A DNA stretch of 64,000 bases from Nitrospinaceae bacterium. GTDB lineage: Bacteria; Nitrospinota; Nitrospinia; Nitrospinales; VA-1. This document shows positions 1-64,000 of this stretch, in pieces (within the stretch, counting starts at the first letter, position 1; every line of letters begins with the position of its first letter). Location: assembly GCA_021604505.1 (NCBI GenBank), contig BQJC01000003.1:124001-188000 (forward strand), in the 5' to 3' direction. Position numbers and translations under genes: made by a program. The notes under the pieces are model-generated. The model was not told where the DNA came from, did not search any database, and saw nothing but the letters and a program-made list of their open reading frames with translations.

Positions 1-78
1 AAGGTTCCGGCGGTTGGGAAAGTGGCGAAGCTCACTCAATCACGTGCCAACAATTTTTTTGGAAAGATCAATTCTTAA
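1..78 (+). CDS. C-terminal end of an unidentified protein (partial)
   Basis: Frame 1 is open from the window edge and ends at TAA (76-78), giving 25 residues ending in FFGKINS. A small hairpin with a short T-run begins at the stop codon, which is what a gene end looks like. Too little is present to name the family. It could also be a chance open stretch. Confidence 0.35.
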   Translation, partial: KVPAVGKVAKLTQSRANNFFGKINS

Positions 79-93
79 GCGCTGAGCGCTTTT
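77..93 (+). terminator. Short hairpin terminator after the partial gene
   Basis: A six-base stem (AAGCGC / GCGCTT) with a TGA loop is followed by TTT. It overlaps the stop codon of the partial upstream reading frame. The T-run is short, so termination may be weak. Confidence 0.35.
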
Positions 94-109
94 AGCATCA
101 TCATATCGT

Positions 110-165
110 GAAAACCACCCACCTTGATCAACTCCTCCTCCGGCACCTACGGGTGGGTGGTTTTC
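110..165. repeat. 14-bp perfect inverted repeat, 28-nt loop
   Basis: GAAAACCACCCACC at 110-123 is perfectly complementary to 152-165. No T-run follows on either strand, so it is not a classical terminator. It could be an mRNA 3' stabiliser, a small-RNA hairpin or a remnant of a mobile element. The rest of 166-493 shows no convincing gene. Confidence 0.5.
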
Positions 166-493
166 ATCGATTCATTTATTAGCCTGTTCGGCCCTATCTC
201 CAATTCTTCATTTTGACAACATACAGACCCGCTTTCCCTCAGACCTTCGATCAACCTCTTCACTGGAATCTGCATGACTCTGATCCTGTTTCCGAATTGC
301 GGTTTCCTCATCAAAACCGAAAATACTCTTAAAATCAAGTTTAGAATTTTCCAAAGACATCGAAAGACATTGTGAAAATCCTTTAGTGTCTTTTCTTGCA
401 AGGTCTTGAGCAGAACACAAAAAAATTAATTTTTTTTCCTCTTTGCCAAGCGTGATATAACTCACGAATTACATTCGCAACATTTTTTTCCTT

Positions 494-1444
494 ATGAAAA
501 TTGCAACCCTTCTGCCATCCGCAACAGAAATAATTTGTTCCTTGGGATTGTCCTCTCAGTTGGTTGGAACGTCCCACGAATGCGATCATCCGGACAACAT
601 CGCCCACCTGCCTAAGCTCACTTCGTCCAGCATCCACTCTCAGGGGAAAAGCCGGGAAATCCACGATTCCGTCGAAAACCTGATTCAAAACACCCTGTCG
701 GTGTACGATTTAAATTTGGATCTGCTACGGACTTTAAAACCCGACCTGATCATCACCCAGGACATTTGCGATGTTTGCGCGGTGCCTCTCCCCCAGGTGG
801 AGGAAGCCTGCAAAAAAGTCCTGGGCCCCGGGATTCAAATCATTACCCTGCAACCAAAACGTTTACAGGACATCTGGGATGATATGCAAAAGGTCGCAGA
901 AATGACGGATCGACAGGAGGCGTTCCATAATTTCAAGAGTGATGTCGACCGGCGCATTCAAGCGATTCGCGACCGGATCGCATCTTCCGAGGCCCCCAAA
1001 AAGCGCATCCTCACCATTGAGTGGATGGACCCGGTGATGGTGGGAGGTATGTGGGTTCCGGATATGATTGAGATGGTGGCCGGGGAATATCTTCTGGCGT
1101 CTCCCGGTCAACATGCAATGACGGCAGATCAGGAACAGTTGAGAAGCATCGACCCGGATGTCGTCGTCGTAAAACCTTGCGGATTCAAGCTGGATCAAAC
1201 GGTCCGCGACTTTGGAACTTTAAAGGAAGCGATTCCCTGGGAGCAATGGGAAATATTTCGTACCGACAATATTTTCCTGGTCGATGGCAACGCTTACTTC
1301 AATCGACCCGGCCCGCGAATCATCGATTCTTTGGAAATGTTAGCCTTCTGCGCTCATCCCGAGCGGTTCCGCGATTTTGGTGAACTTTATAATCAGAAAA
1401 TCATCCGCCTGGACCCAGGTTTAAAACTCCGTAAGCCCGCGTAG
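494..1444 (+). CDS. Cobalamin/iron-siderophore-type substrate-binding protein (BtuF-like)
   Basis: This 316-residue protein starts with the family opening LLPSATEIICSLG (about residues 6-18) followed by SHECDHP. Near residue 97 it has the DICDVCAVP segment typical of the BtuF-like 'cobalamin-binding protein' subgroup of periplasmic-binding-protein folds. There is no signal peptide, as in many members of this subgroup, so it may be cytoplasmic or non-classically exported; the ligand is not proven. No permease or ATPase gene adjoins it and no cobalamin riboswitch is visible upstream. It converges on the SDR gene 7 bp away. Family assignment is firm, ligand is inference. Confidence 0.85.
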   Translation: MKIATLLPSATEIICSLGLSSQLVGTSHECDHPDNIAHLPKLTSSSIHSQGKSREIHDSVENLIQNTLSVYDLNLDLLRTLKPDLIITQDICDVCAVPLPQVEEACKKVLGPGIQIITLQPKRLQDIWDDMQKVAEMTDRQEAFHNFKSDVDRRIQAIRDRIASSEAPKKRILTIEWMDPVMVGGMWVPDMIEMVAGEYLLASPGQHAMTADQEQLRSIDPDVVVVKPCGFKLDQTVRDFGTLKEAIPWEQWEIFRTDNIFLVDGNAYFNRPGPRIIDSLEMLAFCAHPERFRDFGELYNQKIIRLDPGLKLRKPA

Positions 1445-1451
1445 TTTAAAC

Positions 1452-3029
1452 TCAGGAATGAATGGTAGACGTACCGTAGGCAGGGTTTGGGGCGGGCGAC
1501 TGTTGACGGGCATGGACCGATTCTTTTTTAAAAAAGGACAACATCCCCTTAAAAATATAATCGTGAAATTTTGCCATTAAAAACCAATAAATATTTCCCC
1601 AAACCGGTTTCGGAATAAAATGCGCCTTAAGGATCAGTTTCGTTTTATCCCTTCCCTCGGGAACCAGCAAAAATTGCAACCAGGACAAACCAGGGGAAAT
1701 CATTTCCGCACGCAGAAGCAACTCTTTATTCATTTCCAGTTTTTCCACCCGCCAGAAATCCACGGAATCTCCTTCACGTAATTGATTGTTATCCCTCCGT
1801 CCCCGATTCAGACCGGGACCGCCCAGCAATCGGTCCACAGCGCCTCGCACCTTCCACAAAAGATTGGCGGCGATCCAGCCATGCGTTCCCCCTATACGGC
1901 AGATGACGGGAAAAACCGTTTCCGGCGGCGCCGAGATGTCGATAGAATGCTCATCGATCATAAAAGTAGAAGCCTCGTATTCGCAAAGCGGCATCAGGTT
2001 GGTCATTTGTTCGGGAGGAACATCGCTCCAATGAGAAAATACACGAGACTGTTCTTCTTTCTTCTGCGCCCATTCCACGGCGGTATCAAAACTCAACGTT
2101 TCAAAGGGCAATATCTGGGCAATGTCTTTTTCCGTGCAGAGTACATCGGATCGCAAACTACGCAGTAGCAGATAGGAAATATTGACCGGAACTGCGTTAA
2201 AAAGATGCAGCCAGTATGCGTAAAGACGGCACATCACTCCAATCGGCAACGGCACCCAGGAAACTTCAAACAGCCGGACTTGTTTATTGAGAATTTTGGC
2301 AAAACGCTTGATGAGTTCGGTATAAGACAAAATGTCTTTGCCGCCAATTTGGTACACCCGCGAGTCCGGGTCTTCAGTTTCCAGAACCCCAACCAGGTAT
2401 TTAATCACATCCCGGATGGCGATCGGTTGGCACTTGGAGTCGAATTCCTTCAAAAAAGGGATCCAGCGGTTATGGGATACCAGGGATTTCAACAGTTCAT
2501 AGGAAGCGCTTCCCGTTCCCAGTATGATCGCCGCCCGCAGGCGAATCACTGGAATGGTTCCAGCGGAAAGAATACTGCCGACTTCAATTCTGCTTCTAAG
2601 GTGAGAGGATAGTGTCTCACTGGTCTCTCCCAGCCCCCCCAGGTAGACAATCTTTTTGACGCTGTTTTCTTCCGCAGCCTCAAGAAAATTTTTAGCGGCC
2701 AGTTTATCCCTTTCAACAAACAGCTCATTTTTTCCGGCCATGCTGTGTATGAGGTAATAGGCATGGTCAACGTCTTTTAGCGCCGCCCGCAACTCATCCT
2801 GGTTATGGCAATCGGCGTACGCGACTTCAATTCTGGGATGAACCAGTATCGCAGGCATGGTTTTTCGGCGGAACATACAGCGGACGGTGTAACCCCGAAA
2901 AATAAGCTCTGGAATCAAGCGGTGGCCGACATAACCGTTGGCGCCGGTCACCAGAACCCGGGTGTTGGCGGGCAAGGGATTGGTCGGAAGATCATCGCAA
3001 TAATGGTAATTGACTTTTTCAGGGTCCAT
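1452..3029 (-). CDS. SDR-family NAD(P)-dependent oxidoreductase with C-terminal DUF2867/SRPBCC-like domain
   Basis: The N-terminal half is an atypical short-chain dehydrogenase/epimerase fold with the nucleotide-binding motif VTGANGYVGHRL and a following R-rich stretch. The C-terminal half, from about residue 365 of the longest frame, carries the IDISAPPETVF and GPGLNRGRR segments seen in the DUF2867 'SDR family oxidoreductase' proteins. The longest frame starts at a TTG at 3080. I prefer the ATG at 3029 (525 residues), which begins MDPEKVNYHY just ahead of the Rossmann motif. The substrate is unknown. It is convergent with the binding-protein gene and appears monocistronic. Confidence 0.85.
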   Translation of the reverse strand: MDPEKVNYHYCDDLPTNPLPANTRVLVTGANGYVGHRLIPELIFRGYTVRCMFRRKTMPAILVHPRIEVAYADCHNQDELRAALKDVDHAYYLIHSMAGKNELFVERDKLAAKNFLEAAEENSVKKIVYLGGLGETSETLSSHLRSRIEVGSILSAGTIPVIRLRAAIILGTGSASYELLKSLVSHNRWIPFLKEFDSKCQPIAIRDVIKYLVGVLETEDPDSRVYQIGGKDILSYTELIKRFAKILNKQVRLFEVSWVPLPIGVMCRLYAYWLHLFNAVPVNISYLLLRSLRSDVLCTEKDIAQILPFETLSFDTAVEWAQKKEEQSRVFSHWSDVPPEQMTNLMPLCEYEASTFMIDEHSIDISAPPETVFPVICRIGGTHGWIAANLLWKVRGAVDRLLGGPGLNRGRRDNNQLREGDSVDFWRVEKLEMNKELLLRAEMISPGLSWLQFLLVPEGRDKTKLILKAHFIPKPVWGNIYWFLMAKFHDYIFKGMLSFFKKESVHARQQSPAPNPAYGTSTIHS

Positions 3030-3114
3030 ACGCCCAGTATAAGCCCTGAAAAACAATCCGCAACCCTTGGAGGGCAGCAAAGCAAGTTTGTAAAATTACA
3101 CGTTTAGGAGAAAA

Positions 3115-3416
3115 TCCCCTTAAGCTGAAACTTTGCCCAAAAAGGACGGGTGGTGGCGTTTTTCCTCTCCTGATGTCGTGGCGGGCCTTTGACTGGAGAG
3201 CAGGCGTGAGCAGAATCTTTGTTGGCCGGACACCCAATTGCTCCGCCCTTTGGATGATCGCATCCGGGCAGGCCCCGGTGTCGATAATTGCAGTTTCTTT
3301 GGTAATTCGGCAAGTTAATGGAAACGCCCGCCGATCGGGCCAGGTCATTTGCGACCAGGACTTACCGTTCCCGGCTTTTTCCAGGATATCCCCAGTTCGT
3401 CTTCCAGCTCTGCCAT
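3115..3416 (-). pseudogene. Remnant of a small gene, possibly MBL-fold metallohydrolase
   Basis: An ATG at 3416 with a good AGGAGA ribosome site opens a frame of 23 residues (MAELEDELGISWKKPG...) that ends at TGA. A shifted frame then encodes ITKETAIIDTGACPD followed by LGVRPTKILLTPAL, which resembles the strand-helix-strand leading into the HxHxDH metal motif of MBL-fold hydrolases (AIIDTG...ILLTHAH). The histidine motif is not present and no intact frame spans the region. I read this as a decayed gene; the family is a tentative match by eye. Confidence 0.35.
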
Positions 3417-3483
3417 CCGATGTCTCCTGATCTTCCAGGGTTATACCCAATTTCCCGGAAATCCCGGAAATCGGATGCCAAAA

Positions 3484-4311
3484 TTACTCCTGGTTTTTCA
3501 AAGGATGGAGGGCGGCGGGGTTTTCAGGTATTTCTTTTTCGCCAAAATCCATAGTCGAAAACCAATAGACGGTGCCCACCATGATCCCCCCACCGACCAT
3601 ATTGCCGGCAGTCACATACAACTGATTATGAATGAATCCCGCAAGTGAAACTTCCGGTCCATGCGGAAGGAACATCGCCATTCCAAGCAAACTTTGATTG
3701 GCAATGCTGTGCTCAAATCCGCTGGCGATGAAGGCAAACAGGCACCAGAAAATCATGATCAGTTTGGCGGAATCGCTCTGGGTTCTGAGCGACACCCATA
3801 CCGCAAGACAAACCAGCCAGTTGCACAGAATCCCACGCAAAAAAGCCTCGCTCGCCTCGAGGTTCATTTTCACCGCCGCGGATTTCAGGATCAACGCCTC
3901 GGCTTCAGCCGTTAAACTGCCGCCGCTCACCACCAGCCAGCCAAGAAACACAGAACCCAGTAAATTCCCCAGAAAACACAGGACAAATAAAGCCAGGATC
4001 GAACCCGCACCCACTTTTTTTCGCAATTGCCCCACCGCAAAAACCAGATTGTTTCCTGTAAACAATTCAGACCCGGCAAAGATCACCAGACTCAAGGCGA
4101 TCCCAAAGCACGCCCCCATGATGAGTTTCAGGTAAGGCGCTCCACCGCCTGCGGCAATGGGACCGCCAACGGAAAAAATCAGGACAATGCCAAACCCCAG
4201 ATAGATTCCCGCCAGAGCCGACAACAGCACATACCCCAAGGGAGATCGCTGCATGTATCGGATTTTCTTTTCCGCGACTGCTGTGATTTTATTTATTTCT
4301 TTTGCAAACAC
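3484..4311 (-). CDS. Formate/nitrite transporter family channel
   Basis: This 275-residue protein has about six hydrophobic membrane segments and the FNT-family pattern, including GSELFTGNN, GNLLGS and the later LCNWLVCLAVW and NMVGG segments. FNT proteins are pentameric channels for formate, nitrite or hydrosulfide. It lies 28 bp downstream of nirA on the same strand, so nitrite uptake for assimilation is the natural reading and NirC-like function is likely. The N terminus (about 35 residues) is cytoplasmic and charged, as usual for the family. Confidence 0.88.
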   Translation of the reverse strand: MFAKEINKITAVAEKKIRYMQRSPLGYVLLSALAGIYLGFGIVLIFSVGGPIAAGGGAPYLKLIMGACFGIALSLVIFAGSELFTGNNLVFAVGQLRKKVGAGSILALFVLCFLGNLLGSVFLGWLVVSGGSLTAEAEALILKSAAVKMNLEASEAFLRGILCNWLVCLAVWVSLRTQSDSAKLIMIFWCLFAFIASGFEHSIANQSLLGMAMFLPHGPEVSLAGFIHNQLYVTAGNMVGGGIMVGTVYWFSTMDFGEKEIPENPAALHPLKNQE

Positions 4312-4339
4312 AGGAAAGTCCTCCTGTTGTTAGAAACAT

Positions 4340-5923
4340 TCATGAAACTGCTATAGGAAGGCGAGTTTCAGGGAAAGCGGGCTCACCCGTTTTTTTTTTC
4401 ACTGCTTTTCTTTTTCGTTGTCCCTTGACCCGATGCATCTTTTCCCGCGTGTGGTAGGGAATGATTTTTTCCAACACCTCGGGTAGCAGATCACAGGGCA
4501 CGTTTTCCAAAATCTTGACCGCCAGCTTGGGATCGGGCCCTGCCCTGCCGCCCACAAAGACATCCACACCATCCACCACCTCGCCGCCATACTTGATTCT
4601 TTTGCCGAGCAAACCGATATCGCCGACAAGGTGGTTGCCGCATCCTGCCGGACATCCGGACCAGTGCATGGTGATAGGAGAAGTGTCGCTCAAGGTTTTT
4701 TCCAGTTTGGACGCGACCTCCAGGGCCCGGCTCTTAGTTTCAATCGCCGCCAGATGGCAATAATCACTGCCCACGCAACTCACCAGCCCCCGCAGTATGC
4801 TGGAAGGATGATAATCCAGTTCTTTGAGAAGAGGTTCCTCAAGAAGATCGCCCAGGTTTTTGTCCGAGACGTTCGGGAGGATCAGGGACTGTGCCGGAGA
4901 GATGCGGATTTCCCCGTTGCCGTACCGCTCGGCCAGCTCCGCCAGCTGCTCCAGCTTCTTCCCCTGGATGCGGCCCACGGGAATTTTCAACCCGACATAA
5001 TTCATCGAAGGTTGTTTCTGCCGGTAGATCCCAATATGCTCAGAACTTTGCCCCTGCCTCATCTCCTTTTCGGCAGGCTTAAGAGGCCGCTTCAGTCTTT
5101 TCTCCAATTCCGCGCGAAACCGATCGACGCCCCATTCATCGAGTAGGAAGGCCAGGCGGTTCTGAGAGCGGTTTTCGCGGCTGCCATGATCGCGGAACAA
5201 AAGAATCACCGCGGAACAAACCTCCACCACTTCCTCAGGCGTCACAAAAACATTCAAGCAGGAAGCGATCCGGTAGCCCCCTGACCCAAGTTTTCCGCCA
5301 GCAAGCACATTGAACCCCAGCTCCGTTTTACCGTTTTCCTCCCTACTGGCGGGAACCAAAGCCAAATCCTGTGTTTCCGCATGCAGGCAGTTGTCCGGGC
5401 ATCCCGTAATGGCAACGTTGAACTTTCTCGGCAGATTGGTGAATTCCCGGTTCCCAAGAATGTGCTCCGTCAGAGCCCAAACCGCCGGTGACGCATCCAA
5501 CGCTTCTTTTGGGTGAATGCCGGCCACCGGACACCCCATGATATTACGAACGTTGTCCATACCCGTCTGGGCAGATGTTAAACCGGTCATCTCCAACAAC
5601 TCAAACACTTCAGGAATATTTTCGATTTTTAAATGACGTATCTGCAACTGCTGACGGGTGGTGATATCGATGACGCCGTTTCCAAAGCCCTGGGCAATCT
5701 GGGCCAACACTTTAATCTGATAGGAAAACGTATGACCGTTGGAAATGCGCACCCGCAGCATGAAAAACCCCGGAGTCGGATTTCTCAAAAACAATCCGTA
5801 CCACTTCAGACGCTGGACATCCTCATCGCTGATTGCCTCCCATCCCTCTTCCGCAAATTTGTGCAGATCTTTTTTTATATCCAGACCGTCCTTCTCAAGT
5901 TTTATGCGCTCAATCTTGTTCAA
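4340..5923 (-). CDS. nirA: Ferredoxin-dependent assimilatory nitrite reductase
   Basis: This 527-residue protein has the duplicated nitrite/sulfite reductase architecture. The sirohaem/4Fe-4S ligands are visible as C-x5-C (SCVGSDYCHLA) and C-x3-C (SGCPAGCGNH) near residues 385-430. The N-terminal half carries the paired ferredoxin-like and FNVAITGCPDNC segments. The enzyme reduces nitrite to ammonium in the cytoplasm using reduced ferredoxin. The FNT channel gene follows 28 bp downstream, forming a two-gene nitrite uptake/reduction operon. A sulfite reductase assignment is possible from motifs alone, but the channel partner favours nitrite. The C-terminal tail is basic (KGQRKRKAVKKK). Confidence 0.9.
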   Translation of the reverse strand: MNKIERIKLEKDGLDIKKDLHKFAEEGWEAISDEDVQRLKWYGLFLRNPTPGFFMLRVRISNGHTFSYQIKVLAQIAQGFGNGVIDITTRQQLQIRHLKIENIPEVFELLEMTGLTSAQTGMDNVRNIMGCPVAGIHPKEALDASPAVWALTEHILGNREFTNLPRKFNVAITGCPDNCLHAETQDLALVPASREENGKTELGFNVLAGGKLGSGGYRIASCLNVFVTPEEVVEVCSAVILLFRDHGSRENRSQNRLAFLLDEWGVDRFRAELEKRLKRPLKPAEKEMRQGQSSEHIGIYRQKQPSMNYVGLKIPVGRIQGKKLEQLAELAERYGNGEIRISPAQSLILPNVSDKNLGDLLEEPLLKELDYHPSSILRGLVSCVGSDYCHLAAIETKSRALEVASKLEKTLSDTSPITMHWSGCPAGCGNHLVGDIGLLGKRIKYGGEVVDGVDVFVGGRAGPDPKLAVKILENVPCDLLPEVLEKIIPYHTREKMHRVKGQRKRKAVKKKTGEPAFPETRLPIAVS

Positions 5924-6285
5924 TTTAAAATCCCCTTATCATTTTCACAATCGACTCAATGACTCCAAGCCATAAGAGGTTACAATTTTTGTGCCAGACA
6001 GGACTAATCGACAAGGACCTTATTTTTAAAGGGCCGGCGGTAAACCGGAAGGATTATCTGCTTAAGAAAAGATCAGCAATTTTTCGGTCTGCCTCAAAAC
6101 GCATCAAAAAAACCCTTTGGTTCCCAGTGGAAAGGGTCGGTAAAACCGGACGTTAATAGAAAGTGATGATTACCATTTTTATCGGGAAAAAACGCTTAAT
6201 TTATTGTAAAATAAGGAGGTAGGTCGCCTGCTAAAAAGTTGCGGCACCTTTCGGTGGTTCTCATTTTTTTCAACCAGGAGACGTT
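5924..6285. other. Intergenic region between nirA (minus) and a small membrane gene (plus)
   Basis: Only short unconvincing frames occur here. It holds the divergent promoters. A small CACC-TTTC-GGTG hairpin followed by a T-run lies about 6244-6270, just before the AGGAG ribosome site of the downstream gene, so it could attenuate transcription into that gene. Confidence 0.4.
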
Positions 6286-6576
6286 ATGGATACCGTCAAC
6301 CAGTCATTTGGTTTTCTAACAAATCTCAACTTTTCGGTTCCTTTGAGTCAGATCCTCATATTTGCAGGGGTAACTTCGCTCTGCCTGCTTTTGGGGAAGC
6401 ATAAGTTGGGGCTTTTAGGAGCTTATGGATTTTTGTTCTATTGGGGGTTTATTTTGAACCGGGGATTTTTCATGAAGCAGTTGGCCGAAACTTCCGGCGG
6501 CGTGTATATGTATGGGACGGTCGGTTTGGTCATGGCTCTTGTGGGGTTCGTGGGATTTTTGAAAAAAACCGAATGA
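6286..6576 (+). CDS. Small inner-membrane protein, function unknown
   Basis: A 96-residue protein preceded by a good AGGAG site eight bases before ATG. It has three hydrophobic segments (about residues 20-37, 41-60 and 75-92) and little else, ending KKTE. I do not recognise a named family. It stands alone between divergent nirA and a convergent DCC-family gene. Confidence 0.65.
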   Translation: MDTVNQSFGFLTNLNFSVPLSQILIFAGVTSLCLLLGKHKLGLLGAYGFLFYWGFILNRGFFMKQLAETSGGVYMYGTVGLVMALVGFVGFLKKTE

Positions 6577-6738
6577 TTTTGAGTTTTGCCGGTAACCTTT
6601 CGCGCCTTTCTCCCGTCTTTGACTTTCCTGATTTCATTTCACTTTCCAGCTCAACGGTTTTCAAAAGCACTGAAGCCCAAACAGGCAATCATGCCCTGAG
6701 CTCCGGCGATCCGGACTGGAAGATCAAGGATCTTCAAC

Positions 6739-7098
6739 TCATCGTATAAAGCGGCTGAAAATCCTCCGGTTTCTGGCGATAAACCGATAGATGAATTCTG
6801 TAGAACAAGCCACGCCCCAAACGTTCCTGTATAACCAGAGAGGCCAGTGCCGGCTGGGATTAAAAGCCAGAGTTCTAAACACCGCCTCCGCACCGTCATA
6901 AACCGTTCCATCCGATTGGACAAGTTGAACGGACGATTGCAACTGTTCGGGAGAAATTTCAGGTAACAGGTGATTCGACTCCTGAGAAGAAGCATAATCC
7001 ACCCGGTCCTGGGTGATATGGCGGCATCGGGCGACCCAATAACGGCACAAATCGCAATCGCCGTCATAAATAAGAATCGGTTTATTTTCTGAATCCAT
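6739..7098 (-). CDS. DCC-family thiol-disulfide oxidoreductase-like protein (DUF393)
   Basis: This 119-residue protein begins with ILIYDGDCDLCRYWV, the DxxC-x2-C signature that names the DCC family, and later has the family's DGAEAVFRTLA segment. Members have a thioredoxin-like CxxC pair and are presumed redox-active, but the physiological role is not established. It is monocistronic. The ATG at 7098 matches the usual family start a few residues before the YDGDC motif. Confidence 0.82.
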   Translation of the reverse strand: MDSENKPILIYDGDCDLCRYWVARCRHITQDRVDYASSQESNHLLPEISPEQLQSSVQLVQSDGTVYDGAEAVFRTLAFNPSRHWPLWLYRNVWGVACSTEFIYRFIARNRRIFSRFIR

Positions 7099-7407
7099 TT
7101 TTCCTTAAACAAAAGTAGTTAAAAGCATCGCGAAAAACCATTATACGTTGGATCTCACTCACCGATACAAGGTTCCCAGACCCATCCCCTGTTTTGCCGT
7201 TTATTTGGGCTTTCATTAAGAGAACGAGAGTTTCGGGGGATGGATAATTCGGTGAAAACCCATCTTCTGGGTTGCGTTCCAGGAATCCGTAGGGTATTTT
7301 TCAAGGTTGCTCCATTTATCATAAAACGCGCAGCATTTAACCGAGCAAACCCGTGGGGTTTGGAAGAAAATTCATGGGTTTAATAACCTACTTCAGAAAG
7401 ATCAAAA
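7099..7407. other. Intergenic region upstream of the pentapeptide-repeat gene
   Basis: About 310 bp without a supported gene. It should carry divergent promoters for the DCC-family gene and the pentapeptide-repeat gene. I see no clear regulatory dyad or hairpin. Confidence 0.3.
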
Positions 7408-8934
7408 ATGGCTGATTTTACCCGCGAAGAAGTTGAAGAAAAATTGGCTGAAATTGCCGCGGCCCTGGAAACTGAAGAGGCCGAGGAAGAGTTTGAAGAA
7501 GAAATCGAAATCATTGAAGAGATAGATGACAGCTCCGAAGACGAAACCGGGGAAGAAAAACCCGAAGCAGAGACATCGGAGGAAGAGGTTGCGGCGGCTG
7601 AGGCCTTGGAAAGCGAAGAAGAGCAAAACAAATTTCCCTTGAAGGGCTGTGATCTTTCCGGACTGGACTTGTCGGATCTCAAATTTTACCGGACCGATTT
7701 AAGTGAAACCAACCTCACCGGCGCCAACCTCTCCGGGACCGATCTTTCTGGTGTGACTCTGGAAAAAGCCATTCTGAAGGGAGCCAACCTTTCTGACGCA
7801 AACCTTACAGAGGCCCAGGCCTCACATGCGGACCTGGTCCAGGCGCAACTTGAAGACGCCAATCTTGAAAGCGCCGTGTTTTCTAATGCCAATTTAAGCC
7901 AGGCCAATCTCGATCGAGCCAATTTGCGAAAATCCAAGTTCACCGAAGCCAATCTGACGGGATGCCAGTTGAACGCAACTTCCATGGAACATGCGGAGTT
8001 TTCCAAGGCCATTCTTAAGGGAGCGAAAGTTGTCGAATCCAATCTCAGCCGCGCCAAGTTCAACGGGGCCGACTTGGAAGAAGTCGATTTTTCGGATTCC
8101 AGGCTCAGTATGGGCGTGTTTTTTGAAGCAAAATTGATGCGCGCCAATTTGAATCGGGCGATTGTCAAGGGAGCCCGGCTGGTGGGAGTCGATTTTACGG
8201 AAGCGAAAATGCCGCGCGCGGATTTTACCAGTGCCGACCTGACGGAAGCTAAATTACTCAATGCGGATCTCACCCGCGCCAATCTCAACGGCTCCATCTT
8301 GAGAAGGTCACGGCTTGAAAACTCAAATCTCATGGAAGCCAACCTGAACATCGCCGATCTCACCGGGGCCGATCTGGTGAAGGTCATTTTGAACGGCGCG
8401 GATCTTGGCCGTATCAAGCTTCAGGGGGCCCGGTTGAACGGGGCAAAGCTCAGCAAAGCCAATCTGAAAAAAGCCAAACTCAACAACGTGGAGCTTGTGC
8501 AGGCGGATTTGAGCGGGGCCAACCTCACCGGGGCGGATTTAACCAATGCCAGGTTAGAAGGCGCCGATTTTAGCCGGGCGGACCTGTCAGAGGCCATTCT
8601 GGAAGGCGCCGAATTGAAAAACGCTTTCCTGACCGGAGCGGTCGTGAGGGGGGCCAACCTTGTGGGGGTCAATCTGGAAGGCACCGACATGGCAGGAGTT
8701 AAACTGTCAAAATCCGACCTCTCAGGAGCGAATCTCAAGGGTGTGGATCTTCGCCGGGCGGATCTGGAGCATGTGAACTTTTCAAAAGCTGATTTGAGCC
8801 AGGTCAATTTGACCGGGGCCAAGCTGGGGGACGCTAATCTCAGTAAAGCCAACCTGACCCAGGCCAATTTCACAAACGCCGATGTGATGGACGCGGATTT
8901 TTCCGGCGCCACAGGATACCAACCCGCCGCCTAA
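7408..8934 (+). CDS. Pentapeptide-repeat protein with acidic N-terminal tail
   Basis: Of 508 residues, the first 75 are very acidic (runs of E and D, no hydrophobic core). From about residue 72 to the end the protein is built of A(D/N)LxX pentapeptides in near-continuous array, roughly 85 of them. Pentapeptide repeats fold as a right-handed quadrilateral beta helix. Some members mimic DNA and bind gyrase, but most have unknown function. There is no signal peptide, so it is probably cytoplasmic. The antisense strand shows two long open frames across the repeat; these come from the repeat's codon pattern and are not genes. Confidence 0.9.
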   Translation: MADFTREEVEEKLAEIAAALETEEAEEEFEEEIEIIEEIDDSSEDETGEEKPEAETSEEEVAAAEALESEEEQNKFPLKGCDLSGLDLSDLKFYRTDLSETNLTGANLSGTDLSGVTLEKAILKGANLSDANLTEAQASHADLVQAQLEDANLESAVFSNANLSQANLDRANLRKSKFTEANLTGCQLNATSMEHAEFSKAILKGAKVVESNLSRAKFNGADLEEVDFSDSRLSMGVFFEAKLMRANLNRAIVKGARLVGVDFTEAKMPRADFTSADLTEAKLLNADLTRANLNGSILRRSRLENSNLMEANLNIADLTGADLVKVILNGADLGRIKLQGARLNGAKLSKANLKKAKLNNVELVQADLSGANLTGADLTNARLEGADFSRADLSEAILEGAELKNAFLTGAVVRGANLVGVNLEGTDMAGVKLSKSDLSGANLKGVDLRRADLEHVNFSKADLSQVNLTGAKLGDANLSKANLTQANFTNADVMDADFSGATGYQPAA

Positions 8935-9104
8935 GCTACGTTTTATCAATTCCTGCATTCCTGCATCCAAATTAATTTTTCCGTTTTCGGAAAAAAAACA
9001 TTGAATTTTATTAAAACTAGTTGAAAATAATACAAATAGCTCGTTTAAATGGGTATAAGTTTCGACATTCACGTGATCTACACCGCTACAAAAAGGAAAT
9101 TTTC

Positions 9105-9467
9105 ATGATTCGGCTTTTTTTAATCACCCTGCTTCTCGTTCTTCCCCTCAGTTTTCCAACACCATCCCATGCCAATGCACTGGAAAAAGAATTGCGGGAG
9201 AGCATGAAGTACCTGAAAGAGATACCTGAAATAAAGTGGGTCAAAGTCAAAAAAAACAGTGTCATCGTTGGATGGAAGGGATTGCCTTCCCAATTCAACC
9301 TGATCAACACCGAAGCCGCCCTCAAAGGCACGCAGGCTACCGGCAGAACCGTTTATATCTGGTCCGTTCGCCACACCCAGAAAAAATGGATCACCGGAAC
9401 CCGGCCTTATCTTTGCAAAACCACCGCCAGCAGAGGAAAGGTTCAGGAAACCACCTGCAACCTTTAA
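9105..9467 (+). CDS. Small secreted protein, function unknown
   Basis: I place the start at ATG 9105, with AAAAAGGA before it, rather than at an upstream in-frame ATG (9021). The shorter form begins with a clean signal peptide (MIRLFLITLLLVLPL, cleavage near SHA-NA). The mature part is about 95 residues with two cysteines near the C terminus (YLCKTT and TTCNL) that could pair in the periplasm. No family recognised. Confidence 0.7.
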   Translation: MIRLFLITLLLVLPLSFPTPSHANALEKELRESMKYLKEIPEIKWVKVKKNSVIVGWKGLPSQFNLINTEAALKGTQATGRTVYIWSVRHTQKKWITGTRPYLCKTTASRGKVQETTCNL

Positions 9468-9667
9468 TGAGGAAAATCACTCTCATAAAAGCCCCTCTCT
9501 GGAACAAATCCCGCTGAAACGGTCCTTTCCTTCCCTGCGATCGCCTTTTCCTCAGGACCGGAGGAAAATCAACCGGAATTCATGTTAAAATTTTTTAAAG
9601 CCTTTCCCGGGTTTTATGTATCTAAACCCTAAACCTCAATAATTTTTCTGCATGGATTCAATGGCGT

Positions 9668-9856
9668 ATGCAAAAAAATGACAACTCCAACCTGGTTCTT
9701 TCATCCCTGGACAAAGCGCGGCCTTTGACCCTGAAGGAAGTTCTCCGTCTGAGGGACGGCTTGGAAATCCCCCAGGGAAATATCCCAGGCTATCCAGTGC
9801 AAATCGTTCTGCCCAATTTTAACCGCAAGAGATCGATGGTTTTATGTTCGAATTGA
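9668..9856 (+). CDS. Small hypothetical protein
   Basis: A 62-residue frame with no signal peptide and no recognised motif (PLTLKEVLRLRDGLEIP is its most structured part). No strong ribosome site is visible, though the next small gene follows directly and is co-oriented. Could be spurious. Confidence 0.35.
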   Translation: MQKNDNSNLVLSSLDKARPLTLKEVLRLRDGLEIPQGNIPGYPVQIVLPNFNRKRSMVLCSN

Positions 9857-9892
9857 TTGCTCTCTAACCTAACCATCAAACCAGAAGCAGCT

Positions 9893-10111
9893 ATGGAAAA
9901 ACTGGAGGCGGTTCAGAAAGTGTTGCGGTTTTGCAACACCACACGCGACTGGGTGACCCGCGAGCATTCCGTTTATTTCGATGATTTTGACGAACAAAAC
10001 GTCGATGATTATGAACCGGGAGGATACGGTGAGCTTGCCGATGCAGTCATCGAAAAAGGCATCCAGAATTCCATTCTGGATGAGGAGGATGTCGATGAAT
10101 TTCTGTCCTGA
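9893..10111 (+). CDS. Small acidic hypothetical protein
   Basis: From ATG 9893 the protein is 72 residues, strongly acidic at the C terminus (DEEDVDEFLS). A TTG at 9857 could extend it by 12 residues. Composition and codon use look coding, but no family is recognised. It ends 5 bp from the convergent HDOD gene. Confidence 0.5.
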   Translation: MEKLEAVQKVLRFCNTTRDWVTREHSVYFDDFDEQNVDDYEPGGYGELADAVIEKGIQNSILDEEDVDEFLS

Positions 10112-10116
10112 AACAC

Positions 10117-10968
10117 TCAGGTCGTTTGAAGAAACACGCCTGCGACTTCTTCGAATTGTTGCTCGATCTTGTCCTTGATCATCGGTAAATACAAGCTCTC
10201 AGGAAGGCCGATGAGTTCCCACGATTTAGGTTCCATGGGAGGAACAACACTCTCTCCGCTGGACCCAAGCTTCATCGAATACGCGATGGCATCGGCGAGA
10301 TTCACCACGGCTGTTTCCTGCGGATGATTTTTGCTTTTTTCGGGGGCATGATGGTACGCCACGGATTCAACCAGCCTGTCGGGAAGATTCCAGGCTTTTA
10401 ACAGCTCCCCTCCAACTTCAGCGTGATCAAATCCAAGGGCTTTCTGTTCTTCAACACACAGCAACTTTCCGGAGGTTTGGGCCTTTTTAAAGATTTCTCC
10501 GGTTTCATTGGGGATCTTGATACAAAGCACCAGACGTCCGACATCGTGCAACAACCCCGCCACGAAAAATCGCTCCACATTATATTCACCGCTCAAAGCG
10601 GCAATCGACCGGGAAGCAAGCCCTGCGGAGATGCTATGCCGCCAGAAGGCATCCATATCCAATAATTGGGTAGGAATCGCCTTAAACTGCCCCATCACCG
10701 AAGTCGCAAGAACCAGCTGCGCCAATTGGTCCGTCCCGATGATGGTCAATGCATGAGTGACGGTTTCCACCTGGGTGGAAAAACCGTAAAACGCGCTGTT
10801 GACGATCTTGAGGAGTCTGGCGGTCAACCCTGGGTCCAGACTGATGATTTCGCCGATATCATCAAAAGTGCAATCCGGATCTTCTATGGCCGCGTTCAGC
10901 TTGTAAAAAATTTCCGGCAAGGTTGCGAGCTGATCGTCCCCTTGAATCAGTTCGGAAATATTCATCAT
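10117..10968 (-). CDS. HDOD-domain signalling protein
   Basis: This 283-residue protein is an HDOD domain over most of its length. Visible are LDPGLTARLLKIVNSAFYG near residue 50, FVAGLLHDVGRLVLC near residue 130 and YHHAPEKS near residue 205. HDOD domains derive from HD phosphohydrolases but usually lack full metal ligands and act in signalling scaffolds. No extra output domain is present. It is monocistronic. Confidence 0.85.
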   Translation of the reverse strand: MMNISELIQGDDQLATLPEIFYKLNAAIEDPDCTFDDIGEIISLDPGLTARLLKIVNSAFYGFSTQVETVTHALTIIGTDQLAQLVLATSVMGQFKAIPTQLLDMDAFWRHSISAGLASRSIAALSGEYNVERFFVAGLLHDVGRLVLCIKIPNETGEIFKKAQTSGKLLCVEEQKALGFDHAEVGGELLKAWNLPDRLVESVAYHHAPEKSKNHPQETAVVNLADAIAYSMKLGSSGESVVPPMEPKSWELIGLPESLYLPMIKDKIEQQFEEVAGVFLQTT

Positions 10969-11361
10969 ATTCTTTCTATAAATCCGCAGTGAAGCTAAAT
11001 TAATAGTAACGAACCGGAGGTTTTCCTAAAACCATTGCGCTGTTGCAACATTGGGAATGGTCGAGGACCGATTTGACGTGGACAATAAAAACGGCCCTTC
11101 AAAAGCCCCTAAAAGATAAAGCGAGATCAAATCAGAGTCAAGTGTTTATCGTTGAATAAACCCGTTTTAAAGCCATTTGCGAACCTTAGGAGTTTTTTAT
11201 AGAAATAGCGGTTCTCTCCGGAAACACGAGGTTTAAAATGGCATAGGGGCCGGGGAAGAAACCGAAATTAGCCTGTATTGGCTAATTAAAATGAGCCCGG
11301 CTTTTCAAACAAGGGCTTTGGCGGGGAACGGATTGAAATTTAGACGGAATGAGGAGGAATA
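10969..11361. other. Intergenic region between HDOD and GIDE genes
   Basis: About 390 bp with no supported gene on either strand. It contains the HDOD promoter and the 3' end of the lemA-GIDE transcript. A weak GC stem (AGCCC ... GGGCTTT, about 11294-11317) could terminate; nothing else stands out. Confidence 0.3.
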
Positions 11362-12336
11362 CTAAATTTTTGCATTTAGCATAAAAAGGAGATAGACCGC
11401 GCCTGCCAGAGCGACCACAGGCCCTCCCCAGACTTTGAGCGCAGCTTTTAAGGAAAGTTTTTTTATCAGGTCCTTTTCCTTAATATTGCTGACTAAAAAT
11501 GTGCACCCTGGACGCTTCTTAAAAAGCATTTTGATTTTATTCGTATTCTCCAATTTCTGAAGCGCAACGGGTTCGGCTTGCAGAGCAGTTCCCAGCATTT
11601 GGGCGCCGCGTTCCAATTCCTCAGGAACCAGGATTCCGTCCTGGTTTTGATCGTATCGAGTTTGCAACCGCGGGTCGTTTTCGATCATTTTCCTGGCTTG
11701 CATATAGGTTGAAAATTTTAATTTATTCTTCTTTGGGAGGGCGATTCCTGATTCAGCATATCCAAGAACATACACCGATTCCTGCGGCCCAAAACTCCAT
11801 TCTACGAAACGATATTTCTGAGAAAACAACCATGAAGAGTTTTTTAATTTAAAAACCTTCAACTTGTCCTCATTGCGTTGCAACACGGAAATCAGCAGTT
11901 CCGGCATGGAGAGCAAATCATGGGATCGAATTCGAAACTCGTGCGCCTTTCCCTGGCGTTGCATGTCCGCACCCCGGACAAAAACCTGAGCAATGCCTCC
12001 GCTTCCGTCGTCCACGGAAAACGCATCCGCGGAGTTGATTTGATCGATCTTTTTCCAATAGCTGTGATTTTTGGATTTGACCAACCTTTGAATTTCTATG
12101 GAATAAAATGCGCAGGTTTGCCCGCTGATGGGCGCATTCAATAGTTTATCCGGGGAAGAGACGATCTGGCCTTTGATCTCCACATGGGTTCCCACCGCGC
12201 CTGTCATGATTCTGGACGTCGGAATATTCTGGATCGTCCGGGAGGATTGCAATTCACGAAACCCTTGAAAAAACCAGTAGACCCCGGCTCCAATTCCCAC
12301 AACGCCCGCCACAAGGCTTTCCATATTCAAATACAT
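11362..12336 (-). CDS. GIDE/MULAN-like membrane protein with an EF-hand-like loop
   Basis: This 324-residue protein has an N-terminal membrane segment (about 8-24), a central GIDE-type region (VEIKGQIVS, GQTCAFYSIEI, SVDDGSGGIAQVFV; about residues 45-190) and a C-terminal membrane segment (about 300-320). GIDE-type domains in eukaryotes occur in the mitochondrial ligase MULAN; bacterial forms lack the RING and have no known reaction. Residues near 232-243 read DQNQDGILVPEE, a canonical EF-hand calcium loop. It lies 12 bp downstream of lemA, the classical genomic pairing for bacterial GIDE proteins. Confidence 0.78.
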   Translation of the reverse strand: MYLNMESLVAGVVGIGAGVYWFFQGFRELQSSRTIQNIPTSRIMTGAVGTHVEIKGQIVSSPDKLLNAPISGQTCAFYSIEIQRLVKSKNHSYWKKIDQINSADAFSVDDGSGGIAQVFVRGADMQRQGKAHEFRIRSHDLLSMPELLISVLQRNEDKLKVFKLKNSSWLFSQKYRFVEWSFGPQESVYVLGYAESGIALPKKNKLKFSTYMQARKMIENDPRLQTRYDQNQDGILVPEELERGAQMLGTALQAEPVALQKLENTNKIKMLFKKRPGCTFLVSNIKEKDLIKKLSLKAALKVWGGPVVALAGAVYLLFMLNAKI

Positions 12337-12348
12337 CGACCGGAAACC

Positions 12349-12930
12349 CTAAAATTGCGGAAGCTGGATCTGAATGTCTACATCCTGGCGCTCGAATTCC
12401 TGGACCTGAAACTGATCCTCTCGGTCATATTTCAACAGGTTCGCCACAAACAGATCGGGAATCTGTTGAATCCGGATATTGTAGTTGTTGACGCTGTCAT
12501 TATAAAACTCACGGCGGTCGGACAGGCTGTCCTCCAGGTGAGAAATGCGGGTTTGCAATTGCATGAAGTGTTGGTTGGTCTTCAGGTCAGGATAGTTTTC
12601 CGCCAAAGCAAAAATACCCTGCAAAGCGGAACTGATCTGCCCGCTGGCCTCCGCTTTCTTGCTGACCGTATCGGCATTGAAATATTTCTCACGGGCCCGC
12701 ATCAAGCGATCAAGGATTCCTTTTTCAAATTCCGCGGAACTTTCACAGACCGAGATGAGTTTGGGAAGCTCTTCGTATCTTTGCTTCAAAATGACGTCGA
12801 TGTTTGACCAGGATTTTTGAATATTTTCTTTAAGCGCGATCAAGCCGTTATAAATGATGAAAAAATATCCAACCAAAGCGGCCGTTCCAAATAAGATCAT
12901 TCCCCAAAGGATGATGCTCGATGGTTCCAT
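12349..12930 (-). CDS. lemA: LemA family protein
   Basis: A 193-residue protein with an N-terminal membrane anchor followed by the LemA signature: NGLIALKENIQKSWSNIDV and LKQRYEELPKLI, then ALAENYPDLKTN and EFYNDSVNNYN. LemA proteins are anchored helical-bundle proteins of uncertain function, often next to GIDE or TPM-domain genes. Here it is the first gene of a two-gene operon with the GIDE protein. Confidence 0.92.
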   Translation of the reverse strand: MEPSSIILWGMILFGTAALVGYFFIIYNGLIALKENIQKSWSNIDVILKQRYEELPKLISVCESSAEFEKGILDRLMRAREKYFNADTVSKKAEASGQISSALQGIFALAENYPDLKTNQHFMQLQTRISHLEDSLSDRREFYNDSVNNYNIRIQQIPDLFVANLLKYDREDQFQVQEFERQDVDIQIQLPQF

Positions 12931-13147
12931 GTCCCCTCCTCGCTTCCATGTCTCCGTTTAACCGGCAGATTGAGGTTTCGCCCCAAAAACGCTGATTTTC
13001 AGAGCCGTATTAACCCGATGTTTGCGAAATTGATCTAAATAGCTTAACATAGGATGTAGGGGTTATCATAAATATTTCAATAAGTTACGAATATTCAAGG
13101 ATTGCCGGACAACCACTAATTCTGGAAAATATAGAGAGGAATGCGCT

Positions 13148-13552
13148 ATGGATCAGGTTCGATTTTATATGGAAGAAGCTGTATTGAATGTCAAACCCAG
13201 CACCACTGTAACCGACGCGGCAAAGTACATGACAGAAAACCGTGTGGGGGCTTTATTCGTAAACGACGATAAGAAATGCCTGGGAATTATAACCGATGTC
13301 GATTTCACTCATAAAGTGATCGCCAAGGACCGGGATCCTAAAACCACCCCGGTTGCGGATGTTTTCACTCACCCGCTGATCACTTTGGATTGTGAGGAAA
13401 CCATGTTGGATGCATTTAAAACCATGCGGAAAAACAATATCCGCCACCTTGGCATCACGGAAAACAAAAAGCTGGTGGGAATCATTTCCATCAAGGATTT
13501 TGCCAATTATTACAATTATAAATTCGGGAACGGAAACGGATCATCGGATTAG
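13148..13552 (+). CDS. CBS-domain pair protein
   Basis: The 134-residue protein is just two CBS motifs (about residues 10-65 and 75-128), with the family segments GALFVNDDKKCLGIITDVDF and HLGITENKKLVGIISIKDF. CBS pairs bind adenosine nucleotides and act as energy or ligand sensors, normally regulating a partner. No catalytic domain is fused and no partner gene is adjacent. A GAGAGGA site precedes the ATG. Confidence 0.9.
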   Translation: MDQVRFYMEEAVLNVKPSTTVTDAAKYMTENRVGALFVNDDKKCLGIITDVDFTHKVIAKDRDPKTTPVADVFTHPLITLDCEETMLDAFKTMRKNNIRHLGITENKKLVGIISIKDFANYYNYKFGNGNGSSD

Positions 13553-13772
13553 CTGGCATTTTCAAAACCTCTGCTTTAATAAAAATTTTAAAAGCACCGA
13601 TCCCCCCACCGACCTAAATGGAAAGAAAAACTGAATCAACCGGAGATCAGGAAAAGTTTAGAACATGGCAACCGATCACTCCATTAAATGGCCCTTTTCC
13701 CCCTCCGGTCTTTTTGATCCAATCAGCGCTAAACCCATACCCTTTTTGAAGGATAGGGTTGAGCACCGTTCT

Positions 13773-14141
13773 TCAGGGATTCCGAGGTTCTTTTTTTCTG
13801 AGAACCCGCATACGGTCCTCTTGCCGGTTGGGTTTGGAATCATCCTCTTCCCGGGCGCCCAATATCGGACTTTCCTGGTTTTGATCTTCGCTTTGCGGCT
13901 CATCGCTGTCCTTAAAGACCTTCGTGCGGTCCGCCAGTTGATAGCCCAAAGCCAGAATGATTTTCCTTTTTGTCGCGAGGCGGCATTCGTAGCCTTTCTC
14001 AATCCGGTCGATGGTTTGAACCGTCACTCCCGCCTTACGAGCAAGTTCCGCTTTGCTCATCATTTTGTTTTCTCTGGCTTGTTTCACATCGTTAACTCTG
14101 GAAGAAGAATACATATTGGAATCATCCTTTTTTAGTTTCAT
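13773..14141 (-). CDS. XRE-family helix-turn-helix regulator (paralogue of 23579 gene)
   Basis: The HTH core runs MMSKAELARKAGVTVQTIDR then IEKGYECRLATKRKI (about residues 27-62). The C-terminal 50 residues are charged and low complexity. The longest start (14141) overlaps the preceding stop as TAATG, favouring translational coupling. An ATG 27 bp inside (14114) has its own AAGGA site and is an equally good start. It is nearly identical in the HTH core to the regulator at 23579, so the two probably arose by duplication and may share target sites. Confidence 0.85.
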   Translation of the reverse strand: MKLKKDDSNMYSSSRVNDVKQARENKMMSKAELARKAGVTVQTIDRIEKGYECRLATKRKIILALGYQLADRTKVFKDSDEPQSEDQNQESPILGAREEDDSKPNRQEDRMRVLRKKEPRNP

Positions 14142-14356
14142 TATTTATAAACCCCTAAATCGAAGTCGCGGCAACTTGGGCAAATATGCCGGGTGTCGTC
14201 ACTCTCACCCACGATGCCCGCCCAACCACGGTTCCTGACTTTTTGCTTGAACTGCTCCCTGCGGTCAAAAGAATGAAAATCCACTCCCGCACGCATGGTC
14301 GAATCGCAGAAAGCGTTGTCGCATACAATGACGTATTGTGTGACCGATTTGATCAT
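14141..14356 (-). CDS. Small putative zinc-binding protein, co-expressed with the XRE regulator
   Basis: I place the start at ATG 14356 because it follows an AGGGAGAGA ribosome site; an upstream in-frame ATG (14449) lacks one. The 71-residue product carries two cysteine pairs, CDNAFC and HICPSC, 40 residues apart, the layout of a single zinc ribbon. No named family is recognised. Its stop shares one base with the start of the XRE regulator (TAATG), so the two form a tight pair. Confidence 0.6.
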   Translation of the reverse strand: MIKSVTQYVIVCDNAFCDSTMRAGVDFHSFDRREQFKQKVRNRGWAGIVGESDDTRHICPSCRDFDLGVYK

Positions 14357-14897
14357 GGCTCTCTCCCTGGCTATCAATTTACGTTTGAACCACCTTATTT
14401 TTTCCGGGTCAGTGGTGCCCCGTCTATTCACGTTGGCTTTAGTCTTCATGGTTTAATAATCCGAATTTGAATTCACAAACGGACCCAGTGATTTCCATCT
14501 TATAGAGGCCGGAAATTAAACCCCAGGCCCCTATAACCTGTTGAATTTTTGGTAGTCAAAATTCACTCGGTCTTAAGTTATTGAAAGTTAAAGAGCAAAC
14601 TTTGTGCCATTTTTAACTTGTTACTTTTAAAGGATTTACACTGAGATGAAGCCGTCAATTATCTTGCAATTGTAGGGAAGTTTGACAATATTATAGGTAT
14701 GAGTGTAAATGTTATTTTAATTGATTGTGATAATCGGAATGGCGGTCGGCGGGGAAATGCGGCCAGGGAAAGTTTGAAAAAAAGAAGAAGGTCAATGGGC
14801 CGGAATTTGCCCAAAGGGAGTTATCTATCTACTGGGAAAAAGAGGAAACCGGGACCGGTTTCACCTGAAACGGTGATTCGAGGGTTTTATCCAGAAA
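14357..14897. other. Intergenic region between the zinc/XRE pair and the TPR gene
   Basis: About 540 bp, AT-rich. A basic 74-residue frame on the plus strand (14699-14923) overlaps the TPR gene end and has no family match or good ribosome site, so I do not call it. The promoter for the zinc/XRE pair must lie here. Confidence 0.3.
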
Positions 14898-16124
14898 TCA
14901 AGGCTTGGAGTTTTTTTTCATGATTTTCAAGGCGCTGTAATGCATCGTCTCGGCCCGCTTAAAATCCCCTGCCTCATCATAGAGCTCCGCAAGTTTATGC
15001 ATGGATTTCGCGACGTCGGGATGGGTGTCGCCTAGAAAATTTTCTCTGATCTCCAGAGCGCGCAGAAGTAAGGGATCGGCTTTTTCATATTCACCGATTT
15101 CTTTATACAGAAAAGCCATCGTTTCCAGAGAGTTTGCTATCTCGGGGTGGTCCGGTCCAAGGGCCTGGCGCCTGACTTTCAGGGAACGAAGAACCAGGGT
15201 CTCAGCCTTGGCGTATTGCCCGATGGCTGTGTAATACTTCGTCAGTGCATCAAGGGAACGGGCCAGCTCAGGGTGTCTGGGACCCATAATATCTTCTCTT
15301 ATTTCAAGCGAACGGATAAGAAGGGGTCTTGCCTTTTCATAGTCGCCCAGGTCCAGATAGAAAACGCCCAAATTGTTGAGGGTCGCCGCAAAGTTCGGAT
15401 GGTTTGTAAAGTTGGCCTTCTCGTAAATACCCAGAGCCTTCTTATAAAGCGGTCCCGCTTTGATATAGTCGCCCATATGATAATAAAGCTGACCTTGATT
15501 ATTAAAAGACGCGGCGACATTAGGGTGATCGGGCTCCAGAGCGGATTGAAGGATTTCCAGGGATTGCTCGTACAGGTGTTTCGCCTGAGGGAAAGCCCCC
15601 GTTGTTTCGTACAAACGCGCCAGATTATTAAAAGCCGCCGCCATATTGGGGTGCCGTGGGCCAAACGTTATTTCCAGAATATTTAGGGACTTATAAAAAT
15701 ATTTTTCTCCAAGCGCGTATTCGCCCTTTTGATAACAAACCAATGCCAGACTGTTATAAGCCACTCCCAGCTGAGGGTCGTCCGGGTCGAGAAGGTTTTC
15801 CTTGAGACGCAATGACTTTTCAAATAAAGGTTGAGCACTGTTAAAATTCCCCAGTTTGCGGTGAATTTCTCCAAGTTTGTCGAGAGAAGCGGCTAAATCA
15901 AGAGTTTCCTCACCCTTCAGCGTTTCTCGCGATTCAAATGCCTGAGTGGCATGCGGGAGCGCCTGCAAATATTGCCCGGCCTCAATATAGGCCGTAGCCT
16001 GCTGATCCAACTCCTCAATCGTTAGAAAATCACTGTTTCCGTGAGCCGAAAAACTCAACAAGGGGATAAATAAAATTCCCAGCGCCAAACCAGACAAGTT
16101 TCTTCGGTAAGAAATTTTGCGCAT
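14898..16124 (-). CDS. Exported kinesin-light-chain-type TPR protein
   Basis: I start at ATG 16124, which has TAGGAGTGA before it and begins with a signal peptide (LSGLALGILFIPLLSFSAHG), rather than at 16247. The mature protein consists of about eight 42-residue tetratricopeptide repeats of the kinesin-light-chain type (L-P-D-D-P/H-x-L-x-x-A-x-N-L-A). These repeats bind proteins; the partner is unknown. It shares repeat consensus with the 948-residue protein at 18934-21780. The signal peptide places this one in the periplasm. Confidence 0.85.
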   Translation of the reverse strand: MRKISYRRNLSGLALGILFIPLLSFSAHGNSDFLTIEELDQQATAYIEAGQYLQALPHATQAFESRETLKGEETLDLAASLDKLGEIHRKLGNFNSAQPLFEKSLRLKENLLDPDDPQLGVAYNSLALVCYQKGEYALGEKYFYKSLNILEITFGPRHPNMAAAFNNLARLYETTGAFPQAKHLYEQSLEILQSALEPDHPNVAASFNNQGQLYYHMGDYIKAGPLYKKALGIYEKANFTNHPNFAATLNNLGVFYLDLGDYEKARPLLIRSLEIREDIMGPRHPELARSLDALTKYYTAIGQYAKAETLVLRSLKVRRQALGPDHPEIANSLETMAFLYKEIGEYEKADPLLLRALEIRENFLGDTHPDVAKSMHKLAELYDEAGDFKRAETMHYSALKIMKKNSKP

Positions 16125-16538
16125 CAAATCGTCACTCCTAAAGGATTTTACTTCCCAAACCGGAAGCGTCTTTTGAAGAAAAGCAGGTGTAAATAATTTA
16201 AATGCCCGGATATTTTTCCATCGACCCACCAAGGGAGTCCGCTTCATTTCGTGCTGATACGAAGCTTTTAAGGCTGTTTCGGACCGCGAATAATAAAAAT
16301 CGTATTTCCGAATATTGTGCCGTCATCTTCAACGAAAACAACCAGCTAAAGGAAACTGCTGGCGCATTTAATTTACCATTCCCCGTAAAATTGTCAATAA
16401 GTTTATATAAATTTAGTGGAATTATGGGAAGAACGAAGTGATTGAGGGATAATCGAGGTAGAAATGAAGGGAACTTAAAGAATCGGCAAAGCGAACTATT
16501 TAATTAGGTTGGGACCTAGTTTGCGCCTGCAACCGCCG
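16125..16538. other. Intergenic region upstream of the exported TPR gene
   Basis: About 410 bp without a supported gene. It should include the TPR gene promoter and the end of the 16539 gene. No clear dyad or hairpin seen. Confidence 0.25.
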
Positions 16539-16802
16539 TTAGATCCAATCTTCCAGGTCAAACTGGGCGATGCATTCCGGGCTGCGCATGTCCATGAACA
16601 GGTCTGCCTGGTCAAAGTTCAAATTGAATTCGGCCAGACGTTCACATTGGAGTCCTGCCGCCTCAATTTTTTCCTGGTTTTCTTGCAATCTTTCCAGGCC
16701 ACTGTATTCCAGCACCACGGTGAACCCGGTAGCGGCGACAAATTTTAAAATAAACCGCTCAGTATTACCCGCAGAGTCGTTTTCAGGTCGAGAGTCTTCC
16801 AT
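16539..16802 (-). CDS. Small hypothetical cytoplasmic protein
   Basis: ATG 16802 has an AAGGA site eight bases before it; a TTG two codons upstream is less likely. The 87-residue product is acidic (pattern RFILKFVAATGFTVVLEY then helices, ending FDLEDWI). No family recognised. It is the last of a same-strand set with ppa and the DUF3565 gene. Confidence 0.55.
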   Translation of the reverse strand: MEDSRPENDSAGNTERFILKFVAATGFTVVLEYSGLERLQENQEKIEAAGLQCERLAEFNLNFDQADLFMDMRSPECIAQFDLEDWI

Positions 16803-16864
16803 TTTCAATATCCTTTTTTCTGTTGAGCCATCAGCGATTTACGGTCCACCCTCCCCCGGCCAAC

Positions 16865-17068
16865 TCATTTCTTATCCGGTTTCTTTTCATCGCAATGCTT
16901 GCAATTCAAACAGGCGCCAATAAATTTTTCCCTTCCGGCGGAGGTGAGCACCCAGGGACGGTTCACTAAAGGAGGATTGTGGCGGACGTGTTGCTGGTGC
17001 CCGCAGTCCAGATCAGCCACCCAGTCCTGAAATTCATCCTGGTGAAAACCGATGATGCTTTGTTCCAT
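16865..17068 (-). CDS. DUF3565 family protein
   Basis: The 67-residue protein matches the DUF3565 pattern: IIGFHQDE, WVADLDCGHQQHVRHNPP, NRPWVL, then a C-terminal ACLNCKHCDEKK. Conserved Cys and His residues suggest metal binding, but the function is unknown. It follows ppa by 23 bp on the same strand and is likely co-transcribed. Confidence 0.85.
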   Translation of the reverse strand: MEQSIIGFHQDEFQDWVADLDCGHQQHVRHNPPLVNRPWVLTSAGREKFIGACLNCKHCDEKKPDKK

Positions 17069-17091
17069 AAATTTTATCAGGGCTTGTTAAT

Positions 17092-17637
17092 TTAAAGCCT
17101 CATTTGTTTCTTGCTAAATGTCTTTTGATAAAGCGCAATCGCATCCTGAATAATCTGAACGGCTTCATCTCGTCCGAGAAATCTTTCCACCACCACCAGT
17201 TTTTTCTCCAGCTTTTTATAGTCCTCAAAAAACCGTTTCACCTCGATCATTCGATGCGGTGGAAGTTCCTCCATCGTGTTGTAATGCGCGTATTCGGGAT
17301 CATGAGCATGCACGGCAATGATTTTATCATCCGTTTCCCCCTGATCCACCATTTCCATCACCCCGATCGGTCTTGCCATAACGATGGATAACGGATGCAC
17401 CGGCTCCTGACCCAGTACCAAAACATCTAAAGGATCGTTGTCATCGGCATAGGTCCGTGGGATGAATCCGTAATTGGCCGGATATTGCACGGAACTGTAT
17501 AATATCCGGTCCACTCGGATCAATCCGGTGGGCTTATCCAACTCATATTTGGTTTTCGATCCTTTGGGGACCTCGATAATTGCGGGAAAAAGATCAGGAA
17601 CTTCTTCGCCCAGGTCCACGTCGTGCCAGGGATTCAT
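17092..17637 (-). CDS. ppa: Inorganic pyrophosphatase
   Basis: A family I soluble pyrophosphatase of 181 residues, close to the usual 170-180. It hydrolyses pyrophosphate to phosphate in the cytoplasm, pulling biosynthetic reactions forward. The metal-binding signature [12 protein letters not shown] is intact near residue 64, preceded by the [17 protein letters not shown] substrate segment and followed by [17 protein letters not shown]. The DUF3565 gene lies just downstream. Confidence 0.95.
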
Positions 17638-17926
17638 AGATTAAGCTCGTTTCAAAAAGGGTTTCAATTAAAGGGACTTAAAGATAATTGCGGAATTAAA
17701 ACAAAGGACCAAAGGGAGGGTTTATGTCTTCCGTTCTTCTATGTTACCACGGAAAAACCAGTCCAGCCAAATAACATCGTTATTTGGCCGGTTCTGGAAC
17801 GACAGCCGGGACTGAACAGCAATCAAGGCGGACGGCCCCCCAGCCCCACGAGCATTAAAACCCGGCAAACCTGGGGTGGCACAAAACCTGCGAATCAAAC
17901 CGACTTTAACAGCCGTCGATCTGACT

Positions 17927-18214
17927 CTATTTTCTACAGGATACGGATTGTGCACTGACTGCACAGGCCAAAGGACCGCACTTGCAGTTCCAGAGACTCA
18001 TCTGAAAACTGGGTTCCAGATGAGCTTTAAGGCTGGATTCATACCTGTGATTGCGATTGGCTCGAACCGCTAGATCAGCAGGAGCCGAGCAAACACAGGG
18101 TTCCGGGTAATAGTTCTTGGAATAAGCATTTTCGACCAATCCCGTGTTCATGAAAACCCCGCCGCCTGCCGCAACCACCAATGCCGTACAAAGTATAATA
18201 ATTTTCCATTTCAT
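17927..18214 (-). CDS. Small exported cysteine-containing protein
   Basis: ATG 18214 has a consensus AAGGAG site. The 95-residue product starts with a hydrophobic export signal (IIILCTALVVAAGGGVF). The mature part has two cysteine pairs, CVC and CKC, plus two single cysteines, suggesting disulfides or metal binding. No family recognised. The 290 bp between it and ppa holds no supported gene. Confidence 0.55.
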   Translation of the reverse strand: MKWKIIILCTALVVAAGGGVFMNTGLVENAYSKNYYPEPCVCSAPADLAVRANRNHRYESSLKAHLEPSFQMSLWNCKCGPLACAVSAQSVSCRK

Positions 18215-18260
18215 GAGTTTCCCGCTCCTTATAGCTAAAACTTACGATCTTCCTTGCGAC

Positions 18261-18740
18261 CTAATTAAAAATCCGCCAAAGAAACCCCTTCCGCGCTTCA
18301 AAATCCTCCGGCTGGTACTCATACTTTGCGAAGTAACCCCGAAGCATCTTCCTCGCGCTGGCCAGGGATTTCACATCCTCCGTTTTTGAGAAAATTTCCT
18401 CGGCCTTTTTCATGTGCAGGATGGCGTTTTTCCCATCCTCCATGCGGTTATAAATGACGCTCAAACTCCAGTGGGCCGAAGAATAATCCGGGTTGAGGAG
18501 AACCGCCCGCTGAAAATTTTCGATGGCTTTTTCTTTATCGTTCAAGGTCCAATAATTGTTGCCAAGGATAAAATACAAATCCGCATCGAAAGGGAACTGA
18601 ACCTGCTTTCGCTCCAGTTCCTTGATTTCGTCCCGAACATGCTGGACGGTCCCTGATTCGTTCTCAACAGAGGGGGCCGCAGGAGTCGCCGTGAGAAAAG
18701 TGGCAAGAAACACCAGAAAAAGAAACGCCGTTCGCATCAT
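18261..18740 (-). CDS. Exported TPR protein
   Basis: ATGATG at 18740/18737 is preceded by GGAAGGAAGG; either ATG may be used, and a longer frame to 18797 lacks a site. The product begins with a signal peptide (TAFLFLVFLATFLTATPA). It then has two to three tetratricopeptide repeats (DLYFILGNNYWTLNDKEKA, SAHWSLSVIYNRMEDGKNA). It acts presumably as a periplasmic protein-binding module; partner unknown. Confidence 0.75.
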   Translation of the reverse strand: MMRTAFLFLVFLATFLTATPAAPSVENESGTVQHVRDEIKELERKQVQFPFDADLYFILGNNYWTLNDKEKAIENFQRAVLLNPDYSSAHWSLSVIYNRMEDGKNAILHMKKAEEIFSKTEDVKSLASARKMLRGYFAKYEYQPEDFEARKGFLWRIFN

Positions 18741-18933
18741 CCTTCCTTCCTGTTGAACCGGGTCCATCAAGGGTTCTGAACCTTGAACCAAGAACAAAGT
18801 ATAGAAGGAGGGCGTTACCGTCGGGTGAAGGGGATGTTACGGTTGCGTAAAAACGCAGGCAGAGACAAAAAGTGAACCGAAAAAAATTCGCTGCGGTTTC
18901 TTCCGGTTAACGGATGGGCTTTGACGGCTTTCT

Positions 18934-21780
18934 TTAATTATTCTCTAGAACTTTTTCGATCTCAGCTTCGAGGAAGGATTTCTTAAGGGATTCGTTCAAC
19001 CATTCGGCATCATAGCCTTTCTTGGACGTGCCTTCGATGAGAATGGTGATTTTCTTTTGATCCGATTTATCCGCCAGATCGGCAATGGCAGGCAGAACAC
19101 TCAATATTTGATCTTTCGTGGCTGTAAACTCGAGCCGCACGTTTTTCTTGCGGTCTTTTTTGGAAGAGGTTTTCGGGGCCTCGGCGGGCTGTCCCGAACG
19201 CAACGCCAGATCCTTGATTTTCAATGCCCGTTGATAAAGAGGATCCGACTTGGTGTATTCCCCCATTTCATAATACAGCTCCGCCAGGAAATTAAGCGGC
19301 TCTTCCAGATCCGCATGGTCCGGGCCCAGATTCTGCTCATAAACTTTCAATCCTCGAACCAGCAAGGGTTCCGCCTTCGCGTAATCGTTCATTCCGCGGT
19401 ACATGAGCGCCAGCTGAGTGAGGATGGGGGCCAGTTCCAGATGGTCCGGACCGACAGCGGACTCTTTGATCTTCAGCGCCCGTATCAGCAAAGGATAGGC
19501 TTTGGAAAAGTCCCGGGCCTCTGCGTAAAACCCTGCCAGATGATGGAGCGCTTGAGCCACTTCAGGATGATCGGGTCCGTGCGATTTCTCGGCAATCTGT
19601 AAAATGCGAAGGTACAAAGGCTCGGTATTTGACTTATCCCCTAAAGCGGTCAGAACTTGGGCCAGGTCTTTTAAAAGTTGAACGATATTCGGATGATCCC
19701 GGCCCTGGGACTTCTCGAAAATGACCAGAGAACGCTGAAGCAGGGGTTTGGCCTTTTCAAAATCTTTATCCGCTTTGTAAAGACTGGCAAGATCCCCAAG
19801 CGTTGTGGCAACGTCGAGATGATCCTTCCCGAGAGACTCTTCCCTGATCTTCAAAGCCCGGAGATACAGAGGTTCCGCCTGAGCCAGCTTGTCCTGAGCG
19901 CGTTGCAGATTGGCCAGATGATGGACGATTTCCGCCACCTCGGGATGATCTTCATGCAAAGCCTTTTCCCTGATTTTCAAAGCTCTGAGAAGCAAGGGCT
20001 CCGCCTGAGCGTATTCTTCCTTGGTGCGGTGCAGATCCGCAAGGTTCCTGAGGCACGTCGCAACGGAAAGATGATCCGGGCCATGGCCTTTTTCTGAAAT
20101 CGCCAGAGATTGCAGTAACAGCGACTCCACCTTGGCGTAGTCGCCCATGGCGCTATAAAGATCCGCCAGATGGTTCATACAAGCGGCGACTTCCTCATGA
20201 TCCCGGCCGAATCGCTCCTCTAAAATAGCAAGCGACCGTTTATAGAGCGGCTCGGCCTTGGCGTATTCTTTTTTATTCTCATAGAGCTTGGCCAGATTGA
20301 TGAGAGACAGCGCCACATCCGGATGATCCTTGCCCAGGTTCTTTTCGCTGATTTCCAGCGACCTGAGAAGCAAAGGCTCCACTTTTTCCAGATCCCCGGC
20401 ATTTCTGTAAAACTCAGCCAGATTATTGAGAGATTCAACCACCGAGGGGTGATCCGGCCCCATGGATTTTTCATTGATCTTCAAGGCGCGCTTCATCAGA
20501 GGCTCGGCCTTCGAGTGATCCCGCATGGCGTTATACATCTGAGCCAGATGCGCCAGGGATTGGGCGACATCCGGGTGGTCGGCACCCAACGCTTTCTCAC
20601 GCATCTGCAGTGCACGGGAAAATAACTGCTCCGCTTTGGAGTAATTTCCCATCGCGTCGTAGAGCGCCGCCAGGCTGTTGACCGTGGAAGCGATATCCGG
20701 ATGATCCGTCTCCAAAGATTTTTCACGGATCTTCAACGCCCTCTGATACAAAGGCTCGGCATCGTTAAACTTGCTTTCATTGCGGTAAAAATCGGCGAGA
20801 CTCGCCAGTGTCCCGGCAACATCAAAATGATCCGGGCCCAATGCCGCTTCCTGTATTTCCAGGCACCGGGACAAAAGAGGCTCGACCTTCGCAAACTCAC
20901 CCGACTCTTTATAGACCTCAGCCATATTGGCGAGGACCGGAGGAATCTCCTCATGGTCCGGCCCAAGGGCTTTTTCCTTAATCTTTAAAGCCTGCTCGAA
21001 AATGGGTTCCGCCTTGGAAAAATTTCCCATCTCCAGGTAAAGTTCCCCAAGAAAGTTCAGACCTTCGGAAACTTCCGGATCATCATCGCCCAGCGTTTTT
21101 TTAATGATTGCCAGGGCCTGGTGCACCAAAGGCTCCGCTTCCGAATATTTTTGCATCGCCCGGTACAAGACAGCGAGGTTGTTCAGGGTGGACGCGACAT
21201 CCGGGTGGTCGGCTCCCAGCGACATTTCACGGAGCTTCAAAGCCCGCTTCAAGAGGGGCTCAGCCTGCGCAAAATCGCCCCGGTCGTAGTAGTACAGTTC
21301 GGCCAGGTTGTTTAAAGATTCAGCGACATCCGGATGGTCGGGGCGAAGCGATTTTTCACGAATCTTCAAAGATTGAAGAAGCAACGGATAAGCCTTGGAG
21401 TAATACCCCATGTCCTCATAAAGAATCGCCATGTTATTCAACGTGGTGGCAACATCGGGATGATCCGGCCCCAGAGATTTTTCCCGGATTTTGCGCGATC
21501 GAAGGAGCAATGGCTCGGCCTTGCCCAAATCCCCCTTGTTTCTATACAACTCCGCCAGGTCATTCAGCGATTGCGCCACTTCCGGATGATCCGGCCCATG
21601 GTTTTTTTCCCCGATCTCAACCGCACGCAGGAGCAAAGGCTCCATTTTGTCGTATTCATTCTTGTTTTTGTAGAATTTGACCAGTTGGCCGATGGACTCG
21701 GCCACTTTGGGGTGATCCGGCCCAAACGTCTTTTCCAGAATGCTGAGGCTCAATTTATTGCTGATGATGGGGGTAAACAT
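18934..21780 (-). CDS. Giant kinesin-light-chain-type TPR protein (about 20 repeats)
   Basis: This 948-residue protein is nearly all 42-residue tetratricopeptide repeats with the consensus LGPDHPDVAxSLNNLAxLY. At DNA level this is a 126-bp tandem repeat over 2.6 kb. The last 75 residues are a distinct non-TPR domain (VRLEFTATKDQILSVLPA then KITILIEGTSKKGY). There is no signal peptide, so it is probably cytoplasmic. The frame is intact despite the repeats. Such long arrays scaffold proteins, but no partner is indicated. It lies 93 bp from the LuxR-type regulator on the same strand and may be downstream of it in one transcript. Confidence 0.9.
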   Translation of the reverse strand: MFTPIISNKLSLSILEKTFGPDHPKVAESIGQLVKFYKNKNEYDKMEPLLLRAVEIGEKNHGPDHPEVAQSLNDLAELYRNKGDLGKAEPLLLRSRKIREKSLGPDHPDVATTLNNMAILYEDMGYYSKAYPLLLQSLKIREKSLRPDHPDVAESLNNLAELYYYDRGDFAQAEPLLKRALKLREMSLGADHPDVASTLNNLAVLYRAMQKYSEAEPLVHQALAIIKKTLGDDDPEVSEGLNFLGELYLEMGNFSKAEPIFEQALKIKEKALGPDHEEIPPVLANMAEVYKESGEFAKVEPLLSRCLEIQEAALGPDHFDVAGTLASLADFYRNESKFNDAEPLYQRALKIREKSLETDHPDIASTVNSLAALYDAMGNYSKAEQLFSRALQMREKALGADHPDVAQSLAHLAQMYNAMRDHSKAEPLMKRALKINEKSMGPDHPSVVESLNNLAEFYRNAGDLEKVEPLLLRSLEISEKNLGKDHPDVALSLINLAKLYENKKEYAKAEPLYKRSLAILEERFGRDHEEVAACMNHLADLYSAMGDYAKVESLLLQSLAISEKGHGPDHLSVATCLRNLADLHRTKEEYAQAEPLLLRALKIREKALHEDHPEVAEIVHHLANLQRAQDKLAQAEPLYLRALKIREESLGKDHLDVATTLGDLASLYKADKDFEKAKPLLQRSLVIFEKSQGRDHPNIVQLLKDLAQVLTALGDKSNTEPLYLRILQIAEKSHGPDHPEVAQALHHLAGFYAEARDFSKAYPLLIRALKIKESAVGPDHLELAPILTQLALMYRGMNDYAKAEPLLVRGLKVYEQNLGPDHADLEEPLNFLAELYYEMGEYTKSDPLYQRALKIKDLALRSGQPAEAPKTSSKKDRKKNVRLEFTATKDQILSVLPAIADLADKSDQKKITILIEGTSKKGYDAEWLNESLKKSFLEAEIEKVLENN

Positions 21781-21874
21781 TTTCTATTCTCTCTTCAACA
21801 AAACCGTTTTTGATTCAAATTGCTGTCATTTCCTGACTTTCGCCGTAAAGAAAAACAACTCTTCCTAAAACGCG

Positions 21875-23014
21875 TTATCGGTTCAGGGCGGCCACCAATT
21901 GTGCCCGGGTGTGAACTCCCAGTTTCTGGTGAATTCGTTTGAGATGGGTTTTAACGGTGTGCGGGCTGATGAACAACCGTTCCGCAATCTCATTGGAATC
22001 GATGCCCTGGCGAAGCAATTCACACGCTTCCATTTCGCGTTTGGTAAGGCCCGCCTGCCGTAATTGTTTGCCAAGACCCATTGCCCGCATGGGTTTCACC
22101 TGTAGCAACCAGGGGTCCTCATCCACCAGGTGATCGCCCCGCAAAGGAGCAAAACACAATTGATAATTTTTGCCTGCCAATTTATAAACAGGGTCCTGGT
22201 TTTTAGAGAGACCCGTCACAAACGGAGGCTGGCATTTCGCCTTTTCATTTTTCAAAATTGCTTTCAATTCAGAGTCCAACTGCCAGGCAGCCTCCTTAGG
22301 CATCAACTCACTCCAGGCCGGGTTGCTGTAACTGATATTCATTTCACTGTCGACCACGGCGATCGCCGTGGGCGAATCCGCCAGAATATTCACGATGGAT
22401 TTCTGCTTCGTCAGTTCCTCCGTCAAGACAATGGTTTTAATCGCCATCAATAGCGGCGTACGAATTTGTTCGACCACGCGCACATCCCGGACCGTCCAGG
22501 GCTTATCACAAGGTAAATGCCTGTGAATCCCGGCTCCCAGGTTGGAATCCCTGAGCGCCAGAGTGATCATCCCGGTTTGCGAAGTGCTGAAGTACCCATA
22601 GCCGTCCCGGGACGCGGGCTTTTCTTGAGAAAAAGAGTCCATGAGAAACGGTTCTTCTTGAAAAAAATCTTTACCGATACTTGCTTTGCCATTAGGAATA
22701 TCAATATCTCTGGCAATGACAGGATGCGTGTGCGTCAACAACGAGGGCGCTTTCGGGTCCTCATCGATGAACCGGTTGACCAGAGCAAGATCCCCTTCCG
22801 GAATATTGATTGCGTCAATCAGTTTCGGACTCAACAGATCGGGGTCGGTCCAGGCATAAATAGCAGAGTCCGCATTCAACAGCGGCAAAATATCAGATTC
22901 AAAGAGGGCTTTGAGCAATGACCGCGTCCGGCACCTTAAAAGATGACCGTTGATGTCCTGAACCGCCAGACAGTCCTGTTCTGAAAGGGAATTCATAAAT
23001 TGCAGACTTCCCAT
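21875..23014 (-). CDS. PAS/LuxR-type transcriptional regulator
   Basis: I start at ATG 23014 (379 residues), which follows GAGAGGA; the frame stays open to 23152 without a better site. The C-terminal 60 residues are a LuxR/GerE HTH (LTKREMEACELLRQG, IAERLFISPHTVKTHLKRIH). Residues about 205-260 form a PAS-like domain (SPTAIAVVDSEMNISYSNPAW), and the N-terminal part is GAF-like. No receiver domain is present, so the signal is probably a bound ligand or cofactor. It sits just upstream of the giant TPR gene, a plausible target. Confidence 0.85.
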   Translation of the reverse strand: MGSLQFMNSLSEQDCLAVQDINGHLLRCRTRSLLKALFESDILPLLNADSAIYAWTDPDLLSPKLIDAINIPEGDLALVNRFIDEDPKAPSLLTHTHPVIARDIDIPNGKASIGKDFFQEEPFLMDSFSQEKPASRDGYGYFSTSQTGMITLALRDSNLGAGIHRHLPCDKPWTVRDVRVVEQIRTPLLMAIKTIVLTEELTKQKSIVNILADSPTAIAVVDSEMNISYSNPAWSELMPKEAAWQLDSELKAILKNEKAKCQPPFVTGLSKNQDPVYKLAGKNYQLCFAPLRGDHLVDEDPWLLQVKPMRAMGLGKQLRQAGLTKREMEACELLRQGIDSNEIAERLFISPHTVKTHLKRIHQKLGVHTRAQLVAALNR

Positions 23015-23578
23015 GGCTTTAAATCCTCTCTCATGTGAAATTGTCTTTATCAGCGCACATCTTGGCGGTCTCGCTGCGAATTGGATTCCTGAAGCTTCAC
23101 CTCTTGAACCCCTGATCCGCTGGACTCCCATCCAAAGCAACTGGTTATTCAATAGTTATAAGCAGAATGAGTGCCAAACTGCCGGTCATCCCTCCTTTTT
23201 TTTTAACTTCCATAAATTCAATGATTTTACGGGTCATCCCCGCTAAAAGTTCCCCCCTAAAACCTTCATTATTTATATAAATTTATAATATTTGACACTT
23301 TTGTTTAAAAAATTTGTCCATAACCTATGTCAATCTGACAAATTCTGTCAGGAATATCCAGTCAGCCCGAAAATCCCCACAATTGATCGCTAACTTATTT
23401 TTTTTAAAGGTATTTCAAACCGACCCAGGTTTTTTATCCGTCTTGATTATTTTACAGACTCTGTTTAAATTTTATTAAATTACACCTAATGGGGTATTGA
23501 GTTTTAGCGGTTAAAACGTTCAAATGGTATCAGTCCCAAACAAACAGAGAAACAGCAAGCCTGACGCGGAGGAGTCGA
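23015..23578. other. AT-rich intergenic region between LuxR-type and XRE regulators
   Basis: About 560 bp between two divergently read regulator genes. I see no gene. It includes a TTGACA-like box near 23293 and the TGTCA/TGACA dyad at 23329-23351, so it looks like a regulatory region. Confidence 0.45.
23329..23351. promoter_or_regulatory. TGTCA/TGACA operator-like cluster
   Basis: TGTCA (23329), TGACA (23337) and TGTCA (23346) are spaced about one helical turn or less, and 23336-23351 is a perfect dyad CTGACA-N4-TGTCAG. It lies between the two divergent regulator genes, so it could bind either product. Confidence 0.45.
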
Positions 23579-23821
23579 ATGATCACGCTATCAAACAACC
23601 AAATAGGATTGACGGTAAAAAAGATGAACAGCCTCAAGGAAATCCGGGAAGAAAAAATGATGAGCAAAGCCGAACTGGCACGCCAGGCCGGAGTGACGGT
23701 TCAAACCATCGACAGGATCGAAAAAGGGTACGATTGCCGACTGGACACCAAACGAAAAATCCTTTTTGCTCTTGGATTTAAATTGTCGGATCGCGCCAGA
23801 CTGTTTGCCGATGAGAATTGA
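23579..23821 (+). CDS. XRE-family helix-turn-helix regulator (paralogue of 13773 gene)
   Basis: The ATG at 23579 has a strong GGAGGAG site. The 80-residue protein contains the HTH MMSKAELARQAGVTVQTIDR then IEKGYDCRLDTKRKI and a short hydrophobic end (LFALGFKLSDRARLF). It matches the 14141 gene's core at most positions but lacks its long charged tail. It is monocistronic, with no toxin partner visible. Confidence 0.85.
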   Translation: MITLSNNQIGLTVKKMNSLKEIREEKMMSKAELARQAGVTVQTIDRIEKGYDCRLDTKRKILFALGFKLSDRARLFADEN

Positions 23822-23885
23822 TCGGAGAAAAACAATCGATTAAATAATCAAAAGACCCGTTGCAGAATAAAAAATGCACCGCCTT

Positions 23886-24059
23886 TCAACCGATCAATTC
23901 TTTAATCTTAATTTGCGAAATCACTCGCAATGATCCTCGTTTAGGAAGGGAGCGAATCTTTTGAGATGAATTAACTTCCATATTTTTAACGTATCTCAAA
24001 ACCTGCTCCATTTTTTCGGCATTCTTGTCAACTGTTGATCCTGCCTTTGTCTGCTTCAT
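23886..24059 (-). CDS. Possible 57-residue basic protein
   Basis: A short frame on the minus strand begins MKQTKAGSTVDKNAEKMEQV and ends IKIKELIG. It is basic and helical in character, with no recognised family. The ribosome site is weak. It fits coding composition better than other frames in this otherwise empty stretch but may be spurious. Confidence 0.3.
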   Translation of the reverse strand: MKQTKAGSTVDKNAEKMEQVLRYVKNMEVNSSQKIRSLPKRGSLRVISQIKIKELIG

Positions 24060-24291
24060 CTATTAGGTACCCGAAAAATGTTGTCTGATTTTTCATACCG
24101 GCAAAACTCAATTTTGCCTGCGTTCTGATTTGACCCTTCCATCCAGGAAAACCGGCCCCCCGACCAGCAGTCTCCCCCTCCCAAACACTCAGTAAAAACC
24201 TGGATTGCGTACAAACCCTTCACAAAGTTGATCTTTCCACAATTCATCGTCTTCCATTTTGATGCATATTAAACCCATTGCGAGGAGAGAT

Positions 24292-24330
24292 ATCACGCGG
24301 TTTTGTGATCTAAACCACCTTGCTCAAGGT
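24292..24330. promoter_or_regulatory. Two adjacent dyads upstream of the redox cluster
   Basis: ATCAC-N8-GTGAT (24292-24309) is followed by ACCTTG-CT-CAAGGT (24317-24330). They sit about 120-155 bp before the sigma-54-type promoter, the distance of an activator site. The binding proteins are unknown. Confidence 0.4.
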
Positions 24331-24448
24331 ACAAAGTTTTGTTACTTTTTCCTTAAAATTTTATTTAAATATCTATGAAATTTTTATTAATTTTTATATA
24401 ACATTTGAAAAAACGACAGAAACCTGGATATAATTTTTTGCTCCATTT

Positions 24449-24464
24449 TGGCACATTTCCTGCT
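24449..24464 (+). promoter_or_regulatory. Sigma-54-type -24/-12 promoter
   Basis: TGGCAC-ATTTC-CTGCT matches the sigma-54 consensus, with GG and GC exactly 10 bp apart. It is on the coding strand of the redox cluster, but the implied leader to GTG 24759 is about 285 nt, so the link to that gene is inferred. Confidence 0.5.
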
Positions 24465-24758
24465 CTTAAATTTTTCTCATGCGAAACAGGGTCTAGACCG
24501 CAAGAGACGAGAAATTTTCTTAATCCTTTCATTGATCCCCGAAAACCGTTGGATTTCCTGGGCCATGAACTTCGTCTCGCAAAAAGTTGTCCCTAACAGA
24601 AAAATGATCGCAAGCTTCACTCGAGTCAAAATGATTGACGTTCAGAATTTCCATCGAATATACGGAATCAGGGTCTTCAGCAGGCAGCCCCGACCCAATA
24701 CGTCAGGGTTATGCATACACCTGCCAGCCTTCCGGCATAATAAGGAGACAACCTGATC

Positions 24759-26486
24759 GTGGACACCGTCACAAAAATTCCCTTGCCGACTCGGGAAGAT
24801 GTTCCCTTTGGTCCCAACATGACCGACTATGACGTTTGGAAACTGTATACCGTCCCTGAGATCGCGGCCATTGACAAAGAAAAGTTTCCGGCAAACAACT
24901 CTCTGGAAAATATTCTTAAAAACGACACCCGAATCAGACGTTACAAGCCGGGGGAGATTGTAGTTCGTGAAGGGGATTATGGAAACTCCGCGTTTCTGGT
25001 TCTCAATGGAACACTGCGTGTCGTTCTCTCTCCTGGACTCCCGGGTTTTCTTTTAGGACAAAAACCATCGCCCAAAAAAAGTTGGTGGAAGTCCTTGTCC
25101 CAGCTGTTGACCAATCGCAAGATTTCTGAGATCCGCGACATCCGCCGTTATTCAGACCCGGAAATTCTTCGCAAGGAGCCCGAAGCAGACCATTCCCCTG
25201 TATTTCTCCAGGATTTTTCCACGGTGTTGAATTCCAGTCATACCGGCACGCTGGAAGAAGGCGCTTTGTTTGGGGAGCTTGCCGCGATGGGACGAATCCC
25301 TCGCACGGCGACCGTTTTTTCCGAAAATCATGCAGAACTTTTAGAGATTCGCTGGCAAGGTTTGCGGGAACTTAGAAAATACGATCAGAACTGGCGTTCT
25401 TTAATCGAAAAACGCTACAGCCAAAGCGGTTTGGCCGCCTTTCTGAAAAAAACTCCCCTGTTTGAACATTTACAGACCGAAACCCTCCAGGAAATTGCCG
25501 CCAACACAGTTTTCAAATCTTATGGAACCTACGACTGGGCCGTCCCCTACAAGAGCATGCGGGATATGGGGGAAAAAGGAACCCAGCGCGAGCCGGCCAT
25601 CATCCGGCAAGGGGATTATCCGGAAGATCTGTTAATCGTTCGCGCGGGATTTGCCAGGGTCTCCACGCGTCAGGATGGCGGCGAACAAACGATCACTTAT
25701 CTTGGCGCCGGGCACGCTTATGGAGCCGACGAATTGCTCCGCCAATGGGAGGGAGAAAAGAATGTGTCGTTTAAAGCCTCCATTTCAGCTTTGGGTTATG
25801 TGGACATTCTCCAGATTCCAGCCGCTTATCTGGAAAAATATGTTTTTCCTTCACAGAGATTTCGTCACCGTCTTGAAAAGGGAAAAAACGAAACGCCAAA
25901 ACACGGTCGGCAAATTGAAAATTTATTCAACCAATCTTCTGCGGATAAAACCTTGATGGAGTGGGCCGTGCAGGAAAGGTTTATCAATGGCACGGAAGCC
26001 ATGTTGATCAATCTCGACCGTTGTGTCCGTTGCGATGATTGCGTCAACGCCTGCGCCGCCGCGCATGATGGAAACCCGCGTTTCATCCGTCACGGTAAAA
26101 TCTTTGGCAGCTGGATGGTTGCCAACGCCTGCATGCACTGCATGGACCCGGTATGCATGATCGGCTGTCCAACAGGAGCCATCACGCGGATGGTTGCCGA
26201 TGGGACCGTGGTGATCAACGACGACACCTGCATCGGCTGTGAAACCTGCGCCAATTCGTGCCCTTATTCAAATATTCAAATGGTGGAGATAAACGACCCA
26301 AAGGGCAATCCCGTTCTCGACTTTGAAAGTCACAAACCCATCTTGAAAGCCACGAAGTGCGATTTATGCATCGACCATCATGGCGGGCCTGCCTGTGTGA
26401 GGGCTTGCTCGCAAGGGGCTTTGCATCGCGTGGATTTTCATCATGCACATCCCCAGGGAGTCATCAATCGATGGGGAATCAAATAG
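24759..26486 (+). CDS. Cyclic-nucleotide-binding ferredoxin: two CNB domains fused to a four-cluster 4Fe-4S module
   Basis: The 575-residue protein starts at GTG 24759 after AAGGAGA. A first CNB domain (about residues 50-208, with an internal insert near 86-167) has an intact phosphate-binding cassette, FGELAAMGRIPRTAT. A second CNB domain (about 230-370) has GADELL but lacks the arginine, so it probably does not bind nucleotide. Residues 422-560 hold a DmsB/NrfC-type ferredoxin: CVRCDDCVNAC, CMHCMDPVCMIGC, CIGCETCANSC and CDLC...CVRAC, ligands for four cubanes. No signal peptide or Tat motif, so it is cytoplasmic. It overlaps the next gene by 16 bp. It probably relays electrons between the reductase and the membrane cytochrome, under nucleotide control. 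Confidence 0.88.
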   Translation: MDTVTKIPLPTREDVPFGPNMTDYDVWKLYTVPEIAAIDKEKFPANNSLENILKNDTRIRRYKPGEIVVREGDYGNSAFLVLNGTLRVVLSPGLPGFLLGQKPSPKKSWWKSLSQLLTNRKISEIRDIRRYSDPEILRKEPEADHSPVFLQDFSTVLNSSHTGTLEEGALFGELAAMGRIPRTATVFSENHAELLEIRWQGLRELRKYDQNWRSLIEKRYSQSGLAAFLKKTPLFEHLQTETLQEIAANTVFKSYGTYDWAVPYKSMRDMGEKGTQREPAIIRQGDYPEDLLIVRAGFARVSTRQDGGEQTITYLGAGHAYGADELLRQWEGEKNVSFKASISALGYVDILQIPAAYLEKYVFPSQRFRHRLEKGKNETPKHGRQIENLFNQSSADKTLMEWAVQERFINGTEAMLINLDRCVRCDDCVNACAAAHDGNPRFIRHGKIFGSWMVANACMHCMDPVCMIGCPTGAITRMVADGTVVINDDTCIGCETCANSCPYSNIQMVEINDPKGNPVLDFESHKPILKATKCDLCIDHHGGPACVRACSQGALHRVDFHHAHPQGVINRWGIK

Positions 26487-27286
26487 CCATGATCTGGGTT
26501 GTCTGGATAGCCGCTTTCCTGAGCTTGCTTTTTCTGAGGCTCTGGATCAACCAGGCTGAATTGACGACGGCTTTTCCAGCCCTTGTCAGCGGATGGTTTT
26601 TGTTCATCGTCTTGGTCGGCCTGGCACTTTTTAACATCCGAAAAAAATTGGCGATTTTTCCTTTAGCCAATTCTTCAAGCTGGCTGAGCGTCCATCTGCT
26701 GGGAGGGTTTTTAGCGGTCGGAATTTTCTGGATGCACACAGGTTCTCTTTGGCCCTTAGGAGTTTATGAAAAACTCCTGGCCCTTTTATTTTATCTGACG
26801 ACTGTGACAGGCATCCTGGGACTGGTCGTGCAAAAATCATTTCCCCGGCGCCTGACCCAAAGCGGGGGCGAATATATTTATGAACGAATTCCCATGGAAA
26901 TCGTTGCCGTTCAAAAACAGGTAAAGGATCTGCTATTGACCTGCACAGAACAAACCCGGCGCGACACATTGGCCACCCAGTACCTGGAGCATCTGGATTG
27001 GTACTTTCAACAGCCGCGATTTTTTTTGAGTCATGTCATAGGAGGTAAAAAAAGCGAAGCCTGGCTCCGTGAGCAATATTCCAATATCGAACTTACTTTG
27101 AGTCCACAGGAGAAAACGTTTCTGCAAAACTTATTCACCTTAGCCAATACAAAAAGAAGCATTGACCTTCACTTTGCCCTGCAGTCTATTCTCAAATTCT
27201 GGGTCCTGTTTCATCTTCCCCTGGCCGCCGCTTTGATGACCCTGGCCTTGTGGCATTTACTATTGGTCCATGTTTATTTTCTGTGA
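26471..27286 (+). CDS. Cytochrome b-like integral membrane protein
   Basis: ATG 26471 follows AGGGAG and overlaps the ferredoxin gene; ATG 26489 is the alternative. The 271-residue protein has about five membrane segments. Histidines lie in or next to them: VHLLGG, WMHTGS, DLHFAL, LFHLPL and LWHLLLVHV. Such placement suits b-type haem ligation between helices, though no named cytochrome b family is certain. A soluble loop of about 120 residues separates the first three segments from the last. It is translationally coupled to the decahaem gene through TGATG. Most likely it is the transmembrane electron conduit of this cluster. Confidence 0.7.
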   Translation: MGNQIAMIWVVWIAAFLSLLFLRLWINQAELTTAFPALVSGWFLFIVLVGLALFNIRKKLAIFPLANSSSWLSVHLLGGFLAVGIFWMHTGSLWPLGVYEKLLALLFYLTTVTGILGLVVQKSFPRRLTQSGGEYIYERIPMEIVAVQKQVKDLLLTCTEQTRRDTLATQYLEHLDWYFQQPRFFLSHVIGGKKSEAWLREQYSNIELTLSPQEKTFLQNLFTLANTKRSIDLHFALQSILKFWVLFHLPLAAALMTLALWHLLLVHVYFL

Positions 27287-29175
27287 TGGATGAAAACAAA
27301 TTTTCTCACAACCGAAACCAATACGACAGACCGGATTTCCCCTATCGGTGTGGACGCGGGGTCCTTTGGCTCAAACAATGCCATCAGGGCCCGACGGTCA
27401 AAGGTTTGTGCGGCGGCAAAACGGAATGCTCGCCTTATTTAGATGGAGACCGCTGGACCTGCAACCGCCCTCTATTCGCAGGCGGTCCTTGTGAAGACGG
27501 TCCGACATTGGATGGCAAATGCTGCAATACGCATCCCCCTTGTGTTCCCAGGCAAAGTCTAAAAACCTACCGCCGGCGGCTGGTGATTCTCGTCGTGAGT
27601 TCGCTTTTTGCGTTGATCTGCGTTTCATGGATGACGGATCAACTGCAGGAAAATTATTTTGGACTCAGTGCCGGCCCTCTTTCCAGCTCCCATATTAAAT
27701 TCGCTGAAAAGGACGGATGTCAGGTTTGTCATGAGCCGCATCGGAAAAGCGCCTTCAACTGGCTGAAGGCTTCGGTGACCCCGGTGAACCTCTCCGCAAA
27801 ATGCGAAGAGTGTCATGTTTTCGGCGGTCCGGCACTCAAGGCCCATAATGGCAATATAGAAGAAACCCCGCAATTGCAAGACACCCACTGTCTGATGTGT
27901 CATCGCGAACATAAAGGAGAAGCGTTCGGCACCCGAACCTTCACCAGCCGCAAATGCAACTTTTGCCACAAAACACAATTCAAAAGTTTTTCAAGCGGAC
28001 ACCCGGAATTTTCAACCGATTATCCGCATTCAAAAACGGACAGCATTAAATTCAATCATAGCACCCACCTTAAAAAGCATTTTTTGGAACCCAAACATTC
28101 CGATAAAGCCCCTGAAAACTGCATGGGGTGCCACAAACTAATGAACCAAGGGTCCTTCCAGTCCGGAAAATTCGAAGTGGTCTGCGCAGATTGTCATAAA
28201 TCTCAAATTCTCACCAAAGATCTGGTTCTCATCCGTCTGCCGGAACTGGACAAAAACCGTATCGATAAAGAAGCGATTATGAAGGCATGCGGAATCATGA
28301 GAGGAAGCAGTGCACCGCAAAAGGGAGACGAAGATTTTTTAAGCATTTCAACAGACACTCCCACTTTAACCACTTCCTACCTCTTAAACACGCCGGAAGA
28401 TGACCCTGAAGGTTATAGCGAAAAGCTGCAGGATCTTATTCTGGCCATGGCTCAGGAAAGCACTTCACCCATTGCAAATTTAATTGACCGGCACTCGCCT
28501 AGACCCATCGCAAAACAAATGTTGGCCGGGTTGAACCCGGAAGTCGTCAAACGGGCCGCCTGTGCCTGGGGACTGAATGCCGAATACGACCCACCAGCAA
28601 AAGCCAGTTTTGGCGGATGGCATGCGGACCTTTTGGAAATGCGCTACACTCCGGTCGATCATAAAGACCCGGTTGCTTTGAGCTGGATCGAGTTCGCGCT
28701 TGCTGTCCCTCTGGGTAAAATGGATGACATGAAACGGGAACGCGCCCTCGCCATGCGTGACCAGATGCTGTCTTCGAAGGAGGGCGTCGGAGGGTGCTTT
28801 AAGTGTCATGCCGCCAATGCCGCGCCATCTCTGGATGGAGAAAACAGGCTCTCAATTCACTGGGGATACAAAGACTTAAAAAATCTACCCTATTTGAAGT
28901 TCTCTCATAAAAGCCATTTAGACGTATTGGGAAAGGGAAAGGCGTGTAAAACATGCCATGTATTAAATGAAAGTACCCCCTTGGAATTGTCCGCAAACGA
29001 GCTCGATTCGATGCTCATCACCAGCAATTTCAATCCAATGAACAAAAACACGTGCATGAAATGCCATACCAAAGGAAAAGTCAGGCAAGAGTGCCAATTA
29101 TGTCATTCATACCACTTGGAGCCTGGCTTCAAAGAAAAAGTAACCCTCGCTAATAATCCATCGACAGGATTTTAA
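27286..29175 (+). CDS. Membrane-anchored decahaem cytochrome c with cysteine-rich cytoplasmic head
   Basis: ATG 27286 overlaps the preceding stop (TGATG), giving 629 residues. Residues 1-100 contain about eleven cysteines in CxxGP-like and CSP/CNRP contexts but no CxxCH. A basic stretch (YRRR) and one membrane helix (about 105-125) follow, so the head is predicted cytoplasmic. The periplasmic part has ten CxxCH haem sites: CQVCH, CEECH, CLMCH, CNFCH, CMGCH, CADCH, then after a haem-free stretch of about 200 residues CFKCH, CKTCH, CMKCH and CQLCH. It should carry electrons to or from the periplasm. The haem-free middle could be an interaction domain. Confidence 0.88.
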   Translation: MDENKFSHNRNQYDRPDFPYRCGRGVLWLKQCHQGPTVKGLCGGKTECSPYLDGDRWTCNRPLFAGGPCEDGPTLDGKCCNTHPPCVPRQSLKTYRRRLVILVVSSLFALICVSWMTDQLQENYFGLSAGPLSSSHIKFAEKDGCQVCHEPHRKSAFNWLKASVTPVNLSAKCEECHVFGGPALKAHNGNIEETPQLQDTHCLMCHREHKGEAFGTRTFTSRKCNFCHKTQFKSFSSGHPEFSTDYPHSKTDSIKFNHSTHLKKHFLEPKHSDKAPENCMGCHKLMNQGSFQSGKFEVVCADCHKSQILTKDLVLIRLPELDKNRIDKEAIMKACGIMRGSSAPQKGDEDFLSISTDTPTLTTSYLLNTPEDDPEGYSEKLQDLILAMAQESTSPIANLIDRHSPRPIAKQMLAGLNPEVVKRAACAWGLNAEYDPPAKASFGGWHADLLEMRYTPVDHKDPVALSWIEFALAVPLGKMDDMKRERALAMRDQMLSSKEGVGGCFKCHAANAAPSLDGENRLSIHWGYKDLKNLPYLKFSHKSHLDVLGKGKACKTCHVLNESTPLELSANELDSMLITSNFNPMNKNTCMKCHTKGKVRQECQLCHSYHLEPGFKEKVTLANNPSTGF

Positions 29176-29206
29176 GGCCGTCGCCACACAAAGGCCGCCA
29201 GGGATT

Positions 29207-30514
29207 TTGAACCCGGTCTGGAGAAAAATAATTTTGTTAGATATCGTCATTGGGCTTGCAGCCTTGACATTTCTCGCAGTACTCATCCGCTATGTGATCC
29301 AATTGATCGACAACAATGCCCGTCTGTTTGCCATCACCAAGAGGGGTTACGAGTTGGAATTGGAGTTGACGCGCGCCCGCCTGGAGCAGGTCAAACATCG
29401 AACCCAACAGGACGCCCAAATCGGCCCTGCATTATGGAAAGGGTTTCGCCGCTTCCAGATAATTTTTAAAACGATGGAAGCCAGACACGTTATTTCTTTT
29501 TATCTCGCCCCGGTGGATGGAAAACCTCTACCGTCATTTCTACCCGGTCAATACCTGACCTTCAAACTAAACATTCCCGGCCAACCCAAACCCGTCATAC
29601 GGTGCTATTCATTATCCGACAGCCCCAATCATCCCGATTATTACCGCGTCACCATCAAAAAACAATTTCCTCCCGACGACACGCCAGACGCACCGCCAGG
29701 CCTCAGTTCCAGTTTTTTTCATGACTCTCTGAACGAACGCGATGTGGTTGACGTGAAAGCACCCAGTGGCCATTACTATCTCGACCTGTCTAAAAATTCT
29801 CCCGTCGTTCTTATCGGAGGAGGTGTGGGCATCACTCCACTGGTGAGCATGTTGAACACGGTCAACGAAAAAGGCTGCAACGGGAAACTTTCGAACCGCG
29901 AAGTCTGGTTGTTTTTAGGCTTCAAAACCGGGTTGGACCACGTGATGAAAGGACATCTCGAGAGAATAGCCAAGATGCATAAAAATGTTTCCCTGCACAT
30001 TTGTTACAGCAGCCCAAAGGAAAGCGACATCATGGGCCGCGATTATCATCACAAAGGGCGAGTCACGGTGGAACTCATAAAACAAATCCTGCCTTCCATG
30101 GATTATGAATTTTACTTTTGCGGCCCGCCCAAAATGATGGAAGATCTTCACAAAGGGCTGGGCCAACTGGGAGTTGCAGAAGACAGTATCCATTTTGAAG
30201 CGTTCAATTCAGCCGCCATACAAAAAATATCAGGTTCCGAAACGACAGAAACAGAATCTCCTCTTAAGGTCACATTCTCCAAATCCCAACAGACTTTGCA
30301 ATGGAACCCGTCTGCGGGAACTCTACTTGCGTTTGCGGAGGAGAATGGAATCGTACTGGATTCCGGCTGCCGGGCAGGAAACTGCGGGAACTGTCTCACA
30401 ACCATTGAGCGAGGATTGGTGGACTACCTAGTGGAGCCGGGAAGAACGCCGGATGCCAGATCGTGTCTGGCTTGTATTTCCGTCCCTAAAACGGATTTAA
30501 CGCTGGAGGCGTGA
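29207..30514 (+). CDS. Membrane-anchored FAD/NAD(P)H reductase with C-terminal 2Fe-2S ferredoxin domain
   Basis: The 435-residue protein starts at TTG 29207; no ATG fits. An N-terminal membrane helix (about 8-30) and a coiled segment lead into an FNR-type module: RCYSLSDSPN binds FAD, GGGVGITPLVSML binds NAD(P)H, and YFCGPPKMMEDL follows. Residues about 345-435 form a plant-type 2Fe-2S domain, with CRAGNCGNC and a later C in CLAC. The layout resembles NqrF and oxygenase reductases with the ferredoxin placed last. It is 31 bp downstream of the decahaem gene and is the probable NAD(P)H entry or exit point of the cluster. It overlaps the convergent methyltransferase gene by 18 bp. Confidence 0.88.
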   Translation: MNPVWRKIILLDIVIGLAALTFLAVLIRYVIQLIDNNARLFAITKRGYELELELTRARLEQVKHRTQQDAQIGPALWKGFRRFQIIFKTMEARHVISFYLAPVDGKPLPSFLPGQYLTFKLNIPGQPKPVIRCYSLSDSPNHPDYYRVTIKKQFPPDDTPDAPPGLSSSFFHDSLNERDVVDVKAPSGHYYLDLSKNSPVVLIGGGVGITPLVSMLNTVNEKGCNGKLSNREVWLFLGFKTGLDHVMKGHLERIAKMHKNVSLHICYSSPKESDIMGRDYHHKGRVTVELIKQILPSMDYEFYFCGPPKMMEDLHKGLGQLGVAEDSIHFEAFNSAAIQKISGSETTETESPLKVTFSKSQQTLQWNPSAGTLLAFAEENGIVLDSGCRAGNCGNCLTTIERGLVDYLVEPGRTPDARSCLACISVPKTDLTLEA

Positions 30515-31441
30515 TTGTTCCCAGGATTTCAGTTTTATCCAGGTCAATTCATGCTTGTTGTAATGAAGGTGCAACACGGTGCTGTCGGGGATCTCATTAA
30601 ATTTTTGCGCCATAGGGTAGTCGCCTTCGCCTTGAAATTTTATAGTGCATATAAAATTATCACACGCACCGGATTCCACCCACATCATCACCCAATCAAA
30701 TAATTTTTCGGGATAGCACACCACATCGCTTAACAACCAGTCGGCTTTTTTTAGAGTCCTGGGCAAATCTCCCGGCTGCAATGAAAACGCATCCCGCTTT
30801 TCAAAATGAACCCCTGGCAGTTTCAATATGCCGGGTTCCAGGGAAGAACGGTCGATGCTCCACACTTTGGCTCCAAGTTGTTGCAGGACCCAGGTCCATC
30901 CTCCCGGACTGGCGCCCGCATCGATACAAAATTGCCCCGAACGGGGATATTCTTGAACATGGGTCAAAGCTTCCCAAAGCTTGAGATACGCCCGATTGGG
31001 CGGCTTCTTTTTATCCTCTTCAAAATTCATTTCCCCATTCGGGAATAAACTCGAGCATTCCGTCGCCGCAAGCAGGGTATTCCTATCCAAAAGAGTCCAC
31101 GAGCCAAGGGAAGATTTGGGTAACGGCGAAGGAAATTGAAGAGGCTTGGCGGAAACGTGCGGAAGTTCCTCTTGAATCAGTTGCGCACGGCGGTGCAAAT
31201 CAAACGAATACAGGCACCAGTTTCTCTGCAGGGCTTTGAGCTGGCCGGCGGCATCTTTGATCGACTGAATAGGAATCACGGTTGGGTTGAACCAGATATT
31301 CTGAGCCCAGAACGGATTTTTTTCCGGTCGATGGTTCGTTAAAATCAAGCGGTCGTGACGCGCCACGATTCCATCGAGTTCCTGAATCAACTGATCCTCA
31401 AACCCTTTTGCGGCCAAAAAACCGTTTTTAAATTCGGGCAT
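30497..31441 (-). CDS. FtsJ/RlmM-type SAM-dependent RNA methyltransferase
   Basis: The C-terminal half has the FtsJ/RlmM SAM-binding motif DAGASPGGWTWVLQQLGA, an LLSDVVCYPE acidic motif and the IKFQGEGDY catalytic lysine region, a layout of 2'-O-ribose methyltransferases. RlmM modifies 23S rRNA C2498; this protein (314 residues) is similar in size to RlmM but the target is inferred. The ATG at 31441 is my choice; a TTG at 31456 adds five residues. It lies downstream of two small-protein genes on the same strand. Confidence 0.8.
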   Translation of the reverse strand: MPEFKNGFLAAKGFEDQLIQELDGIVARHDRLILTNHRPEKNPFWAQNIWFNPTVIPIQSIKDAAGQLKALQRNWCLYSFDLHRRAQLIQEELPHVSAKPLQFPSPLPKSSLGSWTLLDRNTLLAATECSSLFPNGEMNFEEDKKKPPNRAYLKLWEALTHVQEYPRSGQFCIDAGASPGGWTWVLQQLGAKVWSIDRSSLEPGILKLPGVHFEKRDAFSLQPGDLPRTLKKADWLLSDVVCYPEKLFDWVMMWVESGACDNFICTIKFQGEGDYPMAQKFNEIPDSTVLHLHYNKHELTWIKLKSWEQSRLQR

Positions 31442-31499
31442 CACAGATTGGCTCAATTCCCGTTGAGCACGAAGAAGATTCCCCGTTCACTTGAAGCAT

Positions 31500-31658
31500 T
31501 CACGTCGGGGGTTTTCTTTTAAAGGGCAACGCCGGACGCTGGCCGGAGCGTTTGGCAAGAGACGATTCTTTTTCTTCTTTAGGGTCTTGAGAAGCTTTGC
31601 GTTTTTCTTTATCCGACAAAGGCGCGTCTTCCTTATTTTTTTCCTTGTCGTCACTCAT
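31500..31658 (-). CDS. 52-residue highly charged protein
   Basis: A short frame from ATG 31658 encodes a lysine- and glutamate-rich protein opening MSDDKEKNKEDAPLSDKEK and ending KRKPPT. Composition is uniform and coding-like, and it fits between the methyltransferase and YchJ-like genes on the same strand. AAGG lies about ten bases before the start. Possibly nucleic-acid or ribosome associated given its charge, but that is speculation. Confidence 0.5.
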   Translation of the reverse strand: MSDDKEKNKEDAPLSDKEKRKASQDPKEEKESSLAKRSGQRPALPFKRKPPT

Positions 31659-31696
31659 AGTTCAGGACCTTGGTTATGTTCGATTGCGGCAACGAA

Positions 31697-32209
31697 TCAT
31701 TTCCCACAACATTTTTTATATTTTTTCCCGCTTCCGCAAGTGCAGGGGTCGTTCCGCCCTACCTTTGCGGCGCTACGAACGAAAGGCTTAGACGGGCGAT
31801 TGGTTTGCGACATAGACGTTTTCGGTTTCGACCGCTTTCCGGAATAATACCATTTTCCTGCTTCCTTTAAAAAGATCGATGTTTCTTGAAGTATCTCCTC
31901 CCCGCCGTCTTTAGTGAAATAGGCCACATAGGATACCTCCCCTTCCTGATCCCCCGCCCCTCCACGTTTCGCACCCACGATCTCCAGTTTTTCCCACTGA
32001 ACCCCCTGGTTGACTTCAGTCAAGTCAGGCAAACTTTCTCTTTCGTCGGGAAGGGTTGTTTGCGTGATGTAATCCCAATCTTCCAGAGTATAGGCCGTAT
32101 AACGCGACCGCATCAGGTCCTCAGCCGTATCGGCAACCGTTGCACCCCGGATCAATGGGCCGCAACAATCGGTAAAGGGAAATACGGATCCACAAGGGCA
32201 TTCCTTCAT
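31697..32209 (-). CDS. YchJ-family protein with C-terminal SEC-C zinc motif
   Basis: ATG 32209 has GGAG before it and gives 170 residues. The N terminus has [15 protein letters not shown], the first zinc motif; the middle matches the YchJ NTF2-like region ([17 protein letters not shown]); the C terminus ends in a second SEC-C motif, [18 protein letters not shown] motifs bind zinc and, in SecA, the SecB chaperone. The role of YchJ proteins is unknown. Confidence 0.88.
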
Positions 32210-32499
32210 CCAAAACTCCATTTAAAATGAATTCTGTTTTAATATGGGGCGATTATTTTCCCAACCTCCCCCATCGACCGGTTTTTCAATTTTGAAGAAC
32301 AAATCCGCGCCAATGAACTTTTCTCAATAATTAGATGGATCCTCCCTGAATGAGTCTATACCATTTACAATGGCAAAGGCTTCCCGAAAGATCAGAGATC
32401 CCGGTCCATATCTTAAGATTTCCCAGAATCATGTATTATGGAAAACGACATGAAATAAGAAAACCCTGAAAAAACTGAAAAGCAAAAGGCTCGCAATTC

Positions 32500-35136
<2,637 letters not shown>

Positions 35137-35170
35137 GAAACCTTTGCTGGAAATAAAAAACAGGAAAAGA

Positions 35171-37669
35171 TCACTCAGCACGCTCGACCCGGTGCGGCTT
35201 GACGTTCCAGATATCCTTAGCATATTCGGAAATGGTCCGGTCGCTGGAAAACTTGCCCATACAGGCTGAGTTGACGATCGATTTTATTGTCCACAGATCG
35301 GTATTTCTAAACTCTTCTTCAATCTTTTTTTGAGCCCTGCAATAGTCTTCAAAATCGGCAAGCACCATAAAACGGTCGCCCTGATTGAGCAAGGAATCCA
35401 CGATGGGATGAAACACGCCGGGGTTTTCAGGGCAGAAAAATCCTTCCTGCACCATATCAATGGCCAGTTTCAACTCCTTGTTCGCCAGATAAATCTCTTT
35501 GGGGCGGTAGTTATTTTTCACCTTACTTTGGACTTCTTCCGCCGTCATCCCGAAAATATAAATGTTGTCCTTCCCCACTTCTTCCAGAATCTCGATATTC
35601 GCGCCATCCAGCGTCCCCAGAGTCAGCGCTCCGTTCAAAGCGAGTTTCATATTTCCGGTTCCCGACGCTTCCATTCCGGCGGTTGAGGTCTGCTGAGACA
35701 GATTGGCGGCAGGAATGATTTTCTCCGCCAGGGAAACGGAATAGTTGGGAAGAAAAACCACCCGCAGGCGGTCACCGATTTGCTCATCGGCGTTGATGGT
35801 TTTTGCAACACTGTTGATCAGTTTGATGATCAATTTGGCCATCGCATAACCGGGAGCGGACTTGCCGGAGAATATAACCGTGCGCGGCAAATGGTTTTCT
35901 TCCGGGTTTTTTATGATCCGCGAATAAAGAACGATGACGTGCAAAATATTCAGCAACTGTCTTTTATATTCATGGATGCGTTTGATTTGCACATCAAAGA
36001 GCGATTCGGGATCGACTTGAATATCCAACGTCTGTCGAATAAAATCCGCCAGCCGGGTTTTGTTAATCTGTTTGATTTCCCGCCATCGCCTGTGGAAATC
36101 GGAATCCCCGGACAAAGCGAGCAGTTGCTTCATCTGAGAAAGATCCTTAACCCAATTGGGGCCGATGCGTTCGGTGATCAGGTCCGACAATTCGGGATTG
36201 CACTCCTTCAACCAGATCCGCTGGGTGATGCCGTTGGTTTTGTTTTGAATCCGGTCCGGAAACATTTCATGAAAATCCTTGAAAAGACTTTTCTTCAATA
36301 TTTCCGTATGCAAGGCGGCCACGCCGTTCACTGCATGACTGCCGACCAGGGCCAGATTGTGCATCCTCACAAACTTGACCGGTCCTTCTTCGATGATGGA
36401 CATGCGGTTCAAGCGGTCGGGATCCTTCGGAAACTGTTTGGACACACGCTCAAGAAACCGGCGGTTGATTTCAAAAATAATTTGGAGATGCCGGGGCAAT
36501 ACATAGCCTAAAAGTTCCACCGACCATTTTTCCAAAGCTTCCGGCAAGACCGTATGGTTGGTGTATCCCATGGCCCGAACCGTGATGTCCCAGGCCTCCT
36601 CCCAGGCCATCCCCTCAACATCGACAAAAATCCTCATCAGTTCCGGAACCGCCAGCGAGGGGTGGGTATCATTCATTTGAATGGCGACTTTATCGGGAAA
36701 CTGATCGTAGTCGGAATGATTGGTTTTGTATCGTTTGATGATGTCCTGCAACGATGCCGAAACGAAAAAATATTCCTGTTTCAAACGCAGTTCCCTACCC
36801 TGAACCGATTTGTCGTTTGGATAAAGCACCTTCGAAATAGTTTCATTGATCTGCTTTTCACTGACCGCCTGAATATAATCCCCGTCATTGAAATGCTGAA
36901 AGTCAAACTCCTCGGTGGACCGCGCGCTCCAAAGCCTGAGACTGTTCACCGTTTGGCTTTGATAACCTGGAATGAGAATATCGTACGCCATAGCCATGAC
37001 GTTATCGTGCGTATCGACCCAGTCATAGGTCTCGGTGCCGTCGGGATGCGCCGTGTGCTTGACACTGCCGTAAAATTTGATGGGGTGAAGATGCTCCGGT
37101 CGGGGAATTTCCCAGGGGTTGCCCTGTCTCAGCCAGTTATCCGCCTCTTCGCACTGATAACCATCCCGAAAATGTTGATGAAAAATGCCGAACTCGTAGC
37201 GCATCCCGTAGCCGTTTGCAGGGAGATCCAGCGTCGCCATCGACTCGAGGAAACAGGACGCCAGCCGGCCCAACCCGCCATTACCCAGTCCGGCCTCAAT
37301 TTCCGTCTCCTCCAATTCCTCAAGGTCGTAACCCAGTTCGCGGACAGCGCATTCGATTTTGTCCTGCAAATCCAGATTGACCATATTCTGGGTCAGGACC
37401 CGGCCCACAAGATATTCCATGGAGAGGTAGTTCACCCGTTTAACGTCCGCATCATATTGCGATTTTTTCGTCTCAATCCATTTTTCCACCAGACGGTCGC
37501 GCACCACCAGAGCCAGACTTTTATAAAGATCCATCTGAGTAGCTCCCGAGCGGGTTTTGGCCAGGGTGTATTTCCTGTGGGCATTGAAAGAGTTTTTCAG
37601 AGCTTCGACACTTTTTCCGTTGCTCAGACTATCGATTGTAATCATTTCAGGTTTGTTCATGAGGTCCAT
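35171..37669 (-). CDS. glgP: Glycogen/starch phosphorylase
   Basis: This 832-residue protein has the GT35 phosphorylase length and sequence: LGNGGLGRLASCFLESMATL, KRIHEYKRQLLN and the pyridoxal-phosphate site ASGTGNMKLALNG. It releases glucose-1-phosphate from alpha-1,4-glucans using phosphate. ATG 37669 is reasonable, with the first conserved block (RDRLVEKW) about 50 residues in. It is convergent with the GH63-like glucosidase. The 330 bp upstream holds no supported gene. Confidence 0.95.
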   Translation of the reverse strand: MDLMNKPEMITIDSLSNGKSVEALKNSFNAHRKYTLAKTRSGATQMDLYKSLALVVRDRLVEKWIETKKSQYDADVKRVNYLSMEYLVGRVLTQNMVNLDLQDKIECAVRELGYDLEELEETEIEAGLGNGGLGRLASCFLESMATLDLPANGYGMRYEFGIFHQHFRDGYQCEEADNWLRQGNPWEIPRPEHLHPIKFYGSVKHTAHPDGTETYDWVDTHDNVMAMAYDILIPGYQSQTVNSLRLWSARSTEEFDFQHFNDGDYIQAVSEKQINETISKVLYPNDKSVQGRELRLKQEYFFVSASLQDIIKRYKTNHSDYDQFPDKVAIQMNDTHPSLAVPELMRIFVDVEGMAWEEAWDITVRAMGYTNHTVLPEALEKWSVELLGYVLPRHLQIIFEINRRFLERVSKQFPKDPDRLNRMSIIEEGPVKFVRMHNLALVGSHAVNGVAALHTEILKKSLFKDFHEMFPDRIQNKTNGITQRIWLKECNPELSDLITERIGPNWVKDLSQMKQLLALSGDSDFHRRWREIKQINKTRLADFIRQTLDIQVDPESLFDVQIKRIHEYKRQLLNILHVIVLYSRIIKNPEENHLPRTVIFSGKSAPGYAMAKLIIKLINSVAKTINADEQIGDRLRVVFLPNYSVSLAEKIIPAANLSQQTSTAGMEASGTGNMKLALNGALTLGTLDGANIEILEEVGKDNIYIFGMTAEEVQSKVKNNYRPKEIYLANKELKLAIDMVQEGFFCPENPGVFHPIVDSLLNQGDRFMVLADFEDYCRAQKKIEEEFRNTDLWTIKSIVNSACMGKFSSDRTISEYAKDIWNVKPHRVERAE

Positions 37670-37998
37670 AAAAGGGGGGGATGGGGGTTAAAGAAAAATC
37701 CCGGCTTTCACTGGCCGGCATTCAGGGAACTGCAACAAGGGTCCATTTTCTTGATCTTTCTACCACGACAGTGAGATCCGGAATCAAGAATGGGTCAAAT
37801 CCAGAAGTTTATAGAATGGATGTTAAAGTTTATTTGCACTTTCCTTCTTTACCTTAAGTTAATGTAAATTAGGAAAAAATTCAGTAAAAAATTCACTCTC
37901 TCGGAATAAATGCAAACGTTCAGCCAAAACCATTGAATTTTCAATCTATATTGGAGGGCCGAAAGAGTGTGAAGTAAAATTTAATGTGGACGAAAGAT
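37670..37998. other. Intergenic region upstream of glgP
   Basis: About 330 bp, very AT-rich around 37800-37960. It must carry the glgP promoter and the 3' end of the 37999 gene. No hairpin or gene is evident. Confidence 0.25.
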
Positions 37999-38955
37999 TT
38001 AATGGTCCAGAAGCTTGATATGGGCGCACCAGGCCAAATACAACGCCAGCGATACCGCGGGGAAGATAAAGAATAAATCGGCGCGCAGGGACAACTCCTG
38101 TTTGGCATAGGGCTCCCACAACGCCCAGCATAACAGCGTCAAAACCGGAAGGGGAATCCGCAAAAATTTTAATGCCTTTTTTCGCCCGCTTGCCAACAAA
38201 ATCATCCCCACCAGTGGAATCACCGCCACTCCAAACGCCGCAAGCTCAATGGGTTGTAGGTCTCTCAGCTCTCCCCGGCCCGCCGTCCTTTCCTGCCGGA
38301 TCAGCAAGTTCACCGCCTCTGCCTGATCACAACTGGGTTTGGCGGATAAAGGGTCGCGGTCGCAATCAAAACCAAAAATTTTCTCCGCGCGTTTGAGTTC
38401 ACCGATTTTTTTAAGGTTGGCTCCCAAATGAAAACATGGCCCGTAATCCAATTCATCCGGAGATTGGAAATTTTCCCGGCACAGTCTCTCCAAATGGACA
38501 AAACCTCGATGGTGCTCCGAAATTTTAAAATATTCCTTGGCCAGATAAAAGCAGATCACGTCATTGCCACCCCGGCATCTGGCTTCCAACCCCGCCGCGG
38601 CTCCGTCCAGACGCTTCATTTGACTGGCAAGCGAAAGATAAGGCGTGCAGGCGCGAAGATGCCCATGCGAAAAATGGTTTTCGCAAGCCGATCGATATAG
38701 CTTGAGAGCGTTTTCCAAGTTTCCGGCCTTTTGCTCCTCCATACCGGCTGAAATGCAATAAATCGTCATTCCCTGGGAGCATTCTTCGCGGTAAGTTTCA
38801 AGGTCTATCGGTTCCTGGGCAAAAACCGGCAAAGATATCAATAACATTGCAATACCAATCCCAACCTTGAAGTAAAACTTCAACAAAGGAAAATGTTGCC
38901 TATCCGGTTTCAATAAAGTCCACAGATTGAAATAATAATTATTTATAAATTTCAT
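37999..38955 (-). CDS. Exported membrane protein with Sel1/TPR-like cysteine repeats
   Basis: ATG 38955 gives 318 residues; the frame extends to 39096 but that part overlaps the divergent ankyrin gene. The export signal (VGIGIAMLLISLPVFA) lies about 30 residues inside, so a TTG start nearer it is possible. Between residues 50 and 200 there are repeated short helices with paired cysteines (CSQGMTIYCISAG, CRGGNDVICFYLA, CDRDPLSAKPSCDQA), like cysteine-rich Sel1-type repeats. The C terminus has three membrane segments. Function unknown. Confidence 0.65.
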   Translation of the reverse strand: MKFINNYYFNLWTLLKPDRQHFPLLKFYFKVGIGIAMLLISLPVFAQEPIDLETYREECSQGMTIYCISAGMEEQKAGNLENALKLYRSACENHFSHGHLRACTPYLSLASQMKRLDGAAAGLEARCRGGNDVICFYLAKEYFKISEHHRGFVHLERLCRENFQSPDELDYGPCFHLGANLKKIGELKRAEKIFGFDCDRDPLSAKPSCDQAEAVNLLIRQERTAGRGELRDLQPIELAAFGVAVIPLVGMILLASGRKKALKFLRIPLPVLTLLCWALWEPYAKQELSLRADLFFIFPAVSLALYLAWCAHIKLLDH

Positions 38956-38965
38956 TCGGGTTAAT

Positions 38966-39883
38966 ATGGAGAGCATGGCCCTCATCGGAAAAATGCACAG
39001 ACAAAACACACCTGGCATTCTATGTCTTTCAATTTTCCTTGCAACCTTTCTCTTTTTCAGGAACGCCATTGCATTGGCGGATAGTCGGAATGACAAGCCA
39101 GGTCCGGTTTCCTGGCCGCTTCACCAGGCCGCTCAAGCCGGGGATCTCGCCCTGGCAGAAAAACTTCTTGCCTCCGGTTCAAACGTCAACGCGCAAAATA
39201 AGTGGGGCATCACCCCGCTGTACTCGGCGGTTTTCAGAAACCACCCGCAGATGGTGGCCTTTTTAATCGAACAGGGAGCCGATGTGAACCTGGCAGACAA
39301 TGAAGGGTTGGCCCCTATTCACGTCTCGGCGCTGGAAGACCACCTGAGGCTTGCCCAATTGCTCCTCAACAAAGGAGCCGAAATCAGCCTGCGAGATAAA
39401 TACGGATACACGCCCCTGCATTTGGCCGCCGATCAGGGCAGTGCGAAAGTCGCTGCCCTGCTCGCAATGGAAAGCTCAAACGTGAATACTCAGTCCAAAT
39501 GGGGGAACACACCTTTACACGCATCAGTCGCTCAAGGAAATCTGCCGCTGGTGAAATTGTTGGTCGGAAAAGGCGCCCGCATAAACGCAGGAGATCGGCT
39601 GGGACGAACCCCTCTCCATTGGATTGCAGAGAAGGGCCATATCGATGTTGCCAGGTTTCTCATTCAAAAGGGCGGCGGCCTCGATATCACCGACGGCGAT
39701 GGAGAAACGCCCCTGCATGAAGCCGCCAAGTGGGACCACAAGCCCATTGTGAAACTTTTTATCGCCCACGGCGCAGATGTTAACGCTAAAGGCTCAGACG
39801 GCAGAACTCCGGCACACATTGCCATCGCCCATGGAAATGCGGACATCGCCCAACTGCTCCAGTCCAAGGGCGGAACTTGGTAA
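38966..39883 (+). CDS. Exported ankyrin-repeat protein
   Basis: Up to 305 residues; ATGs at 38966, 38975 and 38993 are all possible and the last gives the neatest signal peptide (ILCLSIFLATFLFFRNAIA). Seven to eight ankyrin repeats follow (GITPLYSAVFRNHPQMVAFL, YGYTPLHLAADQGS, RTPLHWIAEKGHIDVARFL). Ankyrin repeats bind proteins; a periplasmic location is predicted. The gene is divergent from the Sel1-like gene with only about 10 bp between chosen starts, so they must share or overlap promoters. Confidence 0.85.
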   Translation: MESMALIGKMHRQNTPGILCLSIFLATFLFFRNAIALADSRNDKPGPVSWPLHQAAQAGDLALAEKLLASGSNVNAQNKWGITPLYSAVFRNHPQMVAFLIEQGADVNLADNEGLAPIHVSALEDHLRLAQLLLNKGAEISLRDKYGYTPLHLAADQGSAKVAALLAMESSNVNTQSKWGNTPLHASVAQGNLPLVKLLVGKGARINAGDRLGRTPLHWIAEKGHIDVARFLIQKGGGLDITDGDGETPLHEAAKWDHKPIVKLFIAHGADVNAKGSDGRTPAHIAIAHGNADIAQLLQSKGGTW

Positions 39884-40056
39884 TATTCTCTCCTGATCTT
39901 TAACGGACGGTAACCATCTTAAACCCAGTGCTCTTTGCGGCAGATAGACATTTTGAGTCGACAGAGGGATCTGACGCCATTTCAAGAATTCCACTCAATA
40001 TTATGACGGGTGGTGGGCAAGGCGATTAGAAAGGTCGTTCCGTAAGAAGATTTTTT

Positions 40057-43000
40057 CTACCCTTCTGTTTTCGCAGGTTGTGCTTTAGGGCTCGTTTTCG
40101 ACCGTTTCCAATTCTCTTTGGTCGTTTGAATGATGACGTAAAAAGCGGGAACCAATAGGGTGCCAATGATTGCAGAAACCAACATTCCGCCAAAAACAAT
40201 GGTTCCCAGCGACTGGCGGCTCACAGCCCCCGCGCCAGAAGCCAGAACAAGGGGAAGGACGCCGAGAATAAAAGAAATGGCCGTCATCATGACCGCTCGA
40301 AATCGAAGCCGGGCGGCTTTGACGGCCGCATCGACGATCGACAACCCGGCCTCTCTTTGGGCTTTGGCAAATTCAACGATGAGGATCGCGTTCTTTGAAG
40401 CCATGCCCACGAGCAGGATAAGCCCGATCTGGGCATAGATATCCAGAATGTTGCCCATCCCCCGCATCATCAGAAGGGCTCCGGCCAGGGCGACCGGAAC
40501 CGAAAGAATCACTCCCCAGGGAATGGACCAGCTTTCGTATTGGGCGACCAAAAACAAATACACAAATATTAAAGCCAGCGTGAAAACAAGGGGCAATTGA
40601 GAGCCCGATTTTATTTCCTGATACGACATGCCGGACCATTCAAAACCCATTCCTTCCGGAAGGACGCGCCCCGCAAGCTTTTCCACAGTCGCAATGGCCT
40701 GACCGGTGCTGAAGCCGGGGCCGGGACTGCCATTCACCTTGGCCGAGCGGTACATATTGTATCGTGTCAACGTTTCGGGCCCCAGCATGGAAGAGGTCTT
40801 TGTCAACGTTCGAAGCGGCACCATGACGCCGTCCGAGCTTCTCACATAAATCCGGCCGATATCATCGGGGCCGTCCCGATAACTCGACTCCGCTTGAATA
40901 ATGACCCGGTACACCCGTCCGAATTTATTGAAGTCGTTCACATAAAGCGACCCCAGCTGAGCCTGCAAACTGTCAAAAACTTCAGACACGGGGATTCCCA
41001 ATGCTTTCGCCTGCAGACGATCGATTTCAAGAAATATCTGCGGGACTTCCGCAGTGAACGTGCTGAAGACATTCTCCAGTCCGGGAGTCTGATTGGCTTC
41101 AAAGACAAATCCGCGCATGGCGGAAGAAAGGTCTTGCGGCTCACCGCCTCGCATATCCTGCAGTTGCAGTTCAAATCCGCTGGCGTTTCCCAGGCTCCGG
41201 ATCGGAGGGGGCGTGAAAGCAATCGCGCGGGCTCCTGGAACCTGGCCCATCATTCCCCAGACGCGGCCCAGAAGAGCGGCGCTGGACAATTCCTCGGTTG
41301 TACGCTCATGCCAGGGCTTAAGCACACAGATGACCGTCCCGGCGTTCGGCTTGGTTCCGCTGATCAATCCATTGCCTATCAGGGCGACAATATTTTCAAC
41401 TCCCGGAAGGCTCTTCATTATGTATTCGACTTGCTTGACCACCGTATCGGTTCGATTCAACGAAGCTCCATCCGGGAGCTGAACGTCTACAAACAGGACT
41501 CCCTGGTCCTCCTGGGGAATGAATCCGGTAGCTGAGGTATTAAAAATCCAGGCGGCTCCTCCTGCAATGAATAAAAATATTAACAGGGCAAAAACCAATC
41601 GCCGCACTAGAATTTTCACAAAAAACAAGTAGACACCTGAAACCCTTGCAAATACAGCTTCAAACCAACGTAGAGCAAACCAGGGTCGCGTCTCTTGCTT
41701 TCGCAACAATGTGGAGCAAAGAGCCGGGCTCAAGGTCAAAGCATTGAGGGAAGAAATCGAAACCGCGACGGCGATGGTGACGGAAAACTGCCGGTAAAGT
41801 TGGCCGGAAATTCCCGTCATGAATGTGATGGGGACAAAAACCGCCAGCAACACCAGGGTGGTCGCTATGATCGGGCCAAAAACTTCTTCCATCGCTTTTC
41901 GCGTCGCCTGCTTGGGTTGCAATCCTTCCTGCAAATGACGCTGAACATTTTCGACCACCACGATGGCATCGTCCACAACGATACCGATCGCCAAAACCAG
42001 GGCAAACAGAGACAGAGTATTGATGGAATAACCCAATGCCAGCAACAGGGCAAACGTTCCGATCAGGGACACGGGAATCGCTAAAGCCGGTATCAAAGTG
42101 GCACGCCAGTCCTGAATGAAAATATAAACAACCAGAACCACAAGTCCCAACGCTATGAACAGGGTTTCGACCAGTTCGCTAAGCGAGTTGTCTATGAATC
42201 GCGTGGCGTCGTAAGGGACGATGTACTGCATATCCTCGGGAAAATTCTTCGCCAGGCGCTCCATGGTTTCTTCAATGCGTTGTGCGACCTCCAGAGCGTT
42301 CGCTTCTGGAAGTTGATAGATGGCAAAGTTAACGGTGGGGGATTGATTCAGCCGGGAAAACGTTTCAAAGGTCTGGGAACTGAGTTCCACCCTCGCCAGG
42401 TCTCTGATGCGCACGACCGAGCCATCTGCCTGGGCGAGAACGATAATATCTTCAAATTCCGAAACATTCGAAAGCCGCCCCTTGGCCTGAATCGTGTATT
42501 GGAACTGCTGATCCGGGGCTGACGGGGCCTGCCCCACTTGTCCGGCGGCGGCCTGCAAATTCTGATCGCGGATCGCCGCAACGACATCGTTCGTGGTGAC
42601 CCCCAGATTGACCATCTTGTCCGGGTCCAGCCACATTCGTATGGAGTAATCCAGGGCCCCAAAGATGGCGACATCGCTGACACCGGGAACACGCGACAAC
42701 ACGTCTTTTATATTGATGGTGATGAAGTTGCTCAAAAACAACTGATCGTAGGTGCCATTGGGGGAAGAAAACGCAATGATCTGCAGGAATTCAGGCGATC
42801 GCTTCCGCACGGAAACGCCGGATCGGTTCACCTCCTCCGGCAGTTTGGGGGTCGCCAGCGACAATCGGTTCTGAACGTTGACGGCGGCCATATCCGGGTC
42901 CGTCCCAATTTCAAAAGTGATGTCCAGAGTGTAGGCGCCGCTGTCCGTACTCTTGGAAGACATGTAAATCATGTTTTCGACACCGTTGATCTGTGCCTCA

Positions 43001-43197
43001 ATGGGAACGGCAACGGTGCTTTCCAGCACGGCGGCGCTGGCGCCTGGGTAAGAAGCTCTAACCTGAACCTGCGGCGGAGCGATCTGGGGATATAAAGAAA
43101 CGGGCAATTGTGGGATGGAAACCAATCCGGCAATCACGATGACAATGGAAATGACGAAGGCAAACCGTGGCCGCTCGATAAAAAAATTACTGAACAT
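40057..43197 (-). CDS. RND efflux inner-membrane transporter (HAE1 family)
   Basis: The 1046-residue protein has the AcrB/MexB architecture: N-terminal membrane helix, two large periplasmic porter domains and twelve membrane segments. Visible are [18 protein letters not shown] (proton-relay aspartates in helix 4) and [10 protein letters not shown], plus the second-half [14 protein letters not shown]. It exports hydrophobic or amphiphilic compounds using proton motive force, in complex with the adaptor and outer-membrane channel encoded just upstream. Substrates cannot be predicted. It is 3 bp from the adaptor gene. Confidence 0.95.
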
Positions 43198-43200
43198 GAC

Positions 43201-44391
43201 CTATTTCTCACCCGATGGGGATTGAGCTGTCTGTACGGTGATCCCTGGCCGTACTTTTTGCAAACCTTCCGATATCACCCTTTCGCCAACCTCCAACCCT
43301 TCTTTAACAATCCAGTTGACGCCATGCTTTTCGCCCACATCGACATACCTTTTTTGCACCCTGTTTTCCGCATCGACAACCAGCACGAATTTTCCCGCCT
43401 GGTCGTGCTGGATGGCGATCTGAGGAATCACTTTCTCGGTCCTGATATCGTCTCTCTTGACGAGGACCTTCACAAACTGCCCTGGAAGTAATAACCGCAG
43501 ATTATGAGGAATGTTTGCCTTACCGGGCAGGACATTGTTGCCTTTATTTTGAAAAACGGCCCGGATGGTAATGGTTCCGGTCTTGTCATCGACGATGTGA
43601 CTGACAAAGTCCTCGACGCCTTCAAAGGGATACATGGTTCCATTGGGCAATTGAATGTGGGGGGTGAATGTCGTCGCCTGGCCTTTTTTAATCTGGCTTT
43701 GAAATTCTGTCAGGACATCCGCAGAACTCACGGTGAAGAGGACATAGATAGGGTCCATTTGAACAATGGTTGCCAGAGTGCCAGAGGCGGGAGACACCAG
43801 GTTGCCGACGTTGACGGAAACACGGCCGATGCGTCCGTCGATGGGTGAACGAACCTCCGTATAACTGAGGTTCAGTTTCGCCTGATCCAGCACCGCGCGG
43901 GCATTCATCAATTGGGCCTGCGCTTTGAGAAAATCGCTTTCGGCTTTATCAAGATCGGTTTGTGATACCCCGCCTTTACGCACCGTTTTCAATCGGTTCA
44001 AATAAGACTCGGCATTTTGCAGAGTGGCTTTCGCCTCGGTAACTTTGGCCTCGTCGGCTTTTACTTCGATCTGGTAAGGGGCTTGCTCAATGACGAATAA
44101 AAGATCGCCTTTTTCAACATCTTCCCCTTCCTTGAAATTTCGCTTCTCCAGATAACCCTGTACCCGCGCAACCAGGTTGACTGTTTTTTGAGCGGCGGTT
44201 CGGCCCACCAGTTCGTGAGTTCTTACAACTTCTTCGTGCACCACCGGAACCACTGTGACTGCCGGGGCCGGTCGTTGTGGGGAATTCGCGGCATCGCTTT
44301 TCTCACTTTGACACCCGGAAACCGCGGTCAAAAACGCAACCCCTAGAAAATAATTAAGAAGGTTCCATAGTTTCGAGTCAAAGTTTCTCAT
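43201..44391 (-). CDS. RND periplasmic adaptor lipoprotein (membrane fusion protein)
   Basis: ATG 44391 has AGGGAA before it and yields 396 residues beginning with a lipoprotein signal (LTAVSGC; the cysteine is the lipid anchor). The longer frame to 44448 would overlap the outer-membrane gene and bury the signal. Lipoyl-like half-motifs (VQGYLEKRNFKEGEDVEKGD), a helical hairpin and GRIGRVSVNVGNLVSPASG follow, typical of AcrA/MexA. It bridges pump and outer-membrane channel. Confidence 0.93.
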   Translation of the reverse strand: MRNFDSKLWNLLNYFLGVAFLTAVSGCQSEKSDAANSPQRPAPAVTVVPVVHEEVVRTHELVGRTAAQKTVNLVARVQGYLEKRNFKEGEDVEKGDLLFVIEQAPYQIEVKADEAKVTEAKATLQNAESYLNRLKTVRKGGVSQTDLDKAESDFLKAQAQLMNARAVLDQAKLNLSYTEVRSPIDGRIGRVSVNVGNLVSPASGTLATIVQMDPIYVLFTVSSADVLTEFQSQIKKGQATTFTPHIQLPNGTMYPFEGVEDFVSHIVDDKTGTITIRAVFQNKGNNVLPGKANIPHNLRLLLPGQFVKVLVKRDDIRTEKVIPQIAIQHDQAGKFVLVVDAENRVQKRYVDVGEKHGVNWIVKEGLEVGERVISEGLQKVRPGITVQTAQSPSGEK

Positions 44392-44399
44392 AATGTTCC

Positions 44400-45926
44400 C
44401 TAAGATTTTGGGACTTCCTGGGGCGCGTCTACCATAAGAGGTTTCCACCCGCCGCCCAAGGCTTTAAAAAGGCGGATCAAGTTGGAAGTGACCTGGCCTT
44501 CACTCGCCGCCAATTGATCCTGAAACGAAAACAGGGCTCTCTCTGCATCCAGTACGCCAATAAAGTCGGACAATCCTGCGGTGTACAACTCACGGGCCAG
44601 GCTGGCGGCATGTTCCGCCGACTGTGTTGATTTCAGCAGGGATTTTCTTCGAACCTGTTCATCGGCATAATCAACCAAAGCATTTTCTACATCTTTGACC
44701 GCCGTTAATACCGAAGATTCATATTGGATCAACGCCTGTTCCTGACGCTCGCTCTCCACTTTTATGTTTTGCCGAATGCGGCCCGCATCAAAAACATTCC
44801 AGGTCACCTGAGGCCCGATTTGAAAGGCCGCCGCAGGTCCTGTGAATAAGCTGGCCGCGGAAAGGGATTCAAGACCTATCGAACCGAATAGAGTCAGTTT
44901 CGGATATAGATCCGCCGTGGCCACACCAACTAAAGCGGTTTGCGCCGCCAATTCCCGTTCTCTCCCCCGGACATCCGGCCTGCGGCGCAATAGATCCGCA
45001 GGAACGCCAACAACCACTTCCACCGGAGTGATAGGAATTTTTTTATACTCCTCCAGCAATTGTCTCAATGACCCTGGAAATTCTCCGAGAAGAACCGCGA
45101 GGCCATTTTTTCCCTGTTCGATTCCTGTTCGTAAGGTCGGAATTTCCGCTTTGGTGCTTTCAAGATTGTATTTTGCCTGTTCCAGAGACAGCGTGGTCGT
45201 CAACCCCGAGTCCAATCGATCCTGAACGATTTGCAACGTATCTTTTTGGGACTTCAGACTTTTTTCAGCGGCCGCGAGCCGGGCTTGAAAGGAACGGATT
45301 TCAACATAGTTCAAAGCCACTTCCGCCACCAGACTGACCAGCGTATCGTTTAATTCTTCCCGGCGGGCTTCCAGGGATGCTTCCGCCGATTCCACCGAAC
45401 GCCGGATACCACCGAACAAATCAACTTCCCAACTGGCATCAAAGCCCGAGGAAAACAGATCGGATTCTTTTCCGGTATTGGTTTCCTTACTGGTTTTCTG
45501 GCGGCTCACTGAACCGTCGGCATTGATGGTCGGGAAACGGTCGGCTCTGGCGATTCCCCGCCTGGCGCGTTCTTCCCTCAACCGCGATTGCGCCAGCTTA
45601 AGATCAAGATTGCCTTTCACCGCCCGTTCGACCAGCCGGGCCAATAAGGGGTCCTCCAAAGTATTCCACCAGTCGGCCAACATTTCGGGAGTCACTTGTT
45701 TAACAGGGAGCGCGTCCTTTTCTTCAGTTTTGCCGGCGGAGGTGTCTTCAGGTTTGGTTTTCAGGGCCGCATTCGTTTGTGAGGGAAACTGCTCCGGAAC
45801 CTTGGTCTCCGGTGGGACATAGTCCGGACCGACCGTTGCGCATCCCGCGAAAATCAGCAAAGCCGAATACGCAATCAGCGGAGAACGAATCACCTTCTGT
45901 CTCCTTTTTTCTTTCAGCAAAGGCAT
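44400..45926 (-). CDS. RND outer-membrane efflux channel lipoprotein (OprM/NodT type)
   Basis: The 508-residue protein has a lipobox (LLIFAGC) and two repeated TolC-like halves. Visible are VGPDYVPPE at the mature N terminus, SFDASWEVDLFGGIRR and PADLLRRRPDVRGRERELAA, hallmarks of the NodT subfamily. It is the first gene of the three-gene efflux operon, which is transcribed leftwards. No dedicated regulator gene adjoins it. Confidence 0.93.
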   Translation of the reverse strand: MPLLKEKRRQKVIRSPLIAYSALLIFAGCATVGPDYVPPETKVPEQFPSQTNAALKTKPEDTSAGKTEEKDALPVKQVTPEMLADWWNTLEDPLLARLVERAVKGNLDLKLAQSRLREERARRGIARADRFPTINADGSVSRQKTSKETNTGKESDLFSSGFDASWEVDLFGGIRRSVESAEASLEARREELNDTLVSLVAEVALNYVEIRSFQARLAAAEKSLKSQKDTLQIVQDRLDSGLTTTLSLEQAKYNLESTKAEIPTLRTGIEQGKNGLAVLLGEFPGSLRQLLEEYKKIPITPVEVVVGVPADLLRRRPDVRGRERELAAQTALVGVATADLYPKLTLFGSIGLESLSAASLFTGPAAAFQIGPQVTWNVFDAGRIRQNIKVESERQEQALIQYESSVLTAVKDVENALVDYADEQVRRKSLLKSTQSAEHAASLARELYTAGLSDFIGVLDAERALFSFQDQLAASEGQVTSNLIRLFKALGGGWKPLMVDAPQEVPKS

Positions 45927-46254
45927 GGGTTTTTAAAATAAATTTTCGGGTTGAAGACCAATTATATCAATCAGTTTGAATTAGTCCACAGAAATAGTTT
46001 TTCACCCGCAGCCAAGGGTTCAAACTTTCGCATCGCCAAACGATCCGCAGAGAAAGGTGCAAGATTCGCGGGGTAAGTTTGGGGAGTCAAAAATCAACTA
46101 TAGGTACCGCAGAAAGAAACCCCATATGACTCTGAATTGGCTCAATACATAAGGAACGCACTTGCTTTTCATTGTTTGGCAAATCCTTTTGATACCGGCG
46201 TCATGCTACGAAACAAGAAACGCACCTCCCCGGTACAACGGTCACTTGACCCAG
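45927..46254. other. Intergenic region upstream of the efflux operon
   Basis: About 330 bp without a supported gene. It should contain the efflux operon promoter and the 3' end of the DUF2959 gene. No regulator dyad is evident. Confidence 0.25.
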
Positions 46255-46920
46255 CTATTTATTACCGTCTTGTGTCATTGTTTCAAGGAAGGAATTTGCT
46301 TCTTTAATGGCCGCCTCCATTTCTTTGACCAGCGAAGCCACATCTGTTTCTACCTCTACCAGCTCCTTTTGCAAAGAGGCTATGGCTGCGGCATTGAGAT
46401 TGTGTTTTAGAGTGAGCACCTGATTATTAAGCGCTGAAAGCACAGGCTTAATTTTTTTCTCTGCCCGCTTCATAGCTTTGATCAAAGTTCCGTAGCGTTT
46501 TTTAGTTGCATTGAGTTGCACCTCGCTGTTGTTTCGTAATTTGATATTCGTGTATTGCCCCAGTTCCTCTTCCCATTCTTCAAACAAAGCTCCCGCCACG
46601 TGCTCCACCTTTTCGATCCGATCCTTAACGTCGTTGGCTTTGGCTTCGCTTTTCTCATACACGCCATTGAGTTTTTTATACTTTTCTTCAAGGGTGCCGC
46701 CTTTAAATTTCAAAGTGGCCGAAAACTGTTCCAAAGCGGAGTTGAATTGCTCTTTCGCATCCAGTTGTGAATCGCGTGCGCCTTCAATGCGGTCCGCTAA
46801 AATTTCTCTTTTGTGAGTGCCTAATTTTTCCATGGTATTGTAATAAACCGTTTGACACCCGGAGAAAAACAATAAAAGGATCAACCACCCCATAAAAAAA
46901 ATTACAGACCGCTTATGCAT
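46255..46920 (-). CDS. DUF2959 family lipoprotein
   Basis: ATG 46920 is eight bases after AAGGAG; the GTG at 46929 overlaps that site and is less likely. The 221-residue product has a lipobox (LFFSGC) and the DUF2959 opening YYNTMEKLGTHKREIL followed by long coiled-coil helices (EKSEAKANDVKDRIEK, ATKKRYGTLIKAMKRAEK). DUF2959 proteins are of unknown function. It probably belongs to the envelope-stress group downstream. Confidence 0.85.
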   Translation of the reverse strand: MHKRSVIFFMGWLILLLFFSGCQTVYYNTMEKLGTHKREILADRIEGARDSQLDAKEQFNSALEQFSATLKFKGGTLEEKYKKLNGVYEKSEAKANDVKDRIEKVEHVAGALFEEWEEELGQYTNIKLRNNSEVQLNATKKRYGTLIKAMKRAEKKIKPVLSALNNQVLTLKHNLNAAAIASLQKELVEVETDVASLVKEMEAAIKEANSFLETMTQDGNK

Positions 46921-47189
46921 AACTTTCACTCCTTGAGGGTTAGTTTAAATAAAAAATAAATACCAACGATACTCCAATCATTTATCAACTCATAGAAGAT
47001 AATTCTGCCTTCGCCCTGGTTCCATTCATCACCAGGTTTCGCTGATCGCCTGGACATTCCATGGAACCCTTAAATTCCAGAGATTCCGCTCCAGGAAGAA
47101 GTTTCCACCATCGCCTTAGAATAAGTCCGATACCACCTGAAGATCATGGCTGCAGTTCGCCAAAGGCCCAGGGAAAAGTATTTAAAACA
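46921..47189. other. Intergenic region between DUF2959 gene and DUF1722 remnant
   Basis: About 270 bp. Frames here are short and unconvincing. I looked for a sigma-54 element serving the DUF2959 gene and did not find one. Confidence 0.25.
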
Positions 47190-47520
47190 TGGTTTCTAAA
47201 GCTCAGGTTTTTTGGGATGAGGATTCAGGCACGCTTGGTCGAGCAAATAGGTGATGTTGTATTTCTTCACCTAATGCCGAATGAGGGTGAGAGGAACAAC
47301 CAGCGGTACCAGTTCTTTTTTGTAGTCTTCCTGGGTCGAAAGTATCCCGCTTTTCTTCCTGGGTCAGATCTTTTTTCAGGAATCACAACTTTTGCTGAGG
47401 GTGAAAGTTGACCAGCGCCCCCGTTGAATATCCTTCTTGAAATAAATTTTGCAGACGATGATGACTGAACACACGGACGATAAAGTTTTTCCGGATTTTG
47501 AAGTCGTTCAGTTTCCAGAT
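47190..47520 (-). pseudogene. Decayed DUF1722 (YbgA-like) gene
   Basis: Two stretches on the minus strand match the DUF1722 domain by eye. The first, WKLNDFKIRKNFIVRVFSHH then LFQEGYSTGALVNFH, matches its N-terminal part. After a stop and a shift comes YKKELVPLVVPLTLIRH, then VKKYNITYLLDQACLNPHP, its C-terminal part. The middle of the domain is missing and stops and frame changes break the rest. DUF1722 proteins often follow a DUF523 domain; none is visible. The remnant is flanked by intact genes. Confidence 0.6.
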
Positions 47521-47640
47521 GCTGGCCCCGGGGTCCAGACTCCTCAGCGTACAAGCTGGCCGAGGAGCCTTCCTTTTTAGTTTCTCGCGTTTTTCATTTT
47601 AGGTTTTAAACTAACTTTTTTCGAGTTGAAAAGAGGCGGT

Positions 47641-49149
47641 TTACAGTCCAACCCGGATGTCACGGTAATTAAATTCCGCCTTCGCCACCTCACCGTTGTC
47701 AAGTGTAAGGTCTGTTTTGACTATTTTGGCACCTCCTTGAAAACCTTTTTCCACTGCCCTGTGCACTCCCTTCCAGTCAAAAACTTTCCCAGACAAATCA
47801 GCCGCTCCATTTTCCACACTAACCAAAATATTCTCACCATTTACAAACAAACTCCAAGAAATAAGGTTTTGAATATCTTCCCGGATTTTTTTATCGTTTT
47901 TCTTGGGCCAGGAAAAAAGCACCGAAAGTTGGTTGTCGATGTTTTCCACGCCTCGGACAGATGAAACCACTTGCTCCACCAAGGCTTTCTCATATAAAGT
48001 GCTGACCTCTCCGTGTAAATTTACTTTTTTGTCTTTAACTTTAGTTTCCAGTTCAACGTCGCCGGTTAGAGGATGGTTTGCAAGGGCATTTTTAATCTTC
48101 TTTGCAAGTGCTTCATCGGAATTTGGAGAGCCATTCAAACTAACCTTGATATTATTAATGATCTTTTTTACTCCCACGGTATTCGAAGCATCCTGCTCCG
48201 CAGCTTTTTTAATCAGAAAGTGCTTCACCGTTCCTTCCAACCTTACAATTCCATCCGAAACTTTGATTTTAATCCCGGCTGGTTTTACTCTAGGATCCAG
48301 AGCCAGGACTTCATTCACGGCATCCCTGATTTCATCGTCCTCTAAAGAAACCGGTTTGGTTTTTCGCAGATCCTCACTTCGTATGAAGGTGTTAATTGCT
48401 AATCCAAGGTCATCGATCTCTTTTACCCCGGTAACCCAGGAATTATAGCGAACCCGATTTTTCTCCGCTTCGCTGCCAATCGTTCCAGTTAAAGACACTT
48501 TTCCGTTTTCCACATTCACTGTGATGCCGCCATCAAAAATCCAGACATTCAATTTAAGACGGCGCTTGATTTCGGCTTTTATTTCCTCATCAAGCCGGTG
48601 CTCTTTTGGTGCTGGTTTTATTTTGTTGTTCACTTTGCGGACCCCTTTAACCCCTTTCGCGACCTGCGTGGCCAGGAATTTTTCCTGGTAAGAGTCCACC
48701 TTTCCATTCAATGTGACAATTCCTTCGTGAACCGAAAAATCTATCTGATAAGATTCAGTGACGGGGTCTTCTTCAATCGCTTTTTTCAGGTTTTTTTCAA
48801 TTTCTTGGTCTGGCCGATTGATTCTCGAAATATGAATCTGGCTCACGACGGCACGCACCCCTTGAATGGTTTGAGCAATCAGGACCGCCCGCTCCCGGGT
48901 CAATAAATTATCCACGACCCCTGACAGAGTCACAATTCCATCTTTGGTTTTTATATCGACCAATAAGGAATATCTTTCATTGAAGTTAATCGATAAACTT
49001 CTCTTGATGGCCTCCGTAATCTGGCCGTCGGACGGAGTGATCATTGCCGAAAAAGAAAACCTGGGCATCAAAAGTAAAAAAATGGAGATGGCAAAACCTG
49101 CCAGGACAATAGGCATTTCCCCTTTCTGGGTAAGTAATTTATTGTTCAT
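47641..49149 (-). CDS. Exported protein of six tandem BON domains
   Basis: The 502-residue protein starts with a signal peptide (VLAGFAISIFLLLMPRFSFS). Six BON domains of about 68 residues follow, each with the GxVxLxGxV core and a closing GVxxVxNxI strand. BON domains bind membranes or lipids and are common in envelope-stress proteins. It is a paralogue of the 50946 gene. A sigma-54-type promoter lies about 100 bp upstream. Confidence 0.9.
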   Translation of the reverse strand: MNNKLLTQKGEMPIVLAGFAISIFLLLMPRFSFSAMITPSDGQITEAIKRSLSINFNERYSLLVDIKTKDGIVTLSGVVDNLLTRERAVLIAQTIQGVRAVVSQIHISRINRPDQEIEKNLKKAIEEDPVTESYQIDFSVHEGIVTLNGKVDSYQEKFLATQVAKGVKGVRKVNNKIKPAPKEHRLDEEIKAEIKRRLKLNVWIFDGGITVNVENGKVSLTGTIGSEAEKNRVRYNSWVTGVKEIDDLGLAINTFIRSEDLRKTKPVSLEDDEIRDAVNEVLALDPRVKPAGIKIKVSDGIVRLEGTVKHFLIKKAAEQDASNTVGVKKIINNIKVSLNGSPNSDEALAKKIKNALANHPLTGDVELETKVKDKKVNLHGEVSTLYEKALVEQVVSSVRGVENIDNQLSVLFSWPKKNDKKIREDIQNLISWSLFVNGENILVSVENGAADLSGKVFDWKGVHRAVEKGFQGGAKIVKTDLTLDNGEVAKAEFNYRDIRVGL

Positions 49150-49250
49150 AACGACAACTCGCCTTTCATTTTATAGTCAGAAACTTGTGTGGTTCATAAA
49201 CACCTATACCGATGCAATTTTGTTAAATTTCTATCGGTCAGAAATAAAAA

Positions 49251-49266
49251 TGCAATTTCAGTGCCG
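49251..49266 (-). promoter_or_regulatory. Sigma-54-type -24/-12 promoter for the BON gene
   Basis: On the minus strand the sequence reads CGGCAC-TGAAA-TTGCA, a near-perfect sigma-54 element with GG and GC 10 bp apart. The expected transcript start near 49240 gives a leader of about 90 nt to ATG 49149. Confidence 0.65.
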
Positions 49267-49465
49267 TATTGACTCAACAAGGATCGAGGAAAAAATCGGT
49301 TTGAGAAGTTGCAGTGTCGCGAAGAACAAACTTAAAAATAAACCAACAAAATTCAATTTTTAGCAGATAAAAAAAGCTTACAAAAAGTTTTAGTAGAAGG
49401 GTCTATATACTGTTAAAAGAATATGGCAAACAATTTGAAAACCCGATCCGCGTTTAAATTACAGT

Positions 49466-49481
49466 AGGCACGCATAATGCT
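49466..49481 (+). promoter_or_regulatory. Sigma-54-type -24/-12 promoter for the small TPR gene
   Basis: AGGCAC-GCATA-ATGCT keeps GG and GC 10 bp apart. It faces away from the BON promoter 200 bp to its left, so the two may share an activator site between them. The leader to ATG 49563 would be about 70 nt. Confidence 0.6.
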
Positions 49482-49562
49482 TATTTATTTGAAGGATAGG
49501 CGAAGGATTCTTTAAAAAAGAACTTTCCATGATTATGGTTCCCTTCAAATAAGGAGGATTTT

Positions 49563-49976
49563 ATGCACAGGCTGACTTTCCTTTTGGCATTGTTATTTTT
49601 GATAGTTTCATTTTCTCAACCGGGATTTACAGAAGAAGACCCGCATGGATTTAAGCCCGGCGACTCACCATTCGGATTTAAGGCCGGAGAAGGCCCCTTG
49701 CCACTTTCCGCAGGTTCGGATAAAGAATTAATAAAGCACAATAAGGCAGGGACTGGGCTTTATCTTAAGCAAATGTATGAAAACGCTTTAAATCATTTTC
49801 AAACCGCAAGAAGCATAAAGCCTTCCTCAGGAGTCATTTTGTATAATGAAGCGGTGACCCTTGACAAACTGGATAGGCATCGGGAAGCTACGCTTCGTTT
49901 TCAGCAGGCAAAAGACCACGCCAACGGCAACGTTTTAATTTTAAATTCTCCTATATTAGAAGCCCACCTGAAATAA
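49563..49976 (+). CDS. Small exported TPR-like protein
   Basis: AAGGAGG precedes the ATG closely. The 137-residue product has a signal peptide (LLALLFLIVSFSQPGFT), a PHGFKPGDSPFGFKAG repeat, then two tetratricopeptide-like repeats (GTGLYLKQMYENALNHF and ILYNEAVTLDKLDRH). It is presumably periplasmic. A terminator follows 25 bp downstream. Confidence 0.72.
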   Translation: MHRLTFLLALLFLIVSFSQPGFTEEDPHGFKPGDSPFGFKAGEGPLPLSAGSDKELIKHNKAGTGLYLKQMYENALNHFQTARSIKPSSGVILYNEAVTLDKLDRHREATLRFQQAKDHANGNVLILNSPILEAHLK

Positions 49977-49999
49977 CCGTTTTCTTACCGCTAATTTTG

Positions 50000-50033
50000 A
50001 AAGGCGGTCCTTTGGGCCGCCTTTTTATTTTTT
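50000..50033 (+). terminator. Rho-independent terminator
   Basis: AAGGCGG and CCGCCTT pair around a short TCC-TTT-GGG interior, followed by TTTTATTTTTT. It ends the small TPR gene transcript. Confidence 0.8.
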
Positions 50034-50040
50034 GACTTCT

Positions 50041-50091
50041 ATTTTTGGTGGTTTAAAACGACCTTCCTGGTTGAAATCTACCACCAAAAAT
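50041..50091. repeat. 12-bp perfect inverted repeat, 27-nt loop
   Basis: ATTTTTGGTGGT (50041-50052) pairs perfectly with 50080-50091. It comes right after the terminator and has no coding role. Its GGTGG/CCACC core recalls the repeat at 110-165. Confidence 0.5.
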
Positions 50092-50228
50092 ATTCCCATT
50101 TGACCTCTAACAAAATCTATCGCGAAAACTTTGCGTCGTGTTCCTCGCTCGGGTTTTTTACTTTTACCCAATCATATCAGCGGTTTATTACGTTGAAGAC
50201 AAACCGGCAACCTGAAAAAAACTACATT

Positions 50229-50244
50229 TGGCATAAAGCTTGTA
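50229..50244 (+). promoter_or_regulatory. Probable sigma-54-type promoter (weaker match)
   Basis: TGGCAT-AAAGC-TTGTA has correct spacing and -24 half, but the -12 GC is GT. It lies about 130 bp before ATG 50372. Called because the neighbouring genes carry better elements. Confidence 0.4.
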
Positions 50245-50371
50245 CCAGCTATGAGTGAGTTTGGGAAAAGCTTCAACTATCAAATTCTCTTGAGTCTAGA
50301 AATCTCAGAATCTTATTGGTCGAGGCTAATCCCAAAAATAGATAATCGAACCTTTAATGTGGAGGTGAACA

Positions 50372-50788
50372 ATGAGTTTAAGAAAACTTATCATTTTTTC
50401 TCTCATTTCCTTTTCTCTGATCCTGTCTTCGACGGTATCCTTCGCGATCCCCGGTCAGGAAAGAATCCGATCAGCTGAAGAAGTAGATCCCTGGTTTGTG
50501 GAAGGAATGAATGAAGCAGAGATGATTCTTGCGGCAGGGGAAACAGCGTACTGCAATAAGAATTTTACATTGGAAAATTTGAGTCAGGAGTTGGCCCAGG
50601 TTCAGGTCATTAAGGAAAATGGAGCAATCTATCACTGGGATCGGCTTGAGCCGAATGAACGAAAAGAATATTCGCTCAACAAGGGATCTGATTATTCGTT
50701 TCCGAACGCCTCAGGAGTAACTGTTGACGAAGCACGCATAATCAACTCGACCACAGGGGAAACCTCGGTAAAGGTGGTCTGCCAGTAA
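50372..50788 (+). CDS. Small exported protein, paralogue of 52512 gene
   Basis: A 138-residue protein with GGAGG before ATG and a signal peptide (LIIFSLISFSLILSS). The mature part resembles the 52512 product: an early cysteine before a beta strand (YCNKNFTLEN versus SCSNDFTVEN), a middle with VQV/IQI strands and Y-L spacing, and an IIN strand ending in VKVVCQ versus IHVYCSR. The two cysteines probably form a disulfide. Function unknown. It appears to be first in an operon with the second BON protein. Confidence 0.7.
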   Translation: MSLRKLIIFSLISFSLILSSTVSFAIPGQERIRSAEEVDPWFVEGMNEAEMILAAGETAYCNKNFTLENLSQELAQVQVIKENGAIYHWDRLEPNERKEYSLNKGSDYSFPNASGVTVDEARIINSTTGETSVKVVCQ

Positions 50789-50837
50789 CTTAACACCTGG
50801 AACTTGAAGTGAGTATTTGAATAAACATACGAGGTGA

Positions 50838-50883
50838 GTGCAAACTCCGGGATCATCAGGACCGATCCCGGAGTCATTTGCAC
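50838..50883 (+). repeat. 46-nt nearly perfect hairpin between genes
   Basis: CTCCGGGATC (50845-50854) pairs with GATCCCGGAG (50864-50873), and outer arms GTGCAAA/TTTGCAC extend the stem with a 3-nt bulge. No T-run follows, so it is more likely an mRNA-processing or stability hairpin than a terminator within this probable operon. Confidence 0.6.
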
Positions 50884-50945
50884 CCTTATAAAAATCCTCG
50901 TGCAGTTATTTACGAATTTTGAACCAACTTTACAAGGAGGTTCAC

Positions 50946-52436
50946 ATGGTTAATACCAAACAATTCCCTGCATCCTTATTGATGCTTGCCATTTCGTTGA
51001 TTTGGGCATCGTCCTCATCGGCCTTATTTACGGATAATTTATCGGACAAAGAAATTTCAGCAGCTATTGAGTCTGATTTATTCATTGACTCTGGTGTTTC
51101 TTCCCATTTGATCGACGTGACCACCAAAAACGGAATCGTAACTCTCGCTGGATCGGTCGATAACTTACTGGCCAAAAAAAGGGCCGTGAAAATAGCCCAG
51201 ACAATTAGAGGAGTTAGATCAGTTATCGACAAAATTTCGGTCGTACCCATTGAAAGGACGGATGACGAAATTCAAAAGAACATTAAAAGAGCATTGTCCT
51301 GGGATCCTGCAACCGATTCCTATGAAATCGAAGTGGAAGTCAATAACGGTCAGGTGGCTTTAATAGGAGATGTGGATTCCTGGCAGGAGAAGCAGCTTGC
51401 CAGTCAGGTGGCAATAGGCGTTTCTGGTGTTAAAGAAGTAAAGAATGAGATGGTTATTAATTATAAATCTGTCCGTCCAGACGTAGAAATCAGAGCGGAT
51501 ATTCTTCGTCGTCTGGAATCCGATGTGTGGATATATGATTCTTTGATCCGCGTAAGCGTCGAAAACGGTAACGTAACATTGACTGGCGCCGTCGGAAGTG
51601 TTGCCGAAAAACAACGGGCTGGATTACTTTCCTGGATTGCTGGAGTTAAAAAAGTAGACAACAGCAATTTGAATGTCAATGCCGGGATTGATGATGAAAC
51701 AAAGCGCGAAAACACCGTAGCGTTCCAATCGGATGACAAAATTAAAGCCGCTATAAAAGAAGCCCACCTGTACGATTCCCGGGTAAATGCTTTTAATCTG
51801 AATGTAGAAGTTGATCGCGGATTCGTCACCCTGACAGGTGCGGTGGATAATCTAAAGGCTAAACGGTCAGCTGAAAAAAATGCAAAATATACGGTGGGTG
51901 TATGGGGAGTAAAAAATAATTTAAAGGTACGGCCGAAAGATGGCCCAAGTGATTCAGAAATTGCTCAAAATATACGTGACGCACTCGCCTTTCATCCTCT
52001 CGTGGACCGCTATGATATCGGTGTGATTGTACGAAACAAAAAGGTTTACCTGTCTGGCACAGTAGATTCAGTTTTCGATAAAAAAAGAGCCGAGGATGTC
52101 GCTGCAAGAATTGCAGGCGTTGCTGAGATGGATAATCGACTCATGGTAAATGACTCCTGGCCTTTTAAAAAAGATCGGCAAATTAAAAGAGACATTGAAA
52201 AAGAATATTTATGGACAATCTATGTCGATGGACAGGATATTTTCGTAACGGTTCAAAATGGAAAGGCCAATCTTCAGGGCAAGGTAGACAGCTGGAACGA
52301 GCTGCAAGCCGCCGTCCGGAACGCATTTGAGGGAGGCGCCAGAACAGTGGAAACCCATTTTAGAATGTTTGATGGCTCAAACGAATTTTATTTCCATGAC
52401 CACTATGGGTATGAAGACCTTGCAACCTGGCCTTAA
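50946..52436 (+). CDS. Exported protein of six tandem BON domains (paralogue)
   Basis: ATG 50946 follows AAGGAGG with ideal spacing; the frame's 50919 start is upstream of that site. The 496-residue product has a signal peptide (LLMLAISLIWASSSSA) and six BON domains in the same order as the 47641 protein. The opposite orientation and shared domain count point to duplication of the gene with its neighbourhood. It ends about 75 bp before the 52512 gene. Confidence 0.9.
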   Translation: MVNTKQFPASLLMLAISLIWASSSSALFTDNLSDKEISAAIESDLFIDSGVSSHLIDVTTKNGIVTLAGSVDNLLAKKRAVKIAQTIRGVRSVIDKISVVPIERTDDEIQKNIKRALSWDPATDSYEIEVEVNNGQVALIGDVDSWQEKQLASQVAIGVSGVKEVKNEMVINYKSVRPDVEIRADILRRLESDVWIYDSLIRVSVENGNVTLTGAVGSVAEKQRAGLLSWIAGVKKVDNSNLNVNAGIDDETKRENTVAFQSDDKIKAAIKEAHLYDSRVNAFNLNVEVDRGFVTLTGAVDNLKAKRSAEKNAKYTVGVWGVKNNLKVRPKDGPSDSEIAQNIRDALAFHPLVDRYDIGVIVRNKKVYLSGTVDSVFDKKRAEDVAARIAGVAEMDNRLMVNDSWPFKKDRQIKRDIEKEYLWTIYVDGQDIFVTVQNGKANLQGKVDSWNELQAAVRNAFEGGARTVETHFRMFDGSNEFYFHDHYGYEDLATWP

Positions 52437-52511
52437 TCGAAGTTCCCGCTGGAAATTTCATTTCAATACAGAATAAAAATTCAATTTAAAAAAAAAGGAA
52501 GGAGTAAATTT

Positions 52512-52919
52512 ATGTTTAAGCCAAATAAAATGGGATCTCTTTTTTTTCTCACCCTAACTGCAGTTACCTGGTTCACCGTAAGTTCAACCCAAGCTTCTCA
52601 CCCCTACAATGATGAAATGTTCAAGTTGGATGCAGAACCGGTAAAATCAAAAACAGTAAAATCGGGTGATGGCACGAGTTGTTCCAATGATTTTACCGTT
52701 GAAAATACGGGTGACAGCCCAGTCAAAATCCAAATCGTGTTGGGCGGCCTTCCTTTTGCACAAGAACAAATTCCTGCCAAGGGAATTAAAATGTATAACC
52801 TAAAAAAGAATTTGTCATTGGCCAAGCTGAAGGGAAAACCCGTAGGCATGGACGATTGGGCATTCATCATCAATGCCATTAAAACCGATACGCCAATTCA
52901 CGTTTATTGCTCGCGTTAA
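52512..52919 (+). CDS. Small exported protein, paralogue of 50372 gene
   Basis: A 135-residue protein with GGAAGGAG before ATG and a signal peptide (LFFLTLTAVTWFTVSS). It has an early cysteine (GTSCSNDFTVEN), a proline-bounded beta region and a terminal cysteine (IHVYCSR), as in the 50372 gene. The pair brackets the second BON protein. No named family is recognised; an immunoglobulin- or lipocalin-like beta fold is possible from the strand pattern but unproven. Confidence 0.7.
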   Translation: MFKPNKMGSLFFLTLTAVTWFTVSSTQASHPYNDEMFKLDAEPVKSKTVKSGDGTSCSNDFTVENTGDSPVKIQIVLGGLPFAQEQIPAKGIKMYNLKKNLSLAKLKGKPVGMDDWAFIINAIKTDTPIHVYCSR

Positions 52920-53305
52920 TCCAGATTGAGAGCACAGAAAGTCTCTTGGGCCGCCGAAGTGCGCGCTTTGTCTGTGAACCAGATATTGGGAATGGATCTG
53001 GATAAAGGGCAGCCATCGGCCGAAAAATGGCCGTCGTCCAGTTTAAAGGGATTCGTCTATCAGGCTTCACCGCGTGGATTATCTGAGCAATGATTCACAT
53101 TTATTACCTTGTAGGATTCAAAAATAGATTGTTCGTATTTTTACAATGGGCTGGAAGTTATTTTACTTATGGTCGGGGAGCTCGATTGATCGTACTTAAA
53201 GAGTGGCGATCTTTTTCGCAATCAAAATATCAAACGTTGAAGTCAGAAAAGCCCGATAAAAATAGAAGCAAAGTCTGATACGAATGTTGTGCATTCAAGT
53301 CTATT

Positions 53306-53863
53306 CTATTTTTTAACTTGTTTCTCAACCTGTGCGCTTAACTTTTGATAGTAACCCAAGCCCAACAAGGCCAGTACTCCGACAAACATGAGGAACGTTG
53401 GATATTGCAGAGTTCGCACGTCGGTTCTTCCAGCACCAAAAATAAAAACCAAGGCCTCCAGATTGATGGCAATAATAATGATCGTCATAAATTTAGTCAA
53501 TGTCTGCCTTGCTTCGAAAGGGGAATTTTATTCAGATTGGGCCAAAACACTTTCATCGATCAAATAAACGGCAACATCAAAAACCGCGATGGAAACAACC
53601 AGGATGCCAATGACATTCAACATCGTCTCAGTTATCTGGATTCCCTGTTTGAAGGCCAGGTAGACCTCGTAAAAAGAATAAAAAATCATGGTCACTGCAA
53701 TCAAGATTAAAGCGACGCTAACCAGTGCGTAAAAAACAGTATAAACTTTGTATAAAATTTCATTGTTTGCCTTCTTAAAGAAGGGTAATCTTCCAGTTGA
53801 TTTTTTTTTCAATAAAATGGTAACTGAAAAGCAGGAAATGATCAAAGTTCCATCGTGAGTCAT
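53306..53863 (-). pseudogene. Membrane-protein gene interrupted by one in-frame TAA
   Basis: Two frames lie in the same phase: 53863 to a TAA at 53528-53530 (111 residues) and its continuation to 53306. Reading through gives VYLIDESVLAQSE, stop, NSPFEARQTLTKF and IIIIAINLEALVFIF, which looks like one continuous four-helix protein. In homologues that I recall, this junction has a leucine (pattern RELRSPxEAR), so TTA to TAA is the simplest explanation. No frame shift is needed. The 5' end is uncertain. It could be a fresh nonsense mutation, an assembly error or a recoded stop. Confidence 0.6.
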
Positions 53864-53918
53864 CTATGAAGTAATGACACAGTTTATTATGTAATACGGA
53901 CTGGAAATATATCTAATA

Positions 53919-56741
53919 ATGAAACCGTCTGAACTGATCAATAAGCGAATAGTGAAAACCTGGGCGTGGTCGGGACTTGTATGGCTCACGGTCTTTCCTT
54001 TTATTGGCGCATTGGTTTCTATCAAATTTCATCATCCTGAATTTCTTGGGGAATCGGCCTGGTTGTCTTTTGGACGATTGCGCCCGGTCCATGTCAACGG
54101 CGTTATCTTTGGCTCTTTCTCTACGATTTTCATTGCCCTCCTTTATTACACGGTTCCAAGACTTTGCGGGATAAGGTTGTACAAGGAAGAATGGTCAATC
54201 GGTCTTTTATGGGCGTGGAACGCCTTCTTGATTTTTGGAAGCGTCTCCTTACTCCTGGGATACAACCATGGCTTGGAAGCCGCCGAATTTGAATGGCCGC
54301 TCAATATCCTTAGGTTTCTGATTCTGGCTGCCATAACCGTTCAGGTTTTGGGCACGATTTTCCAGAGAACCGAGCCCCGGTTTTATGTTTCTCTCTGGTA
54401 CATTGCAGCGGCTTTTGTATGGACGGTATTTAATCTGATTCTTGGAAATGTCGTTTTGTCCTATGGACCCGTTCCCGGCGTCGATAACGCCTCGATGCAT
54501 GGCCTGTATATTCATTACGTTGTCGGATTGTGGCTCACGCCTGCCGGCTTATCAATCGCTTATTATTTCCTGCCACTCAGTGCCAGACAGTCACTGTTCA
54601 GCCACAAACTCTCCCTTCTCGGATTTTGGTCCCTGGCGTTCTTCTACCCGTTCGTCGGAACCCATCATTATCTTTTCAGTCCTATTCCCTACTGGACTCA
54701 AACGATCTCCATCGTCACAAGCATGATGTTGATCCTCCCTGTCTGGGTGGTGGGCGTGAATTTTTTTGGAACCGTCCGTGGCCGATGGGGAGCCGTGCTG
54801 GGTGGAAGCGACGCTGATTCATACGCGGCAAAATTTCTGATCATGGGAACCGTGTACTATATTCTGGGTTGTTTCCAGGGTTCCGTTGAGGCGTTGCGCC
54901 GGATGCAGGAACTCACTCATTTTAACGATTTTGTCATCGCCCATTCGCATTTGACTGTCTTTGGCGCCATGGTTCTCTGGGTGGCTGGAGGATTGTATTA
55001 TGTTTGGCCGCGCATCACGGGCCGGCAGCTCTGGAGTTCCAAATTGGCGAGTTGGCACTTCTGGCTGACTATTGTCGGGTTCACGATCATGGCTGTGGGG
55101 CTTACTGCCCAGGGTTTCGTGCAGGGTTCCATGCTGGAATATGGTGCCAACTTCCTGGATTCGGTTCAGGAAATGAAACCCTGGTGGGTTACAAGAACCA
55201 TAGTGGGTCTCACCATGGATGTGGCCATTCTTCTTATGGTGATCAATTTCTATCAGACTTCCCGCCAGGGTGGACATTTCGGGGATGAGGAAGAAAGATA
55301 TCCATCGGCGCAGAAAGCGCCCATAACGCCTTCGCACCGCTCCAATTGGCTGGAAACACCTTCGACCATTATTGTTGCGGCTGGAATCGGTTTTTTCTCG
55401 ATCGCGGTAGCCACGCAGGGGATCGTTCCCTTACTGGCCACCAAAATGCAGACCGCAAAAGTCCAGGATGTTGTGACCAAATCCAGCGTTTCCGTTCCTC
55501 CCTATACGGAACAGGAAAGTCGAGGACGAAAAGTTTACATCCGCGAAGGGTGCTGGTACTGCCACTCACAGTATATCCGGCCCGTCACGGGAGAATCCTT
55601 CCGTTGGGGACCTGTCTCGCAGGCGGGGGAACACATTCACGATCTGCCGCATTTATTCGGAACCCGCCGGATTGGCCCCGATTTGACAAGAATTGGAAGA
55701 CGCTATGGAGATGACTGGCACGCCGCCCACTACTGGAACCCAAGGGAAGTGGTGCCGGATTCCATTATGCCGAGTTTCCCATGGTTGTTTGATTTAAAAG
55801 ACGATCAAAACCCGGTTCTAAATGAAGATGGAATCGCACTGGTGGCTTATATTCAACGTCTGGGAACGGCGATCGGCGATTGGCGGGAAGAATTTATCTC
55901 AACGCGGCTTGCCACGGGTGCGAGTCCCACCATCGGTCAACAGAACCGAGAAGAATTCCTGTCGTTGGGGAAACAGGTTTACAAACGACGGTGTCAGGGC
56001 TGTCATGGGTCCAAGGGGGATGGCAACGGGCCGTCCGCACGTTTTCTCGATCCTAAACCGCGGGATTTTACTCTGGGGATCTATAAATTTCACTCAACAC
56101 CGGGAATCGACTCATTGCCAACCGATTCTGACCTTTTCACGACGATCACCCACGGTCTTTGGGGCACGGCAATGCCTCCCTGGTATTCCATTTCTGATCA
56201 GGAACGTTTGGCCGTGGTTCAGTACTTAAAAACTTTTTCTGACCGTTGGGAAAAAGAAGTCGTAAAAGCCCCGATTGCAGTTCCAGCTGAACCCACGGTA
56301 ACTGCGGAGTCGATAGAAAAAGGATACACACTGTATCAGGATAACTGCATGGCGTGTCACGGAATCGAAGGTAAGGGGGATGGTCCTCTGGCAAAAATAG
56401 TGACGGACGTTTGGGGGTATCCAATCGAACCGGCCAATTTTACTCTTGCGGCGGGAGAATCAGGAGGTGTCAAAATGGGGCATGACAGCCGCAATCTTTT
56501 CATCACGATCATGAACGGCGTCGGTGGAGACCCCATGCCTGCCTTTAAAGATCTGCTTAAAACAGATCAGGTTTGGGCTATTGTCCATTTTGTCCAGTCA
56601 TTACGTGTGAAGAAATATGAAAACCGTCTGCTTGAAATAGGACTGGAGAAGGAGAATCTCGCAACAGCAAGACGGGAAATCTGGAAAATGCTTTCACAAG
56701 CCGCAAATTCAGGGAATCTGGATGACAAGGTCGTGCAGTAA
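53919..56741 (+). CDS. Fused cbb3-type cytochrome c oxidase: CcoN + CcoO + two cytochrome c domains
   Basis: The 940-residue protein begins as CcoN (about 1-455): RPVHVNGVIFG and HGLYIHYVVGLWLTP carry haem and CuB ligands, GTHHYLF is the CuB histidine pair and AHSHLTVFGAM the haem b/b3 site. After a membrane helix (about 480-500) comes a CcoO-like domain with CWYCHSQ (about 545) and the GPDLTRIG methionine-ligand region. Two CcoP-like c domains follow, with CQGCHGSKGDGNG (about 692) and CMACHGIEGKGDG (about 810). It should reduce oxygen with high affinity and pump protons. Normally these are three separate genes. Confidence 0.92.
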   Translation: MKPSELINKRIVKTWAWSGLVWLTVFPFIGALVSIKFHHPEFLGESAWLSFGRLRPVHVNGVIFGSFSTIFIALLYYTVPRLCGIRLYKEEWSIGLLWAWNAFLIFGSVSLLLGYNHGLEAAEFEWPLNILRFLILAAITVQVLGTIFQRTEPRFYVSLWYIAAAFVWTVFNLILGNVVLSYGPVPGVDNASMHGLYIHYVVGLWLTPAGLSIAYYFLPLSARQSLFSHKLSLLGFWSLAFFYPFVGTHHYLFSPIPYWTQTISIVTSMMLILPVWVVGVNFFGTVRGRWGAVLGGSDADSYAAKFLIMGTVYYILGCFQGSVEALRRMQELTHFNDFVIAHSHLTVFGAMVLWVAGGLYYVWPRITGRQLWSSKLASWHFWLTIVGFTIMAVGLTAQGFVQGSMLEYGANFLDSVQEMKPWWVTRTIVGLTMDVAILLMVINFYQTSRQGGHFGDEEERYPSAQKAPITPSHRSNWLETPSTIIVAAGIGFFSIAVATQGIVPLLATKMQTAKVQDVVTKSSVSVPPYTEQESRGRKVYIREGCWYCHSQYIRPVTGESFRWGPVSQAGEHIHDLPHLFGTRRIGPDLTRIGRRYGDDWHAAHYWNPREVVPDSIMPSFPWLFDLKDDQNPVLNEDGIALVAYIQRLGTAIGDWREEFISTRLATGASPTIGQQNREEFLSLGKQVYKRRCQGCHGSKGDGNGPSARFLDPKPRDFTLGIYKFHSTPGIDSLPTDSDLFTTITHGLWGTAMPPWYSISDQERLAVVQYLKTFSDRWEKEVVKAPIAVPAEPTVTAESIEKGYTLYQDNCMACHGIEGKGDGPLAKIVTDVWGYPIEPANFTLAAGESGGVKMGHDSRNLFITIMNGVGGDPMPAFKDLLKTDQVWAIVHFVQSLRVKKYENRLLEIGLEKENLATARREIWKMLSQAANSGNLDDKVVQ

Positions 56742-56774
56742 ATATGCCCATCAAATTTTACTAGAAGTAATTTT

Positions 56775-56966
56775 ATGAAAGAAAACAAAAAAGACAACTC
56801 CGAAGACTCAGGGGACAGCACCGGCGAGGGAGAGGAATACACTTACCAGTCCGCTGGAATTCGCGAGCGGGACGGAACGATTCCCCTTTGGCTTATACTG
56901 GTTGGAGTGGGGTTGATGATCTGGAGCGGGTATTACTTATTCCGCTATTGGACCCCCGTTGGTTAG
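56775..56966 (+). CDS. Small single-helix oxidase-associated protein
   Basis: A 63-residue protein 34 bp downstream of the fused oxidase. The first 40 residues are charged (KENKKDNSEDSGDSTGEGEE); one helix follows (PLWLILVGVGLMIWSGYYL) and the end is RYWTPVG. This resembles the single N-terminal helix of CcoP or a CcoQ/CcoH-type helper, so it probably anchors or stabilises the oxidase. Confidence 0.7.
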   Translation: MKENKKDNSEDSGDSTGEGEEYTYQSAGIRERDGTIPLWLILVGVGLMIWSGYYLFRYWTPVG

Positions 56967-57051
56967 GTCAATATCAACTTCTGCGAAACTTACCAGGGAA
57001 ATCGCCTTGCTGCCTTGACTAATCGGTCGGCATCCTAAATCAAAAGCGAAA

Positions 57052-57321
57052 TCATTTATCCGTTATTTTTTTCATCGAATTTGATAACCCCGTGAGTTTT
57101 TTTTTGGTTTTTCTAAGCAACCATCTGGCCCACACAAATTCACTGGCTAAAATCGCCAACCCTGCAGGAATAACAACCAGCCCCGGTCCGGGAAGCACAA
57201 GCATTACGATTCCTCCAAGACAAACGGTCACCCCAACCACCAGAATGATTAGTTTTTTTATTTTTTTATAAGCCGCCTGAGCAACCTCATCAAGATCATT
57301 TACAATACTGGGAGTTTTCAT
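57052..57321 (-). CDS. PGPGW-domain small membrane protein
   Basis: The 89-residue protein has the PGPGW-family core VLPGPGLVVIPAGLAILASE in its membrane hairpin and basic ends. The family is conserved in diverse bacteria and has no known function. It is monocistronic. Confidence 0.88.
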   Translation of the reverse strand: MKTPSIVNDLDEVAQAAYKKIKKLIILVVGVTVCLGGIVMLVLPGPGLVVIPAGLAILASEFVWARWLLRKTKKKLTGLSNSMKKITDK

Positions 57322-57537
57322 TTTGCGTTTTCTTTTCCAAAAGGGGAAGTGATGACAATAGCTGGTTTAAGTATCTCTTAAATCACATTCGGAAACCTTA
57401 AGTGTTATTGGATAATACTTTGACAGAGTCTAAAAGATCCCAATAATTACCAAATTTTAAGAAATGCGTTGAGCGATGCATAACCCTAAAAATACAATCA
57501 TATTAAATTACAATTTTTCATAATTTGGGAATTTAAT

Positions 57538-57905
57538 GTTTTATTTATCATCTTTATCATTTTTCGGACTGATTTTGATTGTTTTGTTTCTGCGAGTGCA
57601 ATCACCTTTGCCGGCACCAAGTTAGCCAGAATTGCAGAAGAAATTGCGGCTCAATCCGGCTGGGGACAAGCCGCCGTCAGTTCCGTATTTCCTGGCATCT
57701 CAACTTCCTTTTCCGGAACCGTCCTAAGCTTTGATGCGGCTTCATTGAAAAATCTGGCGCAGGGAAGATCAGCTTTGAAAGCATGATAGTGCCTGGTTTG
57801 TACGGGTTGCTCGCCTTAACCATACTGGGATGTATAGACCAAATTAGATGCGATCTGGAATCGAAAGGAGCCGGGTTTTTAAAAATTCCCAAAAGGGGTT
57901 TCTAA
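57538..57905 (+). pseudogene. Remnant of a Na+/Ca2+ exchanger-type transporter
   Basis: An ATG at 57538 opens a hydrophobic frame (MFYLSSLSFFGLILIVLF). After a shift near 57590 the next frame reads AITFAGTKLARIAEEIAAQS, the second-helix region of YrbG/CaxA-type exchangers, then SVFPGISTSFSGTV where those have TTSLPEIVT. A stop follows, and another shift gives IVPGLYGLLALTILG, like their last helix. About two thirds of the normal length is missing. The flanking stretches up to 58155 hold no gene. Confidence 0.55.
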
Positions 57906-58155
57906 AAGAATGACCTAATGCCCAGGGTTACCATTCAAATAAAATAGTGCTTTTTAATAAAATGTATATTTTAATATAGTAATTCCATACTTTTTTGTCC
58001 GCCCAATAGATAGGATCAGGCCAAACCAAAAACTATAGGCATGTCAGTTTCCCCTATGAGAAATAGTATCTAATACGAACTCCCGTACCATCGGGTCAAA
58101 CTATAATGAAGATTTTAAATGAATCCCTATCGTGCCAAATGGAAAATTATGACTC

Positions 58156-59583
58156 ATGCTAAATAAAATGTTAATTATAAAATGCGATACTGAAACAGGG
58201 CCTGGCTTGGCTAAATATTATCGTGACCGGGGTTGGCTGGTAGAATTAGCAACCAGCATTTCGCAGGCACATGAATTGGTGGTGGATGGTGACTGGTCAC
58301 CCCATGTCATCCTCGCCAATCTGGGATTTTCTGACGGGAAAATTCTGGATCATCTTGAAGAACTGCAAAGTAATATTAAATTTTCTGAATGGATATTCAT
58401 TGTAGACGAAGCCGATGCAACAGACCTCGATAAGGTGGAGGAACTCGCTTATGATTTTCTGCAAAAACCTTTTGAACAAAAACGGTTAGACATACTGGTC
58501 GGACGAGCGCAACGAGCTGCGCGCTGTAACCAGCGGTTAGAATCTTTTTCCTCCCTCAGTAAAAAGAAATATCAAATAGACGCCTATCTAGGCAATAGCG
58601 AGCCGGTCCAGAAATTAAAATCCATGCTTGCGGATCTGACCAAGATAGAAATCAGCGCGATGATCATCAGTGGTGAGACCGGTACCGGAAAAGGGCTTGT
58701 CGCTCGAATTCTTCATTATGCCAGCGATCTGCGTAAAGACGGGCCGCTCGTAGAAATGAATTGTGCCGGACTTCCCAAGGAACTGATGGAGTCGGAGATG
58801 TTTGGCCACGAAGCAGGAGCCTTTACCGGAGCCAAATCTCGCCATCGCGGCTATATGGAACAAGCCGATGGCGGCACGCTGTTCATGGATGAAATCGGAG
58901 ATATGCCGATGGATTTGCAGGCAAAATTGCTCAAGGCCATTGAGGATAAAAAGATCCGGCGAGTCGGGGGAGAACGGGAACTCAATCTCGATGTACAGAT
59001 CATCACCGCATCGGGCATCGATCTCAAGGAGGCTATCGAAAAGGGAGGGTTCCGCAGTGACCTGTACCACCGACTTGCGGTTTTTTGTCTGGCACTGCCT
59101 CCGCTACGAACCAGAAAAAGTGACCTCGTTGAACTGGTTCCCAGCATCATTGCGGAATTCAATAGCAAAGCAAACAAGCGTGTGAAAGTGATTTCCGATG
59201 AGATCTGGAAAGATTTACTAGACTACGATTGGCCGGGCAATATCCGGGAGTTGCGCAATGTTATTGAACGGTGTGTCCTGCTTTCAACGGACGAGAACCT
59301 CCCCGGACAGTGGTTGCAACTCAAGAACTCTTGTTCCCCCACCCCAGAAACTCTCGTTAAGGAGAGTTCTTCTGAAGAGGCCAGTTGCCCTATAAACGAC
59401 AACAGCCGTGTCACTATTCCCCTGGATGGGAGCATGTCTTTAGAAGAGATGGACAAGCATATCATTCGAACCGCTCTGGAACAAAACAGCTTTAATGTCA
59501 TGGAAACCGCCCGCAGTCTGGGAACGACACGGGAAACTCTCAGATACCGAATTCAAAAATACGATCTTAAAAACGGTCGTTAA
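58156..59583 (+). CDS. NtrC-type sigma-54 activator with atypical receiver
   Basis: The 475-residue protein has a receiver domain (1-120), an AAA+ domain (about 150-380) and a Fis-type HTH (about 440-472). The Walker A motif GETGTGKG is at 173-180, GAFTGA (sigma-54 contact) at 221-226, and GGTLFMDEIGDMP follows. In the receiver, the phosphoacceptor aspartate is replaced by asparagine (VILANLG, N55), although D11 and K104 are kept. It therefore cannot be phosphorylated in the usual way and may respond to a ligand or partner. No histidine kinase gene is adjacent. A sigma-54 promoter lies just downstream. Confidence 0.92.
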   Translation: MLNKMLIIKCDTETGPGLAKYYRDRGWLVELATSISQAHELVVDGDWSPHVILANLGFSDGKILDHLEELQSNIKFSEWIFIVDEADATDLDKVEELAYDFLQKPFEQKRLDILVGRAQRAARCNQRLESFSSLSKKKYQIDAYLGNSEPVQKLKSMLADLTKIEISAMIISGETGTGKGLVARILHYASDLRKDGPLVEMNCAGLPKELMESEMFGHEAGAFTGAKSRHRGYMEQADGGTLFMDEIGDMPMDLQAKLLKAIEDKKIRRVGGERELNLDVQIITASGIDLKEAIEKGGFRSDLYHRLAVFCLALPPLRTRKSDLVELVPSIIAEFNSKANKRVKVISDEIWKDLLDYDWPGNIRELRNVIERCVLLSTDENLPGQWLQLKNSCSPTPETLVKESSSEEASCPINDNSRVTIPLDGSMSLEEMDKHIIRTALEQNSFNVMETARSLGTTRETLRYRIQKYDLKNGR

Positions 59584-59753
59584 AATACCCCTCCAAAAAA
59601 TTATTGGAATTCTTTCCGGCTTTCTTGAACAAGTCATTTTTCAACCTCCTTTCCTGGAGGATATGCCCCATCGTGGTGGTTATCCACCTCCTTCCAGATC
59701 TTCCCTAAATCCATAGCGTTGTTTTATTTGATGGATTGGCAGGTATATCCTAC

Positions 59754-59769
59754 TGGCATAATTACTGCA
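59754..59769 (+). promoter_or_regulatory. Sigma-54-type -24/-12 promoter of the ferritin/coiled-coil operon
   Basis: TGGCAT-AATTA-CTGCA has GG and GC 10 bp apart. The transcript should start near 59780, about 30 nt before the 59811 gene. It lies 170 bp after the sigma-54 activator gene on the same strand, making it the most likely direct target. Confidence 0.7.
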
Positions 59770-59810
59770 TTATCCAATGAGAAAGGTTAAGGAAGGATGG
59801 TGACCCGGTT

Positions 59811-60101
59811 GTGCAGGAAAAATATGACACGATTAAAAAAATGGAAGTACAACTGGAAAAAATAGATAAGGAAATGATGAAATTTTATAGAAAAATGGAA
59901 CAGACTCATTTTGATTCGGATATTCCTTTGCCAGTGAGAAGGGAAATGGAAAAGTTAATTGATTCAAGAAAAGATTTTGCAGACAAATTACAGGAAATGA
60001 GGTGGGAGTTGGAGACCTCCTGGGAAGAACTTGAAAAAGCTGCGGTCCGCCTGCTTGACGGGCTCACCCAGTCAGTCAGGAAAATCGATGAATTGATTTA
60101 G
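59811..60101 (+). CDS. Small coiled-coil protein, first gene of the sigma-54 operon
   Basis: The frame starts at GTG 59811 without a close ribosome site; ATG 59841 is an alternative. The 96-residue product is nearly all charged coiled coil (EVQLEKIDKEMMKFYRKME, KLIDSRKDFADKL). It shares the W-E-x-L-E-x-A pattern near its end with the later coiled-coil genes. Function unknown. Confidence 0.6.
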   Translation: MQEKYDTIKKMEVQLEKIDKEMMKFYRKMEQTHFDSDIPLPVRREMEKLIDSRKDFADKLQEMRWELETSWEELEKAAVRLLDGLTQSVRKIDELI

Positions 60102-60185
60102 TTTTTAAGGGATATTGTTTTTTTTTACTCCAAGCAAAATAGCAAGAGCGGAATAAATCTAAAATTAAATGAAATGAGGAACTGA

Positions 60186-60608
60186 ATGGTTATCACAATA
60201 GAAAAACTAATTGAGGAATTGAATAAAGATCTGGAATGGGAATATGCATCCGCGGTGCAGTACGTGCAACACGCTTCTATGATTAAAGGCGCTCAATATA
60301 AATCCATTCAAGAAGAATTACTAATACATTCTCAGGAGGAAATGCAACACGCCGTTATGGTTTCCGACCAGATAGAATTTTTAGGCGGCGTTCCCTCGAT
60401 CAAAATCGAGGAGCGAAAAATATCCAAAGACAGCCTCACTATGCTTAAGCAGGATCTGGAAGGGGAAGATATCGCCATCAAACGCTACAGAGAACGGATT
60501 GGGCAGGCTGAGGAGTTGGGCGAGTATGGGTTGCGCCGGGTTCTGGAGGATATCCTGATTCAAGAAGAAGAACACAAGCGCGACCTGGTGGATGCAATTG
60601 AAAAATAA
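60186..60608 (+). CDS. Ferritin-like di-iron protein
   Basis: A 140-residue four-helix protein with ferritin-superfamily ligand positions: E-x2-Y (EYASAVQYVQH), E-x2-H (SQEEMQHAVM), then a later E near residue 95 and EEEHKRDL. It is similar to bacterioferritin/Dps-type 'ferritin-like' proteins that store or detoxify iron. A GAGG site precedes the ATG. It is in the sigma-54 operon with coiled-coil stress proteins. Confidence 0.82.
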   Translation: MVITIEKLIEELNKDLEWEYASAVQYVQHASMIKGAQYKSIQEELLIHSQEEMQHAVMVSDQIEFLGGVPSIKIEERKISKDSLTMLKQDLEGEDIAIKRYRERIGQAEELGEYGLRRVLEDILIQEEEHKRDLVDAIEK

Positions 60609-60660
60609 CCACATCGACAATCAAGAAATTAATTAGGATCAATTGAGGGGAGATCACGGG

Positions 60661-60960
60661 GTGTTGAAAAAACAGGAATACCTGGATGAGTTAGAGAAAA
60701 AGCTGGAACAATTACATTTTAATACTGAAACCCTCAGGAAGCGCTTAGATGAAGCTCCCGAAGAAATTAAACAGCAATATGAGGAGCAAATCCTAAAGCT
60801 CCAAAAAAAAATCGGCATCGTCACGGAAGCACGAAATAAACTTCAAGACGCCGAAGAACACGCCTGGGAAGATATGAAAGACGATTTGGATGGCCTTTGG
60901 GATGATTTGGTAATAACGTCTGAGGGACTTAAAACCTGGGTGAAAAGCAAACTGTTATAA
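60661..60960 (+). CDS. Small coiled-coil stress-type protein
   Basis: I choose GTG 60661 with GGGGAG before it; a TTG at 60643 overlaps that site. The 99-residue product is a coiled coil (YLDELEKKLEQLHFNTETL) ending in the acidic, tryptophan-containing EHAWEDMKDDLDGLWDDL typical of the sll1863-type family. Member of the ferritin operon. Confidence 0.7.
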   Translation: MLKKQEYLDELEKKLEQLHFNTETLRKRLDEAPEEIKQQYEEQILKLQKKIGIVTEARNKLQDAEEHAWEDMKDDLDGLWDDLVITSEGLKTWVKSKLL

Positions 60961-60980
60961 ATATTAACCATAGGAGAAAC

Positions 60981-61271
60981 ATGATGAGCATGAAAGAAGC
61001 GTATCAAAAGAAACTACAGGCAAAATTAGACGAATGGGGCACACAGATAGACAAGCTCAAGGCAAAAGCTGATAAAGCCGATGCCGATGCACAACTTGAG
61101 TATTACAAAAACATCGAGGAGTTACGGTCAAAACAGGAAGCGGCCAATGAGAAGCTCAATGAGTTCAAGGAAGCAGGAGAAGACGCATGGGAAGACCTCA
61201 AAGCCGGTGCAGAAAGTGCGTGGGACTCACTCGGCGAAGCTGTAGAATCGGCCACTTCCCGGTTCAAATAA
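60981..61271 (+). CDS. sll1863-type stress-response coiled-coil protein
   Basis: A 96-residue protein with AGGAGAAAC before ATG, a long coiled coil (AKLDEWGTQIDKLKAKADKA) and the family's C-terminal GEDAWEDLKAGAESAWDSL. These small proteins are associated with stress in cyanobacteria and others; no biochemical role is known. It follows its homologue by 20 bp. Confidence 0.82.
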   Translation: MMSMKEAYQKKLQAKLDEWGTQIDKLKAKADKADADAQLEYYKNIEELRSKQEAANEKLNEFKEAGEDAWEDLKAGAESAWDSLGEAVESATSRFK

Positions 61272-61363
61272 CAAGTCTGTTTGTTGCAACAAGAAGTTTG
61301 TCAAAATCCACTCTTAATTATCTTGAACTTTTTATAATTTGAATGGTACTCAGGAGATAACAA

Positions 61364-61834
61364 ATGAAACTTCAGAAAATCGGCGGACCTGCATTTCTTT
61401 TGGCTTTAATCACAATGATCAGCATTGCGCCAATAGGCTTCGCTAAAACATCTAATGACAAAAAGACGTTTAAAGAAGTTAAACAAGAAACCCAGGATCT
61501 GATTCAGGCGCTTAAAGGCTATACCTCCGATCAGCGGGACGAAGTGGTCCAAAGAACTGAAGCGGCTTTAGACAATCTGGACAACAGAATCGATGCCCTG
61601 GAAACGCGTATAAACAGCAATTGGGATGGAATGAAGAAGGCCACACGCGAAAAAGCACGCGCCAACCTGAAAGCGCTGCGCAAGCAGCGGATTCAAGTGG
61701 CTGAAGGGTACGGCAGCTTGAAAAGCAGTTCCGCCAGTGCTTGGGAGCATGTTAAGGATGGTTTTTCAGAGGCATATACTGCTCTTCAGGTCGCCTGGGA
61801 ACGAGCGGAAAGCGAATTTGAGTCCGAACAATAA
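61364..61834 (+). CDS. Exported coiled-coil stress-type protein
   Basis: The 156-residue product has a signal peptide (FLLALITMISIAPIGFA) and a helical coiled-coil body (AALDNLDNRIDALETRI). It ends in the same SASAWEHVKDGFSEAYTAL type motif as the cytoplasmic members, so it is a periplasmic paralogue. The start has CAGGAG ahead of it. It is the last gene of the operon. Confidence 0.78.
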   Translation: MKLQKIGGPAFLLALITMISIAPIGFAKTSNDKKTFKEVKQETQDLIQALKGYTSDQRDEVVQRTEAALDNLDNRIDALETRINSNWDGMKKATREKARANLKALRKQRIQVAEGYGSLKSSSASAWEHVKDGFSEAYTALQVAWERAESEFESEQ

Positions 61835-61908
61835 CTGTGTGATTCATAGACATAGTTTCCGAATGTTTTCCTGAATGTGTCCGTGCAGTAACTTATTGGT
61901 GACTCAAT

Positions 61909-61940
61909 AAAAAAGGGCTTACGAAATGACTCGTAAGCCC
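61909..61940 (-). terminator. Rho-independent terminator of the tRNA gene
   Basis: A perfect ten-base stem (GGGCTTACGA / TCGTAAGCCC, six-nt loop) at 61915-61940 is followed on the minus strand by a T-run (complement of AAAAAA at 61909-61914). It lies 11 bp after the tRNA 3' end. Confidence 0.85.
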
Positions 61941-61950
61941 TGGGTATGAC

Positions 61951-62026
<76 letters not shown>

Positions 62027-62059
62027 ACGCATTGGTTTTTATATGGATGGCGGATTGGT

Positions 62060-62088
62060 AAACTAGCACTTTCAATTCTTTGAGTCAA
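62060..62088 (-). promoter_or_regulatory. Probable sigma-70 promoter of the tRNA
   Basis: On the minus strand, TTGACT and TAGTTT are 17 bp apart; the predicted start is about 25 nt before the tRNA. The -35 is good and the -10 is imperfect. Confidence 0.45.
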
Positions 62089-62096
62089 CCAACGAG

Positions 62097-62130
62097 AAAA
62101 GCACAGATCGAAAAGGAGATCTGTGCTTTT
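62097..62130 (-). terminator. Rho-independent terminator (usable in both directions)
   Basis: AAAAGCACAGATC (62097-62109) pairs perfectly with GATCTGTGCTTTT (62118-62130) around an eight-nt loop. On the minus strand it ends the 62182 gene before the tRNA promoter. Confidence 0.75.
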
Positions 62131-62181
62131 GGCTCTATCAAATTTGGCATGGCTACGATTTATTTTTGAAAGCCCTTTCGA

Positions 62182-62517
62182 TCAGGAGGGACCAAACACA
62201 TACGAGACCACTTGAAATTGGATCGCACTGATCCAGCTGGCAAACCCGCCCAATATCAGCGACAGAAACAAAAATAAGAAGGCCTTTTGTCTATCTTCCC
62301 GCATTTGCACGGCATCGACCAAAAACCCGACACACATCATTCCAAAAAAAAGAACCTTTTGGGCGTTCCACAAAATTTCTTCTCCTTCGAGGGGTTCCTC
62401 CCGCATTCCAGGAAAATGGTATTCATTCATAAACCCGATGAAGTACACGGCGATCAAAAGCAGGACCCAGACTTTTTGAAGAAGAATGAGCGTTTCTGCA
62501 ATTTTTTCCTGGGACAC
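62182..62517 (-). CDS. Small inner-membrane protein, function unknown
   Basis: A 111-residue protein with three membrane segments (about 15-31, 52-69 and 80-98) separated by short charged loops (MREEPLEGEEI, MREDRQKA). Not recognised as a named family. The start at ATG 62517 is the only good one. It has its own terminator. Confidence 0.6.
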   Translation of the reverse strand: MSQEKIAETLILLQKVWVLLLIAVYFIGFMNEYHFPGMREEPLEGEEILWNAQKVLFFGMMCVGFLVDAVQMREDRQKAFLFLFLSLILGGFASWISAIQFQVVSYVFGPS

Positions 62518-62884
62518 CGTGTTGCCGCTCCATTAAATTGAGATTTGCATTAGAACCCTACCCTATTTCTTCGAGGTAGGGCCAAAGTTTCACTAATAAA
62601 GAATACGATTAAAACCAATAAGATACCATCGGGCTGGAGCAATTTTTTCACCATTTTAGAAATAATCTTATGATATAATTGACTCATTCCACAAGAGAAC
62701 GGGTTTGATAATAAGGCGTTATCAAAAACAATCCGTGCCATTTTACACGAAGACTTTGTGTATTGAGCCAGGGTCGGAAAGATCCTTGAAAAAAACAGGA
62801 CCTTTCCAATCCCATAAATCCTTATTTTGTTTCTTAACGGTATTGGGCATTTAATTAAACATTTTTTCCAGAAGGGATCATCAA

Positions 62885-63520
62885 ATGGCTATCAGATTAG
62901 GAGATACGGCGCCAGATTTTACCGCCGAGACTAGCGAGGGAAAGATTGAGTTTCACAAATGGCTGGGAGACAGTTGGGGCGTTCTGTTTTCCCACCCAAA
63001 GGATTACACTCCGGTTTGCACCACGGAGCTGGGCCGCGTGGCAAATTTAAAAGGCGAATTTGACAAAAGAAATGTCAAAGTTCTTGCTTTGAGCGTGGAT
63101 CCGGTCGATTCCCACAAAGGCTGGATCAAGGACATCAACGAAACGCAACAATGCACCGTGAATTACCCCATCATCGCCGATCCGGACAGAAAAATCGCCA
63201 CCATGTATGATATGATTCACCCGAACGCTTTGGACAATCTGACTGTGCGGACCGTATTTGTGATCGGCCCCGATAAAAAGGTCAAGTTATCCCTGACATA
63301 CCCTGCTTCCACAGGTAGGAATTTTGATGAAATTCTGCGGACCATCGACTCGTTGCAGTTGACCGCAAATTACCAGGTGGCAACACCCGTCGACTGGAAG
63401 CATGGAGAAGATTGTGTGGTGGTCCCCGCCATCAAGACGGAGGATATCCCGGCTAAATTTCCTAAAGGGCATAAGGTCATCAAACCTTATTTAAGGACGA
63501 CACCGCAACCCGACCTTTAA
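62885..63520 (+). CDS. 1-Cys peroxiredoxin (Prx6 type)
   Basis: The 211-residue protein has the peroxidatic-cysteine motif HPKDYTPVCTTELGR near residue 40 and Prx6-type C-terminal features (DWKHGEDCVVVPAI), including the second cysteine common in bacterial members. It reduces hydrogen peroxide and organic peroxides with a thiol donor. AAGGGA lies before ATG. A strong terminator follows. Confidence 0.94.
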   Translation: MAIRLGDTAPDFTAETSEGKIEFHKWLGDSWGVLFSHPKDYTPVCTTELGRVANLKGEFDKRNVKVLALSVDPVDSHKGWIKDINETQQCTVNYPIIADPDRKIATMYDMIHPNALDNLTVRTVFVIGPDKKVKLSLTYPASTGRNFDEILRTIDSLQLTANYQVATPVDWKHGEDCVVVPAIKTEDIPAKFPKGHKVIKPYLRTTPQPDL

Positions 63521-63539
63521 TTTTACTATTTTTGAGAGG

Positions 63540-63571
63540 GCCCGGGCGGAACAGCCGTCCGGGCTTTTTTT
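63540..63571 (+). terminator. Rho-independent terminator of the peroxiredoxin gene
   Basis: GCCCGGGCGG (63540-63549) pairs with CCGTCCGGGC (63555-63564) with one G-U pair, followed by seven T. The next gene's ATG starts at the base after the T-run. Confidence 0.88.
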
Positions 63572-64000
63572 ATGACCACTCCAAAAGACTCCAATCAGGT
63601 TTCCCATCTCATCCGTCTTCTCGATGATAGAGACGAATTTGTCCGCACTAAAGTCCGTGAGCAGTTGCTCCAAATCGGAGAGGACGCCCTCCCCTTTCTG
63701 GAAATCACCGCCAAAACTGAAAACCTCAACCTTCGCGCCATCGCTACTGAAATCATTCAGGCGATTTTACCGAAGCAACTGGGAGAAAAATTCCGGCAGC
63801 TGGTTCTTTCTGCCCGAGGCGGGGATCTGGATCTGGAACAAGGGGTTATCTGTCTGATGGAACTGGGTCATTACGGCACCCAACCGGAAAAAGTAACGCT
63901 TCCTCTCGACCGAATGGCCAAAAAACTGAAAGACCGTCTAAGTGCGGAAGATTCCCCGCTGGAAGTCGTGCAACATATGACTCGGTTGCTTTTTATCGAA
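63572..64000 (+). CDS. SirB1/transglutaminase-like family protein (N-terminal part, runs off window)
   Basis: The frame is open from ATG 63572 to the window edge (143 residues). It begins with HEAT-like helices (SHLIRLLDDRDEFVRTKV, REQLLQIGEDALPFLE) and reaches GGDLDLEQGVICLMELG then a segment preceding the SirB1 core, as in bacterial Transglut_core2 proteins. The family is a cysteine-protease-like fold of unsettled function. There is no ribosome site and the ATG abuts the upstream terminator, so the real start could be further down. Confidence 0.72.
   Translation, partial: MTTPKDSNQVSHLIRLLDDRDEFVRTKVREQLLQIGEDALPFLEITAKTENLNLRAIATEIIQAILPKQLGEKFRQLVLSARGGDLDLEQGVICLMELGHYGTQPEKVTLPLDRMAKKLKDRLSAEDSPLEVVQHMTRLLFIE

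Follow-up and report, generated by a model that had tools for sequence, protein, structure and literature searches.

Four adjacent genes of a Nitrospinaceae bacterium (GCA_021604505.1, contig BQJC01000003.1), here called A to D, match by published composition and motifs the inner half of a system of the PCC4 type described by He et al. (2017, PMC5566968). We consider it moderately probable that this inner half is a signal-gated module, driven by NAD(P)H, that exports electrons outward, whatever its final acceptor may be. The window, i.e. the whole stretch of DNA analysed, has 64,000 nt (contig positions 124,001-188,000, forward strand) and contains the cluster at its positions 24759-30514 (Table 1).

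In the mechanism that we suggest, electrons would enter D from cytoplasmic NAD(P)H via FAD and 2Fe-2S, pass over A with its four [4Fe-4S] clusters to the two haems b proposed for B, and cross the membrane to the ten c haems of C. From there they would continue through periplasmic tetra- and pentahaem cytochromes to an outer-membrane barrel; the genes of these outer parts lie together elsewhere in the same genome. The first cNMP domain of A may be a sensor gating the flow, and FHA domains may act likewise in related versions. A continuous path between NAD(P)H and the periplasm had been proposed by a previous sequence-only reading of this DNA; its cofactor motifs and gene order are borne out by sequence, to which the present analysis adds conservation, a D-A fusion and co-occurrence with the outer half, while the physical complex, the direction of flow, the gating and the final acceptor are still what we infer.

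Gene layout and cofactor sites

The tight packing of four redox genes claimed in that reading was fully reproduced. The ORFs of A and B overlap by 16 bp if B starts at the first of its two possible ATGs, B and C are coupled by TGATG at the ATG of C, a 31-bp gap precedes D, and the domains of A, C and D were confirmed by Pfam. The Rfam scan of the operon region returned no RNA element, and the promoter and terminator scans gave signals near background. The top promoter-like site is TTGAAA-18-TATAAT, at 24405-24434.

Table 1. Features of the A-D cluster, in window coordinates
Feature	Position	Strand	Description
Gene A	24759..26486	+	575 aa; two cNMP-binding domains, then four-cluster [4Fe-4S] polyferredoxin; probably cytoplasmic, signal peptide none seen
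Phosphate-binding cassette, first cNMP domain of A	25266..25316	+	LFGELAAMGRIPRTATV; G172, E173, R182
Polyferredoxin region of A	26022..26408	+	16 Cys = four [4Fe-4S] sites
Gene B	26471..27286	+	five-TM cytochrome-b-like inner-membrane protein; start ATG 26471 or ATG 26489
First WX3HX13H of B (W71, H75, H89)	26681..26737	+	TM3; invariant in 62 sequences
Second WX3HX13H of B (W244, H248, H262)	27200..27256	+	TM5; invariant in 62 sequences
Gene C	27286..29175	+	8-Cys domain (putatively cytoplasmic), single TM helix, then the decahaem cytochrome c part in the periplasm; 10 CXXCH
Cys-rich domain of C	27349..27549	+	two repeats C-x(8-10)-CxxGPxxxGxC-x(4-6)-CxP; not a known Pfam domain
Single TM helix of C	27577..27633	+	predicted; KTYRRR just before (positive-inside)
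Ten CXXCH haem c sites of C	27718..29106	+	sequence motif
Gene D	29207..30514	+	N-terminal TM anchor, FNR-type FAD/NAD(P)H module, C-terminal 2Fe-2S
2Fe-2S domain of D	30284..30490	+	Fer2, E 8e-9

In A, Pfam recovers cNMP_binding (PF00027, E 1e-24), PF13247 (E 1e-9) and the cysteine-rich Fer4 region. Each of the 16 polyferredoxin cysteines is kept in 80-81 of the 81 aligned sequences. The phosphate-binding cassette is complete only in the first of the two cNMP domains, the second having no Arg; within it, G172 and E173 are present in 81/81 sequences and R182 in 73/81, with Gln in the other 8.

The AlphaFold2 model of B (pLDDT 95.8) has five TM helices. The motif on TM4 is TGILG in the window, with Thr for the Ser of the consensus SGIxG, whose two Gly are invariant. 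No Pfam family matched B above the cut-off, its model found no match among PDB folds with Foldseek, and in PDB sequence searches neither the B profile nor C gave a useful result. The pair of WX3HX13H motifs makes two haems b in this protein plausible. The Pfam domains of C are of the multihaem c type, with exactly 10 CXXCH motifs, and the 8-Cys pattern N-terminal to its TM helix was found in 63 of 77 C sequences. Following the positive-inside rule, this 8-Cys domain would lie on the cytoplasmic side, where it could bind a metal or an Fe-S cluster. The sequence-only reading had overlooked this domain, the TM helix of C and the duplication of the cNMP domain in A. In D, one N-terminal hydrophobic helix precedes FAD_binding_6, NAD_binding_1 and the C-terminal Fer2.

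Conservation and the outer half of the system

Homologues of B were searched for in 60 related genomes, the own genome among them, and were found in 19 (own included). As far as contig ends allow, 15 related genomes share the order A-B-C, and D comes next wherever the contig reaches; on long enough contigs the usual arrangement is A-B-C-D with short gaps. Scanning GTDB genomes with an alignment of A confirmed at least 553 stretches, of which we examined the best 80. Within these best 80, A adjoins B in 79 and C lies with both in 76, the exceptions being on contigs that end. By title, the same best 80 belong to Nitrospinota, Alpha-, Beta- and Gammaproteobacteria, Planctomycetota, Verrucomicrobiota, Acidobacteriota and Zixibacteria, as well as Elusimicrobia, Omnitrophica, Poribacteria, SAR324 and one MAG labelled Chloroflexi. 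The four homologues are thus not mostly apart in other genomes, and the earlier view of A-D as one unit agrees with a gene order kept in relatives and across phyla.

Around the A-B-C loci, D recurs together with a tetrahaem (h4) and a pentahaem cytochrome (h5), both with a Cytochrome_C554 domain, and a barrel (X). The barrel is contiguous with the rest of the cluster in most relatives, whereas in the own genome it lies beside h5, with h5, X and h4 together on contig C1 (G000:C1:175029-179443) and A-D on contig C3. This outer half was thus out of sight of the sequence-only reading. The halves are likewise on separate contigs in two genomes of the same genus (G002 and G003), and together in a third (G004). 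B and X are found together in 18 genomes, and each occurs once without the other, so that 58/60 genomes are concordant (Fisher p 4e-13 over the 60 genomes, a value made optimistic by kinship). The X protein of a relative (L050) is a predicted beta-barrel (pLDDT 81) with structural matches to MOMP and OprD/Occ channels (E 3e-11). Electrons from C may reach X through the outer-half cytochromes and pass through it.

Between-locus distances of A, B, C and h4 correlate with one another at r 0.79-0.88 (0.83-0.88 for A, B and C alone), those of X and h5 at 0.96, and those of the two groups at only 0.39-0.50, values that are descriptive since pairs of loci are not independent. D is intermediate, with a looser co-inheritance (r 0.57-0.72). 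This pattern suggests two co-inherited sub-modules, A-B-C-h4 and X-h5, which are apparently new. Because the correlations are high within the groups and low between them, the inner and outer parts seem to behave as exchangeable modules.

The NAD(P)H/FAD/2Fe-2S module is retained in nearly every version, under different architectures. D-type and A-type domains are found within one protein in loci L037-L043, and four Nitrospinota genomes have the arrangement C'-[DA fusion]-B', where the fusion (about 865 aa) reads 2Fe-2S, FAD, NAD, cNMP, cNMP and four [4Fe-4S]. The 2Fe-2S domain comes first in the fusion and last in D, and since the order of the flavoprotein domains differs, the fusion looks like an independent route to the same domain set; this makes a functional tie between D and A more credible. 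At Zixibacteria and Acidobacteriota loci, the flavoprotein nearby is Pyr_redox-FHA-FHA-Fer2 instead of the D type, and on a Sphingobium plasmid a fusion of another kind (Pyr_redox-cNMP-Fer4) lies next to B- and C-like genes. That several architectures join NAD(P)H/FAD to the same polyferredoxin argues for NAD(P)H as the cytoplasmic partner.

Gating, direction and alternative explanations

In Hwanghaeella and at one other locus D itself bears FHA domains; they are also found on the Pyr_redox flavoproteins and, in the Sphingobium module, on C. The culturable relative Hwanghaeella grinnelliae has D-A-B-C at a single locus. Seven loci (L045, L058, L084, L093, L098, L103 and L116) have class III cyclase domains in their flanks, six 7TMR-DISM cyclases being assigned from one Pfam-scanned member (L103) plus a shared profile, and five (L045, L063, L072, L090 and L091) have Ser/Thr kinase domains there; L045 has both. 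The own genome contains two class III cyclases, one of them about 21 kb from the outer-half locus; no cyclase was seen beside the window operon, and cyclases lie near a minority of the loci. In L064, L082 and L111 the ORFs that directly follow D were considered as cyclases and left out of the counts, having no Pfam backing. A neighbour family of L046 and L048 once grouped with kinases probably contains TPR repeats only, and its counterpart in the window is TPR only.

The proximity of cyclases and kinases is only suggestive of gating, and the cNMP cassette of A could be merely structural. The conserved cassette, the plug-in FHA domains, these neighbours and the 8-Cys domain of C are apparently new. 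We propose tentatively, as less likely than not, a broader picture of a modular electron valve widespread in bacteria, in which a cyclic nucleotide or a phospho-Thr/FHA signal would open or close the polyferredoxin, electrons from NAD(P)H would exit by way of di-haem b and decahaem c, and the outer-membrane modules would be interchangeable.

By textbook potentials NAD(P)H stands at about -0.32 V, so that outward flow is downhill, and flow to NAD(P)+ would have to climb about 0.3 V when it starts from Fe(II) and about 0.7 V when it starts from nitrite. For this reason outward flow is favoured, and the net flow of electrons is most likely outward. The sequence-only reading had found reverse electron flow to NAD(P)+ in a nitrite oxidiser attractive, an idea to which we give very little credence. 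It has in its favour that all the cofactors of a reversible path are present and that an ATP-citrate-lyase-type gene, as in autotrophy, is found in the own genome and nearly all relatives. However, no pump, bifurcating flavin or other energy-coupling subunit was identified for a flow that is uphill from any likely periplasmic donor, and the module also occurs in many taxa unconnected to nitrification. Its premise of a nitrite oxidiser also finds no support, as NxrB was not detected in the own genome, where the sole NarH/type-II-beta-like match is gene A itself (a provisional negative, since multi-copy genes can drop out of assemblies). NxrB-like matches of about 117 bits are found in several relatives, one of the same genus included. 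The idea of PCC4 as an Nxr replacement within the family was discarded, with no association over the 60 genomes.

An inward conduit, from an Fe(II) or Mn(II) donor through porin and cytochromes to B and the quinone, with A and D as accessories, is the direction modelled in the main text of He et al. (2017), and it counts against export. The hosts named there include Alpha- and Gammaproteobacteria, Planctomycetes and iron oxidisers (PMC5566968). In line with it, the relatives with the four-gene form are OFTM MAGs, a prefix used in a study of the Oslofjord subsea tunnel, where Fe/Mn-oxidising biofilms were reported (PMC10732223). An ATP-citrate-lyase-type gene with no NxrB detected also makes another lithotrophic donor conceivable. 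We nevertheless regard this conduit as improbable: it leaves unexplained why the NAD(P)H/FAD/2Fe-2S module is kept nearly everywhere, swapped for an unrelated flavoprotein or fused to A, and no evidence of a quinone site was found.

At the outer end, the main rival to export is a reductase of soluble substrates with the same inner-membrane mechanism, in which X would be an ordinary channel for a small oxidant or metal chelate, reduced in the periplasm by the c554-like h5 and h4. The predicted fold of X is closer to OprD/MOMP channels than to the kind of large barrel that houses a cytochrome, and this likeness to substrate channels, the Cytochrome_C554 domains and the tight co-inheritance of X and h5 speak for such a reductase. 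The weak correlation of X-h5 with A-B-C (r about 0.4-0.5) and the less tight co-inheritance of D also weaken the case for export. On the other hand, no substrate-binding or catalytic signature was identified, and a wire of ten haems seems excessive for a purely periplasmic enzyme, so we judge the reductase rather unlikely. The products could instead be co-transcribed redox proteins forming no complex, the association among them being deduced from sequence; given the fusions, the overlapping coding sequences and the co-inheritance of A, B and C, we find this scarcely credible.

If the export reading is right, many aerobic and marine bacteria would have a direct, switchable route by which electrons of NAD(P)H reach the periplasm or the outside without passing through quinone. 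The published direction of PCC4 would be revised, and second-messenger control would enter electron export. It also offers clear tests: nucleotide binding by the A protein, and NAD(P)H-to-haem flow in inverted vesicles.

Comparison with known systems

Our literature searches found no relevant paper on a cNMP-ferredoxin/multihaem complex, and no experimental work or biochemistry on PCC4. The FAD/NAD core of D has its nearest solved relatives in flavohaemoprotein reductase domains and NqrF, but D has no globin domain, ends in a 2Fe-2S domain and has a membrane anchor at its N-terminus. With FRD/NOX (NADPH oxidase / ferric reductase, PF01794) the cluster shares a cytoplasmic NAD(P)H-FAD module feeding what would be two HX13H-ligated b haems; B, however, has no PF01794 match or PDB fold match, and here there are an extra Fe-S relay and a decahaem. 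Multihaem cytochromes with an outer-membrane barrel recall MtrAB/MtoAB, yet X of L050 resembles OprD/MOMP-type channels instead of the large MtrB-like barrel, and a decahaem seated in the barrel has no demonstrated counterpart here.

The sequence-only reading recognised no described complex of this composition, which is superseded by the match of composition and motifs to PCC4. As given in the main text of He et al. (2017, PMC5566968), where cyclic nucleotides, ferredoxin, FAD and Nitrospinota are not mentioned, PCC4 consists of a porin, cytochromes with 4, 5 and 10 haems, and a conserved IMP with five TM, two WX3HX13H and SGXXG on TM4; in Subgroup II a pfam13247 Fe-S gene lies upstream of the IMP. 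The own genome differs in splitting the system over two loci, with the porin outside the A-D cluster. In the other features the likeness is close: B has five TM, WX3HX13H on TM3 and TM5, and TGILG ([S/T]GxxG) on TM4; the 4-, 5- and 10-haem cytochromes correspond to h4 and h5 on contig C1 and to C in the window; another redox gene lies near the tetrahaem gene; and A is the pfam13247 gene directly upstream of the IMP.

Versions of the module in Nitrospinota

In Nitrospinota, a second version of the module, in which D-type (reductase) and A-type (polyferredoxin) domains are fused, was found at loci L037-L040 / L041-L043, with both versions together in one genome (G002). The duplicated domain of the decahaem cytochrome C is presumed to be cytoplasmic.

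Features in the window, and a small ORF at other loci
Feature	Position	Strand
TPR protein, 948 aa, many TPR repeats	18934-21780	-
Duplicated 4-Cys domain of C, undescribed	27349-27549	

Directly 3' of D in L056, L064, L082 and L111, a small ORF resembles a degenerate nucleotide cyclase, with a weak profile match and no match in Pfam.

NxrB in the source genome

No NxrB-like protein was detected across the whole source genome (G000; 96%-complete, Nitrospinaceae-like), while one is present in its congener G001. The gene may truly have been lost, or it may be multi-copy and have dropped out of the assembly.

A plasmid-borne relative

Plasmid pMSHV of Sphingobium herbicidovorans (L161) carries a relative of the module, composed of a Pyr_redox-cNMP-Fer4 fusion, a b561-like protein and a cytochrome with an N-terminal FHA domain, with a large multihaem protein close by.
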